A stretch of 64,000 bases of DNA from Amycolatopsis sp. NBC_01480 (lineage in GTDB: Bacteria > Actinomycetota > Actinomycetes > Mycobacteriales > Pseudonocardiaceae): contig NZ_CP109442.1 of the NCBI RefSeq assembly GCF_036227205.1, positions 5,208,001 through 5,272,000 on the forward strand, written 5' to 3'. The stretch's first letter is position 1, and every line of letters starts with the position of its first letter. A program made the translations under genes and the position numbers. Of this stretch, positions 1 through 64,000 are shown piece after piece. The notes under the pieces are model-generated. The model was not told the DNA's origin and ran no database searches. It saw only the letters and a list, made by a program, of their open reading frames with translations.

Positions 1-137
1 AGTCCGCCGATCTCGCCCAGTGCGATCGGTGTCACACAGACGGTCAGGAGCCCGATCGCCAGGTAGGCCGTGCTGGGGATCTTGAAGACGGCCTTGCGGC
101 CCTCGTCCACGCTCTGGTCCTGCTCTTTTCCGTCCAC
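1..137 (-). CDS. PH-domain/membrane protein, N-terminal fragment
   Basis: Left-edge fragment read leftwards; only the first 45 codons are present. The GTG at 137 opens a charged N-terminus followed by a hydrophobic run (TAYLAIGLLTVCV) that looks like a membrane segment. In mycobacteria the gene divergent from ilvB1 is the small PH-domain membrane protein CFP6, which also starts with a membrane segment, so that identity is inferred from position and hydropathy rather than from a diagnostic motif. The divergent arrangement with the ilvB promoter is seen directly. The start is not backed by a strong ribosome binding site. Confidence 0.5.
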   Translation of the reverse strand, partial: MDGKEQDQSVDEGRKAVFKIPSTAYLAIGLLTVCVTPIALGEIGG

Positions 138-231
138 GGGAGAATGGTGCACCGGCGCTCGCGCGGGCCTGCGCGGGGGTCCGCGGGGACAGTACTGGCC
201 GTCCAGCATGCGGAATCGCCGTCCCGCAGAG

Positions 232-261
232 TTGACACTCGCGCGAGGGCCGGTCTAACGT
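232..261 (+). promoter_or_regulatory. ilvB promoter
   Basis: TTGACA at 232-237 and TAACGT at 256-261 are separated by 18 bp. The expected transcript start, about 268, coincides with the GTG of the leader peptide at 269, so the leader would be translated from a leaderless RNA. The cimA promoter at 20247 has the same layout (TTGGAC, 18 bp, CATGAT, start codon 7 nt on). Confidence 0.65.
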
Positions 262-268
262 CAGCGCC

Positions 269-316
269 GTGACAACGCACACCGGCCTCGTACTTCCCAA
301 GCGCGTCGACGCTTAG
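269..316 (+). CDS. ilvB operon leader peptide
   Basis: A 15-codon ORF starting GTG 7 nt after the -10 box encodes MTTHTGLVLPKRVDA and stops at TAG 314-316. The Leu-Val-Leu run followed by another Val is what a branched-chain amino acid attenuator needs: ribosome stalling there would decide which downstream hairpin forms. Its stop lies just behind the first arm of the hairpin set at 301-378. A leader of similar size controls ilvBNC in Corynebacterium glutamicum (established). No Ile codon is present, so Leu and Val are the likely signals. Too short for ordinary gene finding; the call rests on codon content, promoter and hairpins together. Confidence 0.65.
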   Translation: MTTHTGLVLPKRVDA

Positions 317-378
317 GAAGAGTCCGCTGCGTCGACGCGCGACCCTCGTGCGACCTTATGGTCGGCGGGGGTTTTTTG
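301..378 (+). promoter_or_regulatory. ilvB transcription attenuator
   Basis: Arms 301-312 and 329-340 are perfectly complementary over 12 bp; each contains the palindrome GCGTCGACGC. They are followed by a terminator hairpin (CGACC 351-355, loop TTAT, GGTCG 360-364, with outer ACCC/GGGT pairs) running into a T-run at 372-377. Bases 338-344 can pair either with the first arm or with 360-367, giving mutually exclusive forms. The terminator lies about 80 nt before the ilvB start. Confidence 0.65.
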
Positions 379-460
379 TTGCGTGAAACCGGTTTCCGAC
401 CGGTGTACGGCCCCAGGTAAACCCGAACGAGTGACACCGAGAACCCACGAGGCAGAACCG

Positions 461-2349
461 ATGACCAGTGCCACGTCGCGCAGCGACGCGAAGCCCGGGC
501 CCAGCACGCCCGGTGTCCCAGGAGCACGTCCGAAGCCGGCGCCGCCGGCGGGAACCCCGGTAAGGGTCACGGGCGCCCAGTCGCTCGTGCGCTCGCTCGA
601 GGCGGTCGGCGCCGAGATCGTCTTCGGCATCCCCGGCGGAACGATCCTCCCCGCGTACGACCCGTTGCTCGATTCCACGAAGGTCCGCCACATCCTCGTC
701 CGGCACGAGCAGGGCGCCGGGCACGCCGCCACCGGCTACGCCCAGGCGACCGGCAAGGTCGGCGTCTGCATGGCGACGTCGGGCCCCGGCGCCACCAACC
801 TGGTCACCCCGCTGGCCGACGCGAACATGGACTCGGTCCCGATCGTCGCCATCACGGGGCAGCAGAGCCGTTCGCTGATCGGCACGGACGCGTTCCAGGA
901 AGCCGACATCTGCGGCATCACCATGCCGATCACCAAGCACAACTTCCTCGTCACCGACCCGGCGGAGATCCCGCGGGCCATCGCCGAGGCGTTCCACCTG
1001 GCGTCGACGGGCCGGCCCGGCCCGGTGCTGGTGGACATCCCCAAGGACGTGCTCCAGGAGATGACCTCGTTCTCCTGGCCCACGGAGCTGCGGTTGCCGG
1101 GTTACCGCCCGACGCTGCGGCCGCACGGCAAGCAGGTCCGCGAAGCGGCGAAGCTGATCGCGCAGGCCCACCGGCCGGTGCTGTACGTCGGCGGCGGCGT
1201 GATCAAGGCGGAGGCCTCCGAGCAGCTGCTGGAGCTGGCCGAGCTGACCGGCATCCCGGTCGCGACCACGCTGATGGCGCGCGGCGCGTTCCCGGACTCG
1301 CACCGTCAGCACGTCGGCATGCCCGGCATGCACGGCGCGGTCGCGGCCGTCGCTTCGATGCAGCGGGCCGACCTGCTGATCGCGCTCGGCGCCCGCTTCG
1401 ACGACCGCGTCACCGGGCAGCTCTCGTCGTTCGCGCCCGAGGCGAAGGTCGTCCACGCCGACATCGACCCGGCGGAGATCTCCAAGAACCGCAAGGCCGA
1501 CGTGCCGATCGTGGGCGACTGCAAGGAGATCATCGGCGAGCTGATCACCGCGGTGCAGGCCGAGTTCGACGCCGGCCACCGGCCCGACCTCGCCGACTGG
1601 TGGACGCAGGTCGAGTCGTGGCGGGCCGACTACCCGGCCGGCTACGAGTGGCCCGACGACGGCTCGCTGTCGCCGCAGTACGTCATCGAGCGGATCGGCG
1701 AGCTGGTCGGCCCGGACGCGGTGTTCGCCGCGGGCGTCGGCCAGCACCAGATGTGGGCCGCGCAGTTCATCAAGTATGAGAACCCGCGCACCTGGATCAA
1801 CTCCGGCGGCCTCGGCACCATGGGCTACGCCGTCCCGGCCGCGATGGGCGCGCAGTTCGGCCTGCCCGGCACGCCGGTGTGGGCGATCGACGGCGACGGC
1901 TGTTTCCAGATGACCAACCAGGAACTGGCCACCTGCGCCATCGAGGGCGCGCCGATCAAGGTGGCCGTGATCAACAACGGCAACCTCGGCATGGTCCGGC
2001 AGTGGCAGAACCTGTTCTATTCCGAGCGGTACTCGAACACCGACCTCGGCACGCACAAGCACCGCATCCCGGACTTCACGCTGCTGGCCGAGGCGCTCGG
2101 CTGCGCCGGCCTGCGCTGCGAGGCCAAGGAGGACGTCGACGCCACCATCCGCCGCGCGATGGAGATCAACGACCGTCCCGTCGTGATCGACTTCGTCGTG
2201 GGGAAGGATGCCCAGGTGTGGCCGATGGTGGCCGCGGGCACCGGGAACGACGAGATCATGTCGGTCCGCGGGATCCGGCCGCTGTTCGACGACGACGACG
2301 TTTCGCAGGAAGTGGCCGAGGCCGCCACCGCCGCGGAAGGAGAAGACCG

Positions 2350-2353
<4 letters not shown>
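461..2353 (+). CDS. ilvB: Acetolactate synthase, large (catalytic) subunit
   Basis: 630-residue ThDP enzyme making acetolactate or acetohydroxybutyrate, the first common step of Val/Leu/Ile synthesis. Visible marks: [15 protein letters not shown] near the N-terminus, the catalytic Glu in [10 protein letters not shown] (E83), and the ThDP/Mg motif with GDG (478-480) and NN (505-506) in the C-terminal third. The length fits the family apart from a Pro/Ala-rich N-terminal leader of about 35 residues. ATG at 461 is chosen because an upstream in-frame start at 383 would lie directly behind the attenuator terminator and add unconserved sequence. The stop overlaps the ilvN start (ATGA), so the two subunits are translationally coupled. 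Expression is expected to follow the upstream attenuator. Confidence 0.97.
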
Positions 2354-3937
<1,584 letters not shown>

Positions 3938-3992
3938 CGTTTCACGGCGGTCCCGGCCCCGCGGCGGTTCCGATCGCCGGGGTCCCGGTCGC

Positions 3993-4030
3993 GAACGGCC
4001 CCCTCGCCCGGCCGGGTGAGGGGGCCGTTC
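3993..4030 (+). terminator. ilvBNC terminator hairpin
   Basis: GAACGGCCCCCTC (3993-4005) and its perfect complement (4018-4030) form a 13-bp stem with a 12-nt loop. There is no T-run, as is common for actinobacterial stop hairpins. The stem ends GAACGGCCC/GGGCCGTTC resemble the hairpins at 22067-22110 and 22400-22460. Confidence 0.55.
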
Positions 4031-4085
4031 GGCGTCCGCGTGGCCGTCCCTTGTGGCCGGTGACCGGGTGGTTACCCTTGCGCTC

Positions 4086-4361
4086 ATGAGTGATCAGCCG
4101 GTCGATGACAAGGCGCACATCCGGCACGAGCTGGACCTGACCGCCGCCGAGTGGATCCCGGGCGAGCAGGAAGGCGTCACGCTCGAGAACCGCCTCGAAG
4201 TCGCCTTCGTGCCGCACACCGATGGCGTCACCTATGTGGCCTTGAGGCACTCGATCGAGCCGGACGGGCTCAAGATGGTGTTCACGCCTTCGGAATGGGA
4301 CGCGTTCGTGAAGGGCGTCGAGGACGGCGAGTTCGACCTGCCTGGGGATCTCCCGAAATAG
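4086..4361 (+). CDS. DUF397-type small protein
   Basis: 91 residues. The sequence VTYVALRHSIEPDGLKMVFT followed by PSEWDAFVKGVEDGEFD has the shape of DUF397 proteins of actinomycetes (VAVRDS...PDG...L.FTPAEW.AF..GVK.GEFD), often found beside XRE-type regulators, though none is adjacent here. The N-terminal half (acidic, ELDLTAAEWIPGE) is less conserved. A TACCCT hexamer at about 4073 followed by the ATG suggests a leaderless transcript. Function unknown; the family is thought to act with regulators of development, but nothing in this locus demonstrates that. Confidence 0.7.
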   Translation: MSDQPVDDKAHIRHELDLTAAEWIPGEQEGVTLENRLEVAFVPHTDGVTYVALRHSIEPDGLKMVFTPSEWDAFVKGVEDGEFDLPGDLPK

Positions 4362-4386
4362 CCGCTGACCGGGGGATCTCCGGTAG

Positions 4387-4403
4387 TCGCCACTGATCGG
4401 CGA
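4387..4403. repeat. Short palindromic element (17 bp)
   Basis: TCGCCACTGATCGGCGA, arms TCGCC/GGCGA. The identical 17-mer recurs at 56394-56410, and close variants form the arrays at 23.5-24.0 kb and 54.3-54.9 kb. The rest of 4362-4558 is GC-rich sequence with short degenerate repeats (TGGTCAGGC) and no gene. Confidence 0.6.
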
Positions 4404-4558
4404 CGCGGTTGCCGCCCCGGGCGGCGTCGGCTGCGTCGCCGGGCCGCGGCGTGGTCAGGCCGCGTGGACCGGCTGCGTGGGCTGGCTGCATGGCCAGGCC
4501 GGGTGTTGCGGTCGTGTGGTCAGGCTGCGTGTTCGGGATGGATGGTCAGACCATCTGG

Positions 4559-5461
4559 TCAGGCCGTCTGGTCGCCCAGGCTCGCGAACAGTTCCGGCAG
4601 CCGTCCGGCGGTCGCGGCCAGCCCGAGGTGATCGCCGTAGTCGCGGGACTCGACGATCAGGCCGTCGCGGACCCGCACTACGAAGATGTTGTTGATGCGC
4701 AACGGTTTCCCGCCGAGTTCACCCTCATAGGCGAACTCGCCGATGATCACCTCCGGATCCGTTGACTGGTACGTCACGAGGTCGGTCGCCTGCATCCGGA
4801 TCCCCAGCTCGCCGGCCGAGGCGAAGTGGGCCCGCAGGTCGTCGCGGGTTTTCAGGAGCGGGGCGTTCGGCAGGAACGGGTGGCGGACGTCGGTCTGCTC
4901 GGCGTAGAGGTCCGGGAGCTCGGCCCAGCTGGCGTCCGAGACGCCGAAACAGAGCCGTTGGAACACGCCGAGCGGGCTCTTGCGGTCGGCCAGTTCGGCG
5001 GGCCGGGGCGCGACAGGCCCCCGAACGTGTGCCGGTGCCTGCGCGTACGCGTCCACGACCGGTTCGATGCTGCCCCGGACGGCGGCCAGCTTGAGGTAGT
5101 CGTGGTAGTCGTGGCTGCGCACGATCAGCCCGTCGCGCGCGCGGATCACCAGGATGTTGGCGTTCTCGATGGTCCGCCCGGTTTTCAGCGACTCCACCGT
5201 GTTCTGGTATTCGGCGACGATCACCTCGGGAGCTGTCGTCTCGTGGACGACCACGTCGTGGGCCACCAGGCGCATCGTCGCCCCGATCCGACCGGTGAGC
5301 AGTTCGTGGATGGCTTGGCGCCCCTCCAGCTGCCGGGGCCGCGGCGGTGTCGTCGGATGCACGAGCACGGCGTCCTCGGCGTACAACGGCGAAAGCTCGT
5401 CGTAGCGGCCCTCGGCCAGGCCCTCGGTAAGCCGATGGAACAGGTCAGTCGGTGTGGTCAC
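4559..5461 (-). CDS. Tandem SnoaL-like (NTF2 fold) protein
   Basis: 300 residues made of two consecutive SnoaL-like domains (about 1-140 and 155-295). Both contain the same pattern: LY.E/AE.A..HP near the front, a VVHETTAPEVIVAEYQ or YQSTDPEVIIGEF strand, and a VRDGLIV.S.DY end. Such folds occur in polyketide cyclases, limonene-epoxide-hydrolase-like enzymes and binding proteins, so no reaction can be assigned. The GTG at 5461 is chosen because GAGGACTTC just precedes it and the domain starts there; a longer reading would run through the palindrome at 5486-5534, which probably controls this gene. The duplicated domain suggests an intramolecular dimer. Confidence 0.75.
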   Translation of the reverse strand: MTTPTDLFHRLTEGLAEGRYDELSPLYAEDAVLVHPTTPPRPRQLEGRQAIHELLTGRIGATMRLVAHDVVVHETTAPEVIVAEYQNTVESLKTGRTIENANILVIRARDGLIVRSHDYHDYLKLAAVRGSIEPVVDAYAQAPAHVRGPVAPRPAELADRKSPLGVFQRLCFGVSDASWAELPDLYAEQTDVRHPFLPNAPLLKTRDDLRAHFASAGELGIRMQATDLVTYQSTDPEVIIGEFAYEGELGGKPLRINNIFVVRVRDGLIVESRDYGDHLGLAATAGRLPELFASLGDQTA

Positions 5462-5485
5462 GAAGTCCTCCAGCAGGCAATGAAA

Positions 5486-5534
5486 CGGAGTCGATAGTCC
5501 GTATGGTCCTCGACGATACGGACTACAGACTCCG
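5486..5534. promoter_or_regulatory. Long palindrome, probable operator
   Basis: TAGTCCGTAT (5495-5504) and ATACGGACTA (5516-5525) are perfect complements around 11 nt. A second, outer pair GGAGTC (5487-5492) and GACTCC (5528-5533) continues the symmetry after a matching 2-nt gap on each side. It lies 25 bp upstream of the SnoaL-type gene start and behind the stop of the ankyrin gene. A regulator dimer-of-dimers site is more likely than a terminator, since there is no T-run. Confidence 0.5.
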
Positions 5535-5581
5535 CTTGTCCACTGGCTGCCCACGTCGGCCAGGGTTTGGCCGCTGGGCGG

Positions 5582-6946
5582 CTACGCCTCGGGCACGTGC
5601 TCCGGATCGGCCAGCCGTTGCAGCAGGGCCCGGGCTTCCGGCTGGTCACAGGCCTCGGCCCAGCCTTCGGGGGTGCTGTTCCACTGGCTGTCGCGGACGG
5701 TGAGGTCGGCGCCGGCCGTGACGAGTGTGGTGATGATGTCCAGCCGGCCGCCCTCCGCGGCGAGGTGCAGTGCCGTGATTCCGACGCCGTGCTCGGGACC
5801 GCCGAACGTGCCCACGCGGTTAACGTCGGCGCCCAGTTCGAGCAGCGTCCGCACGGCGACGAGCCGGTGCCGGGCGACGGCCCACGTCAGGGCGGTGCCG
5901 CGGTAGACGTCGGCGTCCAGGTCCGCGCCGCGGGCGGCGAGCGTCCGGATCGCGTCCACGCGGTTGTTGCGCGCGGCCCAGCTGAGGGCTTCGTCGCGGA
6001 TCTCGGCCGGGTCGTCCGTGGGCTGCCAGAACGGGAAACCGCTGTGCGGGCGGTAGAACTGACGGTGCTCGCCCGCGCCCGGCGCGAGTGTCCCGTTCGG
6101 ACGGAGGAGTTCGTCCAGCAGCGTGAGATCGCCGAGGCCGGCGGCGACCCGGAGGTTGCGAGGGGACCGGTCGCGCGCCGCCAGTTTTTCGGCCACCGCC
6201 CGGTTTCCCCAGAACAGCGCGACGATCAGGGGCGTCCCGCCGTCTCCTCGCGCGGAGACGTCCAGTGGCGCGCCGGCGTCGAGCAGCATCTCGGCGAGTA
6301 GCGGTTGCTTGCTGTACGCGGCCTGGTGCAGCGGCGTCCAGCCGTGCGCGTTGGCGCGCGACGGGTCGGCGCCGCGGTCGAGGAGCACGCGCGTGAGCCG
6401 TTCGTCGCCGGTGGCGCCGGCCATGCCGAGCAGGTCGTTGCCGTTGGTGCCGCGGGCGTGGACCAGCTGCGGGAACACGTCGAGCATCGCCGTCAGCCCG
6501 TTGACGTCACCCGCCTCGACCAGCCGGTACGCGCGGGCGAAGGGTTCGCCGTTTTCCGGCAACACCGCGACGTGCTCGCGCAACGCCCGCCACGAGCCGA
6601 AACCGTGCTCCCTCGCGACGACTGCCCGGGCGCCGTCGCGGGTGAGGGCCTGACCGTGGCGTTCGAACGCCACCTGCGCGCCGGTCGTGCCGTCCTCGGC
6701 GGACGCGAGCAGCCCGAGCGCGCGGTCGGCGTAGTAGCCGACGTCGGCGTGATAGGCGTGCTGCAGGTCTGGCCCGTTTTCGGCGACGCGTCGAACGTAC
6801 GCCTGAAGCTTCGGCCAGCTCGGGAAACCGTGCTCGCGCGCGATGCGGAACTGCGCTTCGGACAGCTTCACGGCTTCGGCGCGCGCGAGTTCTTTCGCGC
6901 GTTTGCGCAACTGCTCCAGGCTGGGATTGGCGGGCAGCGTGCCCAT
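5582..6946 (-). CDS. Ankyrin-repeat protein
   Basis: 454 residues. The N-terminus (LPANPSLEQLRKRAKELARA) is a helix found in many bacterial ankyrin proteins. It is followed by a helical region with repeated RA/REHGF.SW segments, then ankyrin repeats from about residue 150 to the end (for example HGWTPLHQAAYSKQPLLAEM, GITALHLAAEGGRLDIITTL). No signal peptide or catalytic motif is seen. ATG at 6946 has a good AAGGAGG site. Ankyrin stacks bind proteins; the partner is unknown. It may be co-transcribed with the downstream SnoaL-like gene, although the 120-bp gap carries the palindrome, suggesting separate control. Confidence 0.8.
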   Translation of the reverse strand: MGTLPANPSLEQLRKRAKELARAEAVKLSEAQFRIAREHGFPSWPKLQAYVRRVAENGPDLQHAYHADVGYYADRALGLLASAEDGTTGAQVAFERHGQALTRDGARAVVAREHGFGSWRALREHVAVLPENGEPFARAYRLVEAGDVNGLTAMLDVFPQLVHARGTNGNDLLGMAGATGDERLTRVLLDRGADPSRANAHGWTPLHQAAYSKQPLLAEMLLDAGAPLDVSARGDGGTPLIVALFWGNRAVAEKLAARDRSPRNLRVAAGLGDLTLLDELLRPNGTLAPGAGEHRQFYRPHSGFPFWQPTDDPAEIRDEALSWAARNNRVDAIRTLAARGADLDADVYRGTALTWAVARHRLVAVRTLLELGADVNRVGTFGGPEHGVGITALHLAAEGGRLDIITTLVTAGADLTVRDSQWNSTPEGWAEACDQPEARALLQRLADPEHVPEA

Positions 6947-7109
6947 GGTGCCTCCTTCCCTCGTCGCCCGTGGTCCGCCGGCACCGGGCAGGAAAGAAGG
7001 TGCGGAACAGGTGGTGCGGTGGAACGGGGGTGGGCTCGGCCCTTTCCGCGGACGGGACGCGGCCCTCACCGCGTCCCGCCACCCTACCGCGGGGGCCCGC
7101 GCTCGCCGC

Positions 7110-7937
7110 TCAGACGAGCAAGGCGGCGAGGTCGCGATAGGACCGCTGGTTCCGCGCCAGGACCTGGACGCAGACGTGGTCGGCGCCCGCGTCGAGGTGG
7201 GCCCGGATCCGGTCGGCGACCTGCTGTTCGCCGCGGAAGGCGACCAGCGCGTCGACGAGCCGGTCACTGCCGCCGCCGGTCAGGTCGTCGTCGGTGAAAC
7301 CGAGCCGGCGGAGGTTCGACCGGTGATGCGGGGCGAGCTTCACGTACGTGCCGACGTGCTCCCGCGCCACCGCACGCGCCGTCTCGACGTCGCCGTCCAA
7401 CACCACCGCCTGCTCGACAGCGAGGTACGCGCTTTTGCCGAGCCGTTCCCGGGCCAGCGCCGTGTGCTCCGGAGGGACGAAGTACGGGTGCGCCCCGTCG
7501 GCCTGCTCAGCCGCCAGTTCCAGCACCTTCGGGCCGAGCGCCGCGAGCACTCGGCGTGGCCGCGGCGTGGGCGGCGGCAGTCCGGGCAGCTCGGCCTGGT
7601 CCATGCCGGCCAGGTATTCGCGGATCGCCGCGAGCGGCTGCTGGCCGGGGAAGTGCCCGCCGAGGCCGACGACGAACCGGCCGGGATACGCCTCGCCGAG
7701 CGCCCGCGTCGCGGCCTCCGCCGTGATCGGCGCCCGCCGGTCGAACCGCGCGATCCCGGTCGCCACGGTCAGCTTCGCCGTGGCCGCCAGGATCAGCGCC
7801 GCCTGCGTGAACGCGTCCCGCCCGCCGTACTCGCCGAACCAGAGCGCGTCGAAGCCCAGCTCCTCCACCTCGGCGGCGGTTTCGCGCACGGCGCCGATCG
7901 GGACGCCGTCGAAGAACTGCCAGATTCCCACGCTCAT
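7110..7937 (-). CDS. LLM-class F420-dependent oxidoreductase
   Basis: 275-residue luciferase-like (TIM-barrel) protein. FDALWFGEYGGRDAFTQAALILAAT near residue 30 and GRFVVGLGGHFPGQ near 95 match actinobacterial LLM proteins that use F420 or FMN. The C-terminus (DRIRAHLDAGADHVCVQVLA) is the conserved closing strand. It overlaps the preceding LLM gene by 4 bp (ATGA), so the two are an operon and probably arose by tandem duplication. Substrate unknown. F420 use is plausible because the F420 biosynthesis gene cofC is in the same window. The divergent TetR gene is the likely regulator. Confidence 0.82.
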   Translation of the reverse strand: MSVGIWQFFDGVPIGAVRETAAEVEELGFDALWFGEYGGRDAFTQAALILAATAKLTVATGIARFDRRAPITAEAATRALGEAYPGRFVVGLGGHFPGQQPLAAIREYLAGMDQAELPGLPPPTPRPRRVLAALGPKVLELAAEQADGAHPYFVPPEHTALARERLGKSAYLAVEQAVVLDGDVETARAVAREHVGTYVKLAPHHRSNLRRLGFTDDDLTGGGSDRLVDALVAFRGEQQVADRIRAHLDAGADHVCVQVLARNQRSYRDLAALLV

Positions 7938-8842
7938 CGCGTCACCTCGGCCAACGCCGGGGCCAGCTCCGCCAGATCGTCCACAATGGATTCGAACGGG
8001 CCGCCGGACGGGGTGACGAGCACGTGGTCCGCGCCGGCGTCGAGGAGTTCGCCCAGCCGTTTCGCGATCGTCTTCGCGTCGCCCCAGATGAGGTAGTCGT
8101 CGACGAAGCGGTCGCTGGGGCCGTTGATGTCGGCGTCGGTGAAGCCGAGCCGTTTCCAGCCCGCGATATACGCCTTGACGTTGTGTTCGTGCGAAAGCGC
8201 CACACTGCGGCGGACGCTCGCCCTGGCTTCCTCGCGGCTGCCGAGCAGCACCGTCTGCTGCGGGATCAGCAACTTGTCCGGCCCGAGGATTTCCCGCGCG
8301 TACGGCGTGTGCCCGATCGGCTGGGCGAACGGGTGCGCGCCGTCGGCGTGGTCGCGGGCCAGTGCCAGCATCTTGGGCCCGACGGCGGCCAGCACCCGGG
8401 GAAACGCCACCGGGGAAGGGTTTTCCGCCGCTATGGCGTCCATTTCGGACAGATAGTCCCGCATCCGGTCCAGTGGCCGGTACCGCTCGCCGAACTTCGC
8501 GGCCTGGAACGCGTGCCCGGCGCCGATGCCGAGCACGAACCGGCCGGGGTGCGCCCGGGCGAGCGTCGCCCCGCCCTTTTCGGCGGTCCGCCCCGGCCGC
8601 GACCAGATGTTGGCGATGCCGGTGCCGAGCACGACGTCCGGCACCGAGGCGAGCAGGTCGCCGAAGTGCGCGAACACCTCGCGCGTGCCGGGTCCCTCGC
8701 CGCTCCAGACCGAGCGGTAGCCGAGCGCGGCCAGCCGCCGGGTGGCCGCGCGTTCGACGTCCGGCGGTGGGGCCAGCGGCGCGCTCGGCAACCACGCGCC
8801 GATCGCGCCGAGCCGGGCCCGGGTGTCTTCGAGCAGGGTCAT
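7934..8842 (-). CDS. LLM-class F420-dependent oxidoreductase
   Basis: 302 residues, same family as its downstream neighbour and about 30% longer at the N-terminus. Marks: LGYRSVWSGEGPGTREVFAHF, GRFVLGIGAGHAFQAAKFGE and the C-terminal RLGELLDAGADHVLVTPSGG. ATG at 8842 follows GGAGGGAACGAG, a strong site. First gene of a two-gene operon facing a TetR regulator; two palindromic sites lie in the 86-bp intergenic region. Oxidation or reduction of a small hydrophobic molecule is the family theme; the substrate cannot be read from sequence. Confidence 0.82.
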   Translation of the reverse strand: MTLLEDTRARLGAIGAWLPSAPLAPPPDVERAATRRLAALGYRSVWSGEGPGTREVFAHFGDLLASVPDVVLGTGIANIWSRPGRTAEKGGATLARAHPGRFVLGIGAGHAFQAAKFGERYRPLDRMRDYLSEMDAIAAENPSPVAFPRVLAAVGPKMLALARDHADGAHPFAQPIGHTPYAREILGPDKLLIPQQTVLLGSREEARASVRRSVALSHEHNVKAYIAGWKRLGFTDADINGPSDRFVDDYLIWGDAKTIAKRLGELLDAGADHVLVTPSGGPFESIVDDLAELAPALAEVTR

Positions 8843-8860
8843 CTCGTTCCCTCCAGTAAT

Positions 8861-8899
8861 CCGAGGCTGCCTCCGGTTAACATACGGAGGATGCCTCCG
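8861..8899. promoter_or_regulatory. Tandem TetR operators
   Basis: CCGAGGCTGCCTCCGG (8861-8876) and CGGAGGATGCCTCCG (8885-8899) are two near-identical palindromes 8 bp apart, separated by GTTAACAT, which could serve as a -10 box. They lie in the divergent region between the LLM operon and the TetR gene, the expected place for auto- and target repression. Confidence 0.65.
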
Positions 8900-8928
8900 A
8901 ATATCCACCGAGTAGCATTGGCCGGGCG

Positions 8929-9492
8929 ATGACCGAAGTGAAACCGATGCGCGCGGACGCCCGCCGCAACTACGAGCGCCTCCTCGAGGAGGCGCAGCGA
9001 GCGTTCACCGAACACGGCGTCGACGCGTCGCTGGAGGACATCGCCCGCCGCGCCGGCGTCGGCATCGGCACGCTGTACCGGCATTTCCCGACCCGGGAAG
9101 CGCTGCTCGAGACGCTCCTGCGGGCCCGGTTCGACGGCCAGGCCGAGCGGGCGCGCGTGCTGCTCACCCACGACGAGCCGCTGAACGCCCTGCGCGACTG
9201 GCTGGTGGGCCTCGGCGACGCCACCGGCACGTTCCGCGGCTTGGTGGAGCTGACCGCCGACGCGCTCAATGACGAATCGTCGCGGCTGTACGCGTCCTGT
9301 CACGCGATGCGGGAAGCCGGTTCCCACCTAGTGGAACGCGCGAAGCAAGCCGGCGAACTCCGCGCGGACGTCACGCCGAACGAGCTGCTTTTGCTGGTGC
9401 ACGCGGCATCCTGGGCCGGAGCGCACGTGCCGGGCGGTGAGGGCATGCAACGCTTGCTGACTCTTGTTTTCGAAGGATTGCGGCCGAGTTAA
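8929..9492 (+). CDS. TetR-family transcriptional regulator
   Basis: 187 residues. The N-terminal helix-turn-helix (SLEDIARRAGVGIGTLYRHF, about residues 38-57) is classic TetR; the C-terminal ligand domain is of the SbtR-like type (LDEP.NALRDWL..., EL..DVTPNELLLLVHA). Divergent from two LLM oxidoreductases with two palindromes in between, so it most likely represses them and itself. The ligand is unknown. An internal ATG at residue 7 is an alternative start. Confidence 0.9.
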   Translation: MTEVKPMRADARRNYERLLEEAQRAFTEHGVDASLEDIARRAGVGIGTLYRHFPTREALLETLLRARFDGQAERARVLLTHDEPLNALRDWLVGLGDATGTFRGLVELTADALNDESSRLYASCHAMREAGSHLVERAKQAGELRADVTPNELLLLVHAASWAGAHVPGGEGMQRLLTLVFEGLRPS

Positions 9493-9617
9493 CACCGTGA
9501 GAAGCCAGGGGGGCGGTCAGCGGGTTAAACTCCGCCCTGACCGGGGCACAACGACGTGCTGACACCGTTTGTCGACCCAAGCGTCCTGGAATGTGACCAG
9601 ATAGTGGGAGCTGCATC

Positions 9618-11216
9618 GTGACCAAGCCCAGCAAACCCGTCGTCCTCATCGCGGAAAAGCTCGCGCCTTCCGTGCTGAGTGTGTTCGGTGACGAGGTAGA
9701 GGTCCGGCATGTGGACGGCACGGACCGTCCCGCGCTGTTCGAGGCGGTGAAGAGCGCCGACGCGCTCCTGGTCCGATCCGCCACGAAGGTCGACGCCGAG
9801 GTGCTCGGCCACACCACGCAGCTGAAGGTCGTCGCCCGCGCGGGCGTGGGCCTGGACAACGTCGAGGTCCCCGCCGCCACCGAGCGGGGCGTGCTGGTGG
9901 TCAACGCGCCGACGTCGAACATCGTCTCCGCCGCCGAGCACGCGGTCGCGCTGCTGCTCTCGGTCGCCCGGCGCGTGCCGGCCGCCGACCAGAGCCTGCG
10001 CGCGGGCGAGTGGAAGCGCAGCTCGTTCTCCGGCATCGAGCTGCAGGGCAAGACCGTCGGCGTGGTCGGCCTCGGCAAGATCGGCCAGCTGTTCTCCCAG
10101 CGCCTCGCCGCCTTCGACACCAAGCTCATCGCATACGACCCGTACGTCTCGGCCGCGCGCGCCGCGCAGCTCGGCATCGAGCTCGTCACCCTCGACGAGC
10201 TGCTGGAGCGCGCCGACGCCATCTCCATCCACCTGCCGAAGACGCCGGAGACCAAGGGCCTGATCGACGCCGAGGCGCTGAAGAAGACCAAGCCCGGCGT
10301 CATCATCGTCAACGCCGCGCGCGGTGGCCTGATCGTCGAGGAGGCGCTGGCCGACGCGATCCGCAGTGGCCACGTCGGCGGCGCGGGCATCGACGTGTTC
10401 GTCACCGAGCCGACCACCTCCAGCCCGCTGTTCGAGCTGCCGAACGTCGTGGTCACGCCGCACCTGGGCGCGTCCACCGCCGAGGCGCAGGACCGCGCGG
10501 GCACCGACGTCGCCCGTTCCGTGCTGCTCGCGCTGCGCGGCGACTTCGTGCCGGACGCGGTGAACGTCTCCGGTGGCGGCGCCGTCGGCGAGCACGTTCG
10601 CCCGTACCTGTCGCTGACGCAGAAGCTGGGCACCGTGCTCACCGCGCTGAGCCCGAAGGCGCCGACCTCGGTGACCGTCGTGGTCAAGGGCGAGCTCGGC
10701 AGCGAGGACACCTCCGTGCTGCAGCTCGCCGCGCTGCGCGGGGTGTTCGCCGGTGTGGTCGAGGACCAGGTCACCTTCGTCAACGCGCCGCGGCTGGCCG
10801 AGGAGCTGGGCGTCCAGGTCGACCTGGTCACCGAGACCGAGAGCCCGAAGTTCCGCAGCCTGGTCACGGTCCGCGCGGTGCACGCCGATGGCGCGACCCT
10901 GACGGTGTCGGGCTCGGTCACCGGCAAGGATGAGGCCGAGAAGATCGTCGAGGTCAACGGCCGCCACTTCGACCTGCGCGCCGAGGGCCACGTGCTGCTG
11001 CTCGAGTACCCCGACCGCCCCGGCATCATGGGCCGCGTCGGCACGCTGCTCGGCGAGGCCGGCATCAACATCGAGGCCGCGCAGATCAGCCAGACCACCG
11101 ACGGCTCCGACGCGGTGATGCTGCTGCGCGTCGACCGGCACGTGGACAACAACGTGCTCCAGCCGATCGGCGCCGCCGTGGGCGCGCACACGATCCGCGC
11201 GGTCGACTTCAGCTGA
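9618..11216 (+). CDS. serA: D-3-phosphoglycerate dehydrogenase
   Basis: 532-residue long-form SerA, first step of serine synthesis (3-phosphoglycerate to phosphohydroxypyruvate, NAD). Seen in order: substrate-binding start, Rossmann motif VGVVGLGKIGQLFSQRL (about 148-165), catalytic-region RGGLIVEEAL and TPHLGASTAEAQ, the extra ASB domain typical of actinobacterial SerA, and a C-terminal ACT domain (LLLEYPDRPGIMGRVGTLLG) for serine feedback. The GTG start is preceded by GGGAG. Lies between ilvBNC and leuB as in mycobacteria, and is closed by a strong terminator. Confidence 0.97.
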   Translation: MTKPSKPVVLIAEKLAPSVLSVFGDEVEVRHVDGTDRPALFEAVKSADALLVRSATKVDAEVLGHTTQLKVVARAGVGLDNVEVPAATERGVLVVNAPTSNIVSAAEHAVALLLSVARRVPAADQSLRAGEWKRSSFSGIELQGKTVGVVGLGKIGQLFSQRLAAFDTKLIAYDPYVSAARAAQLGIELVTLDELLERADAISIHLPKTPETKGLIDAEALKKTKPGVIIVNAARGGLIVEEALADAIRSGHVGGAGIDVFVTEPTTSSPLFELPNVVVTPHLGASTAEAQDRAGTDVARSVLLALRGDFVPDAVNVSGGGAVGEHVRPYLSLTQKLGTVLTALSPKAPTSVTVVVKGELGSEDTSVLQLAALRGVFAGVVEDQVTFVNAPRLAEELGVQVDLVTETESPKFRSLVTVRAVHADGATLTVSGSVTGKDEAEKIVEVNGRHFDLRAEGHVLLLEYPDRPGIMGRVGTLLGEAGINIEAAQISQTTDGSDAVMLLRVDRHVDNNVLQPIGAAVGAHTIRAVDFS

Positions 11217-11230
11217 CGCACCAGCACGTC

Positions 11231-11275
11231 GAAGGCCCCTTTTCCGCACACCGCGGGAAAGGGGCCTTCTTTTTC
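11231..11275 (+). terminator. serA intrinsic terminator
   Basis: GAAGGCCCCTTTTCC (11231-11245) pairs with 11255-11269 over 15 positions with one wobble, loop of 9 nt, followed by T-run 11270-11275. A canonical Rho-independent terminator 15 bp after the serA stop. Confidence 0.9.
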
Positions 11276-11482
11276 CCCCGGTCCGGGCAGAGCGGCAACA
11301 TTCGCATAACAGAGGCAATTCGGCACGAAAGTAGGTCTTTCGGGCGGATAGGTTCTGTGCCGCGAGGCCGAACCACACGCCGTGAGGGCACGGTGCGGTG
11401 CCGGGCGCTCACCGGTCGGGGGCGATGGGGGAGCGGCCGGCAGGTTCACGATCCGGGCCTCGGGTTAAGGGGTTGGGTATTC

Positions 11483-14400
11483 ATGAGTAGATCCCGCTTA
11501 CCTGGCTGGACGGCCCGGTCGACGGCCGTGGTGTCCGCCGTGGTGCTCGCGGCCGCCGTCGCCGGCGTCCCGGTCGCGTCGGCGCAGGGGGCGCCGCTCG
11601 CCGAGCCGGTCGCGCCCGCGAAGGTCGACGCCTCCGGATTGCAGGGCAAGCTCTCGTCGCGGCTGAGCGCCGCGCAGGGCGAAATCACGGCGTTCGTGGA
11701 GCTGGCCAAGAAGCCGGCCGTCGACGCCTTCACCACCGAGCAGAACAAGGGCACCGGCAAGGAGAAGGCGAAGCAGGCCGCGCGCGCCGCGAAGGCCGAC
11801 ACCGCTGCCGCGGTCACCTCCGTGCTCGGACAGCTCAAGGCCTCGGACTCGGCCGCGAAGCTCGTCACGCAGACTTCGAACGCAGTCGCGGGCGCCGTCG
11901 TCACAGCGGACGCGGCGAAGATCCGTGAACTCGCGAAGCGCGCCGACGTCGTCTCCGTGCGCACTGTCGTGCCGAAGTCGCGCACGAACGCCAGCGCCGA
12001 GCAGCTGACGAACACGCTCGCTTCGTGGCAGCAGACCGGGAAGTATGGCGACAACATCCGCGTCGGCGTGATCGACGACGGCATCGACTACACCCACGCC
12101 GACTTCGGCGGCCCCGGCACGCCCGAGGCGTACAAGTCGGTGGACCCGACGAAGGCGTCGCCGCTGTTCCCGAGCGCCAAGGTGGTCGGCGGCACCGACC
12201 TCGTCGGCGACGACTACGACTCCAACGGCAAGACCGGATCCCCGACCCCGAAGCCGGACCCCAACCCACTGGCCTGCGGTGAGCACGGCACGCACGTGGC
12301 CGGCACCGTCGCCGGCTTCGGCGTGAACGCCGACGGCAGCACCTTCACCGGCGACTACAAGAAGCTGGACAAGAAGAAGCTCGATGCGCTGAAGATCGGC
12401 CCGGGCACCGCGCCCAAGGCGCTGCTGTACGCCATCAAGGTGTTCGGCTGCGCGGGCTCCACGAACGTCACTTCGCAGGCCCTCGACTGGGCCCTCGACC
12501 CGGACGGCGACGGCGACTTCACCGATCACCTCGACGTCGTCAACCTGTCGCTGGGCAGCGACTTCGGCGCGCCGGACGACCCGGACTCGCTGTTCGTCCG
12601 CAAGCTCGCGCAGAACAACGTGCTCCCGGTGTTCGCGGCGGGCAACGGCGGCGACCTCAACGACATCGCGGGCTCGCCGGGCGCCACCCCCGAGGCGCTC
12701 ACCGTGGCCAGCAGCCGTGACGCGGGCGAACTGCGTGACGCGGTCGAGGTCACCGCGCCGACCAAGGGCCAGCAGCCGGGCCAGTACAGCCAGGACTACG
12801 CGGGTTACGACACGCTCGACCTGACCGCCCCCGTCGTCGCCCTCTCCGCGGCGAACAACGCGGGCTGCCTGCCGTATTCGGCCGAGGACAAGGCCAAGGC
12901 CGCGGGCAAGGCCGTCTGGCTCGAATGGGATGACAACGACTCCAGCCGCGCCTGCGGTTCCGCCGCGCGCGCCAACAACGCGCAGGCGGCCGGGGCGAAG
13001 GCGCTCCTGGTGACCTCGACGCTGGAGCACTTCGCCGCCGGGCTCGCCGGCAACGCGGCCGTGCCGATGTTCCAGCTCACCGGCAAGGCCACCGCGGCGC
13101 AGCGGCCCGCACTGGCCGCGGGCACGCTGACCGTGCGCTTCTTCGGCGCCGGCCGGTCGACGCTGCAGACCTACGACCAGTCCATCGTGGACAGTCCCAG
13201 CTCGTTCACCTCGCGTGGCGGCCGCGGGCCGGCGCTCAAGCCGGACCTCTCGGCGCCCGGTGACACGATCACGTCGGCGTTCCGCGGCAGCGGCAACGGC
13301 CGGGCCGTGCTCTCCGGGACGTCCATGGCCGCGCCGCACACCTCGGGCATCACGGCGCTGATCCGCCAGGCGCACCCGGACTGGTCGGTCGAGGAGGTCA
13401 AGGCCGCGGTGATCGACACCGCCGGGCACGACCTGACCGACGGGGCCGGTCACACCTACGCGCCGCAGCGCGTCGGCGCGGGCCGGATCGACACGCTGGC
13501 CGCGCTGGACAACCAGGTGCTCGCCTACGTCCAGGACGACCCGGGCGCGGTGAGCGTCAACTTCGGCACCGTCGAGGCGGGCGGCCCGGTCACGCTGACC
13601 AAGACGATCAAGGTGGTCAACAAGGGCGTCAAGCCGGCCGAGTACTCGGTGGCGTACGAGGCGGTCAACAGCCTGCCCGGCGTCGAGTACACAGTGGACA
13701 AGAGCTCGGTGAAGCTGAGCCCGCGCGGCGTCGCGACGGTGAAGGTGACGTTCAAGGTCACCGACGCCAAGAAGCTGGTCAAGGTGATGGACCCGACCAT
13801 GCAGGCCACGCAGGCCGGGCTCGCGCGCCAGTTCGTCGCGGACGCCTCGGGCCGCGTCGCCTTCACCCCGAAGAACGGGGCGACGGTGCCGCTGCGCGTT
13901 GCCGTTTACGCCGCGCCGAAGCCGGTCTCGGCCATCACGACGCCCGCGGGCGTGCGGTTCGGCGCGGGACAGAACCAGTCCGTGCTGAACCTCGGCGGCA
14001 AGGGCGTGGACCAGGGCAGCGGCGCCCAGCGGTACCGCTCGCTGATCAGCGTCCTGGAACTGCAGGCCGAATCGCCGCAGCTGCCGGAGTGCGACGCGGG
14101 CGTGACGTCCGACTGCACGCTGAACCGCACCGCGAAGGGCGGCGACCTGCGTTACGTCGGCGCGGCCTCGACCGCCCCGCTCGCCAAGGCGCAGGGCGAC
14201 CCGGAGAACGCCGTGCTCGCGTTCGGCCTCACCACCTGGAGCGACTGGGCGAACCTGGGCAGCAACACCGTGCCGTTTGTCGACATCGACACCACCGGCG
14301 ACGGGAAGCCGGACTTCGAGACCTTCGTCACCAAGGCGACGGCCACCGACGTCCTGCTGGTCAACACCGTCTCGCTGACCAAGCCCGGGTTCCCGAGCGT

Positions 14401-14824
14401 CGACCTGCAGGCGATCAACGGCCAGCTCGGCGACGTCGACACCAACGTCTTCGATTCGAACGTGATGGTGCTGCCGGTCAGCATCGCCGCGCTGGGCATC
14501 GACCCGAACGAGGCGTCGCACCGGATCAGCTACACCGTGGGCACCAGCGGCTATTACGTCGCGCCGGGCACCACCAACGGGCTGATCGACTACGTCGGCA
14601 CGCCGATCTCGTTCGACGCCCTCGCGCCGGCGTACTCGGTCCAGGGCGGCGGCGACGCGGCGCTGGGCTACGTCGCGAAGCCGGGCACCGCGCTCGTGGT
14701 GAACCGCAACGCGGCGGCCGTCGCCGAGGACAAGGCGAAGGGCCTGCTGGCGATCGAGCACCACAACGCGGCGGGCTCGCGCGCCGCCGTCGTGCGGATT
14801 GAGACGGGCGTGCCGAGGGCATAA
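11483..14824 (+). CDS. Secreted S8 (subtilisin-like) serine protease
   Basis: 1113 residues. Signal peptide (RSTAVVSAVVLAAAVAG followed by VPVASAQG, cleavage near residue 35), then a prodomain region of about 120 residues. The S8 catalytic domain has Asp198 (VGVIDDGIDY), His268 (CGEHGTHVAGTVAG) and Ser614 (SGTSMAAPHTSG). The long His-Ser gap holds a PA-type insert (about residues 445-560, AKALLVTSTLEHFAAG). After residue 680 come Ig/Fn3-like modules (FGTVEAGGPVTLTKTIKVVN) and a long C-terminal domain without a recognised motif. An exported enzyme of this size probably degrades extracellular protein. ATG 11483 is chosen because the signal peptide starts there. Confidence 0.9.
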   Translation: MSRSRLPGWTARSTAVVSAVVLAAAVAGVPVASAQGAPLAEPVAPAKVDASGLQGKLSSRLSAAQGEITAFVELAKKPAVDAFTTEQNKGTGKEKAKQAARAAKADTAAAVTSVLGQLKASDSAAKLVTQTSNAVAGAVVTADAAKIRELAKRADVVSVRTVVPKSRTNASAEQLTNTLASWQQTGKYGDNIRVGVIDDGIDYTHADFGGPGTPEAYKSVDPTKASPLFPSAKVVGGTDLVGDDYDSNGKTGSPTPKPDPNPLACGEHGTHVAGTVAGFGVNADGSTFTGDYKKLDKKKLDALKIGPGTAPKALLYAIKVFGCAGSTNVTSQALDWALDPDGDGDFTDHLDVVNLSLGSDFGAPDDPDSLFVRKLAQNNVLPVFAAGNGGDLNDIAGSPGATPEALTVASSRDAGELRDAVEVTAPTKGQQPGQYSQDYAGYDTLDLTAPVVALSAANNAGCLPYSAEDKAKAAGKAVWLEWDDNDSSRACGSAARANNAQAAGAKALLVTSTLEHFAAGLAGNAAVPMFQLTGKATAAQRPALAAGTLTVRFFGAGRSTLQTYDQSIVDSPSSFTSRGGRGPALKPDLSAPGDTITSAFRGSGNGRAVLSGTSMAAPHTSGITALIRQAHPDWSVEEVKAAVIDTAGHDLTDGAGHTYAPQRVGAGRIDTLAALDNQVLAYVQDDPGAVSVNFGTVEAGGPVTLTKTIKVVNKGVKPAEYSVAYEAVNSLPGVEYTVDKSSVKLSPRGVATVKVTFKVTDAKKLVKVMDPTMQATQAGLARQFVADASGRVAFTPKNGATVPLRVAVYAAPKPVSAITTPAGVRFGAGQNQSVLNLGGKGVDQGSGAQRYRSLISVLELQAESPQLPECDAGVTSDCTLNRTAKGGDLRYVGAASTAPLAKAQGDPENAVLAFGLTTWSDWANLGSNTVPFVDIDTTGDGKPDFETFVTKATATDVLLVNTVSLTKPGFPSVDLQAINGQLGDVDTNVFDSNVMVLPVSIAALGIDPNEASHRISYTVGTSGYYVAPGTTNGLIDYVGTPISFDALAPAYSVQGGGDAALGYVAKPGTALVVNRNAAAVAEDKAKGLLAIEHHNAAGSRAAVVRIETGVPRA

Positions 14825-14912
14825 CACCTTCGGCGCCGCCAGTCCTGAAAAGGCGTGGTGATCCTCCGATCGGGTAACGACCGACGGAACGGTCACCGTC
14901 GCCGATCAGCGG

Positions 14913-14959
14913 GACAAGGGGGCTTTCCGGGCCTTGACGGCTCGGGAGGCCCCCTTGTC
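14913..14959. terminator. Hairpin after the protease gene
   Basis: GACAAGGGGGC (14913-14923) and GCCCCCTTGTC (14949-14959) form an 11-bp stem with a 25-nt loop. No T-run. It probably separates the protease from leuB. No attenuator-like leader peptide was found before leuB. Confidence 0.5.
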
Positions 14960-15115
14960 ATTAACCCGTTCAGGTGTCTCACCCTGCGGGAGGATGCGGC
15001 ATAAGGGTGGTGCGGCTACGGCCTCTTGTCTACGGCCGGTAACCTTCCGCTGCTGGCGTTTTCTTGCGGATGGGCCATCGGAGCGTTCGGTGGCCTGGTC
15101 TACGGAGGTGTGTGG

Positions 15116-16153
15116 ATGCGGCTCGCGGTGATCCCAGGTGACGGGATCGGGCCCGAGGTGGTCTCCGAGGCGCTCAAGGTGCTCGGTGAAGTAGCACCAG
15201 CGGCGGAGATCACGAACTACGACCTCGGCGCTGCGCGGTGGCACTCGACCGGGGAGCTGCTCCCGGAGTCGGTGCTGGGCGAGTTGCGTCAGCACGACGC
15301 GATCCTGCTGGGCGCGGTCGGCGACCCGTCGGTGCCGAGCGGAATCCTGGAGCGCGGGCTGCTGCTGCGCCTGCGCTTCGAGCTCGACCACCACGTGAAC
15401 CTGCGCCCGGCGCGGCTCTACCCCGGGGTGCGCGGCCCGCTGGCCGACGCCGGCGAGGTGGACATGATCATGGTGCGCGAAGGGACCGAAGGCCCGTACG
15501 CGGGCACCGGCGGCCTCCTTCGCAAGGACACCGAGCACGAGATCGCCACCGAGGTCAGCATCAACACGGCCTACGGCGTGCGGCGTGTGGTGGCGGACGC
15601 GTTCAACCGCGCCGAGGACCGGCCGCGCAAGCACCTCACGCTGGTGCACAAGACCAACGTGCTGGAGCACGCCGGTTCGCTGTGGTCGCGGATCGTCGAA
15701 GAGGTTTCGCTGGAGCACCCGGACGTGACGGTGGCCTACTCCCACGTGGACGCGGCGACCATCCACATGGTCACGGACCCCTCGCGGTTCGACGTGATCG
15801 TCACCGACAACCTGTTCGGCGACATCCTCACGGACCTGGCGGCCGCGGTGACCGGCGGCATCGGCCTCGCGGCCAGCGGCAACCTGGACATCACCCGCCG
15901 CAACCCGAGCATGTTCGAGCCGGTGCACGGCAGCGCCCCGGACATCGCGGGCCAGGGCCTCGCGGACCCGACGGCCGCCGTGCTGTCGGTCTCGCTCCTG
16001 CTCGACCACCTCGGCCAGAAGGAGGCGGCGCGCCGCATCGAGGCGTCGGTCGCCTTCGACCTGGCCACCCGCGACCAGGCTTCGCCCGGCGCCACCCAGG
16101 CAATCGGCGACCGCCTGGCGGCGCTGGTCTCGTCGAACGTGCGCACGGGCTGA
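15116..16153 (+). CDS. leuB: 3-isopropylmalate dehydrogenase
   Basis: 345 residues; oxidative decarboxylation of 3-isopropylmalate in leucine synthesis. [18 protein letters not shown] at the N-terminus, [12 protein letters not shown], and the metal and cofactor loop [20 protein letters not shown] are diagnostic. It is of the actinobacterial type (AGTGG and [20 protein letters not shown] instead of the E. coli signature). ATG 15116 follows GGAGG; longer readings into the intergenic region lack support. Its partners leuC and leuD are 16 kb away, so the leucine genes are split here. Confidence 0.95.
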
Positions 16154-16214
16154 GTTTTGCCGCTTGGCTTGAATCCGCTGCTGCCCGGTACGCGAAGCGT
16201 GCTGGGCAGCAGCC

Positions 16215-16340
16215 GGTTGTAGTCGCCAGTCGTTGTAACAAGAACCCCCGCCGCGGAAGACCGGTCGAATTCCGGCGCTGACCCGCAACGGTAGGCCCAC
16301 GGTCCACACCGGACCGCGAGCGAGCCCGACACCGGCGGTG
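16215..16340 (+). promoter_or_regulatory. Cobalamin riboswitch
   Basis: The segment reads GAATTCCGGCGCTGACCCGC then AACGGTAGG and, after a GC-rich arm, GCGAGCGAGCCCGACACCGG. This matches the B12-box core (GCTGACCCGCAACGGT, 16277-16292) and the closing GCGAG..CCCGA element of AdoCbl riboswitches. It lies directly upstream of a BtuCDF-type importer, the classical target; repression by B12 is expected. The exact 5' boundary is approximate. Confidence 0.88.
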
Positions 16341-16440
16341 GTTCGCCCCACCCGTCCCCTCCCGTCGCGGTCTGCGGGAGACGACACCTTCCCCGCCGTG
16401 GCTCGCCGTTCGCCGCACGGGTGGCTGTTGTCTTCGTCGC

Positions 16441-18426
16441 GTGGACCCCGGAACAGATTGGGTCCCGCCGGTGCCTCCCGATGACTTCCCGCCTGACGCC
16501 GGATCGGTCTCTCGTGTCTCGCCCGTTTCCGGCGACGGTGCTCCGGGCGCCTGTGTCCCTGGCCGGTCTGCTGCTGCCTTGCCTGTTTCCGGCGGAAACA
16601 GCCGTCCCGGCGGAAGCACCGCTGAGGCCGAGGATCGCCGCTCGGCAGTTTCGGCCGTTGCCGATTCGGACGGTCGCAGGCGTGAGTTCGATCCGTCGGC
16701 ACCGAAGTCGGGGACGGGCCCGGCAGCTGCTCCCATCGACGCCACTACCAGCACCGCTGGCGCCGATACCGCCACCAACGCGGCCGCCTCCTCCGGCACC
16801 GCCACCGACACCGCCGCTTCCGGCACCGCCGCCGCTTCCGGCACCGCCGCCGCTTCCGGCACCGCCGCCGCTACTGTCGCGTCCTCCGGTGCCAGCACTG
16901 ACGCCGCTTCCGGTGCCACTGCCAAAGCGGCCGTCTCCGGTGCGCCCGCCAACGCGGGGATTTCCTCTGGCACCAGCGAGCCCGTCACCGTCTCTGGCAC
17001 CAGCGCCGACCTCTCCACCGGCACCGACGCCAGTGCCGGTGGCGCCAGCGTCGACCTCGTCACCGGCACTGGCACCGGCGCCACTGCCTCTGGCCCTAGG
17101 GCCGATCTCTTCACTGGCACTGGCACTGGCACTGGCACTGGCACTGGCACTGGCACCGACGCGACCGCCTCTGCCGCTAGTGCCGAGCTCTGCACCGACG
17201 CGACCGCCTCTGCCGCTAGTGCCGAGCTCTGCACCGACGCGACCGCCTCTGCCGCTAGTGCCGAGCTCTGCACCGACGCGACCGCCTCAGGTGCTAGTGC
17301 CGAACTCTCCAGCGGCATCGGCACTACGTCGGCCGCCACCACTTCCTCCGCCTCCACTTCCGCGGCCACCGTCGTCGCCAATCCCGGGCCCACCCGTCGC
17401 CGGCTGGCGCCGATCCTCCTGGGACTCCTCGTGGCCCTCCTGGTTTCCGTAGTGGTCGCCGTCGGGATCGGGACGGTCGCCGTGCCGGTCACTCACACGT
17501 GGGCCTTTCTCCGGGCCGGGCTCGTCGGCGGCGTCATCGGTCCGGGCGACGTCGGCCAGTACCGGATCATCTGGGACATCCGGTTGCCGCGGGTACTGCT
17601 CGCGGTGGTCGTCGGCGCGGGGCTGGCGACGGTGGGTGTCGCGATTCAGGCCATGGTGCGCAACGCGCTCGCGGAGCCGTTCGTGCTCGGCATCTCTTCC
17701 GGGGCGTCGGTGGGCGCGACGGCGGTGGCGTTGTTCGGTGTCTTCGCCTCGATGGGCGTCTACGCCCTGTCCGTCGGCGCGTTCCTGGCCGCGCTCGGCG
17801 CGACTGTGATCGTCTACCTCGTCGCGAGGACGCGCGAAGGCCTCACACCGCTGCGCCTGGTGCTGACCGGCACCGCGATGTCGTACGGGTTCTTCGCTGT
17901 CACCACGGTTCTCGTCTTCCAGGCGCCGAACGGCGAAGCCGCGCGCTCGGCCCTTTTCTGGCTGCTGGGCAGTCTCGCCGGGGCGAATTGGGCGTCGTTG
18001 CCGGTGGCGGCGATCGTCGTGGTGGCCGGAGCGCTGCTGCTGTTCGCGCTGTCGGGCCGATTGAACGCGCTGGCCATGGGCGACGAAGCGGCGACGACGC
18101 TCGGCGTGAGCGTGCCCCGGCTGCGTGTGCTGCTGTTCGTCGTTTGTTCGGCCATGACCGGAGTGCTGGTGGCGGTCAGTGGCGCGATCGGGTTCGTCGG
18201 GCTGATCCTGCCTCATCTGGTGCGCCTCGTCGTCGGCGCCGACCATCGGCGGGTGCTGGCCGTCGCGCCGCTCGCGGGCGCGGTGTTCCTCGTCTGGGTG
18301 GACGTTGCCGCGCGAGTGCTCGCCGCGCCCGAGGAGTTGCCGATCGGGGTGCTGACGGCGGCCGTCGGCGTGCCCGCGTTCCTGGTGCTGATGCGGCGCC
18401 GGGCCTACGTGTTCGGGGGTGCGTGA
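16441..18426 (+). CDS. btuC: BtuC-type B12 ABC transporter permease with long low-complexity N-terminus
   Basis: The last ~340 residues (from about 320) are a complete FecCD-family permease: IRLPRVLLAVVVGAGLATVG, NALAEPFVLGISSGASVGA, GFVGLILPHLVRLVVGADHR, with about ten membrane segments. With the cobalamin riboswitch upstream and ATPase and binding protein downstream, B12 or cobinamide uptake is the role. Residues 1-320 are Ala/Thr/Ser/Gly-rich without recognisable domain and contain DNA-level tandem repeats. The GTG at 16441 lacks a good ribosome site, and other frames are also open through the repeats, so the true start could be downstream near 17390. Codons in the extension (many TCT, GCT, AGT) differ from neighbours. 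Confidence 0.85.
   Translation: MDPGTDWVPPVPPDDFPPDAGSVSRVSPVSGDGAPGACVPGRSAAALPVSGGNSRPGGSTAEAEDRRSAVSAVADSDGRRREFDPSAPKSGTGPAAAPIDATTSTAGADTATNAAASSGTATDTAASGTAAASGTAAASGTAAATVASSGASTDAASGATAKAAVSGAPANAGISSGTSEPVTVSGTSADLSTGTDASAGGASVDLVTGTGTGATASGPRADLFTGTGTGTGTGTGTGTDATASAASAELCTDATASAASAELCTDATASAASAELCTDATASGASAELSSGIGTTSAATTSSASTSAATVVANPGPTRRRLAPILLGLLVALLVSVVVAVGIGTVAVPVTHTWAFLRAGLVGGVIGPGDVGQYRIIWDIRLPRVLLAVVVGAGLATVGVAIQAMVRNALAEPFVLGISSGASVGATAVALFGVFASMGVYALSVGAFLAALGATVIVYLVARTREGLTPLRLVLTGTAMSYGFFAVTTVLVFQAPNGEAARSALFWLLGSLAGANWASLPVAAIVVVAGALLLFALSGRLNALAMGDEAATTLGVSVPRLRVLLFVVCSAMTGVLVAVSGAIGFVGLILPHLVRLVVGADHRRVLAVAPLAGAVFLVWVDVAARVLAAPEELPIGVLTAAVGVPAFLVLMRRRAYVFGGA
17113..17316 (+). 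repeat. Tandem repeats in the btuC 5' region
   Basis: Seven perfect ACTGGC hexamers (17113-17154, reading Thr-Gly repeats) are followed by three perfect 39-bp units (17161-17199, 17200-17238, 17239-17277; 13 residues each, starting ATASAASAELC) and a fourth degenerate unit to about 17316. Both unit lengths are multiples of three, so copy-number change would keep the frame. Further upstream a GCTTCCGGCACCGCC-type repeat is seen around 16815-16870. Confidence 0.9.
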
Positions 18427-19215
18427 ATGGACCTCTCGCTCCACGGCGTGACGGTGAGTGCCGCCGGCCGCGCACTGGTCGAGGACGTGACGCTCGACGC
18501 GCCGGCCGGCCGGTTCGTCGGCCTGCTCGGGCCGAACGGCAGTGGCAAGTCCACCACGTTGCGCGCTGTCTACCACGTGCTGAAGCCCGCAACCGGCGCC
18601 GTGCTGCTCGACGGGCGTCCGCTCGACGCCTTCGCCCCGCGTGAACGAGCGCGCGCGATCGCCGCCGTCGCGCAGGAGTCGCACACGGAGTTCGACTTCA
18701 CCGTCGCCGAAGTCGTGGCGATGGGCCGGCTGCCGCATCACGGCCTGCTCGACCGGGCAACCGCCGCCGACCAGGACATCTGTGCGGCGGCCCTGCGCCA
18801 GGTCGGGCTGGCGGACCTGGCCGGACGAGGCGTGCTCACGCTTTCGGGCGGTGAACGGCAACGAGTCCTGATCGCGCGGGCCCTGGCCCAACAGCCGAAG
18901 ATCCTCGTGCTGGACGAGCCCACGAACCACCTCGACATCCGCCACCAGCTCGAGGTCCTCGCCTTGGTGCGGCAAAGCGGGCCGACGGTGCTCGCCGCCC
19001 TGCACGACCTCAACCTCGCCGCCGCGACGTGCGACACCGTGCACGTGCTCGATGGCGGCCGGCTCGTCGCGAGCGGGACTCCGGCGGACGTCCTGACGCC
19101 CGAGCTGCTGGCCGACGTGTTCGGCGTGCGCGCGCACGTCGTGCCACACCCGGCATCCGGCCGGCCGCAGCTTTTGTTCGACCGGCTCGAATCCCAGGAG
19201 GACAGTCATGCGTAG
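18427..19215 (+). CDS. btuD: BtuD-type ABC transporter ATP-binding protein
   Basis: 262 residues, complete ABC ATPase: Walker A GPNGSGKST (about 38-46), Q-loop AVAQESHTEFDF, signature LSGGERQRV, Walker B ILVLDEPTNHLD and switch His in LHDLNLAAA. It begins on the base after the permease stop codon and overlaps the binding-protein gene by 8 bp, so btuC-D-F are one operon under the riboswitch. FecE/BtuD-class ATPases also serve siderophores; the riboswitch decides for corrinoids. Confidence 0.92.
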   Translation: MDLSLHGVTVSAAGRALVEDVTLDAPAGRFVGLLGPNGSGKSTTLRAVYHVLKPATGAVLLDGRPLDAFAPRERARAIAAVAQESHTEFDFTVAEVVAMGRLPHHGLLDRATAADQDICAAALRQVGLADLAGRGVLTLSGGERQRVLIARALAQQPKILVLDEPTNHLDIRHQLEVLALVRQSGPTVLAALHDLNLAAATCDTVHVLDGGRLVASGTPADVLTPELLADVFGVRAHVVPHPASGRPQLLFDRLESQEDSHA

Positions 19216-20212
19216 GACAGTCGCGATGGTCCTGGTGGCCACGCTGGCGGTGACGGGCTGTGGTGCCCAAGTGTCCGAAGGGGACAGTGGCGCCGTGCCG
19301 GCGGGGTATCCCGTCACGGTGACGAACTGCGGTTCGCCGCTGACAGTCCAGCGTCCGCCGTCTCGGGTGGTCACCAACGACATCGGCATCACGGAGCTGA
19401 TGTTCGCCCTCGGCCTCGGCGACCGGATGGCCGGTTACGTGGTCGACCAGGGGCAATTCGGCGGCGTCGCCTCGTCGCCGTGGAAAGGCGACTTCGCGAA
19501 AGTGCGCAAACTCGCCGAGAAGATCAACCTCGAGGTGATGCAGGGCGCGGGCGCGGACCTGGTTTTCGCCGGCTGGAACTACGGCTTCTCCGAGGGCACC
19601 GGCTTCACCCCGGACACCCTGCGGCAACTCGGCATCTCCAGCTATCAGCTCACCGAGGCGTGCCGAAACGGCGTCGGCAAACAGCGCGGGATCATGCCTC
19701 CGCTCGACGCGCTGTACACCGATCTGCGCAACCTCGGCAAGATCTTCGGCGTGAGCGACCGGGCCGAACAGCTGGTCAAGCAGTACAGCTCGCAGGTCGC
19801 GGCGGTCGAGGGCGCCGTCGCCACCGGGCGGCAACGGCCGAAGGTCTTCCTCTACGACGACGGGCGCGACCAGCCGTTCACCGCCGCGCGCAACGCGGGC
19901 CCGGACGAGATCATCACCAAAGCCGGCGGCACCAACATCTTCGCCGACCTCGACGACACCTGGACGACGGTCAGCTGGGAGGCCGTGGTCCAACGCGCGC
20001 CGGACGTCATCCTGATCAACGACTACGGCGGCGAAGTCGGCACGGTCGCCGACAAGGAGAACTTCCTCCGCTCGCGGCCCGGGCTTCGCGACATCCCGGC
20101 GGTCAAACAAGGCAGGTTCTTCGCTTTGCCGTACGCGGCGTTGGTGGAGGGCCCGCGCAACGCGTCGGCTGTGCAGTCTTTCGGCGCTTATCTCGCGGGC
20201 CTCCCTCACTGA
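19208..20212 (+). CDS. btuF: BtuF-type corrinoid-binding lipoprotein
   Basis: 334 residues. The signal peptide ends in lipobox AVTGC, with Cys18 as the lipid anchor, so the protein sits on the outer face of the membrane. The rest is a class III solute-binding protein (PSRVVTNDIGITELMFALGL, VVQRAPDVILINDYGG). It feeds the adjacent BtuCD. FepB/BtuF proteins for iron-siderophores are similar in sequence; the corrinoid call rests on the operon and riboswitch. A hairpin at 20233-20264 follows the stop and also overlaps the cimA promoter. Confidence 0.88.
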   Translation: MRRTVAMVLVATLAVTGCGAQVSEGDSGAVPAGYPVTVTNCGSPLTVQRPPSRVVTNDIGITELMFALGLGDRMAGYVVDQGQFGGVASSPWKGDFAKVRKLAEKINLEVMQGAGADLVFAGWNYGFSEGTGFTPDTLRQLGISSYQLTEACRNGVGKQRGIMPPLDALYTDLRNLGKIFGVSDRAEQLVKQYSSQVAAVEGAVATGRQRPKVFLYDDGRDQPFTAARNAGPDEIITKAGGTNIFADLDDTWTTVSWEAVVQRAPDVILINDYGGEVGTVADKENFLRSRPGLRDIPAVKQGRFFALPYAALVEGPRNASAVQSFGAYLAGLPH

Positions 20213-20246
20213 CGCCTCCCACAGGATGGGAAGCTCCGCCCGGTTC

Positions 20247-20276
20247 TTGGACGCCGGGCGGGGCCTGTGGCATGAT
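20247..20276 (+). promoter_or_regulatory. cimA promoter
   Basis: TTGGAC (20247-20252), 18-bp spacer, CATGAT (20271-20276); start of transcription expected at about 20283, the ATG of the leader peptide. It overlaps the arm of the hairpin GCTCCGCCCGG/CCGGGCGGGGC (20233-20264) that closes the btu operon. Confidence 0.6.
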
Positions 20277-20282
20277 GCGACC

Positions 20283-20324
20283 ATGACCGCGATCTCGATC
20301 ATTATCGCCGAGCGCGCCGGATAG
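20283..20324 (+). CDS. cimA leader peptide (Ile-rich)
   Basis: 13 codons, MTAISIIIAERAG, stop TAG 20322-20324. Four of residues 4-8 are Ile (ATC, ATC, ATT, ATC), so translation measures charged isoleucyl-tRNA. The 3' end of this mini-gene (20312-20321) is itself the 5' arm of a perfect hairpin, which is how ribosome position can switch RNA folding. Predicted leaderless, like the ilvB leader. An Ile-only leader fits a gene of the citramalate route to isoleucine rather than a leucine gene. Confidence 0.8.
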   Translation: MTAISIIIAERAG

Positions 20325-20381
20325 ACGCTCCACAAGAGCTTCCGGCGCGCAACCTCTCGCACCCATGCGGGAGGTTTTTTT
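20312..20381 (+). promoter_or_regulatory. cimA transcription attenuator
   Basis: GCGCGCCGGA (20312-20321) pairs perfectly with TCCGGCGCGC (20341-20350). Directly after it, AACCTCTCGCA (20351-20361), loop CCCA, TGCGGGAGGTT (20366-20376) forms an 11-bp terminator stem running into T 20375-20381. The upstream ATG at 20365 is inside the terminator and is not the cimA start. Confidence 0.8.
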
Positions 20382-20421
20382 GTTGCCAGAAACAGGTTCT
20401 GCCCCGTCTCAAGGAGATACC

Positions 20422-22044
20422 GTGACCCGCACGGAGCCCGCCGAAACCCCGCTCGGCGACGCCTTCCACCTCTACGACACCACCCTGCGCGACGGTGCCC
20501 AGCGTGAGGGGATCACGTACTCCGCCACGGACAAGCTGGCCGTCGCGCGGCTGCTGGACGAGCTGGGAGTCGGTTTCATCGAGGGTGGCTGGCCCGGCGC
20601 GCTGCCGAAGGACACGGAGTTCTTCGCCCGTGCCGCCAAGGGCGAGTTGGAGCTGAAGCACGCGGCGCTCGTCGCGTTCGGCTCCACGCGCAAGGCGGGC
20701 ACGACGGCGGACCGGGATCCGCAGGTGAGGGCGTTGCTGGATTCCGCCGCCCCGGTCATCACGCTCGTCGCGAAGGCGGACCTGCGGCACATCGAGCGCG
20801 CGCTGCGGGCGGATGTCGACGAAGCCTGCGCGATGGTCAGCGACACGGTCAGGTTCCTGACCGGCGAGGGCCGCCGCGTCTTCCTTGACGCCGAACACTT
20901 CTTCGACGGATACGCCCATTCCCCGGAGACCTCGCTGCGTGTGCTCGACGCCGCGGCGACCGCGGGCGCCGACGTCCTCGTGCTGTGCGACACCAACGGC
21001 GGCCAGCTGCCGCTGGGCCTGGCCGAGACTGTCCGCGAGGTCAAGGAGAAGACCGGATTCCGCCTCGGAATCCATTGCCAGGACGACACTTCCTGCGCCG
21101 TGGCGAACTCCGTCGCCGCGGTGCAGGCCGGCGCGACGCACGTCCAGTGCACCGCGAACGGTTACGGCGAGCGGGCCGGCAACGCCGACCTGTTCGCCGT
21201 GACGGGAAACCTCGTGACCAAGCTCGGCATGGAGGTCCTCCCGACCGGGGGCGCCGCCGAGCTCACCCGCGTCTCCCATGCCCTTGCCGAAATCGCGAAC
21301 ATCGCACCCGACACCCACCAGGCCTACGTCGGGTCTTCGGCCTTCGCTCACAAGGCGGGGCTGCACGCGAGCGCGATCAAGGTGGATCCGTTGTTGTACA
21401 ACCACATCGATCCGCCTTCTGTCGGCAACGGCATGCGGGTACTGGTCACGGAGATGGCCGGCAGGGCCAGTCTCGAGCTCAAGGGACGTGAGCTCGGGGT
21501 CGACCTTGCCGGCCGGCCCGAAGCCCTGACGAACGCGATGCGGAAGGTCAAGCTCCTCGAATCCGAAGGCTGGTCGTTCGAGGCCGCCGACGCCTCGCTC
21601 GGACTCCTGCTGCGGCGCGAGGTCGCGGGCGCCGCCGACGAGGAGCCGGCCGCACCGCCGTTCGAGCTGGAGTCCTACCGCGTGGTGCTCGACCACCGCC
21701 CGGACGGTGAGGTGGTGTCCGAGGCCACCGTCAAAGTCCACGTGTCGGGGCACCGCGTGATCGCCACGGCGGAGGGCAACGGCCCGGTGCACGCGCTCGA
21801 TGCCGCGCTGCGCCAGGCACTCAGCCCGCACCTGTCCTGGCTGGACACTGTCGAACTCGCCGACTACAAGGTTCGGATCCTGCCCTCCCATCCCGGCACG
21901 GACGCCGTCACGCGGGTGCTGCTGGAAACGACTGATGGCTTGCACGAATGGACCACGGTGGGCGTCCACGGGAACATCGTGGAGGCCAGCTGGCTCGCGA
22001 TGTGTGATGCGTTGGTGCACAAGAGCCTGGCCCCCACGACGTGA
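20422..22044 (+). CDS. cimA: (R)-citramalate synthase
   Basis: 540-residue member of the 2-isopropylmalate/citramalate/homocitrate synthase family, condensing pyruvate and acetyl-CoA to citramalate, a threonine-independent entry to isoleucine. YDTTLRDGAQREGITYS holds the metal-binding Asp and catalytic Arg; LGIHCQDDTSCAVANS and AFAHKAGLHASAI (His) are the other active-site segments; the last ~130 residues are the LeuA-type regulatory dimer domain. Length and the DGAQREGI motif fit the CimA/LeuA2 group better than the 600-residue actinobacterial LeuA. GTG 20422 follows AAGGAGATACC. The Ile-rich attenuator upstream agrees. Confidence 0.9.
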   Translation: MTRTEPAETPLGDAFHLYDTTLRDGAQREGITYSATDKLAVARLLDELGVGFIEGGWPGALPKDTEFFARAAKGELELKHAALVAFGSTRKAGTTADRDPQVRALLDSAAPVITLVAKADLRHIERALRADVDEACAMVSDTVRFLTGEGRRVFLDAEHFFDGYAHSPETSLRVLDAAATAGADVLVLCDTNGGQLPLGLAETVREVKEKTGFRLGIHCQDDTSCAVANSVAAVQAGATHVQCTANGYGERAGNADLFAVTGNLVTKLGMEVLPTGGAAELTRVSHALAEIANIAPDTHQAYVGSSAFAHKAGLHASAIKVDPLLYNHIDPPSVGNGMRVLVTEMAGRASLELKGRELGVDLAGRPEALTNAMRKVKLLESEGWSFEAADASLGLLLRREVAGAADEEPAAPPFELESYRVVLDHRPDGEVVSEATVKVHVSGHRVIATAEGNGPVHALDAALRQALSPHLSWLDTVELADYKVRILPSHPGTDAVTRVLLETTDGLHEWTTVGVHGNIVEASWLAMCDALVHKSLAPTT

Positions 22045-22495
22045 TCCGCGCAAGATTCTCTTGACGCGAGCGGCCCGTTCACGACCTCGCCGGCACGAAT
22101 GGGCCGCTCGTGCCGCAGGTTGGCCTTGGGTCCGCGTTGTGAGATGCCCCTTGTGTGCGGACGTCCGTGCGCTCCATTCCGGCGATTGCGCTGCTTACCT
22201 TTTTGCTTGTACCAAGGTGATTTGTGGCACGGCGAATGCGTTGTGAAGGCGTCTTCTGCGCCTCGTTTGACCGGCCTCGCTCGTGCGGGCGTTATCGTGC
22301 GTTTCGCCGTGGCGCAGGTCACGAGAGGACCTTTCGCACCGCACTGTCGCGAATGGTCCCTTCACTCCCGAAAACAGGAGGTTTCCCGAGGTCGTGGCCG
22401 GCGCGAGCGGCCCGTTCGCGCCGTGAGCGTCGTGAATGGGCCGTTCACGACGCGCGGGGTGCGCGCCCGGCGGCGGGCGTACGTAGACTGGCCGG
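22045..22495. repeat. Intergenic hairpin cluster
   Basis: 450 bp without a gene. Three imperfect palindromes share the motif GGCCCGTTC or GGTCCCTTC with GAATGGGCC: 22067-22110 (14-bp stem after the cimA stop, a likely terminator), about 22326-22363 and about 22402-22461. The last carries TAGACT at 22484-22489, 6 nt before the next GTG, a possible leaderless promoter. Confidence 0.5.
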
Positions 22496-23266
22496 GTGCG
22501 TCTAGCTCGTATTGCTCATCCCAGTGGTGTCGCGTTCGCTTCGGTCGAGGGTGAAGGTGACGACGCCCAGGTGCTGGAGATCGCCGAGCACCCGTTCGGC
22601 CAGCCGAACTTCACCGGCAAGCGGTGGCCGCTCGCCGACGTCCGGCTGCTCGCGCCGATCCTGCCGTCCAAGGTGATCGCCGTCGGCCGGAACTACGCCA
22701 AGCACGCGGCGGAGTTCGGCAACGAGGTGCCGTCCGCGCCGATGCTGTTCATCAAGCCGTCCACCACCGTCATCGGCCCCAACGCGCCGATCCGCCGCCC
22801 GTCGGGCATCGGGCGCGTGGATTTCGAGGGCGAGCTGGCCGTGGTCATCGGCCAGCCGATCAAGAACGTGACCGCCGCGCGCGCGGCGAGTGCGATCCTC
22901 GGCTACACGGTGGCGAACGACGTCAGCGCGCGTGACCTTCAGAAGGCCGACGGCCAGTGGGGCCGGGCGAAGGGCTTCGACACGTTCTGCCCGCTCGGCC
23001 CGTGGATCGAGACGTCGCTCGACCCGTCCGACCTCGCGCTCCGCAGTGAGGTGGACGGCGAGGTCAAGCAGGACGGCCGCACCTCGGACCTGGTGCACAC
23101 GGTGCCCGAGCTGGTCGAGTTCGTGTCGGGCGTGATGACGCTCTTGCCCGGCGACATCATCCTCACCGGCACCCCCGAAGGCGTCGGCCCGATCGACGAC
23201 GGCCAGCAGGTCTCGATCACGATCGAGGGCATCGGCACGCTGACCAACCCGGTGCAGAACGTCTGA
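22496..23266 (+). CDS. Fumarylacetoacetate hydrolase-family protein
   Basis: 256 residues. SKVIAVGRNYAKHAAEFGNE and the acidic metal site in VDFEGELAVVIGQ, followed by GYTVANDVSARDLQ and PGDIILTGTPEGVGP, are standard for FAH-fold hydratases, isomerases and decarboxylases acting on oxo-acids. In mycobacteria the same neighbour of the ilv-serA-leuB block is annotated as a 2-hydroxyhepta-2,4-diene-1,7-dioate isomerase, but acylpyruvase or oxaloacetate decarboxylase activity is equally possible. Probably leaderless (TAGACT 6 nt before GTG). In mycobacteria gltX follows; here a repeat array does. Confidence 0.88.
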   Translation: MRLARIAHPSGVAFASVEGEGDDAQVLEIAEHPFGQPNFTGKRWPLADVRLLAPILPSKVIAVGRNYAKHAAEFGNEVPSAPMLFIKPSTTVIGPNAPIRRPSGIGRVDFEGELAVVIGQPIKNVTAARAASAILGYTVANDVSARDLQKADGQWGRAKGFDTFCPLGPWIETSLDPSDLALRSEVDGEVKQDGRTSDLVHTVPELVEFVSGVMTLLPGDIILTGTPEGVGPIDDGQQVSITIEGIGTLTNPVQNV

Positions 23267-23503
23267 CCTACTGGTCGGGCGCGGTCGCCGGAATGCTCCG
23301 CGGCTGCGCCCGACCTGTGAGTCGTCTGCTGACTGGCGACTGTCCGTGGGTCGGTCCGGGTGATGATCAGTTCGTGCGGGCTTGGCCTGGCCGGGACTGG
23401 GTGTCGCCGGTTTTCGGCTAGTCGCTTATCCGCTTCGGAACTCCCACAGCGCTGTTGTGGATTGGCGCGCTCGGATTTGGCGGGGCTCGCCTGAAGTGGC
23501 CGC

Positions 23504-24032
23504 CGGTCGCCGCCGCTCAGCGGCCAGGCCGTGAGTGCTGCTGAGCCGCGGTTGCCCAAGAACGGCGAGGCTGTGAGCGCGGGGGTGGTCGCGCCGCGGT
23601 TGCCGCTGAATGGCCAAAGCTGTGCCAGGGTGATGGTTGGGCCTGGGTTGCCACTGAACGGCGAGGCAGTGGGCGCGGAGGCGGCCGGGTGGTAGTTGCC
23701 ACGGAACGGCTAGACCGCGGGCGGGGAACCGACCGGGTGGCGGTTGCCACTGAACGGCCAGGCCGAGGGCGGGGGACCGGCCGGGTGGCGGTTGCCACTG
23801 AACGGCGACGCCGTGGGTGCCGAAGCGGCCGTGGGCGTGGTGGCCACTGAACGGCTAGGCCGTGTCAGCGGAGATGGCCGGGCCGCAGTTGCCGCTGAAT
23901 GGCCGGACTGTGAGTCGCGGAAACAGCTGATCGCGGTTGCCGCCGAGTGGCGAGGATGTCGGCTTGGACGTGGCGATCCCGTTGTCGCCATTGGGTGGCG
24001 AGGGCTGGTCGAAGCGCTGGCGTGGTCCGCCG
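23504..24032. repeat. 48-bp tandem repeat array
   Basis: The core TTGCC(A/G)CTGAACGGC(G/C)A recurs at 23552, 23600, 23648, 23696, 23744, 23792, 23841, 23889, 23937 and 23985, i.e. with a 48-bp period (one 49). A weaker unit lies near 23505. The core is a quasi-palindrome (TTGCC/GGCGA). The flanks 23267-23503 and 24033-24085 hold nothing recognisable. The open antisense frames with 16-residue repeats here are judged to be a by-product of the period. Confidence 0.9.
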
Positions 24033-24085
24033 GGGCCGGGAGTCCCTGGTGGGTCCGGCCCCGGTCTGGTCAGTGGTCGGTCAGG

Positions 24086-25324
24086 TCAGCAGTCGACCGG
24101 TTCCTGGGCTCGGCGGGCGAACTCGGGGGCGTGCTCGGGCCGGAAGCCGACGCCTAGCACGAGCGCCGGGAAGAACGCGAGCTTCGGGAAACGCGAGAAC
24201 ACCTTGATCATCTGCTGTGGCGGCCCGTCGCGGCGGCCGTCCATGACCGGGTGCATCACGAACCGGTGGAGCACCCGCTGGATGGTCTGGACAGCGATCG
24301 TCGGCAGGATGCGGCGGGTGCGAATGGCTTTCAGCTCCGCTTCGGTTGGACGGCCGCGGAGGAGCGCCTCCGCCAGCAAGCTTGCCGCGGCGACCGCGTC
24401 CTGCACCGCCAGGTTGATCCCGACGCCACCCACGGGCGACATCGCGTGAGCCGCGTCGCCGATGCAGAGGAGGCCATCGGTGTGCCAGCGGTGCAGGCGG
24501 TTGACGCGGACGTTGAGGAACTTCACGTCTTCCATCGACTTGAGTTCGTCGATGCGGTCGGTGTACTCCGGGCAGACTTCGGTGACGTTGTGCCGGAAGC
24601 TCTCGATGCCCGCCGCGCGCAGATCTTCGCCCTTCGGCGCGAGGTAAGCGATCTGGTAGTAGCCGGTGCGGGGGAGCGGGACGGCGAAGCGGCGGTGGCG
24701 CATTCGCGGCATCAGCGTCGCGCCGGCCTCCTCGTCGTACCGGGGCAGGCGGAACCACCAGGCGTCGAACGGCGTGTCGTACTCCTTCGGCTCCAGCCCG
24801 GCGGATCGGCGGGCTAGTGACCATCGCCCGTCGGCGGCGATGACCAGGTCAGCGCGCAGTTCGCCCTCGACGCCCTCGGCGGTCCGGTACCGCACGCCGT
24901 CGACGCGGGAGCCTGAGCGGAGAAGCCCGGTCATCTCCGTCTCGAGCCGCAGAGTGAACGTCGGCTCCTTCTGCGCGGCCTCCGCGAGGAGATTGAGGAG
25001 GTCCCACTGCGGGACCATCGCGATGTAGGGGTGCGGCACTTTCAACAGGGACAGGTCGGCCAGCTTCATCGTCCCGCCGCTTTCAAGCGGGAAGCCGGCC
25101 GAAGACACCTCGCTGTGCGGCAGCGCGTCGAACTTCTCGCCGAGGCCGAGCTCGTCGAGCAGCGTGAGCGTGGACGGGTGCACCGTGTCCCCGCGGAAGT
25201 CCCGAAGGAAGTCCGGGTGCTTCTCCAGCACCGTCACCTCGACGCCGGCCCTCGCCAGGATCAGGCCGGTGACCATCCCGGCCGGCCCGCCGCCGACGAC
25301 CACGCACCCTGTGCGCTCGTCCAT
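24086..25324 (-). CDS. FAD-dependent aromatic-type monooxygenase
   Basis: 412-residue group A flavoprotein hydroxylase. GXGXXG dinucleotide site VVVGGGPAGMVTGLILARAG at residue 8, the DG motif in VIAADGRWSLARR near 165, and the GD motif CIGDAAHAMSPVGGVGINLA near 290 are all present. No C-terminal thioredoxin domain, so it is of the PHBH-like short form; the substrate is unknown. Three ATGs lie close together (25348, 25333, 25324); 25324 is chosen because AAGAGGGAG is well spaced from it and the nucleotide-binding strand follows at once. A 30-bp AT-rich palindrome overlaps the upstream starts and probably regulates it. Confidence 0.85.
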   Translation of the reverse strand: MDERTGCVVVGGGPAGMVTGLILARAGVEVTVLEKHPDFLRDFRGDTVHPSTLTLLDELGLGEKFDALPHSEVSSAGFPLESGGTMKLADLSLLKVPHPYIAMVPQWDLLNLLAEAAQKEPTFTLRLETEMTGLLRSGSRVDGVRYRTAEGVEGELRADLVIAADGRWSLARRSAGLEPKEYDTPFDAWWFRLPRYDEEAGATLMPRMRHRRFAVPLPRTGYYQIAYLAPKGEDLRAAGIESFRHNVTEVCPEYTDRIDELKSMEDVKFLNVRVNRLHRWHTDGLLCIGDAAHAMSPVGGVGINLAVQDAVAAASLLAEALLRGRPTEAELKAIRTRRILPTIAVQTIQRVLHRFVMHPVMDGRRDGPPQQMIKVFSRFPKLAFFPALVLGVGFRPEHAPEFARRAQEPVDC

Positions 25325-25336
25325 CTCCCTCATCTC

Positions 25337-25366
25337 CCTCTTATTCATCACATGTTGAATAAGAGG
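25337..25366. promoter_or_regulatory. AT-rich palindrome, probable operator
   Basis: CCTCTTATTCA (25337-25347), 8-nt centre TCACATGT, TGAATAAGAGG (25356-25366): perfect 11-bp arms. Such an AT-rich perfect palindrome is unusual in this GC-rich sequence and lies immediately upstream of the monooxygenase start. No regulator gene is adjacent, so it would act in trans. Confidence 0.6.
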
Positions 25367-25863
25367 AGCATGCACCCGGCGGTGGCAACTCGTCAAGGCC
25401 GGCGCTCGCGGACGGTCCGATCGGGCTACCGCGTCGACAACTGTCCTCATGCGACTGATTGCCGGAGTTTTCCGTCAGTGGCTCGTCCCGATCCGTCCGG
25501 ATTCCACGCCGTAACGAGATGCATTTCACTGTGAGCGACGAAGCCGGGTAACCAAGTCCGTCACGGCCTATCGCGGATCCCGATCATCGGGCATGGGATG
25601 CGGCGTCCGAGAGTGCCGACCGCGGGTATGGTCAGGGTGGGAACTTTCAATGCCTGTAAGGGTTTTGCGGCTCTTCGAGTGGTGATCCAGGGATAGGACG
25701 GCGGGGTATCGGCTTTCACTCGACCGGCCGTGCGGCGAGTTGATCGGATAAACGGACGGCCACTTTCCGCCCACCGGGAGTAGAGCCGTTGCGCCGAAAT
25801 AGCCCAGCTGCTATCACCTTTTTGGCCGCGTTGCGAACGCGGCGAGTGTCCTAGCCTCACGGG
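25367..25863. other. Intergenic region without recognisable features
   Basis: About 500 bp. The open frames here (for example 25561-25860, minus) have no start context or family resemblance. A TAGCCT hexamer near 25853 could be the -10 of a leaderless HAD transcript. Nothing else stands out. Confidence 0.5.
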
Positions 25864-26700
25864 GTGGATTTCGCCGTGGCATCAGGGACCCCTTCGCGCA
25901 CCGCCCCGCCGGCGCCCGCCGGCCCCGAACCGTGGGCGCCGCCCCAGCTGCGGCTGGTTTGCCTCGACATCGACGACACCCTGATCGACTGCACCGCCGC
26001 GATCCGCCGCACCCTGACCGCCCTGACCGGGCGCGGTGATCTCTGGCCGTTGTGGGACTTGATCACCGAGGAGCACGTGGCGATGGTCGTCGCCGGGCAA
26101 CTCGGCTACGACGTGATGCACCACCGCCGTACCGAGTGTTTCCTCGCGGAGCTGGGCATTCTCGCGGACTTCGCGCAGGTGGCCTCGTTCGAAGAACGCC
26201 GGCGCGACATCCTTTCGCAGTCCTGGCAGCTGTTTGACGACGTGACGCAGTGCCTCGAGTGGCTTCGTGCGGCCGGCCTGCAGCTCGCCGCCGTGACGAA
26301 CGCCTCGGGGGCCCACCAGCGGCGGAAGATCGCGGACCTGGGGCTTGCGCCGTTCTTCGACCATGTCGCCATCGCGGGGGAGCTCGGCGTCGCCAAGCCG
26401 GACCCACTGATGTTCCACTCGGCCTGCCTGGCGCTCGGCTGCGACCCGGCCCAGACGGTCCACGTCGGAGACAAGCTCGACACCGACGCGATCGGCGCGC
26501 AGGACGCCGGCCTCGGCGCCGTCTGGCTCGACCGCGACGGCACGAGTCGCACCGGCGAGCGCGCGCCCGCGGGTGTACACACGGTAACCAGTCTCGCCGA
26601 GCTGCCTGAGCTGCTGGTTTCCGAGTACGTGACGGTCGGCGTCCCGGCCCAGCGTGCGGCGGGGACCCCCGCTGCGCAGCTGCGGGACCGCGTGCTCTAG
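25864..26700 (+). CDS. HAD-superfamily hydrolase
   Basis: 278 residues. HAD motif I is CLDIDDTLIDCT (nucleophile is the first Asp, about residue 37), motif II AAVTNASG, motif III Lys in VAKPDPLMF, motif IV VHVGDKLDTDAIGA. The cap lies between motifs I and II (subclass I, phosphoglycolate-phosphatase or haloacid-like). A phosphatase for a small metabolite is likely; a substrate cannot be named. The N-terminal 25 residues are Pro-rich and unconserved. Directly precedes the two tRNA genes. Confidence 0.82.
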   Translation: MDFAVASGTPSRTAPPAPAGPEPWAPPQLRLVCLDIDDTLIDCTAAIRRTLTALTGRGDLWPLWDLITEEHVAMVVAGQLGYDVMHHRRTECFLAELGILADFAQVASFEERRRDILSQSWQLFDDVTQCLEWLRAAGLQLAAVTNASGAHQRRKIADLGLAPFFDHVAIAGELGVAKPDPLMFHSACLALGCDPAQTVHVGDKLDTDAIGAQDAGLGAVWLDRDGTSRTGERAPAGVHTVTSLAELPELLVSEYVTVGVPAQRAAGTPAAQLRDRVL

Positions 26701-26751
26701 TATTTCTCCTCGTGCGGTGCTGAACCAGGTCAAACTGGGAAAGCGCCACAC

Positions 26752-26823
26752 TGGGGTATGGTGTAATTGGCAGCACGACTGGTTCTGGTCCAGTTAGTCT
26801 AGGTTCGAGTCCTGGTACCCCAG
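26752..26823 (+). tRNA. tRNA-Gln (anticodon CTG)
   Basis: Acceptor TGGGGTA (26752-26758) pairs with TACCCCA (26816-26822); anticodon stem ACTGG/CCAGT encloses TTCTGGT with anticodon CTG; T-arm has GGTTCGAGTCC. The discriminator base is G at 26823 and CCA is not encoded. Glutamine, 72 nt. Confidence 0.95.
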
Positions 26824-26922
26824 CTGCGGAGAGAGACCCCCTTGCAGGGCGGGAAAGCGGCTCTGGTAAGTTCTCTCTCGCAAGAAAACAGAAAAAGCCC
26901 CGGAAACGGGGAAAGTTCCTAA

Positions 26923-26995
26923 GCCCCCGTCGTCTAGCGGCCTAGGACGCCGGCCTCTCACGCCGGTAGCGTGGGTTCGAATCCCATCGGGGGTA
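26923..26995 (+). tRNA. tRNA-Glu (anticodon CTC)
   Basis: Acceptor GCCCCCG (26923-26929) pairs with CGGGGGT (26988-26994); anticodon stem CCGGC/GCCGG encloses CTCTCAC with anticodon CTC; T-arm GTGGGTTCGAATCCCAT. CCA is not encoded. It follows tRNA-Gln by 99 bp and the pair is probably co-transcribed, ending at the terminator 27002-27040. A small CCCCGGAAACGGGG hairpin lies between them. Confidence 0.95.
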
Positions 26996-27001
26996 CAGCA
27001 C

Positions 27002-27040
27002 AAACCCTGGCTCAGCTTGCTCGCTGAGCCGGGGTTTTTT
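27002..27040 (+). terminator. tRNA operon terminator
   Basis: GGCTCAGC (27009-27016), loop TTGCTC, GCTGAGCC (27023-27030), extended by AACCC/GGGTT-type pairs and followed by T 27035-27040. Confidence 0.9.
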
Positions 27041-29127
27041 GCGTTTGGCCTGCTGTTGCTGAGCGTGTTCGTGGGGCTCGCGGGTGCTGTGGCACGGTCC
27101 GTTCGGTACGGGCCGGGGGATGCCGCGCCGAGGGATGGCGGTGGGCCCTGAGGGGCTGCGAACCGTGGGCGGGCGCGGCGCCGGTGGTCTGCGGGACGAC
27201 CGTGGTCGGGCCCGGCGGTGACCGTTGGTTGGCGGTGGGCTGGACGGTGGGGACTGTCGAAGCGCTGCTCTTTGACGATCGGCCGCTCTGGATCGCTTGA
27301 CGGTGGTTGTGTGGGTCGGTCTGGATGGCTTGTTGGTGAGGACGGTCATGGTTGGGCTGGTCCGGGCGGCTTGGTGGTGACGGCGGCCGTTGGTGGGGCA
27401 GTCCGGATGGCTTGCCGATGCTCGTGGGCTGGCCGGTCTGGATCGCTTGGTGGTGACGAAGGTCTGAGGTGGTCGGGCCAGACGGATTGTCGGGGCGATG
27501 GCGCTGGCGCGTGCTCCGTGGACGGGCGCAGGTCTGGTGGTCTGCTGACGACGGCAGTCCGAGGTGGGCTGGGCCGAGCGGATCGTCGGGTTGGTGGTTG
27601 CTGGCGCGTGCTCTTCGGGCTAGGGGCTGGTCCGGTGGTCTGCTGGCGACGGTGGTTCGAGTGCGGGTGGATCGTCGGCGTGGTGGTTGTTGGCGCATGT
27701 TCCGCGGATGAGGTGGGCCGGTCTGGTGGTCCGCTCGAGTTGGTGGTTCGGAGGTGGGCCGTTTTAGGCGGGCTGCCGAGGTGATGATCGCTGGGGCACG
27801 CATTGTGTGCGGGGGATGGGTGAGCCTGGTGGCTCACCGGGCGGCGGTCATTTGGCGGTGATCATTGGGCGGGGTCACGAGGTGCCGAGCAGGTCTAGCG
27901 GTTCTGTCGGGGCGATGGTGACTGGGCGGCGGAGCTGATCTTGTTCTCCGCCGGGGCGGTTCGGGGTGACTTCAATTGAACCGCGACTTCGTCGGGATTA
28001 TGGAACGTCGACTTGATCGAGAGTGGCGGACGTCGACTCGATCAGGAGGGGCGGAGGTCGACTTCATTGGGAGTGGTGAATTCGCTGTGACCGGTGAGTT
28101 CGTTCGGGGTGGGGTTTCGGGTTAGGGGTAGTCGGCGAGTTGGCGGCGCGTTCTTTAGGAGGGCGGGTGGATTGCCATCGCTTTGGGACACTCGGGGTGG
28201 TGGGTGCTCGGGGCGGGCTGGCGGTCGGTCTGGCTGTCGTTCGGCGGGTCGTGAGTTGGCTGAGGGCGGCATTGGACTTCGGGCGGGCGTTCGGGTTGCT
28301 GACTTGTCGTCGGGATCGGGACGGTCCGAGGTGTTCTGGAGTCGCAGTTTGGGCGGTGGCTTGTTCTGGGGCGTGCCCGAGACCGCGGTTCTTGTTTGGC
28401 GGGCACTGCGGGTTCTGTGGCCCTGCCTGACGGCCGCGGGTCGGTGTGGTCGAAGTTGTCGCGTCTACATGCGACTGGTGGGCGCCGAGGTACTGCCTTC
28501 ATGCCGGTTGGCCTGGCGGGAGATGTCTTCTGGATCGGCCGTTTAGTGGCAGTAAAGCGAAACGGAGGGTCGACTGGCGGCATCTCGACCGGCGGACAGC
28601 AGGCGTGGGGACGGAAGCAGCCAGGGGGACGACCAGGCAGTCAGATATGCAGGGAAGGCGACTGGCAGACGCGGCAACAGGGCGGGCAAGGCAACTGAGT
28701 GGACTGGCTTCCATCGGGCAAGGTAGCCCGGCCGGCCGGGTGGCAAGCAGGCTGCCAGGGCAAGCAAACAAGGTGACCAAGCGGGCAAGGCGGCAAACAA
28801 AGCTGACGAGGCAAGCGGGAGCCACGCGGGCAAGGCGGCCGGGCGGACAAGGTGGCAGCAAACAAGGCAGCAGGGCAAAGAAGGCAGTCAGGTGGTAAGC
28901 GGGCTGGCCGGGCACGAGCGAGGTGGGCAAGCAAGCTGCCTAGGTAACCGGGGCAGGCAAGGCAGCAAGCGGGCCAACCAACCAGGCAGGCGGGCAAGAG
29001 CCGGCTGGGCGGACAAGCATGCTGGGTGCGCAAGGCGACCAGCCTGGCGGGCTCGGCAACCAGCTGGCGGGGACGGCAACCAGCTGGCTGGGAAGGCAAG
29101 CAGGCTGGCAGACAAGCAGGAGAGAAA
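27041..29127. other. Gene-free, strand-skewed low-complexity region
   Basis: About 2.1 kb with no convincing gene. The plus strand is G/T-rich (27.05-28.5 kb), then G/A-rich (28.6-29.1 kb). Degenerate repeats are visible: CTGGATCGCTTGGTGGTGAC-like units between 27.29 and 27.46 kb, GGTCTGCTGACGACGG-like units near 27.54, 27.64 and 27.73 kb, and GGCAAGCAGGC-like units from 28.6 kb. The many open frames are Pro/Arg/Gly-rich, lack ribosome sites and resemble no family. Confidence 0.6.
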
Positions 29128-29168
29128 CAGGCAGGGCCCCAACCACGCCGTGGTTGGGGCCCTGCCTG
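29128..29168 (-). terminator. hup1 terminator
   Basis: A 19-bp perfect stem (29128-29146 with 29150-29168, core GGGCCCCAACCAC) and 3-nt loop. Read on the minus strand it follows the hup1 stop by 27 bp and runs into TTTCTCTC. The stem core resembles that of the hup2 terminator at 35312. Confidence 0.85.
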
Positions 29169-29195
29169 GTGAAAATCCTCGCCAGTGGGAGAGGG

Positions 29196-29885
29196 TTACT
29201 TCTTCTTCGCAGCGGAGGTGCGCTTGGCCGGGGCCTTGGCGGCGGGCTTCTTGGCCGCGGTGGTCTTCGCGGCGGTCGCCTTCGCGGCCGGCTTGGCGGC
29301 GGCCTTCGTTGCGGTGGCCTTGGCGGCCGGCTTCGCGGCGGCCTTGGCGCGGGTGGTGGTGGCCTTGGCCGCAGTTGCCTTCGCGGCGGGCTTGGCGGTG
29401 GCCTTGGTGGCCCTCGCCTTCGTCGCGGGGGCCTTGGTGGCCGTGGCCTTCGCGGCGGGCTTCGCTGCCGTGGCGCGGGTCCGCGTGGTGGTGGCGCGGG
29501 TGGTCGCCGGGCGGGAGGCCGTCGCGCGGGTTGCCGTCGCACGCGTGGTGGTGGCGCGGGCGGGGGTGGCGGTGGCGCGTTTGACGGCGGTGGCCTTGGG
29601 CAGCTTTTTGGTGCCCGAGATGACGTCCTTGAAGGTGGTGCCGGCGCGGAAGGCGGGCACGTTGGTCTTCTTCACCTTCACGGTCTCACCGGTGCGCGGG
29701 TTCCGTGCGGTGCGGGCGGCGCGGGCACGCTTCTCGAACACACCGAACCCGGTGATGTTCACCTTCTCGCCCTTGTTGACCGTCCGGATGATGATGTCGA
29801 CGAGACCGTCGACGGCCTCCGAAGCAACCTTTTTGTCGCCCAGACGCTCCGACAGCGCCTCGATCAGCTGGGCCTTGTTGGCCAT
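29196..29885 (-). CDS. hup: HU-family nucleoid protein with Lys/Ala tail, copy 1
   Basis: 229 residues. Residues 1-90 are a complete HU/IHF domain ([39 protein letters not shown]); the remaining ~130 are KAT/AKPAAK-type repeats like histone H1 and like mycobacterial HupB. It binds and compacts DNA. The first 115 codons and 49 bp upstream are identical in DNA sequence to the second copy at 34619, which lies in opposite orientation. Copy 2 holds the position conserved in mycobacteria (after leuD), so this is the extra copy. The promoter has TAATAC near 29945 on the minus strand, as in copy 2. Confidence 0.95.
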
Positions 29886-29931
29886 TCCAGTCCTCCAAGA
29901 AGAACTCTTCGTCCACGGCCACGTCGGCCGA
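29539..29931 (-). repeat. Inverted duplication, arm 1 (hup1 head)
   Basis: 393 bp that match 34573-34965 on the opposite strand with no difference found by eye: the 5' untranslated region, HU domain and start of the tail. The tails then diverge in repeat number but end in the same residues. Confidence 0.85.
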
Positions 29932-30296
29932 ACCTCAATACAGTATTACCCATGACGTTGCAAAGTCCAAACGGGACCCTTCGAGTTTCCTTGTACCCAA
30001 GGCAATCCGGGGTCTCCGGAGTGGCTTGTGACGGCCTCCGGATATTCGCTCTCCTGTTCGATTGCCGACGGCAAAAGGGCTTCTATCAGCGGTTTCGCCG
30101 GAAGTCCTGTGCCCGTGAGTGAAATACCGTGGTCCACAAACGACTGTTCGGCGATCGGCCGACCGGGTTTGCGACTGTCCGCGTGTCGGCCTTGCGGGAA
30201 CGGCGCCGAGGGGTCGCTCCGGCAACCCGACGGCGACCGGAGCGAGGCGCGTGCGGTCGGCGGTCGAGCAAAACCGGGGGCGTCCACTGAGGACGA
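29886..30296. other. hup1 upstream region
   Basis: 410 bp between hup1 and the convergently placed cupin gene's 3' end. Holds the hup1 promoter (minus strand TTGGAC, 16 bp, TAATAC) and the leader with GGAGG next to the ATG. No gene or other feature recognised in 29990-30296. Confidence 0.5.
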
Positions 30297-30824
30297 TCAG
30301 ACCGGCTCGGTGATGTGGGAGAGCGCGAAGTACCGCTCGTCGGTGTAGGCCGCGCAGGTGTCGGTCCGCAGGTCCCAGATCTTGCGTGACAGTTCGAACA
30401 AATCACCCAGGTACAGGTGCAGCGCGATGGAGCGTCCGGCGGTCCGGTTGCCGACCGCGTGGATCACGTGCTCGTCCATCGGCAGCACGCCGCCCGCGGC
30501 GGTTTCGATCTCCGCGACGGGGATGACGGCAGGGCCCTCGGCGCGGTAGAAGGTGTTCGTCTCTCGGCCATGGAGGACGGCGACGCACGCGGGGATCAGG
30601 TGATCGTGCGGCGGGTACTCGGTGCGGGGCGGGATTTCGACGCGCAGCAAGGTCGGCGCCGGCTCCGCGTAGAGCACCTGCTCGTCCGAACCGCCGCCGG
30701 GCAGCCACGACAGGACGTCGCCCGCCGAGTCCGCGACGAGTTCCTGGAGCCGGCGCAGGGCGGCGATCGGGTCCGGCGCGGTGGTGGCGCGGCGCGCATC
30801 CTGGACGAGTTCGGTCAAGGTCAT
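30297..30824 (-). CDS. Cysteine-dioxygenase-like cupin protein
   Basis: 175 residues with a double-stranded beta-helix: metal-ligand segment EYPPHDHLIPACVAVLHGRE, and the second cupin motif VIHAVGNRTAGRSIALHLYLG. The His-x-His pattern fits a mononuclear iron thiol-dioxygenase-like enzyme, but the Cys-Tyr crosslink partners of true cysteine dioxygenase are not evident, so the substrate is open. Single gene; upstream are a convergent-free 200-bp spacer and the SnoaL-type gene reading the other way. A second, different cupin of this superfamily is at 44511. Confidence 0.7.
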   Translation of the reverse strand: MTLTELVQDARRATTAPDPIAALRRLQELVADSAGDVLSWLPGGGSDEQVLYAEPAPTLLRVEIPPRTEYPPHDHLIPACVAVLHGRETNTFYRAEGPAVIPVAEIETAAGGVLPMDEHVIHAVGNRTAGRSIALHLYLGDLFELSRKIWDLRTDTCAAYTDERYFALSHITEPV

Positions 30825-31043
30825 CGTGGGGTCCGTCCACCGGAGATCGTGCGCGGGCGGGGGTCACCGCCGCGGAAGCTTCCCGCCGGCGTCCGTCTCG
30901 CGCTGGTGGACAAGCGCGGCCGGTTTTGGTGACCGCCACCGGAGTCGGACGTCCTGTCGTTCACCCGCTCGGCGCAACGGCAGACGGCGCCGTGCAATCC
31001 CCGCGCGGTTGCCGGTCCCCGCGTGCGCTGGTGAAATGCGCGC

Positions 31044-31367
31044 ATGAGCGAGAAACTGACCGACCCCGCCGTGCTGGCCTTCGTGACTGCGCTGAACTCG
31101 GGTGACCGGACGGCGTTCCGCGCCGCGCTCACCGACGACGCCGCGATGTCCGACGACGGCACGGAACGGGACCTCGAAGACTGGACCGAGCGCGAGATCT
31201 TCAGCTCCCAGGGCCATCTCGACACGGATTCGCTGGAGTCCGTGGCCGAGGGCGGCCGGTCGTTCGTGACGACCTACTCCAACGCCACCTGGGGCGGCAT
31301 GCGCACCCGCTGGCACTTCGTGGTGCGCGACGGGAAGATCGCGCGCTTCGAGACCGGGCAGGCCTGA
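31044..31367 (+). CDS. Nuclear transport factor 2-like (SnoaL-type) protein
   Basis: 107 residues: LAFVTALNSGDRTAFRAALTDDAAMSDDG at the front and RTRWHFVVRDGKIARFETGQA at the end, the two conserved ends of the NTF2-like fold. Lacks an obvious catalytic dyad, so a binding or isomerase-like role is possible. It is convergent with ndgR and shares the bidirectional terminator at 31389-31420. Confidence 0.72.
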   Translation: MSEKLTDPAVLAFVTALNSGDRTAFRAALTDDAAMSDDGTERDLEDWTEREIFSSQGHLDTDSLESVAEGGRSFVTTYSNATWGGMRTRWHFVVRDGKIARFETGQA

Positions 31368-31388
31368 CCGGGCACATCTGAAAACAAA

Positions 31389-31420
31389 GGCCGTCTCCCC
31401 TTCGGCAAGGGGAGACGGCC
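31389..31420. terminator. Bidirectional terminator
   Basis: GGCCGTCTCCCCTT (31389-31402), tetraloop CGGC, AAGGGGAGACGGCC (31407-31420): perfect 14-bp stem. On the minus strand it is followed by TTTGTTTTC, so it best serves ndgR; it also closes the plus-strand NTF2-like gene. Confidence 0.88.
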
Positions 31421-31450
31421 GGGTTCGGACGTGGTGGGAGGGTAGCGGGT

Positions 31451-32152
31451 TCAGAGGCGCTCTTGCAGCGCGTCGGCGGCCGCGAGGAGGTCGGCGGCCC
31501 AGCGGGCGCCCGGCTTGCGGCCGATCCGTTCGACCGGACCGGAAACCGAGACCGCGGCCACCACGGTCCCGGACGAATCGCGCACCGGCGCCGAAACGCT
31601 CGCCACACCCGGTTCCCGTTCGGCGACGCTCTGCGCCCAGCCGCGCCGGCGGACCTCCAGCAGCGTGCGCTCGCCGTAGACGGCGTCGGCCAGGATCGTG
31701 CGCTGGGTGTGCGGATCCGACCACGCCGCAAGGACCTTCGCGCCGGAGCCGGCCGTCATCGGCAGCCGGGAGCCGATCGGGACGGTGTCGCGCAGGCCAC
31801 TCGGCGGCTCGGCCGTCGAGACGCACACCCGCTGAACGCCGTCACGCCGGTACAGCTGCACGCTTTCGCCGGTGATGTCCCGGAGCTTGGGCAGCACCGA
31901 ACCCGCCGCGTCGAGCAGGGGGTCGGTCGAACCGCCCGCCAGTTCCGCGAGCGCGGTGCCCGGCCGCCAACGGCCGTCCGGACCCCTGCGCAGCAGGCGA
32001 TGCACCTCAAGGCCCACCGCGAGGCGGTGCGCTGTCGCTCTCGGCAACCCCGTGCGGGTGCACAGTTCCGCTAGCCCACAGGGGTCTTCGGCCACGGCCT
32101 GCAACACCGCCACGGCTTTGTCCAGTACTCCGATACCGCTATGCTGTCCCAC
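31451..32152 (-). CDS. ndgR: IclR-family regulator of leucine biosynthesis (NdgR/LtbR type)
   Basis: 233 residues: winged helix (GLAELCTRTGLPRATAHRLA, about 26-45) and IclR effector domain (MTAGSGAKVLAAWSD). Divergent from leuC exactly as NdgR in Streptomyces and LtbR in Corynebacterium, which control leuCD (established). GTG at 32152 lies 6 nt after TAGTAT, so the transcript is probably leaderless. The palindrome ACTTCCC/GGGAAGT falls in the spacer between the -35 and -10 regions, which suggests autoregulation. Confidence 0.92.
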   Translation of the reverse strand: MGQHSGIGVLDKAVAVLQAVAEDPCGLAELCTRTGLPRATAHRLAVGLEVHRLLRRGPDGRWRPGTALAELAGGSTDPLLDAAGSVLPKLRDITGESVQLYRRDGVQRVCVSTAEPPSGLRDTVPIGSRLPMTAGSGAKVLAAWSDPHTQRTILADAVYGERTLLEVRRRGWAQSVAEREPGVASVSAPVRDSSGTVVAAVSVSGPVERIGRKPGARWAADLLAAADALQERL

Positions 32153-32164
32153 GACTCGATACTA

Positions 32165-32185
32165 ACTTCCCGCACTTTGGGAAGT
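32165..32185. promoter_or_regulatory. ndgR/leuC operator
   Basis: ACTTCCC (32165-32171), 7-nt centre, GGGAAGT (32179-32185). A further half site CTGGGAAA follows at about 32193. Sits in the 144-bp divergent region. Confidence 0.6.
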
Positions 32186-32296
32186 CCAGAATCTGGGAAA
32201 AACGAACTCGAGCTGCGCGTGTGACGTGGCTCGCCACGTCTTCGCCGCGTCGCCCGAGTTCCTTGCTCCCGCCGACCCCATTGGAAGGAGCCGGAG

Positions 32297-33730
32297 ATGA
32301 CCAGCCCGACCGGCAAGGCCCGTACGCTGGCGGAGAAGGTGTGGGAAAGCCACCTCGTGCGCCGAGGCGAAGGCGCCGAGCCGGACCTGCTCTACATCGA
32401 CCTCCACCTGGTGCACGAAGTGACCAGCCCGCAGGCGTTCGACGGCCTGCGCCTGGCCGGGCGCCCGGTGCGCCGTCCCGACCTCACGATCGCGACCGAG
32501 GACCACAACGTCCCGACGGTGGACATCGACCTGCCGATCGCCGATCCGGTTTCGCGGACCCAGGTCGACACCCTTCGCCGCAACTGCAAGGAGTTCGGTG
32601 TCCGGCTGCACCCGATGGGTGACGCGGAGCAGGGCATCGTGCACGTCATCGGCCCGCAGCTCGGCCTCACCCAGCCCGGCACCACCGTGGTCTGCGGCGA
32701 CAGCCACACCTCCACCCACGGCGCGTTCGGCGCGATGGCGTTCGGCATCGGCACCTCGGAGGTCGAGCACGTGCTCGCCACCCAGACCCTGCCGCTCCGT
32801 CCATTCAAGACGATGTCGATCACCGTCGACGGCACGCTGCGCCCCGGCGTCACGGCCAAGGACGTGATCCTCGCCGTGATCGCCAAGATCGGCACCGGCG
32901 GCGGGCAGGGCTACGTGCTCGAGTACCGCGGCAAGGCCATCGAGGCGCTCTCGATGGAAGCCCGCATGACCGTGTGCAACATGTCGATCGAGGCGGGCGC
33001 GCGCGCCGGCATGATCGCCCCGGACGAGACGACGTTCGCTTACCTGAAGGGCCGTCCGCACGCCCCGCAGGGCGCGGACTGGGACGCCGCGGTGGCGAAC
33101 TGGCGCGAGCTGCGCACCGACGACGGCGCCGAGTTCGACGCCGAGGTGCACCTCGACGCCGACGAGCTGACCCCGTTCGTGACCTGGGGCACCAACCCCG
33201 GCCAGGGCCTGCCGCTGGGCGCGAACGTGCCCGACCCGGCCGCCATCGCCGACGAGAACGAGCGGTTCGCGGCCGAGAAGGCCCTGTCCTATATGGACCT
33301 GAAGCCCGGCATGCCGCTGCGTGAGGTGACCGTGGACACGGTCTTCCTCGGCTCGTGCACCAACGGCCGGATCGAGGACCTGCGGGCCGCGGCGGAGGTG
33401 CTGCGCGGGCGCAAGGTGGCCGGCTCGGTCCGGATGCTCGTGGTGCCCGGCTCGATGCGCGTGCGCAAGGCCGCCGAGGAGGAGGGCCTGGACGAGGTCT
33501 TCACCGCGGCCGGCGCCGAGTGGCGGCAGGCGGGCTGCTCGATGTGCCTCGGCATGAACCCGGACCAGCTCGCCCCCGGCGAGCGCAGCGCGTCGACCTC
33601 CAACCGCAACTTCGAGGGCCGGCAGGGCAAGGGCGGGCGCACGCACCTGGTGTCGCCGCTCGTGGCCGCGGCCACGGCCGTCCGGGGGACGCTCTCCTCC
33701 CCCGACGACCTGGTCCCCGCCACCGTCTGA
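32297..33730 (+). CDS. leuC: 3-isopropylmalate dehydratase, large subunit
   Basis: 477 residues; with LeuD isomerises 2- to 3-isopropylmalate. [20 protein letters not shown] (Fe-S and substrate region), [13 protein letters not shown] (first cluster Cys near 353) and [13 protein letters not shown] (two further cluster Cys near 413 and 416) define the aconitase-type [4Fe-4S] site. ATG 32297 follows GGAAGGAG. In an operon with leuD, 34 bp downstream, under the divergent regulator. Confidence 0.97.
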
Positions 33731-33764
33731 GACCCCCTGACGCCCGAGACAAGGAGCTCCCACC

Positions 33765-34367
33765 ATGGAACCGTTCACCCAGCACACCGGCGTCGGGGTC
33801 CCGCTGCGCCGGTCCAACGTGGACACTGACCAGATCATCCCGGCCGTGTACCTCAAGCGCGTGACCCGCACCGGCTTCGAGGACGGCCTGTTCGCCGCCT
33901 GGCGCGGCCAGGAGGACTTCATCCTCAACCAGGAGCCGTTCGACCGGGGCAGCGTCCTGGTCGCCGGCCCCGACTTCGGCACCGGCTCCTCGCGTGAGCA
34001 CGCCGTGTGGGCGCTGATGGACTACGGCTTCCGCGCCGTCATCTCCGCCCGCTTCGCCGACATCTTCCGGGGCAACTCCGGCAAGGGCGGGCTGGTGGCC
34101 GCGCAGTGCCAGCAGTCGGATGTCGAGCTGCTGTGGAAGCTGCTCGAGAACGAGCCCGGCACGGAGGTCACGGTCGACCTGGAGACCAAGACCGTGCGAG
34201 CCAAGGACTTCACCGCGCCGTTCGAGATCGACGACTACGTCCGGTGGCGGCTGCTCGAAGGACTGGACGACATCGCCCTCACCCTCCGGCACGCGGAAGA
34301 GATCACCGAGTTCGAGTCCGCCCGCCCGTCCTGGAAGCCCGTGACCGTCCCGATCGCGGCCTCCTAG
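33765..34367 (+). CDS. leuD: 3-isopropylmalate dehydratase, small subunit
   Basis: 200 residues, normal length. [20 protein letters not shown], then [20 protein letters not shown], the swivel-domain segment carrying the substrate-specificity loop, are visible. AAGGAG precedes the ATG. Followed after 250 bp by hup2, the arrangement found in mycobacteria. No strong terminator is seen directly after it. Confidence 0.96.
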
Positions 34368-34572
34368 CCCTGGTCAGGGGCACGGTTTCCGTTGCCGAGC
34401 TCGGAATCCGTGCCCCCGCACCAGGTCCGTTGAAACCTTCGAAACCACGCCGAACGGCACCTCCCAGCGGACCCGAACGGGTCCCTCCGGAGGCGGAACC
34501 ACCCCCGATGCAAGGGAAATTTCCGCGCGCCGTTTGGAATTTGTGCTGCGTTGGTAATACCGTGTGCGCTAG

Positions 34573-34965
34573 TCGGCCGACGTGGCCGTGGACGAAGAGT
34601 TCTTCTTGGAGGACTGGAATGGCCAACAAGGCCCAGCTGATCGAGGCGCTGTCGGAGCGTCTGGGCGACAAAAAGGTTGCTTCGGAGGCCGTCGACGGTC
34701 TCGTCGACATCATCATCCGGACGGTCAACAAGGGCGAGAAGGTGAACATCACCGGGTTCGGTGTGTTCGAGAAGCGTGCCCGCGCCGCCCGCACCGCACG
34801 GAACCCGCGCACCGGTGAGACCGTGAAGGTGAAGAAGACCAACGTGCCCGCCTTCCGCGCCGGCACCACCTTCAAGGACGTCATCTCGGGCACCAAAAAG
34901 CTGCCCAAGGCCACCGCCGTCAAACGCGCCACCGCCACCCCCGCCCGCGCCACCACCACGCGTGC
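34573..34965 (+). repeat. Inverted duplication, arm 2 (hup2 head)
   Basis: 393 bp matching 29539-29931 in opposite orientation with no difference found by eye. Upstream of it the similarity continues patchily (CGTTTGGA and GGTAATAC shared), including the promoter. Confidence 0.85.
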
Positions 34966-35281
34966 AGCGGCGACGACGCGTGCGGCCGCCACCCGCCCGG
35001 CGACCACGCGGACCCGTGCCACCGCGGCGAAGCCCGCCGCCAAGGCCACCGCCACCAAGACGGCCGCGAAGCCGGCCGCCCGCGCGACGGCCGCCAAGGC
35101 GACCGCGGCGAAGACGACCACGCGGACCCGCGCCACCGCAGCGAAGCCGGCCGCCAAGGCGACCGCGACGAAGGCCGCTGCCAAGCCGGCCGCGAGGGCG
35201 ACTGCCGCGAAGACCACCGCGGCCAAGAAGCCCGCCGCCAAGGCTCCGGCCAAGCGCACCTCCGCTGCGAAGAAGAAGTAG
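34619..35281 (+). CDS. hupB: HU-family nucleoid protein with Lys/Ala tail, copy 2
   Basis: 220 residues. HU domain (1-90) identical to copy 1; the tail differs in repeat composition ([20 protein letters not shown] against [20 protein letters not shown] in copy 1) and is 9 residues shorter, but ends identically in [10 protein letters not shown]. Position between leuD and mutT1 is that of hupB in mycobacteria, so this is the ancestral locus. A GGAGG site sits 5 nt before the ATG at 34619. TAATAC near 34555 is the probable -10. Confidence 0.95.
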
Positions 35282-35311
35282 GCAGTTGTAGCCACCTCTC
35301 GAGGCGAGCAA

Positions 35312-35350
35312 CGGCAGGGCCCCACCCGAACCACGGGTGGGGCCCTGCCG
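35312..35350 (+). terminator. hup2 terminator
   Basis: CGGCAGGGCCCCACCCG (35312-35328), loop AACCA, perfect complement 35334-35350. No T-run. Related in core to the hup1 terminator. Confidence 0.75.
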
Positions 35351-36610
35351 CATGTTCGGGGCCGGTTCTGTGAATCGGCTGTGTGACAGGGCATTTCGGT
35401 GGGGTGGGGTGGGCTGGTGGGGCGGAAGGTGGCTGGGAGGCGGGTTTTCGGGCCGGCCGGGCGCTTGCTTGGGTTAGGGGTTTGCGGCTGGCCGCTGTTG
35501 GCTTCGGGCTTGCGGCCGGCGGCCGGTGGTTTTGGCCGTGGGTTTGTTGCTGGTCGACTGGGGATTTCGGCTACGGGTCAGTGATTGGCGGCTGGTGGTT
35601 TGAGTCTTGAGGTCTGGCTGGTGGGGCCAGGGGTTTGTGAGTGGTCACTGCTGGCGCGGACATAGGGTTTCCGACTGGCCACCGCTGTCGCGGGTGACTG
35701 GCTACCGTGGCGTAGGCCTTGGGATTCGCGGCCGGCGGTCTGGCCCCTGGGCCTTGGCTGGCGGACGTTGGTGGGGCTTTGGGTTTGTTGCCGGCGGCTT
35801 GGGCCTTGGGTTCTGACTGACCACTGCGGGCATTGGGCGTGCGGTTGCCAGGCTGGGCCTTGGGCTCGGGCGCGCGGACACTGGCGGGCCTTGGGTTTGT
35901 GGCTGGCGGCCGCCGGGGTCTGGGCCTTGTAGCCGGGCTGGGGACCGGCTGCTGGGGGTGGGGTTCGCGTTGGGGCTTCGGGCTGCGCGCTTCGGTCTGG
36001 GCCCTGGGGTCGGCCGATTGGTATAGCTGGTAAGGAGTTCTTTGCGCGGCGAGCCGCCAAGCTGCGGGGGCAGATGCTGCTGAGAGTTGGCCGTCGTGAG
36101 CTGGTCGCGGTGTCCGTGGAGTCGTACTCCCTGTGGCCTGGCCGGGAAAGTCCCCTCCAGTGGTGGGATCGTGGCCACCCGGTCGGACGAGTGAGGGTCA
36201 CGTCAGGTGTCTGTGGCTGGGTGTTCGGCGGCGGTCGCTGCGTTCGGGACGGTGCGCTGCTGCGGGCTGGAAGCCCGCCAGCGAGCCGTGGTTCGGCGGA
36301 TGGTCCCAGGAGAGGGTGCGCGGGGACAACGTCGCTCAGCGGCCGTCCTGGCTGGGAGGCCGAGGCGACGCCGTCCCCCGAGTGGCGCAGCGATCGGCAG
36401 GTGGCAGTGGACAACAACTCGCGAGGCGCAACAGCGGGCCGCAACAAGCGGGGTGCAAGAGCGAGGCACGCAGTCAAGCGCGGACCTCGATCGAATTCCC
36501 CGGACTAAATCCGTCGGCCCGCAAAGGTGCCCGGGAGAGGCGTTTGCGTTATTGCCGATCTTCACCAGCATCGAATCGCAGCGCCTCCACAATGGAGGAA
36601 CGTACGTTTC
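35351..36610. other. Gene-free low-complexity region
   Basis: About 1.25 kb. 35.4-36.0 kb is G/T-skewed with degenerate units resembling GGGTTTGTGGCTGGCGG spaced roughly 50 bp; 36.05-36.6 kb is less repetitive. Open frames are Gly/Trp/Arg- or Pro-rich, without ribosome sites or family likeness. It separates hup2 from the convergent end of mutT1. Confidence 0.55.
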
Positions 36611-36613
36611 CGG

Positions 36614-37567
36614 TCAGGAGTGCGACGGCGCCGGGGAAGGCAGGGCGCTCGGGTAATAGTCGGCGCTCATCAGTTCCGGGCCGGTGCTGCCGGACGGCGG
36701 GCGGAACGTCAGCACCCACAGCGAGCCCTTTTTGCTGGGCACCACGCCGCCGCGGGAAGCGGTCAGCTCGATGCCGTCGCGGTCGGCCAGTGCGCTGATC
36801 AGGTCCGGGATCACCCCGCCCTGGCTGCTCACCAGGGGAGTGCCGCCGTCGCCCGCGATGGCGAGCAGGCGGGCGATCCCGAGGACCGGGTCGGGCCAAT
36901 AACCCTCTTCCGACAGCAGGTGCTCGTGCCGCACCTCGACGCCGAGGTCCTCCGCGACGCCGGCCACCGTTTGCACGCAGCGCAGCCGCGGCGCGGACAG
37001 CACGCGGTCCGCGCCGAACAGCGGCACCAGCGCGCGCAGGGCTTCGGCCTGGCGGTGCCCGGCGTCGGACAGCGGGCGCAGGTCGTCGTCGCCGGTCCAG
37101 TCCTCGCGCTTGCCCGCCTTCGCGTGGCGCACCAGCAACACGGTGATCGACGACGGCGGCAGCGCGCAGAACTCCCGCAGCACCCGGACGTCGGTGTCCC
37201 GCGTCAGCAACCGCTCCGCCGCCGACGGGTCGAGCCAGCGCAGCTCGTCGACCTCGTCGTTGGCCTCGAAGGAGCCGGACACGGCTTCGCCGCTGAAATA
37301 GTCGACCGTCTTTTTCAGCACCCCGTCGCCGTGGCGGGCGGGCACGTCGTACGCGGTCTGCGCGACGTACCGGCCCAGCACGGCGCGAAAACCCGTCTCC
37401 TCACGGATCTCGCGGACGGCGGTGGCGGCGATCGTCTCGCCGGGGTCGACCTTGCCCTTGGGCAGCGACCAGTCGTCGTACCGCGGACGGTGGACCAGCG
37501 CCACCTCGAACGCGTCACCGGCGCCGCGCCACAGCACGGCGCCGGCCGCCCGTACGTCCGGGCTCAT
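36614..37567 (-). CDS. mutT1: Nudix hydrolase-histidine phosphatase fusion (MutT1 type)
   Basis: 317 residues, two domains. The N-terminal Nudix domain has the box G-x5-E-x7-REIREETGF at about 38-60; the C-terminal histidine-phosphatase domain starts [11 protein letters not shown] near residue 145 and has [10 protein letters not shown]. This fusion is mycobacterial MutT1, which hydrolyses 8-oxo-GTP/dGTP and diadenosine polyphosphates; the second domain removes a further phosphate. The ATG overlaps the ppk stop by 4 bp (ATGA), so they are co-transcribed. Confidence 0.92.
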
Positions 37568-40140
37568 CCGGCGGCCCCGTGCAGCTTCGCCAGTTCGGTC
37601 TGGTGGTCGCGAACCTGCGAGCCCGCGGCGGGGAACGGCTGCCACTCGCCGGTGGCCGAAAGCACCCAGCAGCGCGTGGTCGGGTCGAGCGCCGAGTCGA
37701 GCACCGCGTCCAGCTGCTGCGTCAGCTTCGGGTCCTTGACCCGCACCAGCGCCTCGATCCGCCGGTCCAGGTTGCGGTGCATCATGTCCGCGCTGCCGAT
37801 CCAGTGCGTGCCGCCGGCGCGGAAGTGGAACACCCGCGAGTGCTCCAGGAACCGGCCGAGGATCGACCGGACGCGGATGTTCTCGCTCAGCCCCGGCACT
37901 CCCGGCTTCAGCGCGCAGATCCCGCGCACCACCACGTCGACCTGCACCCCGGCCTGCGACGCGTGGTACAGCGCGTCGATCACCTGCTCGTCGACGAGCG
38001 AGTTGCACTTGATCCGGATCCCGGCCCGCTGCCCGGCGCGCGCCAGCTCGATCTCCTCGCCGATCGCGCGCACGATGCCGCGGCGGATGCCGTGCGGCGA
38101 CGTGAGCAGCGTCCGGTAGGTGTCCTGGCGCGAGTAGCCGGTGAGGACGTTGAACAGGTCGGTGATGTCCGCGCCGACACTCGGGTCGGCCGTGAGCAGG
38201 CCGAGGTCTTCGTACAGGCGCGCGGTCTTCGGGTTGTAGTTGCCGGTGCCGATGTGGCAGTAGCGGCGGATGGTGGCGCCTTCCTGCCGCACCACCATCG
38301 ACACCTTGCAGTGCGTCTTCAGGCCGACGAGTCCGTACACCACGTGCACGCCCGCGCGCTCCAGCGTGCGCGCCCAGGCGATGTTGGCCTGCTCGTCGAA
38401 GCGCGCCTTGATCTCCACCAGCGCCACGACCTGCTTGCCGGCCTCAGCGGCGTCGATCAGCGCGTCGACGATCGGGGAGTCGCCCGAGGTGCGGTACAGC
38501 GTCTGCTTGATCGCCAGCACCTTCGAGTCGGCCGCCGCCTGCTCGATGAAGCGCTGCACGCTCGTGGAGAACGAGTCGTACGGGTGGTGCACCAGCACGT
38601 CGCCCTCGCGCAGCGTCGCGAACACGCTCTTGGGCGTCTCGCGCTCGCCGAACGCCGGGTGCGTCGCCGGCACGAACGGCCGGTCCTTCAGCTCCTTGCG
38701 GTCCACACCGGACAGCTGGAACAGGCAGGTCAGGTCGAGCAGGCCGGGCACCTCGACCACGTCGGCCGGGTCCACCTCCAGCTCGCGCAGCAGCAGTTCG
38801 AGCATGTGCTCGCTCATGTCCTGCGCGACCTCGAGCCGCACCGGCGGGCCGAACCGGCGCTGGGCCAGCTCGCGCTCCAGCGCCTGCAGGAGGTCTTCGT
38901 CGCGGTCCTCTTCGACCTCGAAGTCGGCATTGCGGGTGACCCGGAAGATGTGGTGCTCCAGCACCTCCATGCCGGTGAACAGCTCGCCGAGGTGGGCGGC
39001 GATGAGCTCTTCGAGCGGCAGGAACGTCGCCGTGCGGCTGGTCCGCTCCTGCTCCACCCGCATCAGCCGCGGCACGTTGCTGGGCACCTTCACGCGAGCG
39101 AAGCGCTCGGTCCCGCCCTGCGGGTCGCGCACCGTCACGGCGAGGTTCAGCGACAGCCCGGAGATGTACGGGAACGGGTGCGCCGGGTCGACCGCCAGCG
39201 GTGTGAGCACCGGGAAGATCTGCTCGGAGAAGTAACTGGACAGCCGCAGCTGGTCGGCCCCGGCGAGGTCGGCCCAGCCGACGATCCGGATGTCCTGCTC
39301 CGCCAGCTCCGGGCGCAGGTGCTCCTCGAACGCGGCGGTGTGCCGCTCCACCAGGTCCTGGTTGCGCTTGGCGATGTAGTCCAGCTGCTCGCGCGGGGTG
39401 AGCCCGTCCGCGCTGCGCACCGGCAGGCCCGTCTCGTCGCGGCGCTTCAGGCCGGCCACACGGACCATGTAGAACTCGTCCAAATTGGACGCGAAGATGG
39501 CCAGGAACTTCGCCCGCTCGAGCAAGGCCTGCGACTCGTCCTCGGCCAGCGCGAGCACCCGCGCGTTGAAGTCCTGCCAGGAGAGCTCCCGGTTGAAGTA
39601 CCGGTCGTCGGGCAGGGTCTCCACCGCGGTCGGCACGGTCGAGGTGACGGCCGGCGGCGCGGACGGCACGGCGCGGAACTCCTCGCCCGAGGCCTCCCTC
39701 GCGGCCGCACTCGCCGCGGTAGCGCGGGCGGTGATCTTCGCGAGCGCGGTCTTCCCGGACGCGTTCTTGGCGCCGGTGTTCTTCGACGCGCGGCTCTTCG
39801 GCGTCGCCGGCTTCGAGGCCGAAGCCCGGAGCGCGGCGGACTTCGACGGCGTGTTCTTGGGCTCGCTCTTCGACGCGGAAGCGTCCGTGGCGGTCTTGCG
39901 GGCCGCAGCGGAGACACCGGCTCTGGCTGCCGTGGCGCGCGCGGCGGTCGACTTCGCCGAACCCTGGACCGCGGCCGCGGGCTTAGGGGCCGCCTGGCCG
40001 GTGGCCGTCTTCCGGGCGGCCGAGCTCCGGCGGGGAGCGGGGTCCTTCGCGACCGGCTTCGCCGGGCTGGTCCCGCGTCGCCGGGCCTGCTGGCCGCTAC
40101 GGGCTGGAGTGCTGCCGTCGTCTGTGCTCACGGGGCCCAT
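37564..40140 (-). CDS. ppk: Polyphosphate kinase with Ala/Lys/Ser-rich N-terminal extension
   Basis: 858 residues; makes polyphosphate from ATP. The family core starts near residue 175 ([20 protein letters not shown]) and is complete: N-domain, head domain, then the C-terminal domains with the phospho-His segment [20 protein letters not shown] and LTGYSRQ. The first ~170 residues are an Ala/Lys/Ser/Thr-rich tract ([19 protein letters not shown]) not part of the enzyme and similar in composition to the HU tails; it may bind nucleic acid or polyphosphate. ATG at 40140 has no clear ribosome site; an in-frame GTG lies 4 codons on. Confidence 0.94.
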
Positions 40141-40195
40141 TGTTCACTACAAAGCCACCGATTGCGCAGACCGCGGTGAAGGTCAAATGAACAGC

Positions 40196-40828
40196 TCAGC
40201 CCAGCGGCACGCAGGCCGTCCCCAGCACTGCGGCAGTGTGTTCCCCGACACCGAGCGAACAGGCGTGCCCGAGGTCGTCGGGAGTGTCCACGTCGCTGCG
40301 CAGCGAGACCAGCCCGCCGGCCAGCGGGGTGGCTCCGGAGCGGGTGTGCAGGCCCGCGGAGCCGACCCCGAACCGCGGGTCGAGCGGTGCGCCGGGCGCC
40401 GACAGCAGCAGCGTCGTGCCGGTGCCTTGCCGATCGGCGACGAACGCGCGCCGTCCCGCCGCTTCGCCCAGCGCCGTGGTCAGATCGGCCGGGCGCAGGG
40501 CGGGCAGGTCGGCCTGCAACGCGCCGATCACCCCGCCGGGTGAGGCCGCTCGCAGCAGCGCCTCGCCGTGCCGCAGCGCCTCGTTGAGGCCGGGCACCTC
40601 CGGCTCGGGCACGATCTCCGCGCCGAGCGCGGCCAATTCGGACACCGCCGCCGGGTCGGCCGCGACCACCAGCACCCGCCGCACGTGCGCGGCCGACGCC
40701 ACCGCCGCCAGCGTGTCGTAGGCCAGCGCCAGTACCAGGTCGGGGTGCCGTTCGTCGGCGAGTGCGCCGCGCAGCCGCGACTTGCCCTCGCGCGGGTGCT
40801 TCAACGGCACGATCAGGTCCACGTCCAC
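40196..40828 (-). CDS. cofC: 2-phospho-L-lactate guanylyltransferase-type enzyme (F420 biosynthesis)
   Basis: 210 residues. DLIVPLKHPREGKSRLRGAL at the N-terminus and GALQADLPALRPADL in the middle are CofC/FbiD signatures (nucleotidyltransferase fold). In mycobacteria FbiD, encoded between ppk and gpsA, activates phosphoenolpyruvate for F420 synthesis, so PEP may be the substrate here. GTG at 40828 is chosen; a second GTG two codons on is equally possible. Supports F420 use by the LLM proteins at 7.1-8.8 kb. Confidence 0.88.
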   Translation of the reverse strand: MDVDLIVPLKHPREGKSRLRGALADERHPDLVLALAYDTLAAVASAAHVRRVLVVAADPAAVSELAALGAEIVPEPEVPGLNEALRHGEALLRAASPGGVIGALQADLPALRPADLTTALGEAAGRRAFVADRQGTGTTLLLSAPGAPLDPRFGVGSAGLHTRSGATPLAGGLVSLRSDVDTPDDLGHACSLGVGEHTAAVLGTACVPLG

Positions 40829-40939
40829 CCGTCCATCTTTACCCGAAACCGCCGCCGCCCGTGGTGAGCACACCCTCCCTGGACTGCGTGAACCGGCGCG
40901 CGGCAGGATCAGCAGGAGTGCGAGCTCGAGGAGGAGACA

Positions 40940-41644
40940 TTGACCCGGCGTGAGAAGGGCGGCTTCTGGGTGGGACTGGCCGCCGCTGTGTTCTACCCGT
41001 TGACGGCGATCGGCAAGCGGGTGCAGATCGGTGCGGAGAAGGTGCCCCGCCAGGGCCCGGCGGTGCTGGTGCTGAACCACATCTCGCACCTCGACCCGGT
41101 GGTGGACGCGGTGTTCGTGCACCGGCTCAAGCGGGTCCCGCGGTTCTTCCTCAAGGAGAGCCTGCGCCACGTCCCGGTGCTCGGGAAGATCGTGGACGGC
41201 TCGGGGCAGATCCCGGTTTCGCGTGGTTCGAGCGCGGCCGGCGACAGCCTCAAGGCCGCGCACGAGGCGCTGGAAGAGGGCAAGGTCATCGTCATCTACC
41301 CCGAGGGCACCATCACCAAGGACCCCGCGGGCTGGCCGAAGGACGCGTTCACCGGCGTCGCGCGGCTGGCGCTGCAGAACGACGTCCCGGTGATCCCGAT
41401 CGCGCGCTGGGGCACGAACGAGATCTTCAACGGCTACACGAAGAAGTTCACGCCGCTGCCGCGCAAGACCGTGACGCATCTGGTCGGCGACCCGATCGAC
41501 CTGTCGGCCTACGCGGGCGCGAACCCGCGCAGCGCCTCGACGCTGCGTGAGGTGACCGCGCTGATGATGGACGAGATCACCCGCCTGCTGGCGGAGATCC
41601 GGCACGAGGAGCCGCCGTCGAAGAAGCCGGAGGACGGCGCCTGA
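40940..41644 (+). CDS. plsC: 1-acyl-sn-glycerol-3-phosphate acyltransferase
   Basis: 234 residues. HX4D motif [14 protein letters not shown] (about 46-59), [13 protein letters not shown], the EGT motif YPEGTITKD and [10 protein letters not shown] are in order. One hydrophobic N-terminal segment suggests a membrane-associated enzyme. Makes phosphatidic acid. TTG start at 40940 with GAGGAGGAG upstream. Its stop overlaps the gpsA start (TGATG), so synthesis of glycerol-3-phosphate and its acylation are coupled. Confidence 0.9.
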
Positions 41645-42669
41645 TGGCCGCCTTCGCCACCGACGTCCAGCGGGTCACCGTGCTGGGGGCCGGCTCGTGG
41701 GGCACCGCGTTCGCGAAGGTGCTCGGCGACGCCGGCCGGGACGTGACCGTCTGGGCGCGCCGGGAGTCCGTCGCCGAGGAGATCCGCTCGGCGCACGCGA
41801 ACTCCTCGTACCTGCCCGGGGTCCGGCTGCCCGAGCGCATCACGGCGACGGCGGACGCCGCGGCGGCGCTGGACGGCGCCGAGGCCGTTGTGCTGGGCGT
41901 GCCGAGCCAGAGCCTGCGCGCGAACCTCACCGCGTGGCAGCCGCTGCTGCCGCGCGAGGCGATCCTGGTGAGCCTGGCCAAGGGCGTCGAACTGGGCACG
42001 CTGAAGCGGATGAGCGAGGTCATCGCCGAGCTGGCGCAGGTGCCCGCGGACGAGATCGTGGTGGTTTCGGGGCCGAACCTGGCGCGGGAGGTCGCCGCGT
42101 CCCAGCCGGCCGCGGCGGTGCTCGCGTGCGCCGACCACGAGCGCGCGATGGCGGTGCAGCGGGCCAGCTCCAACCAGTACTTCCGGCCGTACACCAACAC
42201 CGACGTGGTCGGCGCCGAGCTGTGCGGGGCGGGCAAGAACGTGATCGCGCTCAGCTGCGGCATGGCCGCGGGCATGGGCCTGGGCGCCAACACGATGGCG
42301 ACGCTGATCACCCGCGGGCTGGCGGAGATGGCGCGCCTCGGCGCGAAACTCGGCGCGGACCCGCTGACGTTCGCCGGCCTCGCCGGCCTCGGCGACCTGG
42401 TGGCGACCTGCTCGTCGCCGCTTTCGCGCAACCGCACGTTCGGCGAACGGCTGGGCCGGGGCGACACGCTGGAGCAGGCGCAGGCCGCGGCCGGCGGCCA
42501 GGTCGCCGAGGGCGTCGCGTCCTGCTCGTCTATCCGCGCGCTGGCCCAGGGACTGGGCGTCGACATGCCCATCACGGACGCGATGCACCGCGTCTGCCAC
42601 GAGGGCGTCGACCCCCGCCAGGCCGGCGCCGAGCTGCTGGGACGGTCGCAGAAACACGAGTGGAGCTGA
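41644..42669 (+). CDS. gpsA: Glycerol-3-phosphate dehydrogenase (NAD(P)+)
   Basis: 341 residues. Dinucleotide site [20 protein letters not shown] at the front; [20 protein letters not shown]; catalytic Lys in [15 protein letters not shown] (about residue 199); [19 protein letters not shown]. Reduces dihydroxyacetone phosphate for phospholipid synthesis. In mycobacteria ddl follows directly; here 12 kb of accessory genes intervene, starting with a palindrome interrupted by an IS110 element just behind the stop. Confidence 0.96.
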
Positions 42670-42672
42670 ACT

Positions 42673-42697
42673 GCTCGTGAGTGTTTATGCCGGTTAG
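42673..42697. repeat. Left half of the interrupted target palindrome
   Basis: Starts GCTCGTGAGTGTT and ends TATGCCGGTT plus AG (42696-42697). It is the reverse complement of 44279-44301 with 2 mismatches in 23. Located 3 bp after the gpsA stop; when intact it was probably the gpsA terminator. Confidence 0.8.
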
Positions 42698-42739
42698 TTG
42701 GGGTCGCCCTTGCGGGCGTGCCTTTGTGGGCTGAAAATT

Positions 42740-42860
42740 GTGGTTGGCTGCCTGTTGACGTCGTGGTTCTTTGGTTGTGGTGGAGGCCGTCGGTTAGTCG
42801 GGCGCTGGGAACTGCGTGGTGGGCCTTTGACTGTTGCTTCGAGCACGCGGATCAGATTCT
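42740..42860 (+). ncRNA. Candidate bridge RNA segment of the IS110 element
   Basis: In the non-coding end upstream of the transposase, GGTTCT (42765-42770) equals the minus-strand left target plus core (GGTT-CT), and CGGTTAG (42791-42797) is complementary to core plus right target (CT-AACCG). Wobble pairs extend them to about 8 and 9 nt. This is the left-guide then right-guide order of an IS621 target loop. GCCT..GAC (42750-42760) can pair with GTCGGGC (42797-42803) to close it. Weaker donor-loop candidates are AACT 42810-42813 and CGGATCAG 42848-42855 (7 of 8 against the right end). Transcript ends are not determined. Confidence 0.5.
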
Positions 42861-42927
42861 GTGTTTCCCTGGTGGTTCCCCGGGCAGCCGTTGGTTGTCC
42901 CGGGGACGCTGCTGGGAGGTGGGTGTG

Positions 42928-44196
42928 ATGCTGGCCGAGGCGCAGGATCATGAGGAGATCATCGAGCGGGTCGCGGCGATTGATGTGGGCAAGGCCGAGG
43001 TGATGTGTTGTGTGCGGGTGCCTGATCGGGTTCATCCGGGTCGGCGGTTGCAGGAGGTGCGGCCGTATTCGACGATGACGCGGTCGTTGCTGCTGCTCTC
43101 GGACCGGCTCGCGGAGCTGGGTGTCACCCGCGTGGTGATGGAGGCGACCTCGGATTACTGGAAGCCGGTGTTTTATCTGCTGGAGCGGCCGGGGCGGCAG
43201 GTGTGGCTGGTCAACGCCCGTGATGTGAAGCATCTGCCGGGGCGGCCCAAGACCGACCGGCTGGACGCGGTGTGGTTGTGCAAGGTCGCCGAGCGGCAGA
43301 TGCTGCGCCCGAGTTTCGTGCCTCCGCCCGAAGTTCGGCGGTTGCGGGACCTGACCCGCTATCGCTGTGATCTGGTCCGGGCCCGCACGAGTGAGAAGAA
43401 CCGGGTGGAGAAGCTGCTCGAAGACGCCTGCATCAAACTCTCGGTGGTCGCGTCGGATATTTTCGGGGTGTCCGGGCGGGCGATGATGGCGCAGCTGATT
43501 GACGGGCAACGCAACGCGCAGCAGTTGGCGCAGCTGGCGAAGGCGGGAATGCGCCGCAAGATCCCGGTCCTGGAGGAAGCGCTGACCGGCCGGTTCACCG
43601 ATCACCACGCGTTCCTGCTGGCGACGATGCTGCGCCGGATCGACGGCATCGACGCCGACCTCACGGCGGTGGAGACCGAGGTCGAGCAGGCGCTGGCCCC
43701 TTTCGCGGTGGCGGTGGCCCGGCTCGATGAGATCATCGGCGTGGGTGTCACCGCGGCCTCGGTGATCATCGCCGAGATCGGTGTGGACATGTCCCGGTTC
43801 CCCACCCCCGCGCACCTGAGCTCCTGGGCGAAGTTCGCGCCGGGAGTGTCGGAATCCGCGGGTCGGCGCAAGGGCCGCTCCGCGACCGGGCACGGCAACC
43901 GCTACCTCGCCTCGGTACTCGGGGAGATCGCTGTCGTCGTCGGCAGAACGGACACCTTCCTCGGAGAACGTTACCGGCGCATCGCGAGACGGCGGGGTAC
44001 CAACCGTGCGATCGTCGCGGTCGGGCGATCCATCCTGGTGATCGTCTGGCATCTGCTGTCCGACTCCGAGGCCCGCTACCGGGACCTCGGGGCGGAGTTC
44101 TACCAGCGGCAACGCGGCACCGAACGCCAGAAAGCCGGCCACATCCGCCAGCTCCAAGCACTCGGCTACCACGTCACCCTCGAACCCGTCGCCTGA
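42928..44196 (+). CDS. IS110-family transposase (DEDD recombinase)
   Basis: 422 residues. The N-terminal RuvC-like domain has D19 (AAIDVGKAEV), E72 (VMEATSDYWKPVFYLLE), D110 and D113 (GRPKTDRLDAVWL). A coiled-coil middle follows, then the C-terminal Tnp domain (IIGVGVTAASVIIAEIGVDM, FAPGVSESAGRRKGRS) with the conserved Ser region. Full length with no frameshift, so it may be active. Works with an RNA guide from its non-coding end in studied relatives. ATG 42928 follows GGGAGGTGGGTG; earlier in-frame codons lie in the presumed RNA region. Confidence 0.93.
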   Translation: MLAEAQDHEEIIERVAAIDVGKAEVMCCVRVPDRVHPGRRLQEVRPYSTMTRSLLLLSDRLAELGVTRVVMEATSDYWKPVFYLLERPGRQVWLVNARDVKHLPGRPKTDRLDAVWLCKVAERQMLRPSFVPPPEVRRLRDLTRYRCDLVRARTSEKNRVEKLLEDACIKLSVVASDIFGVSGRAMMAQLIDGQRNAQQLAQLAKAGMRRKIPVLEEALTGRFTDHHAFLLATMLRRIDGIDADLTAVETEVEQALAPFAVAVARLDEIIGVGVTAASVIIAEIGVDMSRFPTPAHLSSWAKFAPGVSESAGRRKGRSATGHGNRYLASVLGEIAVVVGRTDTFLGERYRRIARRRGTNRAIVAVGRSILVIVWHLLSDSEARYRDLGAEFYQRQRGTERQKAGHIRQLQALGYHVTLEPVA

Positions 44197-44276
44197 CCAC
44201 ACCGGCCAGCACACCCCACAACCCACCCGGCTCCGCCGGGCGCTGTCGCACGCCCGGTCACCATCATTTTCGGGTC

Positions 44277-44301
44277 AGAACCGTCATGAACACTCACGAG
44301 C
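44277..44301. repeat. Right half of the interrupted target palindrome
   Basis: AG (44277-44278), then AACCGTCATGAACACTCACG and AGC to 44301; the mate of 42673-42697. Confidence 0.8.
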
Positions 44302-44375
44302 GGGTTCCCGGGCGGGGCTGGTCCACGGGGTGGGACGGGTTGACCGGGGCCGGTGGCGCTGGTTCGCTGTACGGC

Positions 44376-44459
44376 ATGTCGATGTGCCTGATGACCGTGT
44401 GGCCGGGGTCCTGTGACCTCCGCCCCGTCATGGGCGCCTCGTGTCGCTGTTGTCGGTGA
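44376..44459 (+). CDS. Cysteine-rich upstream ORF (leader peptide)
   Basis: 27 codons from ATG 44376 to TGA 44457-44459, ending ASCRCCR; five Cys in total, three of them in the last five residues. Later ATGs at 44382 and 44391 are alternative starts. It ends 51 nt before a cysteine-dioxygenase-like gene, so it probably senses cysteinyl-tRNA supply and links it to cysteine breakdown. Polycysteine uORFs with such a role are known in mycobacteria. No clear ribosome site is seen; a leaderless start is possible. Confidence 0.55.
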   Translation: MSMCLMTVWPGSCDLRPVMGASCRCCR

Positions 44460-44510
44460 ACCCCGCCCCGGCCCAGCTCTTCTCTTCTTTCCTTCTGTGA
44501 GGACAGTTCC

Positions 44511-44990
44511 ATGTTCGCCGTTCCGGACAACACCCTGCTGCGTCCCGAGAACCCCGCCCTGCGCCACCCCGTCCGCGTCGCCCTCGAGGTGGCCGCCGAC
44601 CGGGACCGCTGGGGCGGCCTGCTCCGCTACGATCCCGACGAGCGGTTCTCCGCGCTCGTCTCCCGCGAGGACGGCCAGGAGATCTGGCTGCTCGGCTGGC
44701 TGCCCGGCCAGCACACCGACCTGCACGACCACGTTTTCGCCACCGGCGCGTTCACGGTCGTCTCGGGGCGGCTGAGCGAGACGGTCGCGCGCCGCGCTCC
44801 CGGCGGCCGCGCGGTGACCGAGGTGCACGCGCTCGCCGCGGGCCAGTCGCGGGTGTTCGGGCCCGGGTACGTCCACGAGGTCCGCAACGACGGGCCCGAC
44901 CCGGCCATCAGCATCCACGTCTACCGCGACGGTCCCCGCGACATGCGGCCGTACCACCTGGACCCGTTGGGCGGCCCGGTCCGGGACTGA
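44511..44990 (+). CDS. Cysteine dioxygenase family protein
   Basis: 159-residue cupin. LPGQHTDLHDHVFATGAFTV contains the iron-ligand His-x-His after an inserted Leu-His-Asp-His, and YVHEVRNDGPDPAISIHVY supplies the third His. Similar to actinobacterial cysteine dioxygenases, which oxidise cysteine to cysteinesulfinate with non-haem iron. GAGGACAG precedes ATG 44511. The Cys-rich uORF directly upstream strengthens the cysteine assignment. The gene lies just behind the IS110 insertion, first gene of the accessory stretch. Confidence 0.85.
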   Translation: MFAVPDNTLLRPENPALRHPVRVALEVAADRDRWGGLLRYDPDERFSALVSREDGQEIWLLGWLPGQHTDLHDHVFATGAFTVVSGRLSETVARRAPGGRAVTEVHALAAGQSRVFGPGYVHEVRNDGPDPAISIHVYRDGPRDMRPYHLDPLGGPVRD

Positions 44991-45110
44991 TCCCGAGCCT
45001 GGTCCGGAGCCGGTTTCAGGGGCGGAAGTCCTTGCTGCCACAGGGAAACCGCCCCGATCGGGTGCCGGTGTGAAAGTCCCGTTCGCGCGGCCGCGGACCC
45101 CGGTGTCCGG

Positions 45111-46106
45111 TCAACGGTCCAGGTCGCCGCGGAGCCGGAACTCCTCCTCGATCCGGGACCGCGAAGCGCCGGTCGCCAGCAGGAGCTGCAGCAGGACCCG
45201 GGACTTGCGCGGGCACAGCCAGCCCGCCATAGTCGCGCCCATGCGGATCAGGCTGGACTCCGAGCCGTGGAAGCCGTAGGTGCCGCGGAAAGTCGGGCCG
45301 GCGCCGGTGCGGGACGCGATCACGACCGGGACTTTCGCGTCCGCGATCACGTCCGCCGTGCCGGTGGAAACGTGACCGACGCCGCTGGCCGCGAAGACCA
45401 CGCCGCGCGCGCCGCCCGCCAGCACCAGGGAAAGCAGCTCGCCCGAGTCCGCGATGCCCGCCTCCAGCAGCGGCACCAGCCCGGAGAAGTCCGCGTCCGC
45501 CAAGGACAGCACGGGCGGACGCGGGACGGGCGGGTGGAAGTAGTGCACCGAGCCTTCCGCGACCAGGCCCAGCGGTCCCGCCGGCACCGACGAAAACGCC
45601 TCCAGGTGGCTCGAATGGGACTTTCGCACCCAGCGCGCCGCGTGGACGTCGTCGTTGAACACCACCAGGGAGCCGCGGCTGCGCGGGTGGGCCGCGACGG
45701 TGAGCGAGGCCAGCAGGTTCGCCGGCCCGTCCGCGCTCGGCAGGCTCGGGTTGCGCATCGCGCCGGTGACCACCACCGGCACGTCGTCGTGCGGCCAGGC
45801 CAGCTCGAAGAAGTACGCCGTCTCCTCCAGCGTGTCCGTGCCCTGCACGATGACGAGCCCGGTGGCGCCGTCCGCGACCTGTTCGGATCCCCAGGCCAGG
45901 CACCGCGCCAGGGTGGCGTAGTCCATCGAGGCGCTGCCGATGCCGGCGAGCGTGGCCGCGCGGACGTCCATCGGCAGGTCGGTGCCCAGTTCGCCGAGCA
46001 GGTCGGCGGCGGTCAGCCGGGGCACGACGCCGTCTTCGATCCGGCCGCCGGGGGTCATCGAGATGGTGCCGCCCAGGGCGGCGACGGCGATCAAGGCACG
46101 AGTCAT
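45111..46106 (-). CDS. ansA: L-asparaginase (type II-like)
   Basis: 331 residues. The first active-site Thr in ALGGTISMTPGG (T14), the second site IVQGTDTLEETAYF (T90, D91) and K162 (WVRKSHSSHLEAFSS) give the complete catalytic set of class I/II asparaginases. No signal peptide, so the enzyme is cytoplasmic, converting asparagine to aspartate and ammonia. Single gene on the minus strand, convergent with the cysteine dioxygenase gene. The symbol is tentative between ansA and ansB. Confidence 0.9.
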   Translation of the reverse strand: MTRALIAVAALGGTISMTPGGRIEDGVVPRLTAADLLGELGTDLPMDVRAATLAGIGSASMDYATLARCLAWGSEQVADGATGLVIVQGTDTLEETAYFFELAWPHDDVPVVVTGAMRNPSLPSADGPANLLASLTVAAHPRSRGSLVVFNDDVHAARWVRKSHSSHLEAFSSVPAGPLGLVAEGSVHYFHPPVPRPPVLSLADADFSGLVPLLEAGIADSGELLSLVLAGGARGVVFAASGVGHVSTGTADVIADAKVPVVIASRTGAGPTFRGTYGFHGSESSLIRMGATMAGWLCPRKSRVLLQLLLATGASRSRIEEEFRLRGDLDR

Positions 46107-46143
46107 GCCGCCACTCTAGGAACCGGGCGGGATCGAGGCTGTG

Positions 46144-46965
46144 TCAGGAACCTTTCACCGCCTGGAGCGTGTAGCTCGCCGCGAGCCGGCGCGGGTTCTC
46201 GCGCATGCGCCACTCACCGACCTCGTCCTCGGCCATCTCCTTCGGCAACGCGTTCCACGGGACGCTGTCGTGCTCGGTGAACGCGGTCAGCGTCAATCCG
46301 TTGTCCAGCAGGGCCGTGATGAGCTCGCCCAGCGAGTGGTTCCACGAGTGCGTGGTGGTGTTGCGAAGGGGCCGTTCGGTGTCGACGTACGTGTTCTCGT
46401 CGTCCCACACCAGCGGCTCGGCGTGCTCGAAATAGTCGTACTTCGGCCACGCGCGGTCGGTCTCGTCGTCCAGGCCCCACATCATCGGATGGGCCTCGCG
46501 CAGGAACAGCCGCCCGCCAGGGCGCAGCAGCCGCGCCACGACCGAGGCCCAGTCCGCGACCCGCGGCAGCCAGCACAGCGCGCCGATTCCGGTGTAGACC
46601 AGGTCGAACTCGCCTTCGCCGAAGACCTCGGCAGCGGCGTAGACGTTCGCCTCCCGGTAGTCGATGTCCGCGCCGGCGCCTGCCGCGAGCTTGCGGGCCT
46701 CGGCGAGCGACGCGGGCGAGAGGTCGAGTCCGGACATCCGCGCGCCCAGCCGGGACAGCGAAAGCGTGTCCGTGCCGATGTGGCACTGGAGGTGGACGCC
46801 GCGCAGGCCGGCGATGTCGCCCAGCCGCGGCCGGTCGAACCGCACCACGTGGCTGAGGAACTCCGGATCGTCGAGGAACTTCCGCAGGGAGTACTGCTCC
46901 GACGCCGCGTGCAGCGGCGCGCGCTCGTCCCAGTTGGCTCGGTTGAGGTTGAACGAACCGGTCAT
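46144..46965 (-). CDS. Class I SAM-dependent methyltransferase
   Basis: 273 residues. The SAM site is seen as VHLQCHIGTDTLSLSRLGA (motif I variant, about 57-75), then DLSPASLAEARKLAA and FDLVYTGIGALCWLP, and LLRPGGRLFLREAHPM. Related to unassigned methyltransferases of actinomycetes; the target is unknown. Its start overlaps the stop of the VOC gene (4 bp), so the two form an operon. Confidence 0.85.
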   Translation of the reverse strand: MTGSFNLNRANWDERAPLHAASEQYSLRKFLDDPEFLSHVVRFDRPRLGDIAGLRGVHLQCHIGTDTLSLSRLGARMSGLDLSPASLAEARKLAAGAGADIDYREANVYAAAEVFGEGEFDLVYTGIGALCWLPRVADWASVVARLLRPGGRLFLREAHPMMWGLDDETDRAWPKYDYFEHAEPLVWDDENTYVDTERPLRNTTTHSWNHSLGELITALLDNGLTLTAFTEHDSVPWNALPKEMAEDEVGEWRMRENPRRLAASYTLQAVKGS

Positions 46966-47342
46966 GCCGTCGCCGCCTTTTCGGCCGCGCTGCGCTCCAC
47001 GCAGAACTCGTTGCCCGCCGGGTCGCCCAGCACGACCCAGCCGGTGCCGTCGGGTCGCCGCTGATCGTCGACGAGGGTCGCGCCGGCCGCCAGCAGCCGC
47101 GCCACCTCCTCGTCGCGCGGGACGTCCGGGCGCAGGCAGACGTGCACGCGGTTCTTCACCGTCTTGGGGTCGGGCACCTGCTGGAAAAGCAGGTGGACGC
47201 CCGATTCGAGCGCGATCGACGCCTCGGGGTCGCCGGGGAAGTCGTCGTTGGCCAGTGGCCGCTCGGTGACGACGGTCCAGAACTGCGCGAGCGCGTACGC
47301 GTCCGCGCAGCCGAAGGTGATGTTGTGCACTACCGAGGCCAT
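46962..47342 (-). CDS. VOC (glyoxalase-like) family protein
   Basis: 126 residues with two beta-alpha-beta-beta-beta units (VHNITFGCADAYALAQFW; WVVLGDPAGNEFCVE), the vicinal oxygen chelate fold used by glyoxalases, dioxygenases and antibiotic-binding proteins. The DPAGNEFC end is typical of the Glyoxalase_6 type. ATG 47342 is preferred over a start 54 bp upstream because the fold begins there. Overlaps the methyltransferase by 4 bp; function unknown. Confidence 0.8.
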   Translation of the reverse strand: MASVVHNITFGCADAYALAQFWTVVTERPLANDDFPGDPEASIALESGVHLLFQQVPDPKTVKNRVHVCLRPDVPRDEEVARLLAAGATLVDDQRRPDGTGWVVLGDPAGNEFCVERSAAEKAATA

Positions 47343-47409
47343 CAGGCTCCTCACATCGGCTGCCGTTGCCGTGAGTCTGCCTGAACCGGACATCACGGGC
47401 GATCGTTTT

Positions 47410-48147
47410 TCAGGCGGCGTCCAGGCCGGGGGAGCGGTGCACCCGGCGCGCCGCGTCGATGATCAGCACCTCGCAGCCCGGTTGCCCGGCCGCCCATTCG
47501 ATGCCCTCCTCGCCGAGCGCGAACGCGGCGGTGGCCAGCGCGTCGGCGTTCGTCAGGTCTTCGGCGACGATCGTCACGCTCAGCAGCCCGGTGGCCGGGC
47601 GCCCGGTGCGGCCGTCGAAGATGTGCTGCCCGCGCTCGTAAGCGGCGGACGTCGCCACCGCCCCGTTGCGAGAGGTGACCACCGCGCACACCGACTGCGG
47701 CTGCTCGGGATGCCGGATGCCGACGCGCCACGGCCGTCCCGGCTCGGGCTCGCCGGCGGTGACCACGTCCCCGCCCGCGTTCAGGCAGAACCGCCGCGCC
47801 CCGGCGGCGTGCAGCCGGTCGGCCGCGCGCTGCACCGCCCAGCCCTTCACCACGGCACACGGGTCGAGGGCGCGCCCGGGCAGCCGCGCCGAGAACGCGC
47901 CGCCGGAGAGGTGCTCGTAGTACGCGCACAGGTCGAGCACCTCGTCGAGGTCGCCGCTGAGGTCGCCCGCGGCCAGCTCGCCCCGGTCGTAGCGGGACAC
48001 CTCACTGTCCACTTTGTACGGGCTGAAGCGAGCGTCCACCTCGTGCAGCCAGCCGAACGCGTCCTTGACAGCGGCTGAGAAGTCGCCTTCGTCGCGCAGA
48101 TCGAGCGAGATGGGCAGGCCCATCACCTGCTCGACGTGGGTGGTCAT
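47410..48147 (-). CDS. apbE: FAD:protein FMN transferase
   Basis: 245 residues. GLPISLDLRD, DARFSPYKVDSEVSRYDRGE, CAVVKGWAVQRAADRL, RFCLNAGGDVV and the metal-site region GLLSVTIVAEDLTNADALATA follow the ApbE pattern. It transfers FMN from FAD onto a Thr or Ser of extracytoplasmic FMN-binding domains. The adjacent gene encodes precisely such a domain and overlaps by 4 bp. No signal peptide is seen, unlike many ApbE lipoproteins. Confidence 0.93.
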   Translation of the reverse strand: MTTHVEQVMGLPISLDLRDEGDFSAAVKDAFGWLHEVDARFSPYKVDSEVSRYDRGELAAGDLSGDLDEVLDLCAYYEHLSGGAFSARLPGRALDPCAVVKGWAVQRAADRLHAAGARRFCLNAGGDVVTAGEPEPGRPWRVGIRHPEQPQSVCAVVTSRNGAVATSAAYERGQHIFDGRTGRPATGLLSVTIVAEDLTNADALATAAFALGEEGIEWAAGQPGCEVLIIDAARRVHRSPGLDAA

Positions 48148-48560
48148 CGGGAGCCCTTCGCGTCGATCGCCGCTTGCAGCGACTGGATGTAGGACTCGCT
48201 GGTCTGCGTCGCGCCGGAGACGGTGTCGATGTGCGAGCTCTGGGCCTGCAACGCTTCTTGCCGCAGTTGTGGCAACGCGTCGATGCCGCGACCGCTGTCG
48301 GGCTGTTGCAGGAGCTGGACGTCGGTGATCCGGCTGCCGGAGAACGTCACCTGGACCTGCACGGTGCCGAACTCGCTGCCTTGCGCCGAACCCGGCACGG
48401 TCACCGTGGTCCCGCTGCTGCCGGCCGAAGTGGACGGTGCCGAGGCCGACGGCGGGGTGGCGGTGGTGGTCGTGGTGGTCCCCATCGCGTCCGGCTCGAA
48501 CCGCCAGACGGCGATGAACCCGGCGATCGACAGGGCGACGACGAGGATCGTCTTCTTCAT
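48144..48560 (-). CDS. Membrane-anchored FMN-binding domain protein
   Basis: 138 residues: N-terminal membrane anchor (TILVVALSIAGFIAVW), a Thr/Ser/Pro-rich linker (about 27-58) and an FMN_bind domain. The flavinylation motif is DTVSGATQTS, with Thr118 of SGAT the expected FMN attachment site. The domain is therefore outside the membrane, carrying covalent FMN as an electron carrier. Sits between apbE (which loads the flavin) and a reductase (which presumably feeds it electrons). Confidence 0.9.
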   Translation of the reverse strand: MKKTILVVALSIAGFIAVWRFEPDAMGTTTTTTATPPSASAPSTSAGSSGTTVTVPGSAQGSEFGTVQVQVTFSGSRITDVQLLQQPDSGRGIDALPQLRQEALQAQSSHIDTVSGATQTSESYIQSLQAAIDAKGSR

Positions 48561-48570
48561 CTCCCGCTCC

Positions 48571-49920
48571 TCACGCGGCCAGGCTGAAACGTTCGGCGTG
48601 CACCCGCGCGGAGGGCACGCGCAGCTCCCGCAGGCTCCGCAGCACCGCCGCCGTCATCCCGGGCGGACCGCAGACGAACACGTCGCGATCGTCCACGTCG
48701 GGCACCAGCGCGTGCAGGCTTTCCGTGCCCAGCAGCGGTCCGTGCGGGCCGCGCTGGTCCGACGGTCCACTGAGGACGTGCACGATGGCGCCGCGTGCCT
48801 TGGCCAGGCCGCGCAGCTCGGGCAGCAGCACCGCGTCCTGCGGGGTGCGCACGCGGTAGAGGACGACGACGTGGCCGGTGATGTCCTCCAGCAGCGCGCG
48901 GATCGGCGTGATGCCCACGCCGCCGGCCACCAGCAGCGCGTTCGGTCGCTGCTGGTGAATCGTGGTGAAGGCGCCGTACGGGCCTTCGGCGAACACCCGC
49001 GTGCCGACGCGCAGCGAGCGCAGATTCGCGCTGGACTCGCCGACGGCCTTCGCCGTCAGCCGCAGCGTGCGGCCGTCGGGCGCGGCCGACAGGGAGAACG
49101 GATTGGCTTGCCACCAGCGGTCCTTCGTCAGGAATCGCCACAGGAAGAACTGCCCGGCGCGCGCGGGCAGCCGGTCGAGTTCCTTGCCCGTCATGTAGAC
49201 CGAAACGGTGTCGGGCGATTCCGGGACGACGGCGACCACTCGCAGCTGGTGGCGCAGATTCCGCCACAGCGGCAGCCCGACGCGCCCGGCCAGCACGACC
49301 GCACCGGTGCCCAGCCACAGCGTCCACCAATATGCGCGCGCGACCGGGTGACCGGTGAACGACTGGCCGACGGCGATCTGGTGCGTGAACGCGAGCAGCA
49401 CCGCCGCGTACGTGTAGAGGTGCACGAAGTGCCAGGTCTCGTACGCCATCCGCTTGCGCGCGAACCGGGCGGAAGCGGCGCCGACCACGAGGATCAGCAC
49501 AAACGCGACGATCGCGCGCAGCAGTCCCTCAAGGGTGTCGGCCAGCTGCACCAGCTCGCCGACCGGGCCGCGGTCCTCCACACTCGCGTAGCCGAAGACG
49601 ATGAGCACGACGTGCGCGAGAAGCGTCCACAGCAGGGTGAAGCCGGTCCAGCGGTGCCACGCCGTGAGCCGGTCCATGCCGAGCCGCCGGTCGAGCCACG
49701 GCAAGCGCGCCACGAGCAGCAACTGGAAGGCCATGGCCTGCGCGGCGTACAGCCCGGCGAGGCGGCCGGCGCTGATCAACGGGTTGTCGGAGAGGCCGCC
49801 GTTGACGAAGAAAACGGTGACGAGTGCGACGTTGGCGCCCAGGAACGCGAAGAGCCACACCTTGGCGGTGACGCGCGGCGAGACCGCGGGTCTGGGCGGT
49901 GCGGCGGCTATGGGTGTCAT
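48571..49920 (-). CDS. Ferric-reductase-like transmembrane flavoprotein
   Basis: 449 residues. About six N-terminal membrane helices with His pairs (AWHRWTGFTLLWTLLAHVVL, WHFVHLYTYAAVLLAFTHQI) that could hold haem, then a ferredoxin-reductase-like module: RAGQFFLWRF, NPFSLSAAPDG for FAD, VFAEGPYGAF, and NAD(P)H site LLVAGGVGITPIRALL and VFVCGPPGM. It moves electrons from NAD(P)H across the membrane, probably to the FMN protein next door. ATG 49920 is chosen; a GTG 9 bp upstream is possible. Divergent from a two-component system. Confidence 0.87.
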   Translation of the reverse strand: MTPIAAAPPRPAVSPRVTAKVWLFAFLGANVALVTVFFVNGGLSDNPLISAGRLAGLYAAQAMAFQLLLVARLPWLDRRLGMDRLTAWHRWTGFTLLWTLLAHVVLIVFGYASVEDRGPVGELVQLADTLEGLLRAIVAFVLILVVGAASARFARKRMAYETWHFVHLYTYAAVLLAFTHQIAVGQSFTGHPVARAYWWTLWLGTGAVVLAGRVGLPLWRNLRHQLRVVAVVPESPDTVSVYMTGKELDRLPARAGQFFLWRFLTKDRWWQANPFSLSAAPDGRTLRLTAKAVGESSANLRSLRVGTRVFAEGPYGAFTTIHQQRPNALLVAGGVGITPIRALLEDITGHVVVLYRVRTPQDAVLLPELRGLAKARGAIVHVLSGPSDQRGPHGPLLGTESLHALVPDVDDRDVFVCGPPGMTAAVLRSLRELRVPSARVHAERFSLAA

Positions 49921-50067
49921 GACACTCACACGAGGTCCCTTCGGTTCGGGTTCACGACAGCCAGCGTCGGCGCGGAACCTGTGGGGGATCTGGGCGGAAC
50001 CTGTCGACTGGCTGTCGAGCGGGGGCTCGGCTCGCGCGCCCGGCCGCGGCTCACGGAGGATGGGGGA

Positions 50068-50778
50068 GTGGAAACCCCGAACCCGGTGCGGCTGCTGGTC
50101 GTCGACGACGAGCCGCACATCGCCGACCTGGTGGCGACCGTCGCGCGGTACGAGGGCTGGCTGGCCGTGACCGCGGGCTCCGGCGCGGCGGCGCTGAGCC
50201 GGGCGGCGGAGTTCGGGCCCGACATCGTGGTGCTCGACCTGATGCTGCCCGACCTCGACGGCTTCACGGTGCTGGACCGCCTGCGCGCGAACGGCAGCAC
50301 CGTGCCCGTGGTCTTCCTGACGGCGAAAGACGCGACGGCCGACCGGATCGCCGGCCTCACCCGCGGGGGCGACGACTACCTCGTGAAGCCGTTCTCGGTC
50401 GAGGAGCTGATGGCGCGGCTGCGCGCGGTCCTGCGGCGCAGCACCGGCGCCGCGGTCCCGGCGGCCGCGCGCGGCGCCGTCCTGACCGTGGGTGATCTCA
50501 CGCTGGACGAGGACACGCGCGAGGTCCGCCGCGACGGCCGCGCCGCCGAGCTGACGCCCACGGAGTACGAGCTGCTGCGCTACCTCATGCGCCGTTCGCC
50601 CACGGTGCTGACCAAGGCGCAGATCCTCGACCACGTCTGGGAGTACGACTTCGGCGGCCGCTCCAACGTCGTCGAGCTGGTCATCTCCCATTTGCGGCGA
50701 AAGCTGGACGACGGCGCGGAACCGTTGATCCACACCGTGCGCGGCGTCGGGTACGTCGTGCGCCGGGCGGGCCGATGA
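50068..50778 (+). CDS. OmpR-family response regulator
   Basis: 236 residues. Receiver domain with D13/D14 acid pocket, phospho-acceptor Asp57 (IVVLDLMLPDLDG) and K107 (DYLVKPFS); C-terminal winged helix (ELTPTEYELLRYLMRRSPTV, SNVVELVISHLRRKLD). Its stop overlaps the kinase start (ATGA). Divergent from the reductase-FMN-apbE operon, with 147 bp between, so control of that operon is likely. GTG 50068 follows GGAGGATGGGG. Confidence 0.92.
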   Translation: METPNPVRLLVVDDEPHIADLVATVARYEGWLAVTAGSGAAALSRAAEFGPDIVVLDLMLPDLDGFTVLDRLRANGSTVPVVFLTAKDATADRIAGLTRGGDDYLVKPFSVEELMARLRAVLRRSTGAAVPAAARGAVLTVGDLTLDEDTREVRRDGRAAELTPTEYELLRYLMRRSPTVLTKAQILDHVWEYDFGGRSNVVELVISHLRRKLDDGAEPLIHTVRGVGYVVRRAGR

Positions 50779-52226
50779 GCCGGCTTGGCCGCTGGGCCCG
50801 GCGCTGGTTCGGTGCGTGGCGCGCGTCGCGGCTCGGCACCCGGCTGGCGTTCGGGCTGGGCGCGCTGGCGCTGGTGGTCTTCGCCATCGTCGGCACGGTC
50901 ACCGTGAGCTTCATGAACGGCTATCTCGGCCGACGGCTCGACGAGCAGCTGAAAACCAGCCAGGTCGCGCAGGTGCCGGACCTGCGCTCGTCCCACGGCA
51001 GCCCGCAGACCATCTACTCCTGGTACTCCGCCGTGTTCGAAGTGGACAAAGGCGTGGCGACGGCGCAACCGGGCGGGAAGCTGCCCGGCGACGCAACGAC
51101 GCTCGCGAAGGTCGCTGTCGACGCGACGCGCGGCGATGTGTTCCGCACCGTGTACATCGACGGCGCCGGGGCGTACCGCGTACGCGCCTGCCCGGTCGCG
51201 ACGAACCAGGTCGACACCGGCACCGTGCTGCTGAGCGCGGCGCCGCAGGCGGACCTCGACAACACCGTGCGGCAGCTGGTGCTCGTCGAGGTGATCGCGT
51301 TCCTGATCGCGCTGGCGATCCTCGTCGTCGCTGGGCGGCTAGTGCTGCGGCGTGGGCTGCGGCCGCTTTCGGACATGGCGGGCACGGCGCACGACATCGC
51401 GTCGCACGACCTCATGGCCACGGCCGCCCTGCCCGTCCGCGCGTCCGGCGAGGGCGGCGGCGCCGAGGTGCAGGAGCTGCGGACGGCGTTCAACCTGATG
51501 CTGACCCACATCGAGTCCTCGCTGGCCGCGCGGACGGCGGCGAACGAGCGCCTTCGCCGTTTTGTGGCCGACGCCTCCCACGAGCTGCGCACGCCGTTGA
51601 CGTCGATCCGCGGCTACGCCGACCTGTTCCGCTACGCCGCCGCGAACGAGCCCGCCGAACGCGAGGCGCACCTGTCGAAGATCCGCGAGGAGACCGCGCG
51701 GATGAGCGTGCTGGTGGACGACCTGCTGCTGCTCGCGCGGCTCGACGCGCACGACGCCGAGCCGCCGGTCCGGCCACAGCGGATCGACCTGGCCGATCCG
51801 GCGCGCGCGGCCGCCGATGCGTTCCGGGCCGGACGGCCGGGGCACCCGCTGGAGCTCGCCGTGCCGGCCGGGCCGGTCGAAATCGACGCGGACCCGGTCC
51901 GGCTCCGTCAGGTTCTCGACAACCTGCTGGCGAACGCCGCGGTCCACACGCCGCCGGGCACGCCCGTTTCGCTGGCGCTGACGGTCGAGGACGGTCAGGC
52001 GGTCGTGCGCGTCAGCGACGCCGGGCCCGGCATCGCGGCCGAGGACCAGCGGCGGATCTTCGACCGGTTCTTCCGCGTCGACAACTCCCGCACGCGCTCG
52101 GCGGGGGGCACCGGGCTGGGGCTGTCGGTGGTGCAGTCGCTGGTGGTGGAGCACGGCGGCACCGTCGAGGTGGCCAGCGAACCGGGCCGCACGACGTTCA
52201 CCGTGCGGCTGCCCCTTCCTTCGTGA
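50775..52226 (+). CDS. Sensor histidine kinase
   Basis: 483 residues: membrane segment near 30-50, extracytoplasmic sensor of about 120 residues, second membrane segment (LVLVEVIAFLIALAILVVAG), HAMP, HisKA with His269 (ADASHELRTPLTSIRGYADL), and HATPase with N-box LLANAAVH and G-boxes DAGPGIAAED, GGTGLGLSVV. Partner of the preceding regulator. The final 29 bp overlap the 3' end of the convergent PNPOx-like gene. The signal is unknown; envelope redox or iron status would fit the target genes. Confidence 0.92.
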   Translation: MSRLGRWARRWFGAWRASRLGTRLAFGLGALALVVFAIVGTVTVSFMNGYLGRRLDEQLKTSQVAQVPDLRSSHGSPQTIYSWYSAVFEVDKGVATAQPGGKLPGDATTLAKVAVDATRGDVFRTVYIDGAGAYRVRACPVATNQVDTGTVLLSAAPQADLDNTVRQLVLVEVIAFLIALAILVVAGRLVLRRGLRPLSDMAGTAHDIASHDLMATAALPVRASGEGGGAEVQELRTAFNLMLTHIESSLAARTAANERLRRFVADASHELRTPLTSIRGYADLFRYAAANEPAEREAHLSKIREETARMSVLVDDLLLLARLDAHDAEPPVRPQRIDLADPARAAADAFRAGRPGHPLELAVPAGPVEIDADPVRLRQVLDNLLANAAVHTPPGTPVSLALTVEDGQAVVRVSDAGPGIAAEDQRRIFDRFFRVDNSRTRSAGGTGLGLSVVQSLVVEHGGTVEVASEPGRTTFTVRLPLPS

Positions 52227-52872
52227 CGCGCTGGGCGACGTGCTCGGGCGTCGTCCATTTCGCGGACAGGTCCGCCGACGGCTCGGGCTCGCCGAAAACC
52301 GTCCGCACGGGGAGGACGCCGGCCCACGCGGCGTCGGCCTCGACGTCGTCCGGCTCGTCGTCCGGGCCTTCCGCGCGGAGCTTGACCGAAGCCTCTGCCA
52401 GGTCCAGCGCCAGCACGCTGACGGCGGCGAACTCCTTGGCATTGACGCCGCGGGCGTGCTCCCACGAGCCGGGGGAGAGGTGGTCGGTGAGCACGTGCAG
52501 GGCGTGCATCTTGGCGTCCGGGTCGGTAACGGTTTCGGCGCGGCCGAGGATGACGGCGCTGCGGTAGTTCATCGAGTGGTTGTTCACCGAGCGGCAGTAG
52601 ACGATGCCGTCCAGCAGCGTGACGGTGACGCACACGTCGATGCTGCCCGCCGCGGCTCGCAGGCTGGCCGCGCCCGTGGAACCATGCAGGTAGAGGGTGT
52701 CGCCGTCGCGGCCGTAGCCGGTGGGCAGCACCAGCGGCGCGCCGTCGCGGACGACACCGAGGTGACAGATCAGCGCCTCGTCGAGCACGGCGTGGAGGGT
52801 GGCGCGGTCGGTGGCCGCGCGGTGCTTCTTGCGGCCGAGGGTGGTCCTGGGAGTCGGCGAGAGGCTCGTCAT
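52198..52872 (-). CDS. Pyridoxamine 5'-phosphate oxidase-like flavin protein
   Basis: 224 residues with the split-barrel pattern CHLGVVRDGAPLVLPTGYGR, TLYLHGSTGAASLRA and MNYRSAVILGRAETVTD. This group binds FMN, F420 or haem; the true PNPOx residues are not evident. Divergent from a MocR regulator that uses PLP, a common pairing. ATG 52872 is used; it ends inside the kinase gene tail (29-bp convergent overlap). Confidence 0.85.
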   Translation of the reverse strand: MTSLSPTPRTTLGRKKHRAATDRATLHAVLDEALICHLGVVRDGAPLVLPTGYGRDGDTLYLHGSTGAASLRAAAGSIDVCVTVTLLDGIVYCRSVNNHSMNYRSAVILGRAETVTDPDAKMHALHVLTDHLSPGSWEHARGVNAKEFAAVSVLALDLAEASVKLRAEGPDDEPDDVEADAAWAGVLPVRTVFGEPEPSADLSAKWTTPEHVAQRVTKEGAAAR

Positions 52873-52893
52873 GCCTCTCAGTGTGAAACAGCC

Positions 52894-52942
52894 AAGTGGA
52901 CCCATCAAACGTCCACTTCTCGTACACTTGGAAAGTCCACTT
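52894..52942. promoter_or_regulatory. MocR operator half-sites
   Basis: AAGTGGAC (52894-52901) and GTCCACTT (52911-52918) are inverted around 9 nt; a third, direct copy AGTCCACTT lies at 52934-52942. TACACT between them (52923-52928) is a possible -10 for the MocR gene. Mixed direct and inverted sites are known for PdxR/MocR regulators. Confidence 0.65.
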
Positions 52943-52961
52943 TGTCTTGAGGAGGTCCCTC

Positions 52962-54332
52962 GTGTCGTACGCCGACACCGCGCTGCCGGTCCGCCTCGAC
53001 CGCGAAGCGGGCACGCCGCTCGCCGTCCAGCTGGCCGACGCCCTGCGTGAAGCCGCCGCGAGCGGCCACCTGCGCGGCGGTGACCGGCTGCCGTCCACGC
53101 GCGCGCTGGCCGACCGCCTCGGCGTCTCCCGCACGGTGACCTCGGCCGCGTACGAGCAGCTGCACGCCGAGGGCTGGATCGCCGGTCGGCACGGTTCCGG
53201 CACGTACGTGACTACTCCGCCGACGCGCGCGGCCGCGTCGGTGTCGCCGTCGGGACCGCCGTTGGCCGACGCCGAAATCGCGCCGATGCTGGACCTCAGC
53301 CCGGGCACGCCGTGGGCCGCGGGCCTGGACCGCGCCGCCTGGCGCCGCGCGTGGCGGGCGGCGGCGGACCCGGAGCCGTTGATCCGGGCGCACCGCGCGG
53401 GGCTGCCCGAATACCGCGCGACGGTGTCCGAACACCTGCTGCGCCACCGCGGCCTGGCCGCCGGCTCGGTGCTCGCCACGGGCGGGACGACGGCCGCGGT
53501 CGTCGAACTGGCCGCGGCCGTGCTGCGGCGCGGCGCGGTCGTCGCCTTCGAGGAGCCCGGGTATCAGCGCGCTGTGCAGGCGTTTCGGCAAGCGGGCCTC
53601 ACGGTGGTGGGCGTGCCCGTCGACGAGCAGGGGCTGCGCCCGGACGCCATCCCGGCGGGCGCGCGGGCCGTCTATTGCTCGCCGGCGCACCAGTACCCGA
53701 TGGGCAGCCGGATGAGCGCGGCCCGTCGCGTGGAACTGGTCGAGCGGGCCCGCGCGGACGGCCTGCTGATCATCGAGGACGACTACGACGGCGAGCTGCG
53801 CTTCGACGTCGCCCCGCTGCCCCTGCTGGCCGCCCTGGCCCCCGACGTCGTCGTCCACCTGGGCACGACGAGCAAGATCCTCACCCCGACGCTCGGCGCG
53901 GGCTGGCTGGTGGCGCCGTCGGAGGTCGTGCGCGCCGTGCTGGCGTACCGGGATCTGACCGGCACCCGTCCTTCCCCGGCGGGTCAGCGGGTCCTCGTGG
54001 AACTGGCCCGTCACGGCGACCTGGGCCGCCACCTGCGCAAGCTCCGCCGCGAACTGGCCGAGCGCCGCACCCTCCTGTCGGAAGCCCTATCGTCCGCCGG
54101 CGTCCCCATCCTCGGCGACGACGCGGGCGCCCACCTGGTGGTCCTCTTCGAGTCCGCCACGGAGGAATCAGACCGCATCGCCGCCGCCGAACGCCACGGC
54201 ATCCGCCTCGACGGCCTGGCCCGCCACTTCGCGGGCACTCCGACGGCTCACGGTGTGGCGCTGGGTTACGCGGGCTGTTCGCGGGAAGCGTTGGTTACGG
54301 CTTTGCCTACGTTGGTGTCGCTGCTTCGGTGA
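52962..54332 (+). CDS. MocR-family (GntR-aminotransferase) regulator
   Basis: 456 residues: GntR winged helix (GGDRLPSTRALADRLGVSRT, about 42-61), linker, then a fold-type I aminotransferase domain with PLP Lys305 (LGTTSKILTPTLGAGWL), VYCSPAHQYPMGSRMS and IIEDDYDGELRF. Such proteins sense PLP or amino-acid derivatives. Divergent from the PNPOx-like gene with half-sites between, so regulation of that gene and itself is expected. GTG 52962 follows GGAGG. Confidence 0.9.
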   Translation: MSYADTALPVRLDREAGTPLAVQLADALREAAASGHLRGGDRLPSTRALADRLGVSRTVTSAAYEQLHAEGWIAGRHGSGTYVTTPPTRAAASVSPSGPPLADAEIAPMLDLSPGTPWAAGLDRAAWRRAWRAAADPEPLIRAHRAGLPEYRATVSEHLLRHRGLAAGSVLATGGTTAAVVELAAAVLRRGAVVAFEEPGYQRAVQAFRQAGLTVVGVPVDEQGLRPDAIPAGARAVYCSPAHQYPMGSRMSAARRVELVERARADGLLIIEDDYDGELRFDVAPLPLLAALAPDVVVHLGTTSKILTPTLGAGWLVAPSEVVRAVLAYRDLTGTRPSPAGQRVLVELARHGDLGRHLRKLRRELAERRTLLSEALSSAGVPILGDDAGAHLVVLFESATEESDRIAAAERHGIRLDGLARHFAGTPTAHGVALGYAGCSREALVTALPTLVSLLR

Positions 54333-55051
54333 GGCTCTCGCCACTGAGCGGCGGGGTTGTCGTCGCCGGGTGACGAGAGAATATTGCCGCTGGGTGGCAG
54401 GCCTGTCGTCGCTGGGCGGCGGGCTGTCGCCGTCGCACGGCGAGAGGTTGTTTCCGCTGGGTGGCAGGGCTGTCGTCGCTCGGTGGCGAGTGGTTGTTGT
54501 CGCCGGGCAGCGGGAGGCAGTTGCCGCCGTGTGGCGAGGTTCGTTGCCGTTGTTGTGGTGGACGTGGGCACTCCTCACAGCACCGTCGCCGCCAGTCGGC
54601 GAGAAGCCATGGTCGCGGGATCGGCATGAAGCCGTGGCCGCCGGACGGCGAAAGGCGTCGCCGCTGGTTGGCGAGCGGCTTGCCACTGGGTGGCGACAGA
54701 CTGCTGCTGGGTGGCGAGCGGTTCTGGCCGCCTGGTGGCGAGAACCTGGAGTCGCCCGGTGATGGGAGCGTGCCGTCGCGAGGTGGCGAAGAGCCGTAGC
54801 CACCAGGTGGCGAAGTGCCGTGGCCGCCGGGTGGCGAAGTACGTTGCCGTTGGGTGGCGAAGGGCCGTCGCCGCCAGGTGGCGAAAGGGGCGAAGCCCGA
54901 ACGTCCACCCGCGGCGGCCGCGGCCCGACACGAGCGAGGGCATCCGGACCGCCAGCCCACCCCGTCGACTGGTTGTGCCGGAGTGGTGTCTGTCGCGCTC
55001 GGTACCCGGGGCCGCGCTGTTCTCGGTGGTCACCCGGTACGGTGACCGGCT
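54333..55051. repeat. Array of palindrome-centred repeats
   Basis: 720 bp without a gene. From 54336 to about 54890 the motif (T/G)(T/C)GCCGCTGGGTGGCGA recurs more than 20 times with variable spacing of about 24-36 bp; the last units (54787-54880) repeat GGTGGCGAAG every 24 bp. The core is the same quasi-palindrome as in the 23.5-24.0 kb array and the DAK2 gene. TACGGT about 10 nt before ddl may be its -10. Confidence 0.85.
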
Positions 55052-56149
55052 ATGAGTGCTGAAAAGGTCCGGGTGGCGGTCGTGTTCGGCGGGCGCAGCA
55101 GCGAGCACACGATCTCGTGCCTGTCGGCGGGCAGTGTCATCGCGAACCTGGATCCGGAGCGCTTCGAGGTCCTTCCCGTCGGCATCACGCCGCAGGGCGG
55201 CTGGGTGCTCGGCAGCGGCGACCCGAAGGAGCTGAGCATCCAGGGCCGCGAGCTTCCGTCCGTCGACTCCGGTCGCGCGCTCGTGCTGGCCGGCGACCCG
55301 ACCAGCCGCGAGCTGCGCACCATCGACCCCGGCCAGGCGACCGAGGTGCTCGGCGGCGTCGACGTCGTCTTCCCGGTCCTGCACGGCGCCTTCGGCGAGG
55401 ACGGCACCATCCAGGGCCTGCTCGAGCTGGCCGACATCCCGTACGTCGGCCCGGGCGTGTTCGCCAGCGCGGCCGCCATGGACAAGGAGTACGCGAAGAA
55501 GCTCCTCGCCGCGGAAGGCCTGCCGGTGGGCTCGTACGCGGCGCTCCGCCGTGGACAGTCCACAGTGGAGCAGTCCGAGCGGGATCGCCTGGGGCTGCCG
55601 GTGTTCGTCAAGCCGGCGCGCGCGGGCTCTTCGGTCGGCATCTCGCGGGTCACCGACTGGTCTGAAGTGGACGCCGCCATCGAGCTGGCCCGGCGCACCG
55701 ACCCCAAGGTCCTCATCGAGGCGGCCGTGACCGGGCGCGAGGTGGAGTGCGGCGTGCTGGAGTTCCCGGACGGCCGTATCGAGGCCTCCCTCCCCGCCGA
55801 GATCCGCGTCCTCACCGACGACGACAACGCCTGGTTCGACTTCGAGAAGAAGTACCTCGGTGATGACGCCGAGCTGGACATCCCGGCCAAACTCGACGAC
55901 GCCCTCACCGAACGCGTGCGCGCGATGGCCATCGAGGCCTTCCGCGCCCTCGACTGCCAGGGCCTCGCCCGCGTCGACTTCTTCATCACCGAGAGCGGCG
56001 ACCTGGTGATCAACGAGGTCAACACCATGCCGGGCTTCACCACCAAGTCCGCCTACCCGAAGATGTGGGAGGTCACCGGCGTGGACTACCCCACCCTCCT
56101 GGCGACCCTCATCGACACCGCCATCGCCCGCGGCACCGGCCTTCGCTGA
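55052..56149 (+). CDS. ddl: D-alanine--D-alanine ligase
   Basis: 365 residues; joins two D-Ala for peptidoglycan precursors. [20 protein letters not shown] at the N-terminus, [19 protein letters not shown], the ATP-grasp lid with Ser/Gly loop ([15 protein letters not shown]) and the metal-binding end [20 protein letters not shown] are all present. The last motif is of the D-Ala-D-Ala rather than D-Ala-D-Lac type as far as can be judged. No Shine-Dalgarno; probably leaderless. In mycobacteria it follows gpsA directly. Confidence 0.95.
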
Positions 56150-56520
56150 CCTCGCTACTGGCTGACGTCCGTTGGAGCTTTTTCGCTAACGCGGCGTCTC
56201 TGGTTGACGCTTCTTCGCTAACGCCGCGTCTCTCGTTGACGTTCCTTCGCTAATGCCGCGACGAAGACTGCCCGCGACCCCGAGTGATCACTGTCGCCAC
56301 AAGACGGCGACAGCTCGGACCGCAGAGCGAGCGACCCGCTGAAAACCGCTCCACACCAACCAAACCCACCGAAACGGACCACCTCCCGGCCCGTCGCCAC
56401 TGATCGGCGAAACCGCGAAACCGCGCCCCCGGCCGTCACCCATTACAGTGATCAACCGGAAATCCCGGCGGCACTGTCGCGGCTCCCAGCGACGCGCGCC
56501 GGCGCACAAGGAGGCAGCGC
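56150..56520. repeat. Intergenic region with 32-bp repeats and palindromes
   Basis: Three units of 32 bp with core TTCGCTAACGCCGCGTCTC begin at about 56182, 56214 and 56246. Then GTCGCC/GGCGAC hairpin near 56295-56315 and the 17-mer TCGCCACTGATCGGCGA at 56394-56410 (identical to 4387-4403). A strong AAGGAGG precedes the next GTG. No gene. Confidence 0.75.
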
Positions 56521-57861
56521 GTGCAGATCGCGTCCCGGCTCGACCGGCTGCCGGTCACCAGGCGGCACCGGTACTTCGTCGCCGTGGTGGGGGTGGCGAC
56601 GTTCTTCGACCTCTACGACCTGTTCCTCGCCGCCACGATCAGCACCGTGCTGACCAAGGAGTTCGGGGTCACGGCCGACCTGCTGAAGCCGTTGATCGCG
56701 TCGGCGTTCGTCGGGGCGTTCGTGGGGGCGGTGTTCCTCGGGCGGCTGGCGGACCGGCTCGGGCGGCGGCGGGCGTTCCTGCTCACCCTCGGGATCTACT
56801 CGGTCTTCACGCTGCTCGGCGCGTTCAGCACGGACGTCTGGATGCTGGTGGCCTGCCGGTTCGTCGCGGGCATCGGCATCGGCGCGGAGCTGCCGGTGGC
56901 CGACGCCTACCTCGCCGACCTGCTGCCCGCCCGCGCCCGCGGCCGCGCCACGGCATGGGCCTACACGATCGGCTTCTGCGGCGTCCCTGCCGCCGGTTTC
57001 CTGGCCCGCGCGCTGGTCGGCCACTCGCCGCTGGGCATCGACGGCTGGCGCTGGCTGTTCGTGATCGGCGCGCTCGGCGCCGCGATCGTCTGGGGACTGC
57101 GGTTCACGCTGCCCGAGTCGCCGCGCTGGCTCGCTTCGCGCGGTCGGGAAAAGGAGGCCGACGAGATCGTCCGCCGGCTGGAGGCATCGGCGACGCAACC
57201 GCTGGCCGAGCCGGAACCGGAGCCACCCGCGCCGGAGCCGGTGCGCGCGTCCGCACTGCTGCGCCCGCCGTGGTTCCGCCGCACGGCGATGCTCTACGTG
57301 TTCCAGCTGCTGCAGTCGTTCGGCTACTACGGTTTCGGCTCGCTGGTCCCGATCGTGTTCGCGGCCAAGGGCTTCTCCCTGGTCAACTCCCTGACCTTCA
57401 GCGCGCTGACGTTCCTCGGCTATCCGATCGGCTCGGCGCTGTCGATCCCGATCATCGAGCGGGTCGAGCGCAAGTGGCTGATCGTCGCCAGCGCGGCGGG
57501 CATGGCGGTGTTCGGGCTCGCGTTCGGCTACTCGACGTCCGGGGTGCTGATCGCCGTCTTCGGCTTCTGCTACACGGCGCTGAGCAACGTCTTCTCGAAC
57601 GCTTTCCACACCTACCAGGGCGAGCTGTTCCCGACGTCGCTGCGCGGGACCGCCGCCGGTTCGGCGTACGCGCTCTCGCGGCTGGCCACCGCGGCGATGC
57701 CGTTCATCCTGCTGCCGGTGCTGCAGGGCGCGGGCCCCACCACGATGTACGGCGTGGTGGCGGCCGCGATGGTGCTGCTGATCATCGACGTCGCCATTCT
57801 GGGGCCACGCACGACCGGCAAGTCGCTGGAGACGATCGCCGCTAGAACTTCAGGGGCTTGA
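56521..57861 (+). CDS. MFS transporter
   Basis: 446 residues, 12 predicted membrane segments in two halves separated by a charged loop (about 205-255, Glu/Pro-rich). FLGRLADRLGRRRAFLLTLG is the MFS loop 2-3 motif and RFVAGIGIGAELPVADAYLA that of the sugar/metabolite:H+ symporter group. Substrate unknown. Inserted between ddl and the DUF3515 gene relative to mycobacteria. Its 3' end overlaps the convergent DUF3515 gene by 20 bp. Confidence 0.9.
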   Translation: MQIASRLDRLPVTRRHRYFVAVVGVATFFDLYDLFLAATISTVLTKEFGVTADLLKPLIASAFVGAFVGAVFLGRLADRLGRRRAFLLTLGIYSVFTLLGAFSTDVWMLVACRFVAGIGIGAELPVADAYLADLLPARARGRATAWAYTIGFCGVPAAGFLARALVGHSPLGIDGWRWLFVIGALGAAIVWGLRFTLPESPRWLASRGREKEADEIVRRLEASATQPLAEPEPEPPAPEPVRASALLRPPWFRRTAMLYVFQLLQSFGYYGFGSLVPIVFAAKGFSLVNSLTFSALTFLGYPIGSALSIPIIERVERKWLIVASAAGMAVFGLAFGYSTSGVLIAVFGFCYTALSNVFSNAFHTYQGELFPTSLRGTAAGSAYALSRLATAAMPFILLPVLQGAGPTTMYGVVAAAMVLLIIDVAILGPRTTGKSLETIAARTSGA

Positions 57862-58390
57862 CCGGCAGCTTCGCCGCGACGGTGTCGGAGATCGTCTGCA
57901 GCGGGCCGGTGCCGGCGGAGTCCGGGATGGTCAGTGCGATGTAGACGTCCCGGTCGACGACGTACCAGGTGGCCGAGCCGTCCTCGCTGAGCTGCAGCCA
58001 CTGCACGCCGTTGACGACGCGCAGCTGCGCAGTCTGCGTCAGCTCCGGCGGCCGGTCGAGGCCGCAGCGCAGGACGATCGGGTCACCCTCGCCCCAGGCG
58101 ACCGTGGCCTTCGGTGCCGGCGTGGCGAGGGTGCGCGGGGCGAGCTGCTTGCCGTTGGACGTCAGGTCCGCCGGAACCGCGGAGATGAGCGTGGCGCACG
58201 ACGGCTCGTCCGCGTGCGGGGCCGGAACGGAGACGAGCGCGAGCGGCCCGTTCGCCTCCGGGGCCGCGCTGGAGGCCGCCGTTCCCTTCGTCAGCGCGAA
58301 GACGGCGACTGCCACGGCCAACGCGACCACGAGCGCGGAGGCCGTGATGAGCACCACCTTCGGCGGTGCGCCGGTGTCGGAATCTGCCAC
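57842..58390 (-). CDS. DUF3515 secreted/membrane-anchored protein
   Basis: 182 residues with an N-terminal membrane segment (VVLITASALVVALAVAVAVF) and an exported domain (PSCATLISAVPADL, TVAWGEGDPIVLRCGLDRPP) characteristic of DUF3515, found beside ddl and thiL throughout actinobacteria. Two conserved Cys may form a disulfide. Function unknown; the location next to ddl suggests a link with the envelope. Confidence 0.85.
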   Translation of the reverse strand: MADSDTGAPPKVVLITASALVVALAVAVAVFALTKGTAASSAAPEANGPLALVSVPAPHADEPSCATLISAVPADLTSNGKQLAPRTLATPAPKATVAWGEGDPIVLRCGLDRPPELTQTAQLRVVNGVQWLQLSEDGSATWYVVDRDVYIALTIPDSAGTGPLQTISDTVAAKLPVKPLKF

Positions 58391-58409
58391 CGGACCAGTG
58401 CACCACGGC

Positions 58410-58643
58410 TCAGAGATGGACCACCGGGCAGGTCAGGGTCCGCGTGATGCCTTCCACGTTCTGCACTTTCGCGACGACGAGCTGGCCCAGCTGGTCCACG
58501 GTGTCCGCGGTCGCGCGCACGATCACGTCGTACGGGCCGGTGACATCCTCCGAGCTGGTCACGCCGGGGACCCCGGCGATCTCCGCCGCCACCGCGGCCG
58601 CCTTGCCGACCTCGGTCTGGATGAGGATGTATGCGTGGACCAC
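58410..58643 (-). CDS. Lrp/AsnC effector-domain protein (no DNA-binding domain)
   Basis: 77 residues: AYILIQTEVGKAAAVAAEIA, GPYDVIVRATADTVDQLGQL, the beta-alpha-beta RAM domain that binds amino acids in Lrp regulators. The helix-turn-helix half is absent. Stand-alone RAM proteins of this size are common in actinobacteria at this locus. It may sense an amino acid or modulate a partner. GTG 58643 follows AAAGGG. Confidence 0.85.
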   Translation of the reverse strand: MVHAYILIQTEVGKAAAVAAEIAGVPGVTSSEDVTGPYDVIVRATADTVDQLGQLVVAKVQNVEGITRTLTCPVVHL

Positions 58644-58780
58644 GGCGTGCCCTTTCGTCGGTAGCGATGGTGTCGAGGTAGGAACGGTGTAGGCAACGTA
58701 TCGCCAGCCCCGGGAAAAACCTAGGGGATCCGACTGTCGGTGGTCGAGGCTTCGGGCCGGAGAGAAATCGGAGGTGACCG

Positions 58781-59737
58781 GTGTCACCGAACGACGGCAC
58801 GGTGGCCGCGATCGGCGAATTCGCGCTGATCCAGGCGGTCACCGAAGGACGTCGCCAGCCGGCGTCCACATTGCTCGGCCCCGGCGACGACGCCGCGGTC
58901 GTCGCCGCCCCGGACGGGCGCGTGGTCGCGACCACGGACGTACTGGTGCAGGGCGTGCACTTCCGGCTGGACTGGTCGAGCCCCGAGCAGGTGGGGCGCA
59001 AGGCCGTGGCCGTGAACCTGTCCGATGTCGCCGCCATGGGCGCGAAACCGACCACGGTGCTCGTCGGCTTCGCGTGCCCGCCGGACCTGCCGGCGGCGGT
59101 CGTGACGGAACTCATGAACGGCATGTGGGCCGAAGCGGGCCGCGCCGGCATCGGCGTTTCCGGCGGTGACATGGTGCGCGCCGACCAGCTCGTGATCAGT
59201 GTCACGGCGCTCGGCGACCTCGAGGACCGCGAGCCGGTGACGCGCTCGGGCGCGCGGCCCGGCGACGTGCTGGCCGTCAGCGGGCGGCTCGGCTGGGCGG
59301 CGGCGGGACTTGCCGTGCTGCGCCGCGGGTTCCGTTCGCCCGTGGGCGTCGTCAACGCGCAACGCTGCCCGGAACCGCCCTACGAAGCCGGTCCGCGGGC
59401 CGCGCTCGCCGGGGCGACGGCGATGATCGACATCTCCGACGGCCTGCTCGCCGACCTCGGGCACATCGCGTCGGCGTCGGGGGTCGGCCTCGACGTGCAG
59501 ACCACCGACCTGGAGGTCTCCACGCGGCTGCGGGAGGTGGGCACCGCGCTCGGCGCCGACCCGCTGCGCTGGGTGCTCACCGGCGGCGAGGACCACGCGC
59601 TGGCCGCCACCTTCCCGCCGTTCGGCGATCTGCCCGAGGGCTGGCGCCGGATCGGCACCGTGACCATGCCGGACTCCGGCATCACCGTGGACGGGAAGGA
59701 ATACGGCCACGAAGGCGGCTGGGAGCACTGGCGGTAG
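58781..59737 (+). CDS. thiL: Thiamine-monophosphate kinase
   Basis: 318 residues; phosphorylates thiamine monophosphate to the diphosphate cofactor, which IlvB in this window also needs. LGPGDDAAVVAAPDGRVVAT and TTDVLVQGVHF hold the metal-binding Asp; RKAVAVNLSDVAAMGAKPTT, GVSGGDMVRADQLVISVTAL and MIDISDGLLADLGHI are the ATP/substrate segments of the PurM-like fold. GTG start with GGAGGTGACCG upstream. Confidence 0.95.
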   Translation: MSPNDGTVAAIGEFALIQAVTEGRRQPASTLLGPGDDAAVVAAPDGRVVATTDVLVQGVHFRLDWSSPEQVGRKAVAVNLSDVAAMGAKPTTVLVGFACPPDLPAAVVTELMNGMWAEAGRAGIGVSGGDMVRADQLVISVTALGDLEDREPVTRSGARPGDVLAVSGRLGWAAAGLAVLRRGFRSPVGVVNAQRCPEPPYEAGPRAALAGATAMIDISDGLLADLGHIASASGVGLDVQTTDLEVSTRLREVGTALGADPLRWVLTGGEDHALAATFPPFGDLPEGWRRIGTVTMPDSGITVDGKEYGHEGGWEHWR

Positions 59738-59754
59738 CTGCCTAGAGTGGCGGC

Positions 59755-60279
59755 GTGGAGATCCGTGCGGTCGCGTTCGACCATCCCGATGCGGCCAAGC
59801 TGATGGCCGAGGTCCAGCTCGAGTACGTGAAGCGCTACGGCAGCGAGGACGCCACCCCGATGGACCCGGCGCAGTTCGCTCCGCCGCGGGGGTTGTTCCT
59901 CGTCGGCTACGTCGGCGAAGTCCCCGTCGCGACGGGCGCGTGGCGGGCGCACGACGAGCCGGCGTCGACGCTTCGAGCCGGGGACGCCGAGCTGAAGCGC
60001 ATGTACGTCGTCGAATCCGCTCGTGGCCGCGGGTACGCGCGCGTGATGCTGGCCGAGTTGGAGCGAACGGCGGCAGCCGCCGGACGGCTGCGCGCGGTGC
60101 TCGAGACGGGCACTGAACAGCCCGAGGCCATCGCCCTCTACGGTTCTTCCGGCTACGTCGAGATCCCCGGTTTCGGCCTGTACAAGGACGAAGCCGAGAG
60201 CCGGTACTTCGGCAAGGACCTCGCCGTGGAGCCACGGCATTCTCGAGATTCTCAGCCCGCCCAGGACTTCCAGCACTGA
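59755..60279 (+). CDS. GNAT-family N-acetyltransferase
   Basis: 174 residues. Acetyl-CoA motif A is ELKRMYVVESARGRGYARVM (about 79-98), followed by LETGTEQPEAIALYGSSGYV. Substrate unknown. Starts 17 bp after thiL and is followed 15 bp later by the gamma-carbonic-anhydrase-like gene, so thiL-GNAT-gammaCA are probably one operon. GTG start. Confidence 0.87.
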   Translation: MEIRAVAFDHPDAAKLMAEVQLEYVKRYGSEDATPMDPAQFAPPRGLFLVGYVGEVPVATGAWRAHDEPASTLRAGDAELKRMYVVESARGRGYARVMLAELERTAAAAGRLRAVLETGTEQPEAIALYGSSGYVEIPGFGLYKDEAESRYFGKDLAVEPRHSRDSQPAQDFQH

Positions 60280-60294
60280 CGAACCGGAGGCGAC

Positions 60295-60825
60295 ATGGCG
60301 ATCTACGCGCTCGGTGACCTCGTACCGTCGATCCACCCGGACGCCTACGTCCATCCGGACGCGACCGTGATCGGCGACGTCCGGATCGGCCCGCGAGCCT
60401 CGGTGTGGCCGCAGACGGTGCTGCGCGGCGACCACGGTTACATCGAGATCGGCGAGCGGTCCAACATCCAGGACGGCTGCGTCGTGCACTGCACCAGCCG
60501 GCACCCGACGATCCTCGGCCCGTCGTCGGCCGTGGGCCACGCCGTGCACGTCGAGGGCGCCACGATCGGCAGCGGCTGCCTGATCGCGTCCGGCTCGGTG
60601 GTGCTGAACGGGACCGTGATCGAGGACGGCGGCATGGTCGGCGCCGGTGCCGTGCTGTCGTACAACTCCCACGTCGGCAGCGGCGAGATCGCGCTCGGGG
60701 TGCCGGCGAAAACGCGGCCGAACAAGTCGTTCTCGCCGGAGCAGATCGCCACCGTGGTCGACTCCTACGTCCGGCGCGGCGCCCGGTTCCGCGCGGAGCT
60801 CCGCCGCCTCGACCCGCCCAGGTGA
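60295..60825 (+). CDS. Gamma-carbonic-anhydrase-like protein
   Basis: 176-residue left-handed beta-helix protein with hexapeptide repeats ([40 protein letters not shown]). Of the three zinc-ligand His of gamma-carbonic anhydrases, H65 (GCVVHC) and H82 (AVGH) are recognisable, but the third position (consensus GH-x4-H) reads Glu87, with a His instead at 85. Catalysis may be lost or the metal site altered. GGAGG precedes ATG 60295. Confidence 0.87.
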
Positions 60826-60856
60826 GCTCGCCCACCCCGCGCTAGGCTTGCGGGCC

Positions 60857-61534
60857 GTGACCGCACGACCGCTGAACGAGATCGTCGAAGCAGGCTGGGC
60901 GCAGGCCCTCGAACCGGTGGCCCCGCAGGTGGCCGCGATGGGGGAGTTCCTCCGCGCGGAGATCGCCGCCGGCCGCACGTACCTGCCGGCGGGGGAGCAC
61001 GTGCTGCGCGCGTTCAAGCAGCCCTTCCACGACGTGCGGGTGCTGATCGTCGGCCAGGACCCGTATCCGACGCCGGGCCACGCGGTCGGCCTGAGCTTCT
61101 CGGTGGCGCCCGACGTGCGGCCGATCCCGAAGAGCCTGATCAACATCTACAAGGAGTACGCCGACGACCTCGGCCACCCGTTGCCGTCCAACGGCGACCT
61201 GACGCCGTGGGCCGAGCAGGGCATCCTGCTGCTCAACCGCGCGCTGACGGTCCAGCCCGGGAAGTCGAACTCCCACCAGGGCAAGGGCTGGGAGCAGGTG
61301 ACCGAGCAGGCGATCAAGGCGCTCGCCGCGCGCGACGAGCCGATGGTCGCGATCCTCTGGGGCCGCAACGCCCGTAACCTGCGGCCGATGCTGGGCGACG
61401 TGCCGTGCATCGAGTCGGCGCACCCGAGCCCGCTTTCGGCGCACAACGGCTTCTTCGGCTCGCGCCCGTTCAGCCGCGCGAACCAGCTGCTGGCCGACCA
61501 GGGCGCGGCGCCGGTGGAGTGGAAACTCCCCTGA
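60857..61534 (+). CDS. ung: Uracil-DNA glycosylase (family 1)
   Basis: 225 residues. Catalytic water-activating Asp in [31 protein letters not shown], and the DNA-intercalation loop [20 protein letters not shown] are all intact. Removes uracil from DNA. GTG 60857 follows a TAGGCT hexamer by 8 nt, so it is likely leaderless. In the thiL-ung-rpmB order seen in mycobacteria. Confidence 0.96.
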
Positions 61535-61616
61535 AGTTCCGGCACGTGTGGTGTCCGGTCCGGCGTCGCGGTTCCGACCAGGGCATGACGAACCACCCTG
61601 ATCCTGGAGGGCAGCC

Positions 61617-62408
61617 ATGACCGCCACCGTCACTTCCGCCGACGGCACCTCGATCGCCTTCGACAGCACCGGCGCGGGCGCGCCCGTGATCCTCATCGGC
61701 GGCGCCGTGAACGACCGGACCACGGTCGCCGGCCTCGCCACAGTGCTCGGCGAAGCGGGATTTCGCGCCGTCGCCTATGACCGGCGAGGCCGTGGTGACA
61801 GCGGCGACGCGCCGGCGTACAGCGTCGCGCGCGAGGTCGAGGACCTGGCCGCGCTGATCTCGCACGTGGGCGGTTCGGCGGCGTTGTTCGGGCACTCGTC
61901 GGGCGCGATCCTGGCGCTGGAGGCGGCTTCGCAGGGCTTGCCGGTCACGAAAGTCGCCGTCTACGAGCCGCCGTTCGTCGTCGTCGAATCGCGGCCACGC
62001 CCGGGCGACGACCTGGTCACCCGCGTGCGCGACCTGGTTTCCGCCGACGACCGCAGCGGCGCCGTGGAGCTGTTCCTGACCGAAGGCGTTGGTGCCCCGC
62101 CGAAGCAGATCGCGGGCATGAAGGCGTCGCCGGTGTGGGCTTGGTTCACGGCGCTGGCGCACACCTTGCCGTACGACCTCGAGATCTGCGGCCCGGGAAA
62201 CCACCTGCCCGTCGACCGGCTGGCGAAGATCGACGCCCCGGTCCTGGGCATCGGCGGCGGCAACGGCGAGGCGTGGATCCGGGCCGCCGCGGAGGCCGTC
62301 GCCGCTGTGGTGCCCAACGGCCGTTACGAGACGCTCGAAGGACAGGACCACGGGGTGCTCCACCACCCCGAGTCCCTCCGCGACCTGCTCAGTGGGTTTT
62401 TCAGGTGA
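61617..62408 (+). CDS. Alpha/beta-hydrolase
   Basis: 263 residues. Nucleophile elbow GHSSG with Ser94, YDRRGRGDSGD before it, and the likely catalytic His in GQDHGVLHHPE near the end. Esterase or lactonase-type chemistry is typical; the substrate is unknown. GGAGG precedes ATG 61617. An addition relative to the ung-rpmB order in mycobacteria. Confidence 0.86.
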   Translation: MTATVTSADGTSIAFDSTGAGAPVILIGGAVNDRTTVAGLATVLGEAGFRAVAYDRRGRGDSGDAPAYSVAREVEDLAALISHVGGSAALFGHSSGAILALEAASQGLPVTKVAVYEPPFVVVESRPRPGDDLVTRVRDLVSADDRSGAVELFLTEGVGAPPKQIAGMKASPVWAWFTALAHTLPYDLEICGPGNHLPVDRLAKIDAPVLGIGGGNGEAWIRAAAEAVAAVVPNGRYETLEGQDHGVLHHPESLRDLLSGFFR

Positions 62409-62430
62409 CTGATTGCCGGAGGTGACGACC

Positions 62431-62484
62431 GCCGGGGGTCCAGGGGGCTTGCCCCCTGGCGGGGGTTCGGGGGTTCGACCCCCG
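62431..62484. terminator. Double GC hairpin after the hydrolase gene
   Basis: CCAGGGGGC (62440-62448) with GCCCCCTGG (62451-62459), then CGGGGG (62468-62473) with CCCCCG (62479-62484). A paired G-rich/C-rich hairpin element; similar ones occur between genes in other actinomycetes. Confidence 0.6.
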
Positions 62485-62500
62485 AAAGACACCTGAGGCG

Positions 62501-62535
62501 AAAAAAATGGCGAGTGCTCTCCACGAGCACTCGCC
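62501..62535 (-). terminator. rpmB terminator
   Basis: GGCGAGTGCTC (62509-62519), loop TCCAC, GAGCACTCGCC (62525-62535). On the minus strand the stem is followed by a run of seven T (62507-62501). Confidence 0.92.
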
Positions 62536-62552
62536 ACCCTGAAACTTTCGCC

Positions 62553-62744
62553 TCAGCCGCGGACTACTTTGCCGGCCTTGATGCACGAGGTGCACACGTT
62601 GAGACGCTTGCGCTGGGACACGCCGATCTTGGCGTGCACAGTCTGGATGTTCGGGTTCCACCGGCGGTTGGTACGCCGGTGGGAGTGCGAGACCGACTTA
62701 CCGAAGCCCGGTCCCTTGCCACAGACGTCGCACACGGCAGCCAC
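62553..62744 (-). CDS. rpmB: 50S ribosomal protein L28
   Basis: 63 residues. The zinc-ribbon Cys pairs C5/C8 ([10 protein letters not shown]) and C51/C54 (NVCTSCIK) are both present, so this is the zinc-binding (C+) form. [20 protein letters not shown] is the conserved rRNA-binding part. Divergent from the DAK2 gene. Closed by a canonical terminator. Confidence 0.96.
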
Positions 62745-62877
62745 GTCGAACTCCTCTGATATGGGACTAAGAATGCGCGCCCGAACCAGCCGGGCAACTC
62801 GACCATAGTAACGAGTGGTCTCGGGTGGGTCGTCACGGGGTCGATACCCTCGCGGGGACCAGCGAGGAGGTTACGGG

Positions 62878-64000
62878 GTGCGGGTGCTGGACGTGGCAGC
62901 GGTGACGGCCTGGTCGGCGGCGTGTGTGCGCAGCCTGGACCGGCTGCGCCCGGCGATCAACGGCATCAACGTCTACCCCGTCGCGGACTCCGACACCGGC
63001 TCCAACCTCCTCCACACCCTGACCGGCGCCCGTGACGCCCTGACCGCCGCCCTCCAGGACCCGTCCGCACCCGACGACGCTGGGGTGGGCAGCTCCTCGC
63101 CGCTGACAGGCGACGCTGGTTCGCGCGGCCCTTCGCCGCTGGCTGGCGACGGCGGTTTGCGCGACGATTCGCTGTCAGCGGGAGACGCTGATTCGACGGG
63201 CAGTTCGCCGCTCGCGGGCGAGGCCGGGTCGAGCAGTCCTTCGCCGCTAGCCGGCGACGCTGGCTTGCGTGGCGATTCGCCTCTGGGGAGCGAGGCCGGG
63301 TCGAGCAGTGCTTCGCCTCTGGGGAGCGACGGTGGTTTGCGCGGCGATTCGCCGCTAGCTGGCGAGCCTGGTTTGCACGGTTCGCCGCCGCTGGCCGGCG
63401 AGGCTGCGTCGAGTGGTGCTTCGCCGTTGAAGGGCAATGCCGACCCGAGGGGCGGCTCGCCGTTGGCGCGCGACGCAGTCGGAGACGATGTCCCGCAGGT
63501 CGACAACACCGCAGCCCGGCCTCGCGATGACCAGTCGCCATCCACTGGCGACGTCGTCACCCGGTCCGAGCCGTCGCCAACCGCCGCGGCGCTCGCCGTC
63601 CTGGCCCGTGGCGCCGTGGCCGCGGCCCGGGGGAACTCCGGCGTGATCATCTCCCAGGTCATCCGGGGAATTGCCGAATGGGCGGCAACGGGGGGCGAGC
63701 TGGACGGCGCCGGGCTGGCCGCCGCGCTCGGGCATGCCGACAAGGTCGCCACCGGTGCGGTCAGCCGTCCCGTCGCGGGGACGATGCTGACCGTCCTGCA
63801 TTCGGTGGCCGGGGCCGTTCGCGGGGACACGCGGCCGCTCGCCGAGGTGGCCGAGACCGTCGCCGCCACCGCTGCCGCCGCCCTCGAAGAGACGCCCAAG
63901 CAACTGCCCGCCCTCGCGAAGGCCGGGGTCGTCGACGCCGGGGGACGCGGGCTGGTCGCCGTGCTCGACGCGCTCGCCGGCGTCGTCACCGGCAAGAACG
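62878..64000 (+). CDS. DAK2-domain protein (FakA/DegV-partner type), 3' end outside window
   Basis: 374 codons visible, open at the right edge. The DhaL-like kinase domain starts LRPAINGINVYPVADSDTGS (ATP/Mg Asp cluster, about 22-41) and resumes with RGAVAAARGNSGVIISQVIR near 242-261. Between these normally close motifs there is an insert of about 170 residues built largely of eleven 12-residue repeats (consensus SPLAGDAGLRGD), with no frameshift. The family phosphorylates fatty acids or dihydroxyacetone. In mycobacteria the same gene lies between rpmB and recG. GTG 62878 follows GAGGAGG. Confidence 0.88.
   Translation, partial: MRVLDVAAVTAWSAACVRSLDRLRPAINGINVYPVADSDTGSNLLHTLTGARDALTAALQDPSAPDDAGVGSSSPLTGDAGSRGPSPLAGDGGLRDDSLSAGDADSTGSSPLAGEAGSSSPSPLAGDAGLRGDSPLGSEAGSSSASPLGSDGGLRGDSPLAGEPGLHGSPPLAGEAASSGASPLKGNADPRGGSPLARDAVGDDVPQVDNTAARPRDDQSPSTGDVVTRSEPSPTAAALAVLARGAVAAARGNSGVIISQVIRGIAEWAATGGELDGAGLAAALGHADKVATGAVSRPVAGTMLTVLHSVAGAVRGDTRPLAEVAETVAATAAAALEETPKQLPALAKAGVVDAGGRGLVAVLDALAGVVTGKN
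63097..63492 (+). repeat. In-frame 36-bp tandem array in the DAK2 gene
   Basis: Units begin at 63097, 63133, 63169, 63205, 63241, 63277, 63313, 63349, 63385, 63421 and 63457: eleven units at exactly 36 bp. Each opens TCGCCGCTGG..GGCGA, the same palindromic core as the intergenic arrays. A further isolated core (TCGCCATCCACTGGCGAC) is at about 63536. Confidence 0.95.

Follow-up and report, generated by a model that had tools for sequence, protein, structure and literature searches.

Predicted bridge RNA of an Amycolatopsis IS110-family element with target guides matching its own insertion site in apparently reversed polarity

Does the left non-coding end (LE) of an IS110-family element in Amycolatopsis sp. 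NBC_01480 encode a bridge RNA, and would that RNA specify the very site in which the element lies? An earlier note on this DNA had proposed as much from two short words in the LE, GGTTCT and, 20 nt farther on, CGGTTAG. We followed this up in the window, by which we mean the whole 64,000-nt stretch analysed (NZ_CP109442.1, positions 5,208,001 to 5,272,000), and in related elements, and we now put the probability at roughly 0.93 that the two words belong to the target-binding loop of an IS110-group bridge RNA lying beside the target that it specifies. The features are collected in Table 1. The LE ends directly before the ATG of a gene whose product matches PF01548 (the DEDD domain; E 1.9e-27) and PF02371 (E 2.1e-14), both above the curated cut-offs, as well as the NCBIfam model NF033542, "IS110 family RNA-guided transposase" (E 3.7e-75). 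In an alignment of six proteins that includes IS621, to which it is 26% identical, residues D19, E72, D110, D113 and S310 are invariant. Judged by both domains, the DEDD residues and the catalytic serine, the protein is an IS110-family recombinase.

Table 1. Positions in the window of the element, its predicted RNA parts and its target
Feature	Position	Strand	Remarks
Left half of target palindrome (CTCGTGAGTG..CCGGTTAG)	42674..42697	+	last two bases are the core AG (CT on the minus strand)
IS110-family insertion sequence	42698..44278	+	1,581 bp
Left non-coding end (LE)	42698..42927	+	230 nt; source of the predicted bridge RNA
Region matched by the bridge-RNA covariance model built here	42705..42890	+	model includes the window sequence; predicted extent
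Closing stem, 5' strand	42746..42753	+	pairs with 42882-42889; 6/8 pairs with compensatory changes
5' target guide GGTTCT with core CT (LTG in IS621 nomenclature)	42765..42770	+	matches reverse complement of RE-adjacent flank
3' target guide CGGTTAG with core AG (RTG)	42791..42797	+	identical to LE-adjacent flank
Handshake-guide positions	42798..42799	+	covary with first two LE bases
3' donor guide GGATCAG with core AG (RDG)	42849..42855	+	matches RE end GGGTCAG; one mismatch in window copy
Closing stem, 3' strand	42882..42889	+	
DEDD/serine recombinase gene	42928..44196	+	422 aa; PF01548 and PF02371; NCBIfam NF033542
Right non-coding end (RE)	44197..44278	+	82 nt; last two bases are the core AG
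Donor half-site GGGTCAG in RE	44272-44278	+	
Right half of target palindrome (AACCG..CACTCACGAG)	44279..44300	+	

The 10.1-Mb genome holds four copies of the element, identical at 1,581 of 1,581 bases, and each lies at GGTTAG/AACC (the slash marks the insertion point), the centre of a 46-bp REP-like palindrome. In the window, the left flank ends in CCGGTTAG, the element ends in GGGTCAG, and AACCG follows. The four sites read CTCGTGAGTG..CGGTTAG/AACCG..CACTCACGAG, with arms that vary. The earlier note had named copies at sites unrelated to the guides as evidence that would count against its proposal; no such copy was found here, the sites of all four containing CCGGTTAGAACCG or ACGGTTAGAACCG. 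The palindrome centre, CGGTTCTAACCG, occurs 285 times in the genome on either strand, and the exact 10-bp ends CTCGTGAGTG and CACTCACGAG enclose a middle of 24 to 26 nt at 238 sites; a reversed-pattern control gave 0 in both searches. With up to three mismatches allowed, the inner palindrome pattern is found at 240 genomic sites. The guides would therefore read that part of the repeat which is least variable among the listed sites.

The palindrome also occurs without the element. Among 24 relatives examined at the same gpsA end, 2 (L165 and L173) have the palindrome unoccupied, with GGTTAGAACC; an unoccupied palindrome is seen at this place in relative G011. The closest relative by gpsA (L154, 99%) lacks a palindrome at its gpsA 3' end, so the palindrome is present or absent between species. 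This pattern suggests a REP-like repeat that is either mobile or readily lost. Insertion of IS110-family elements in REP palindromes was already known (PMC1525189).

We next turn to the guides themselves. GGTTCT and CGGTTAG are where the earlier note had placed them, each found once in the LE, and G-U pairs lengthen them to 8 and 9 nt against the window site by direct reading, as it had stated. That note had also doubted the orientation of the CT core, and with reason: CT is not on the transposase strand but on the opposite one. Because the arms of the window target are palindromic, the window copy alone cannot settle what this orientation means, and it was relatives with non-palindromic sites that settled it. 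Our genome scan lists 80 of the 265 loci that encode a relative. For the assignment of element ends, eight loci with a disrupted, cut or aberrant LE were set aside (L086, L091, L101, L110, L118, L119, L132 and L139), as was L044, the same element as L111; the elements at L042, L044 and L043, from three genomes of the same genus, look the same as those at L085, L111 and L112 (A. anabasis, A. vastitatis and Amycolatopsis sp.). Of the 80 loci then taken, eight had no recognizable RE, and 5 of the other 72 were dropped (L093, L117 and L141 as misplaced, L096 and L113 for having no right flank), which left 67 elements with 46 distinct guide sets. Because the search demanded AG as the core, elements with other cores are uncounted, and the related sequences in all of these counts are non-independent.

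Across the 46 guide sets, the LE-adjacent flank was identical to the 3' guide at 221 of 230 positions, compared with a mean of 76.0 (sd 7.7) and a highest value of 109 in 20,000 shuffles, a count that is inflated because the 3' guide was placed by best match with AG required. Two controls bear on this inflation. When placement was searched anew for every pair, own pairs agreed at 5/5 positions in 37 of 46 cases and crossed pairs in 10 of 2,044. In an alignment blind to the match, 37 of 48 rows had AG and its four preceding bases identical in 3' guide and LE-adjacent flank, the 11 inexact rows including disrupted or cut ends and single mismatches. The RE-adjacent flank agreed with the 5' guide at 117 of 230 positions (shuffled mean 60.9, sd 6.4, maximum of 20,000 shuffles 86). 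This signal was limited to positions -4 to -1 before the core (z 4.9, 5.3, 4.3 and 4.7) and was gone when the guide was shifted by five positions (63/230, mean 58.8). The guides of 46 distinct relatives thus change with their insertion sites, which supports the proposal of a target-binding loop beside its target.

We also scanned all columns of the inner RNA alignment against each flank and each element end, position by position. The strongest signals joined 42791-42795 to the LE-adjacent flank (43 to 45 of 46 agree), 42849-42853 to the RE end (44 to 45 of 46) and 42798-42799 to the first two LE bases (46 and 44 of 46); further signals were weaker or clearly artefacts, some of them hanging on one agreeing sequence. 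For the RE-adjacent flank nothing exceeded z 5, since the alignment does not hold the 5' guide, whose length varies, in register. At the handshake positions, the first base agrees in all 37 exact rows and the second in 35. The window copy is among the two exceptions: its handshake bases are TC against TT in the LE, so that the second is mismatched. Two further observations concern the core. The 5' target guide ends in GC, not CT, in 3 of the 46 guide sets (L092, L115 and L116). By eye, AA seems to be the core in both guides and at both ends of L139, from a Rokubacteria bin.

How the two guides are assigned to the two flanks was then compared with IS621. At three IS621 plasmid loci, the LE-adjacent flank ends in ATCAGGC-CT or, alternatively, ATCGGGT-CT; the LE carries ATCGGGC-CT as 5' guide, and its 3' guide reads the other flank's complement. 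This is also how Durrant et al. define the IS621 guides (PMC11208160). The window clade has the same 5'-CT and 3'-AG guides, yet here it is the 3' one that reads the flank beside the LE. The two words of the earlier note behave as the two target guides, with one refinement: the flank beside the non-coding end belongs to the 3' guide and not to the 5' one. The same order was seen by eye in L178 (52% protein identity), L179 (Paenibacillus, 41%) and L180 (a Mycobacterium avium plasmid, about 40%). Polarity was resolved in relatives down to about 40% protein identity, with L181, L182, L183 and L184 (30 to 33%) outside that range; the copies of L181, a Citrobacter element, gave no clean ends. On this evidence, the window element and its resolved relatives appear to have the reverse of the IS621 polarity.

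This reversal might be an illusion. Were the polarity that of IS621 and the core misassigned, the 5' guide would read the LE-adjacent flank and the palindrome would fake the reversal, for either assignment pairs the palindromic arms of the window site. Agreement between 5' guide and LE-adjacent flank is indeed slightly above chance (75/230, mean 63.3, with 787 of 20,000 shuffles as high); the other guide-flank pair of this assignment gave 63/230 (mean 56.8, with 3,596 of 20,000 as high). A free polarity search of 30 loci also left most of them undivided, with 16 versus 16 for the window. That search is noisy: of three IS621 loci, it ranked one (L148) correctly at the true site and favoured an IS621-like order at other sites in the remaining two, and it served here only as a pointer to L179. 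Against this stand the non-palindromic relatives, which give 221/230 and 117/230 for the reversed order versus 75 and 63 for the IS621-like one, so that the order of IS621 and ISEc21, with a 5' guide that reads the LE-adjacent flank, was not found. Moreover, an RNA with GGTTCT first and an element with AG at both ends cannot pair the core in the IS621 way. We regard the canonical polarity as close to refuted.

It is similarly improbable that the recombinase itself recognizes the palindrome and that the matches go back to earlier insertions or to an RNA with a purely regulatory role for the gene. What speaks for this is Kibdelosporangium, where one flank is weakly specified: across 14 copies, the 3' guide matches at 5/5 positions in 11 and at 4/5 in 3, and the 5' guide matches at only 1 to 3 of 5. 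Closely related proteins (68 to 74% identical) are nevertheless found at a wide variety of sites, and in each case the guide fits the site; experiments show that IS621, ISEc21 and IS1111 elements require the RNA (PMC11208160, PMC11187229). Three of the 14 Kibdelosporangium copies (L072, L074 and L082) lie in a related CTCGTGAGTG palindrome. Least probable of all is a chance likeness of two short words, for although GGTTCT alone is not rare in dinucleotide shuffles of the 230-nt LE (3,298 of 20,000; CGGTTAG in 64 of 20,000), both words in the right order with a gap of 5 to 60 nt arose in 4 of 20,000, as the earlier note had expected, and covariation in 46 guide sets refutes it.

The reading of the earlier note requires the two segments to lie in loops, and in the comparative structure they face each other between the closing stem and an apical stem. 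The fold predicted from 27 sequences is multibranched, with an outer (closing) stem, a stem that closes the target loop, the apical stem and a donor-loop stem. Overall, 82.9% of its cells are paired (shuffled 79.7) and 12 pairs show double changes (shuffled 5.5). The closing stem is paired in 99.1% of cells and the donor-loop stem in only 59.1%. The predicted energy is no better than that of shuffles (z 0.39), and RNAalifold on an automatic alignment gave weak structure. Of 32 IS110 loci outside its training set, the covariance model matched 27 at E<1e-4, some of them close to training sequences, and L179 and L050 at E about 0.01; three other IS110 loci and all three IS621 loci gave no match at E<=1. 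Good scores in the host genome were confined to the four copies. The LE gave no match to an Rfam family, and the four matches elsewhere in 42600-44400 stayed below the gathering score. As a separate observation, the stretches analysed around L134 and L127 (Mycobacterium) each contain a second match to the model.

In the donor loop, the 3' guide matches the RE clearly across relatives. A match of a 5' donor guide to the LE was found neither as a diagonal in a search of 41 of the 46 elements nor in the column scan. In L045, L121-L124, L127, L128 and L134, the donor guide has CG where the RE core has AG (for example, GAGTC-CG against GAGTC-AG), so that one core base would be unpaired in the donor loop. 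Elsewhere in the LE, all 27 aligned sequences share GAAAAT (42733-42738) immediately before the closing stem, and the IS621 LE has the similar GAAAATCGG; this may reflect a promoter, a protein contact or chance. Subterminal inverted repeats are not shared across the family, the longest inverted match between LE and RE averaging 5.35 nt for own and 5.38 nt for crossed ends in 46 elements. The window element alone has an exact 9-nt inverted repeat, CGGGCGTGC, at 42713-42721 and in the RE (1 of 500 shuffles had one as long).

By analogy with IS621 and ISEc21, the LE would be transcribed and its RNA bound by the recombinase, which has a DEDD RuvC-like and a serine domain. The 5' guide GGTTCT and the 3' guide CGGTTAG would pair with opposite strands of the host palindrome centre, CGGTT-CT-AACCG, both covering the core, and the donor loop would read the RE end (GGRTCAG) of a circular form of the element. 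Strand exchange at the 2-nt core would then place the element in the middle of the palindrome. Carrying the RNA and the first part of the transposase gene, the LE would thereby come to abut the half-site read by the 3' guide, opposite to IS621.

ISAar29, presumably from an Arthrobacter-type host, may be a member of the window clade. The reversed polarity was described nowhere in the open literature searched; the guides in Extended Data Fig. 10c of Durrant et al., which shows those of ISAar29 and five others, were outside that search (PMC11208160). The clade around the element is actinomycetotal, with relatives of about 40 to 50% identity in Firmicutes, Chloroflexi and a Rokubacteria bin. We think it likely that this clade represents a third arrangement of bridge systems, with an upstream RNA of the IS110 type, the guide polarity of IS1111, and the 3' guides of both loops as main determinants of specificity. 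According to a published rule with few tested elements behind it, the bottom-strand match comes first in IS110 and the top-strand match first in IS1111 (PMC11187229). A clade with IS110 layout and IS1111 order would break this link between layout and order. If the arrangement is real, evolution has turned the RNA-recombinase cassette round between its own half-sites, and where the RNA lies is a trait independent of the order of the guides. Guides read or programmed by the IS621 rule would have left and right swapped in such elements, and the clade would be natural material for learning which guide carries specificity.

Among known systems, ISPpu9, ISPpu10 and ISRm22 are taken here, partly by assumption, to belong to the IS110 family. 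These and others share insertion in an abundant extragenic palindrome (PMC1525189); the window palindrome differs in being actinomycete and in that its match to the guides has been read out. For seekRNA elements, Siddiquee et al. (PMC11187229) describe the complement of the top strand first with the RNA downstream in IS1111 elements, and the reverse order with the RNA upstream in ISEc21. The window element resembles the IS1111-group elements ISEc11, ISPa11 and ISKpn4 in having the top-strand complement 5' of the bottom-strand match, and differs from them in that its guides lie upstream of the transposase gene, its clade has no family-wide subterminal inverted repeat and its transposase is longer (422 versus about 340 aa). 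With ISEc21, of the IS110 family, it shares an upstream RNA region, a linear target and two short target matches, whereas the bottom-strand match is 5' and the top-strand match 3' in ISEc21, the reverse of the window element. The likeness to IS621 of E. coli (PMC11208160, PMC11208158) takes in the DEDD/serine recombinase, the RNA in the upstream non-coding end, a REP target, two target guides that end in CT and AG and both cover the core, a target loop that precedes the donor loop, and handshake bases 3' of the 3' target guide; Hiraizumi et al. place the handshake guides 3' of the core in that guide (PMC11208158). The IS621 guides are 8 to 9 nt on the 5' sides and 4 to 7 nt on the 3' sides (PMC11208160, PMC11208158), whereas the strongest guides in the window clade are the 3' ones. 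Finally, the LE abuts the 5'-guide half-site in IS621 and the 3'-guide half-site in the window element, whose RE is read by the 3' donor guide and whose CT lies opposite the transposase strand.
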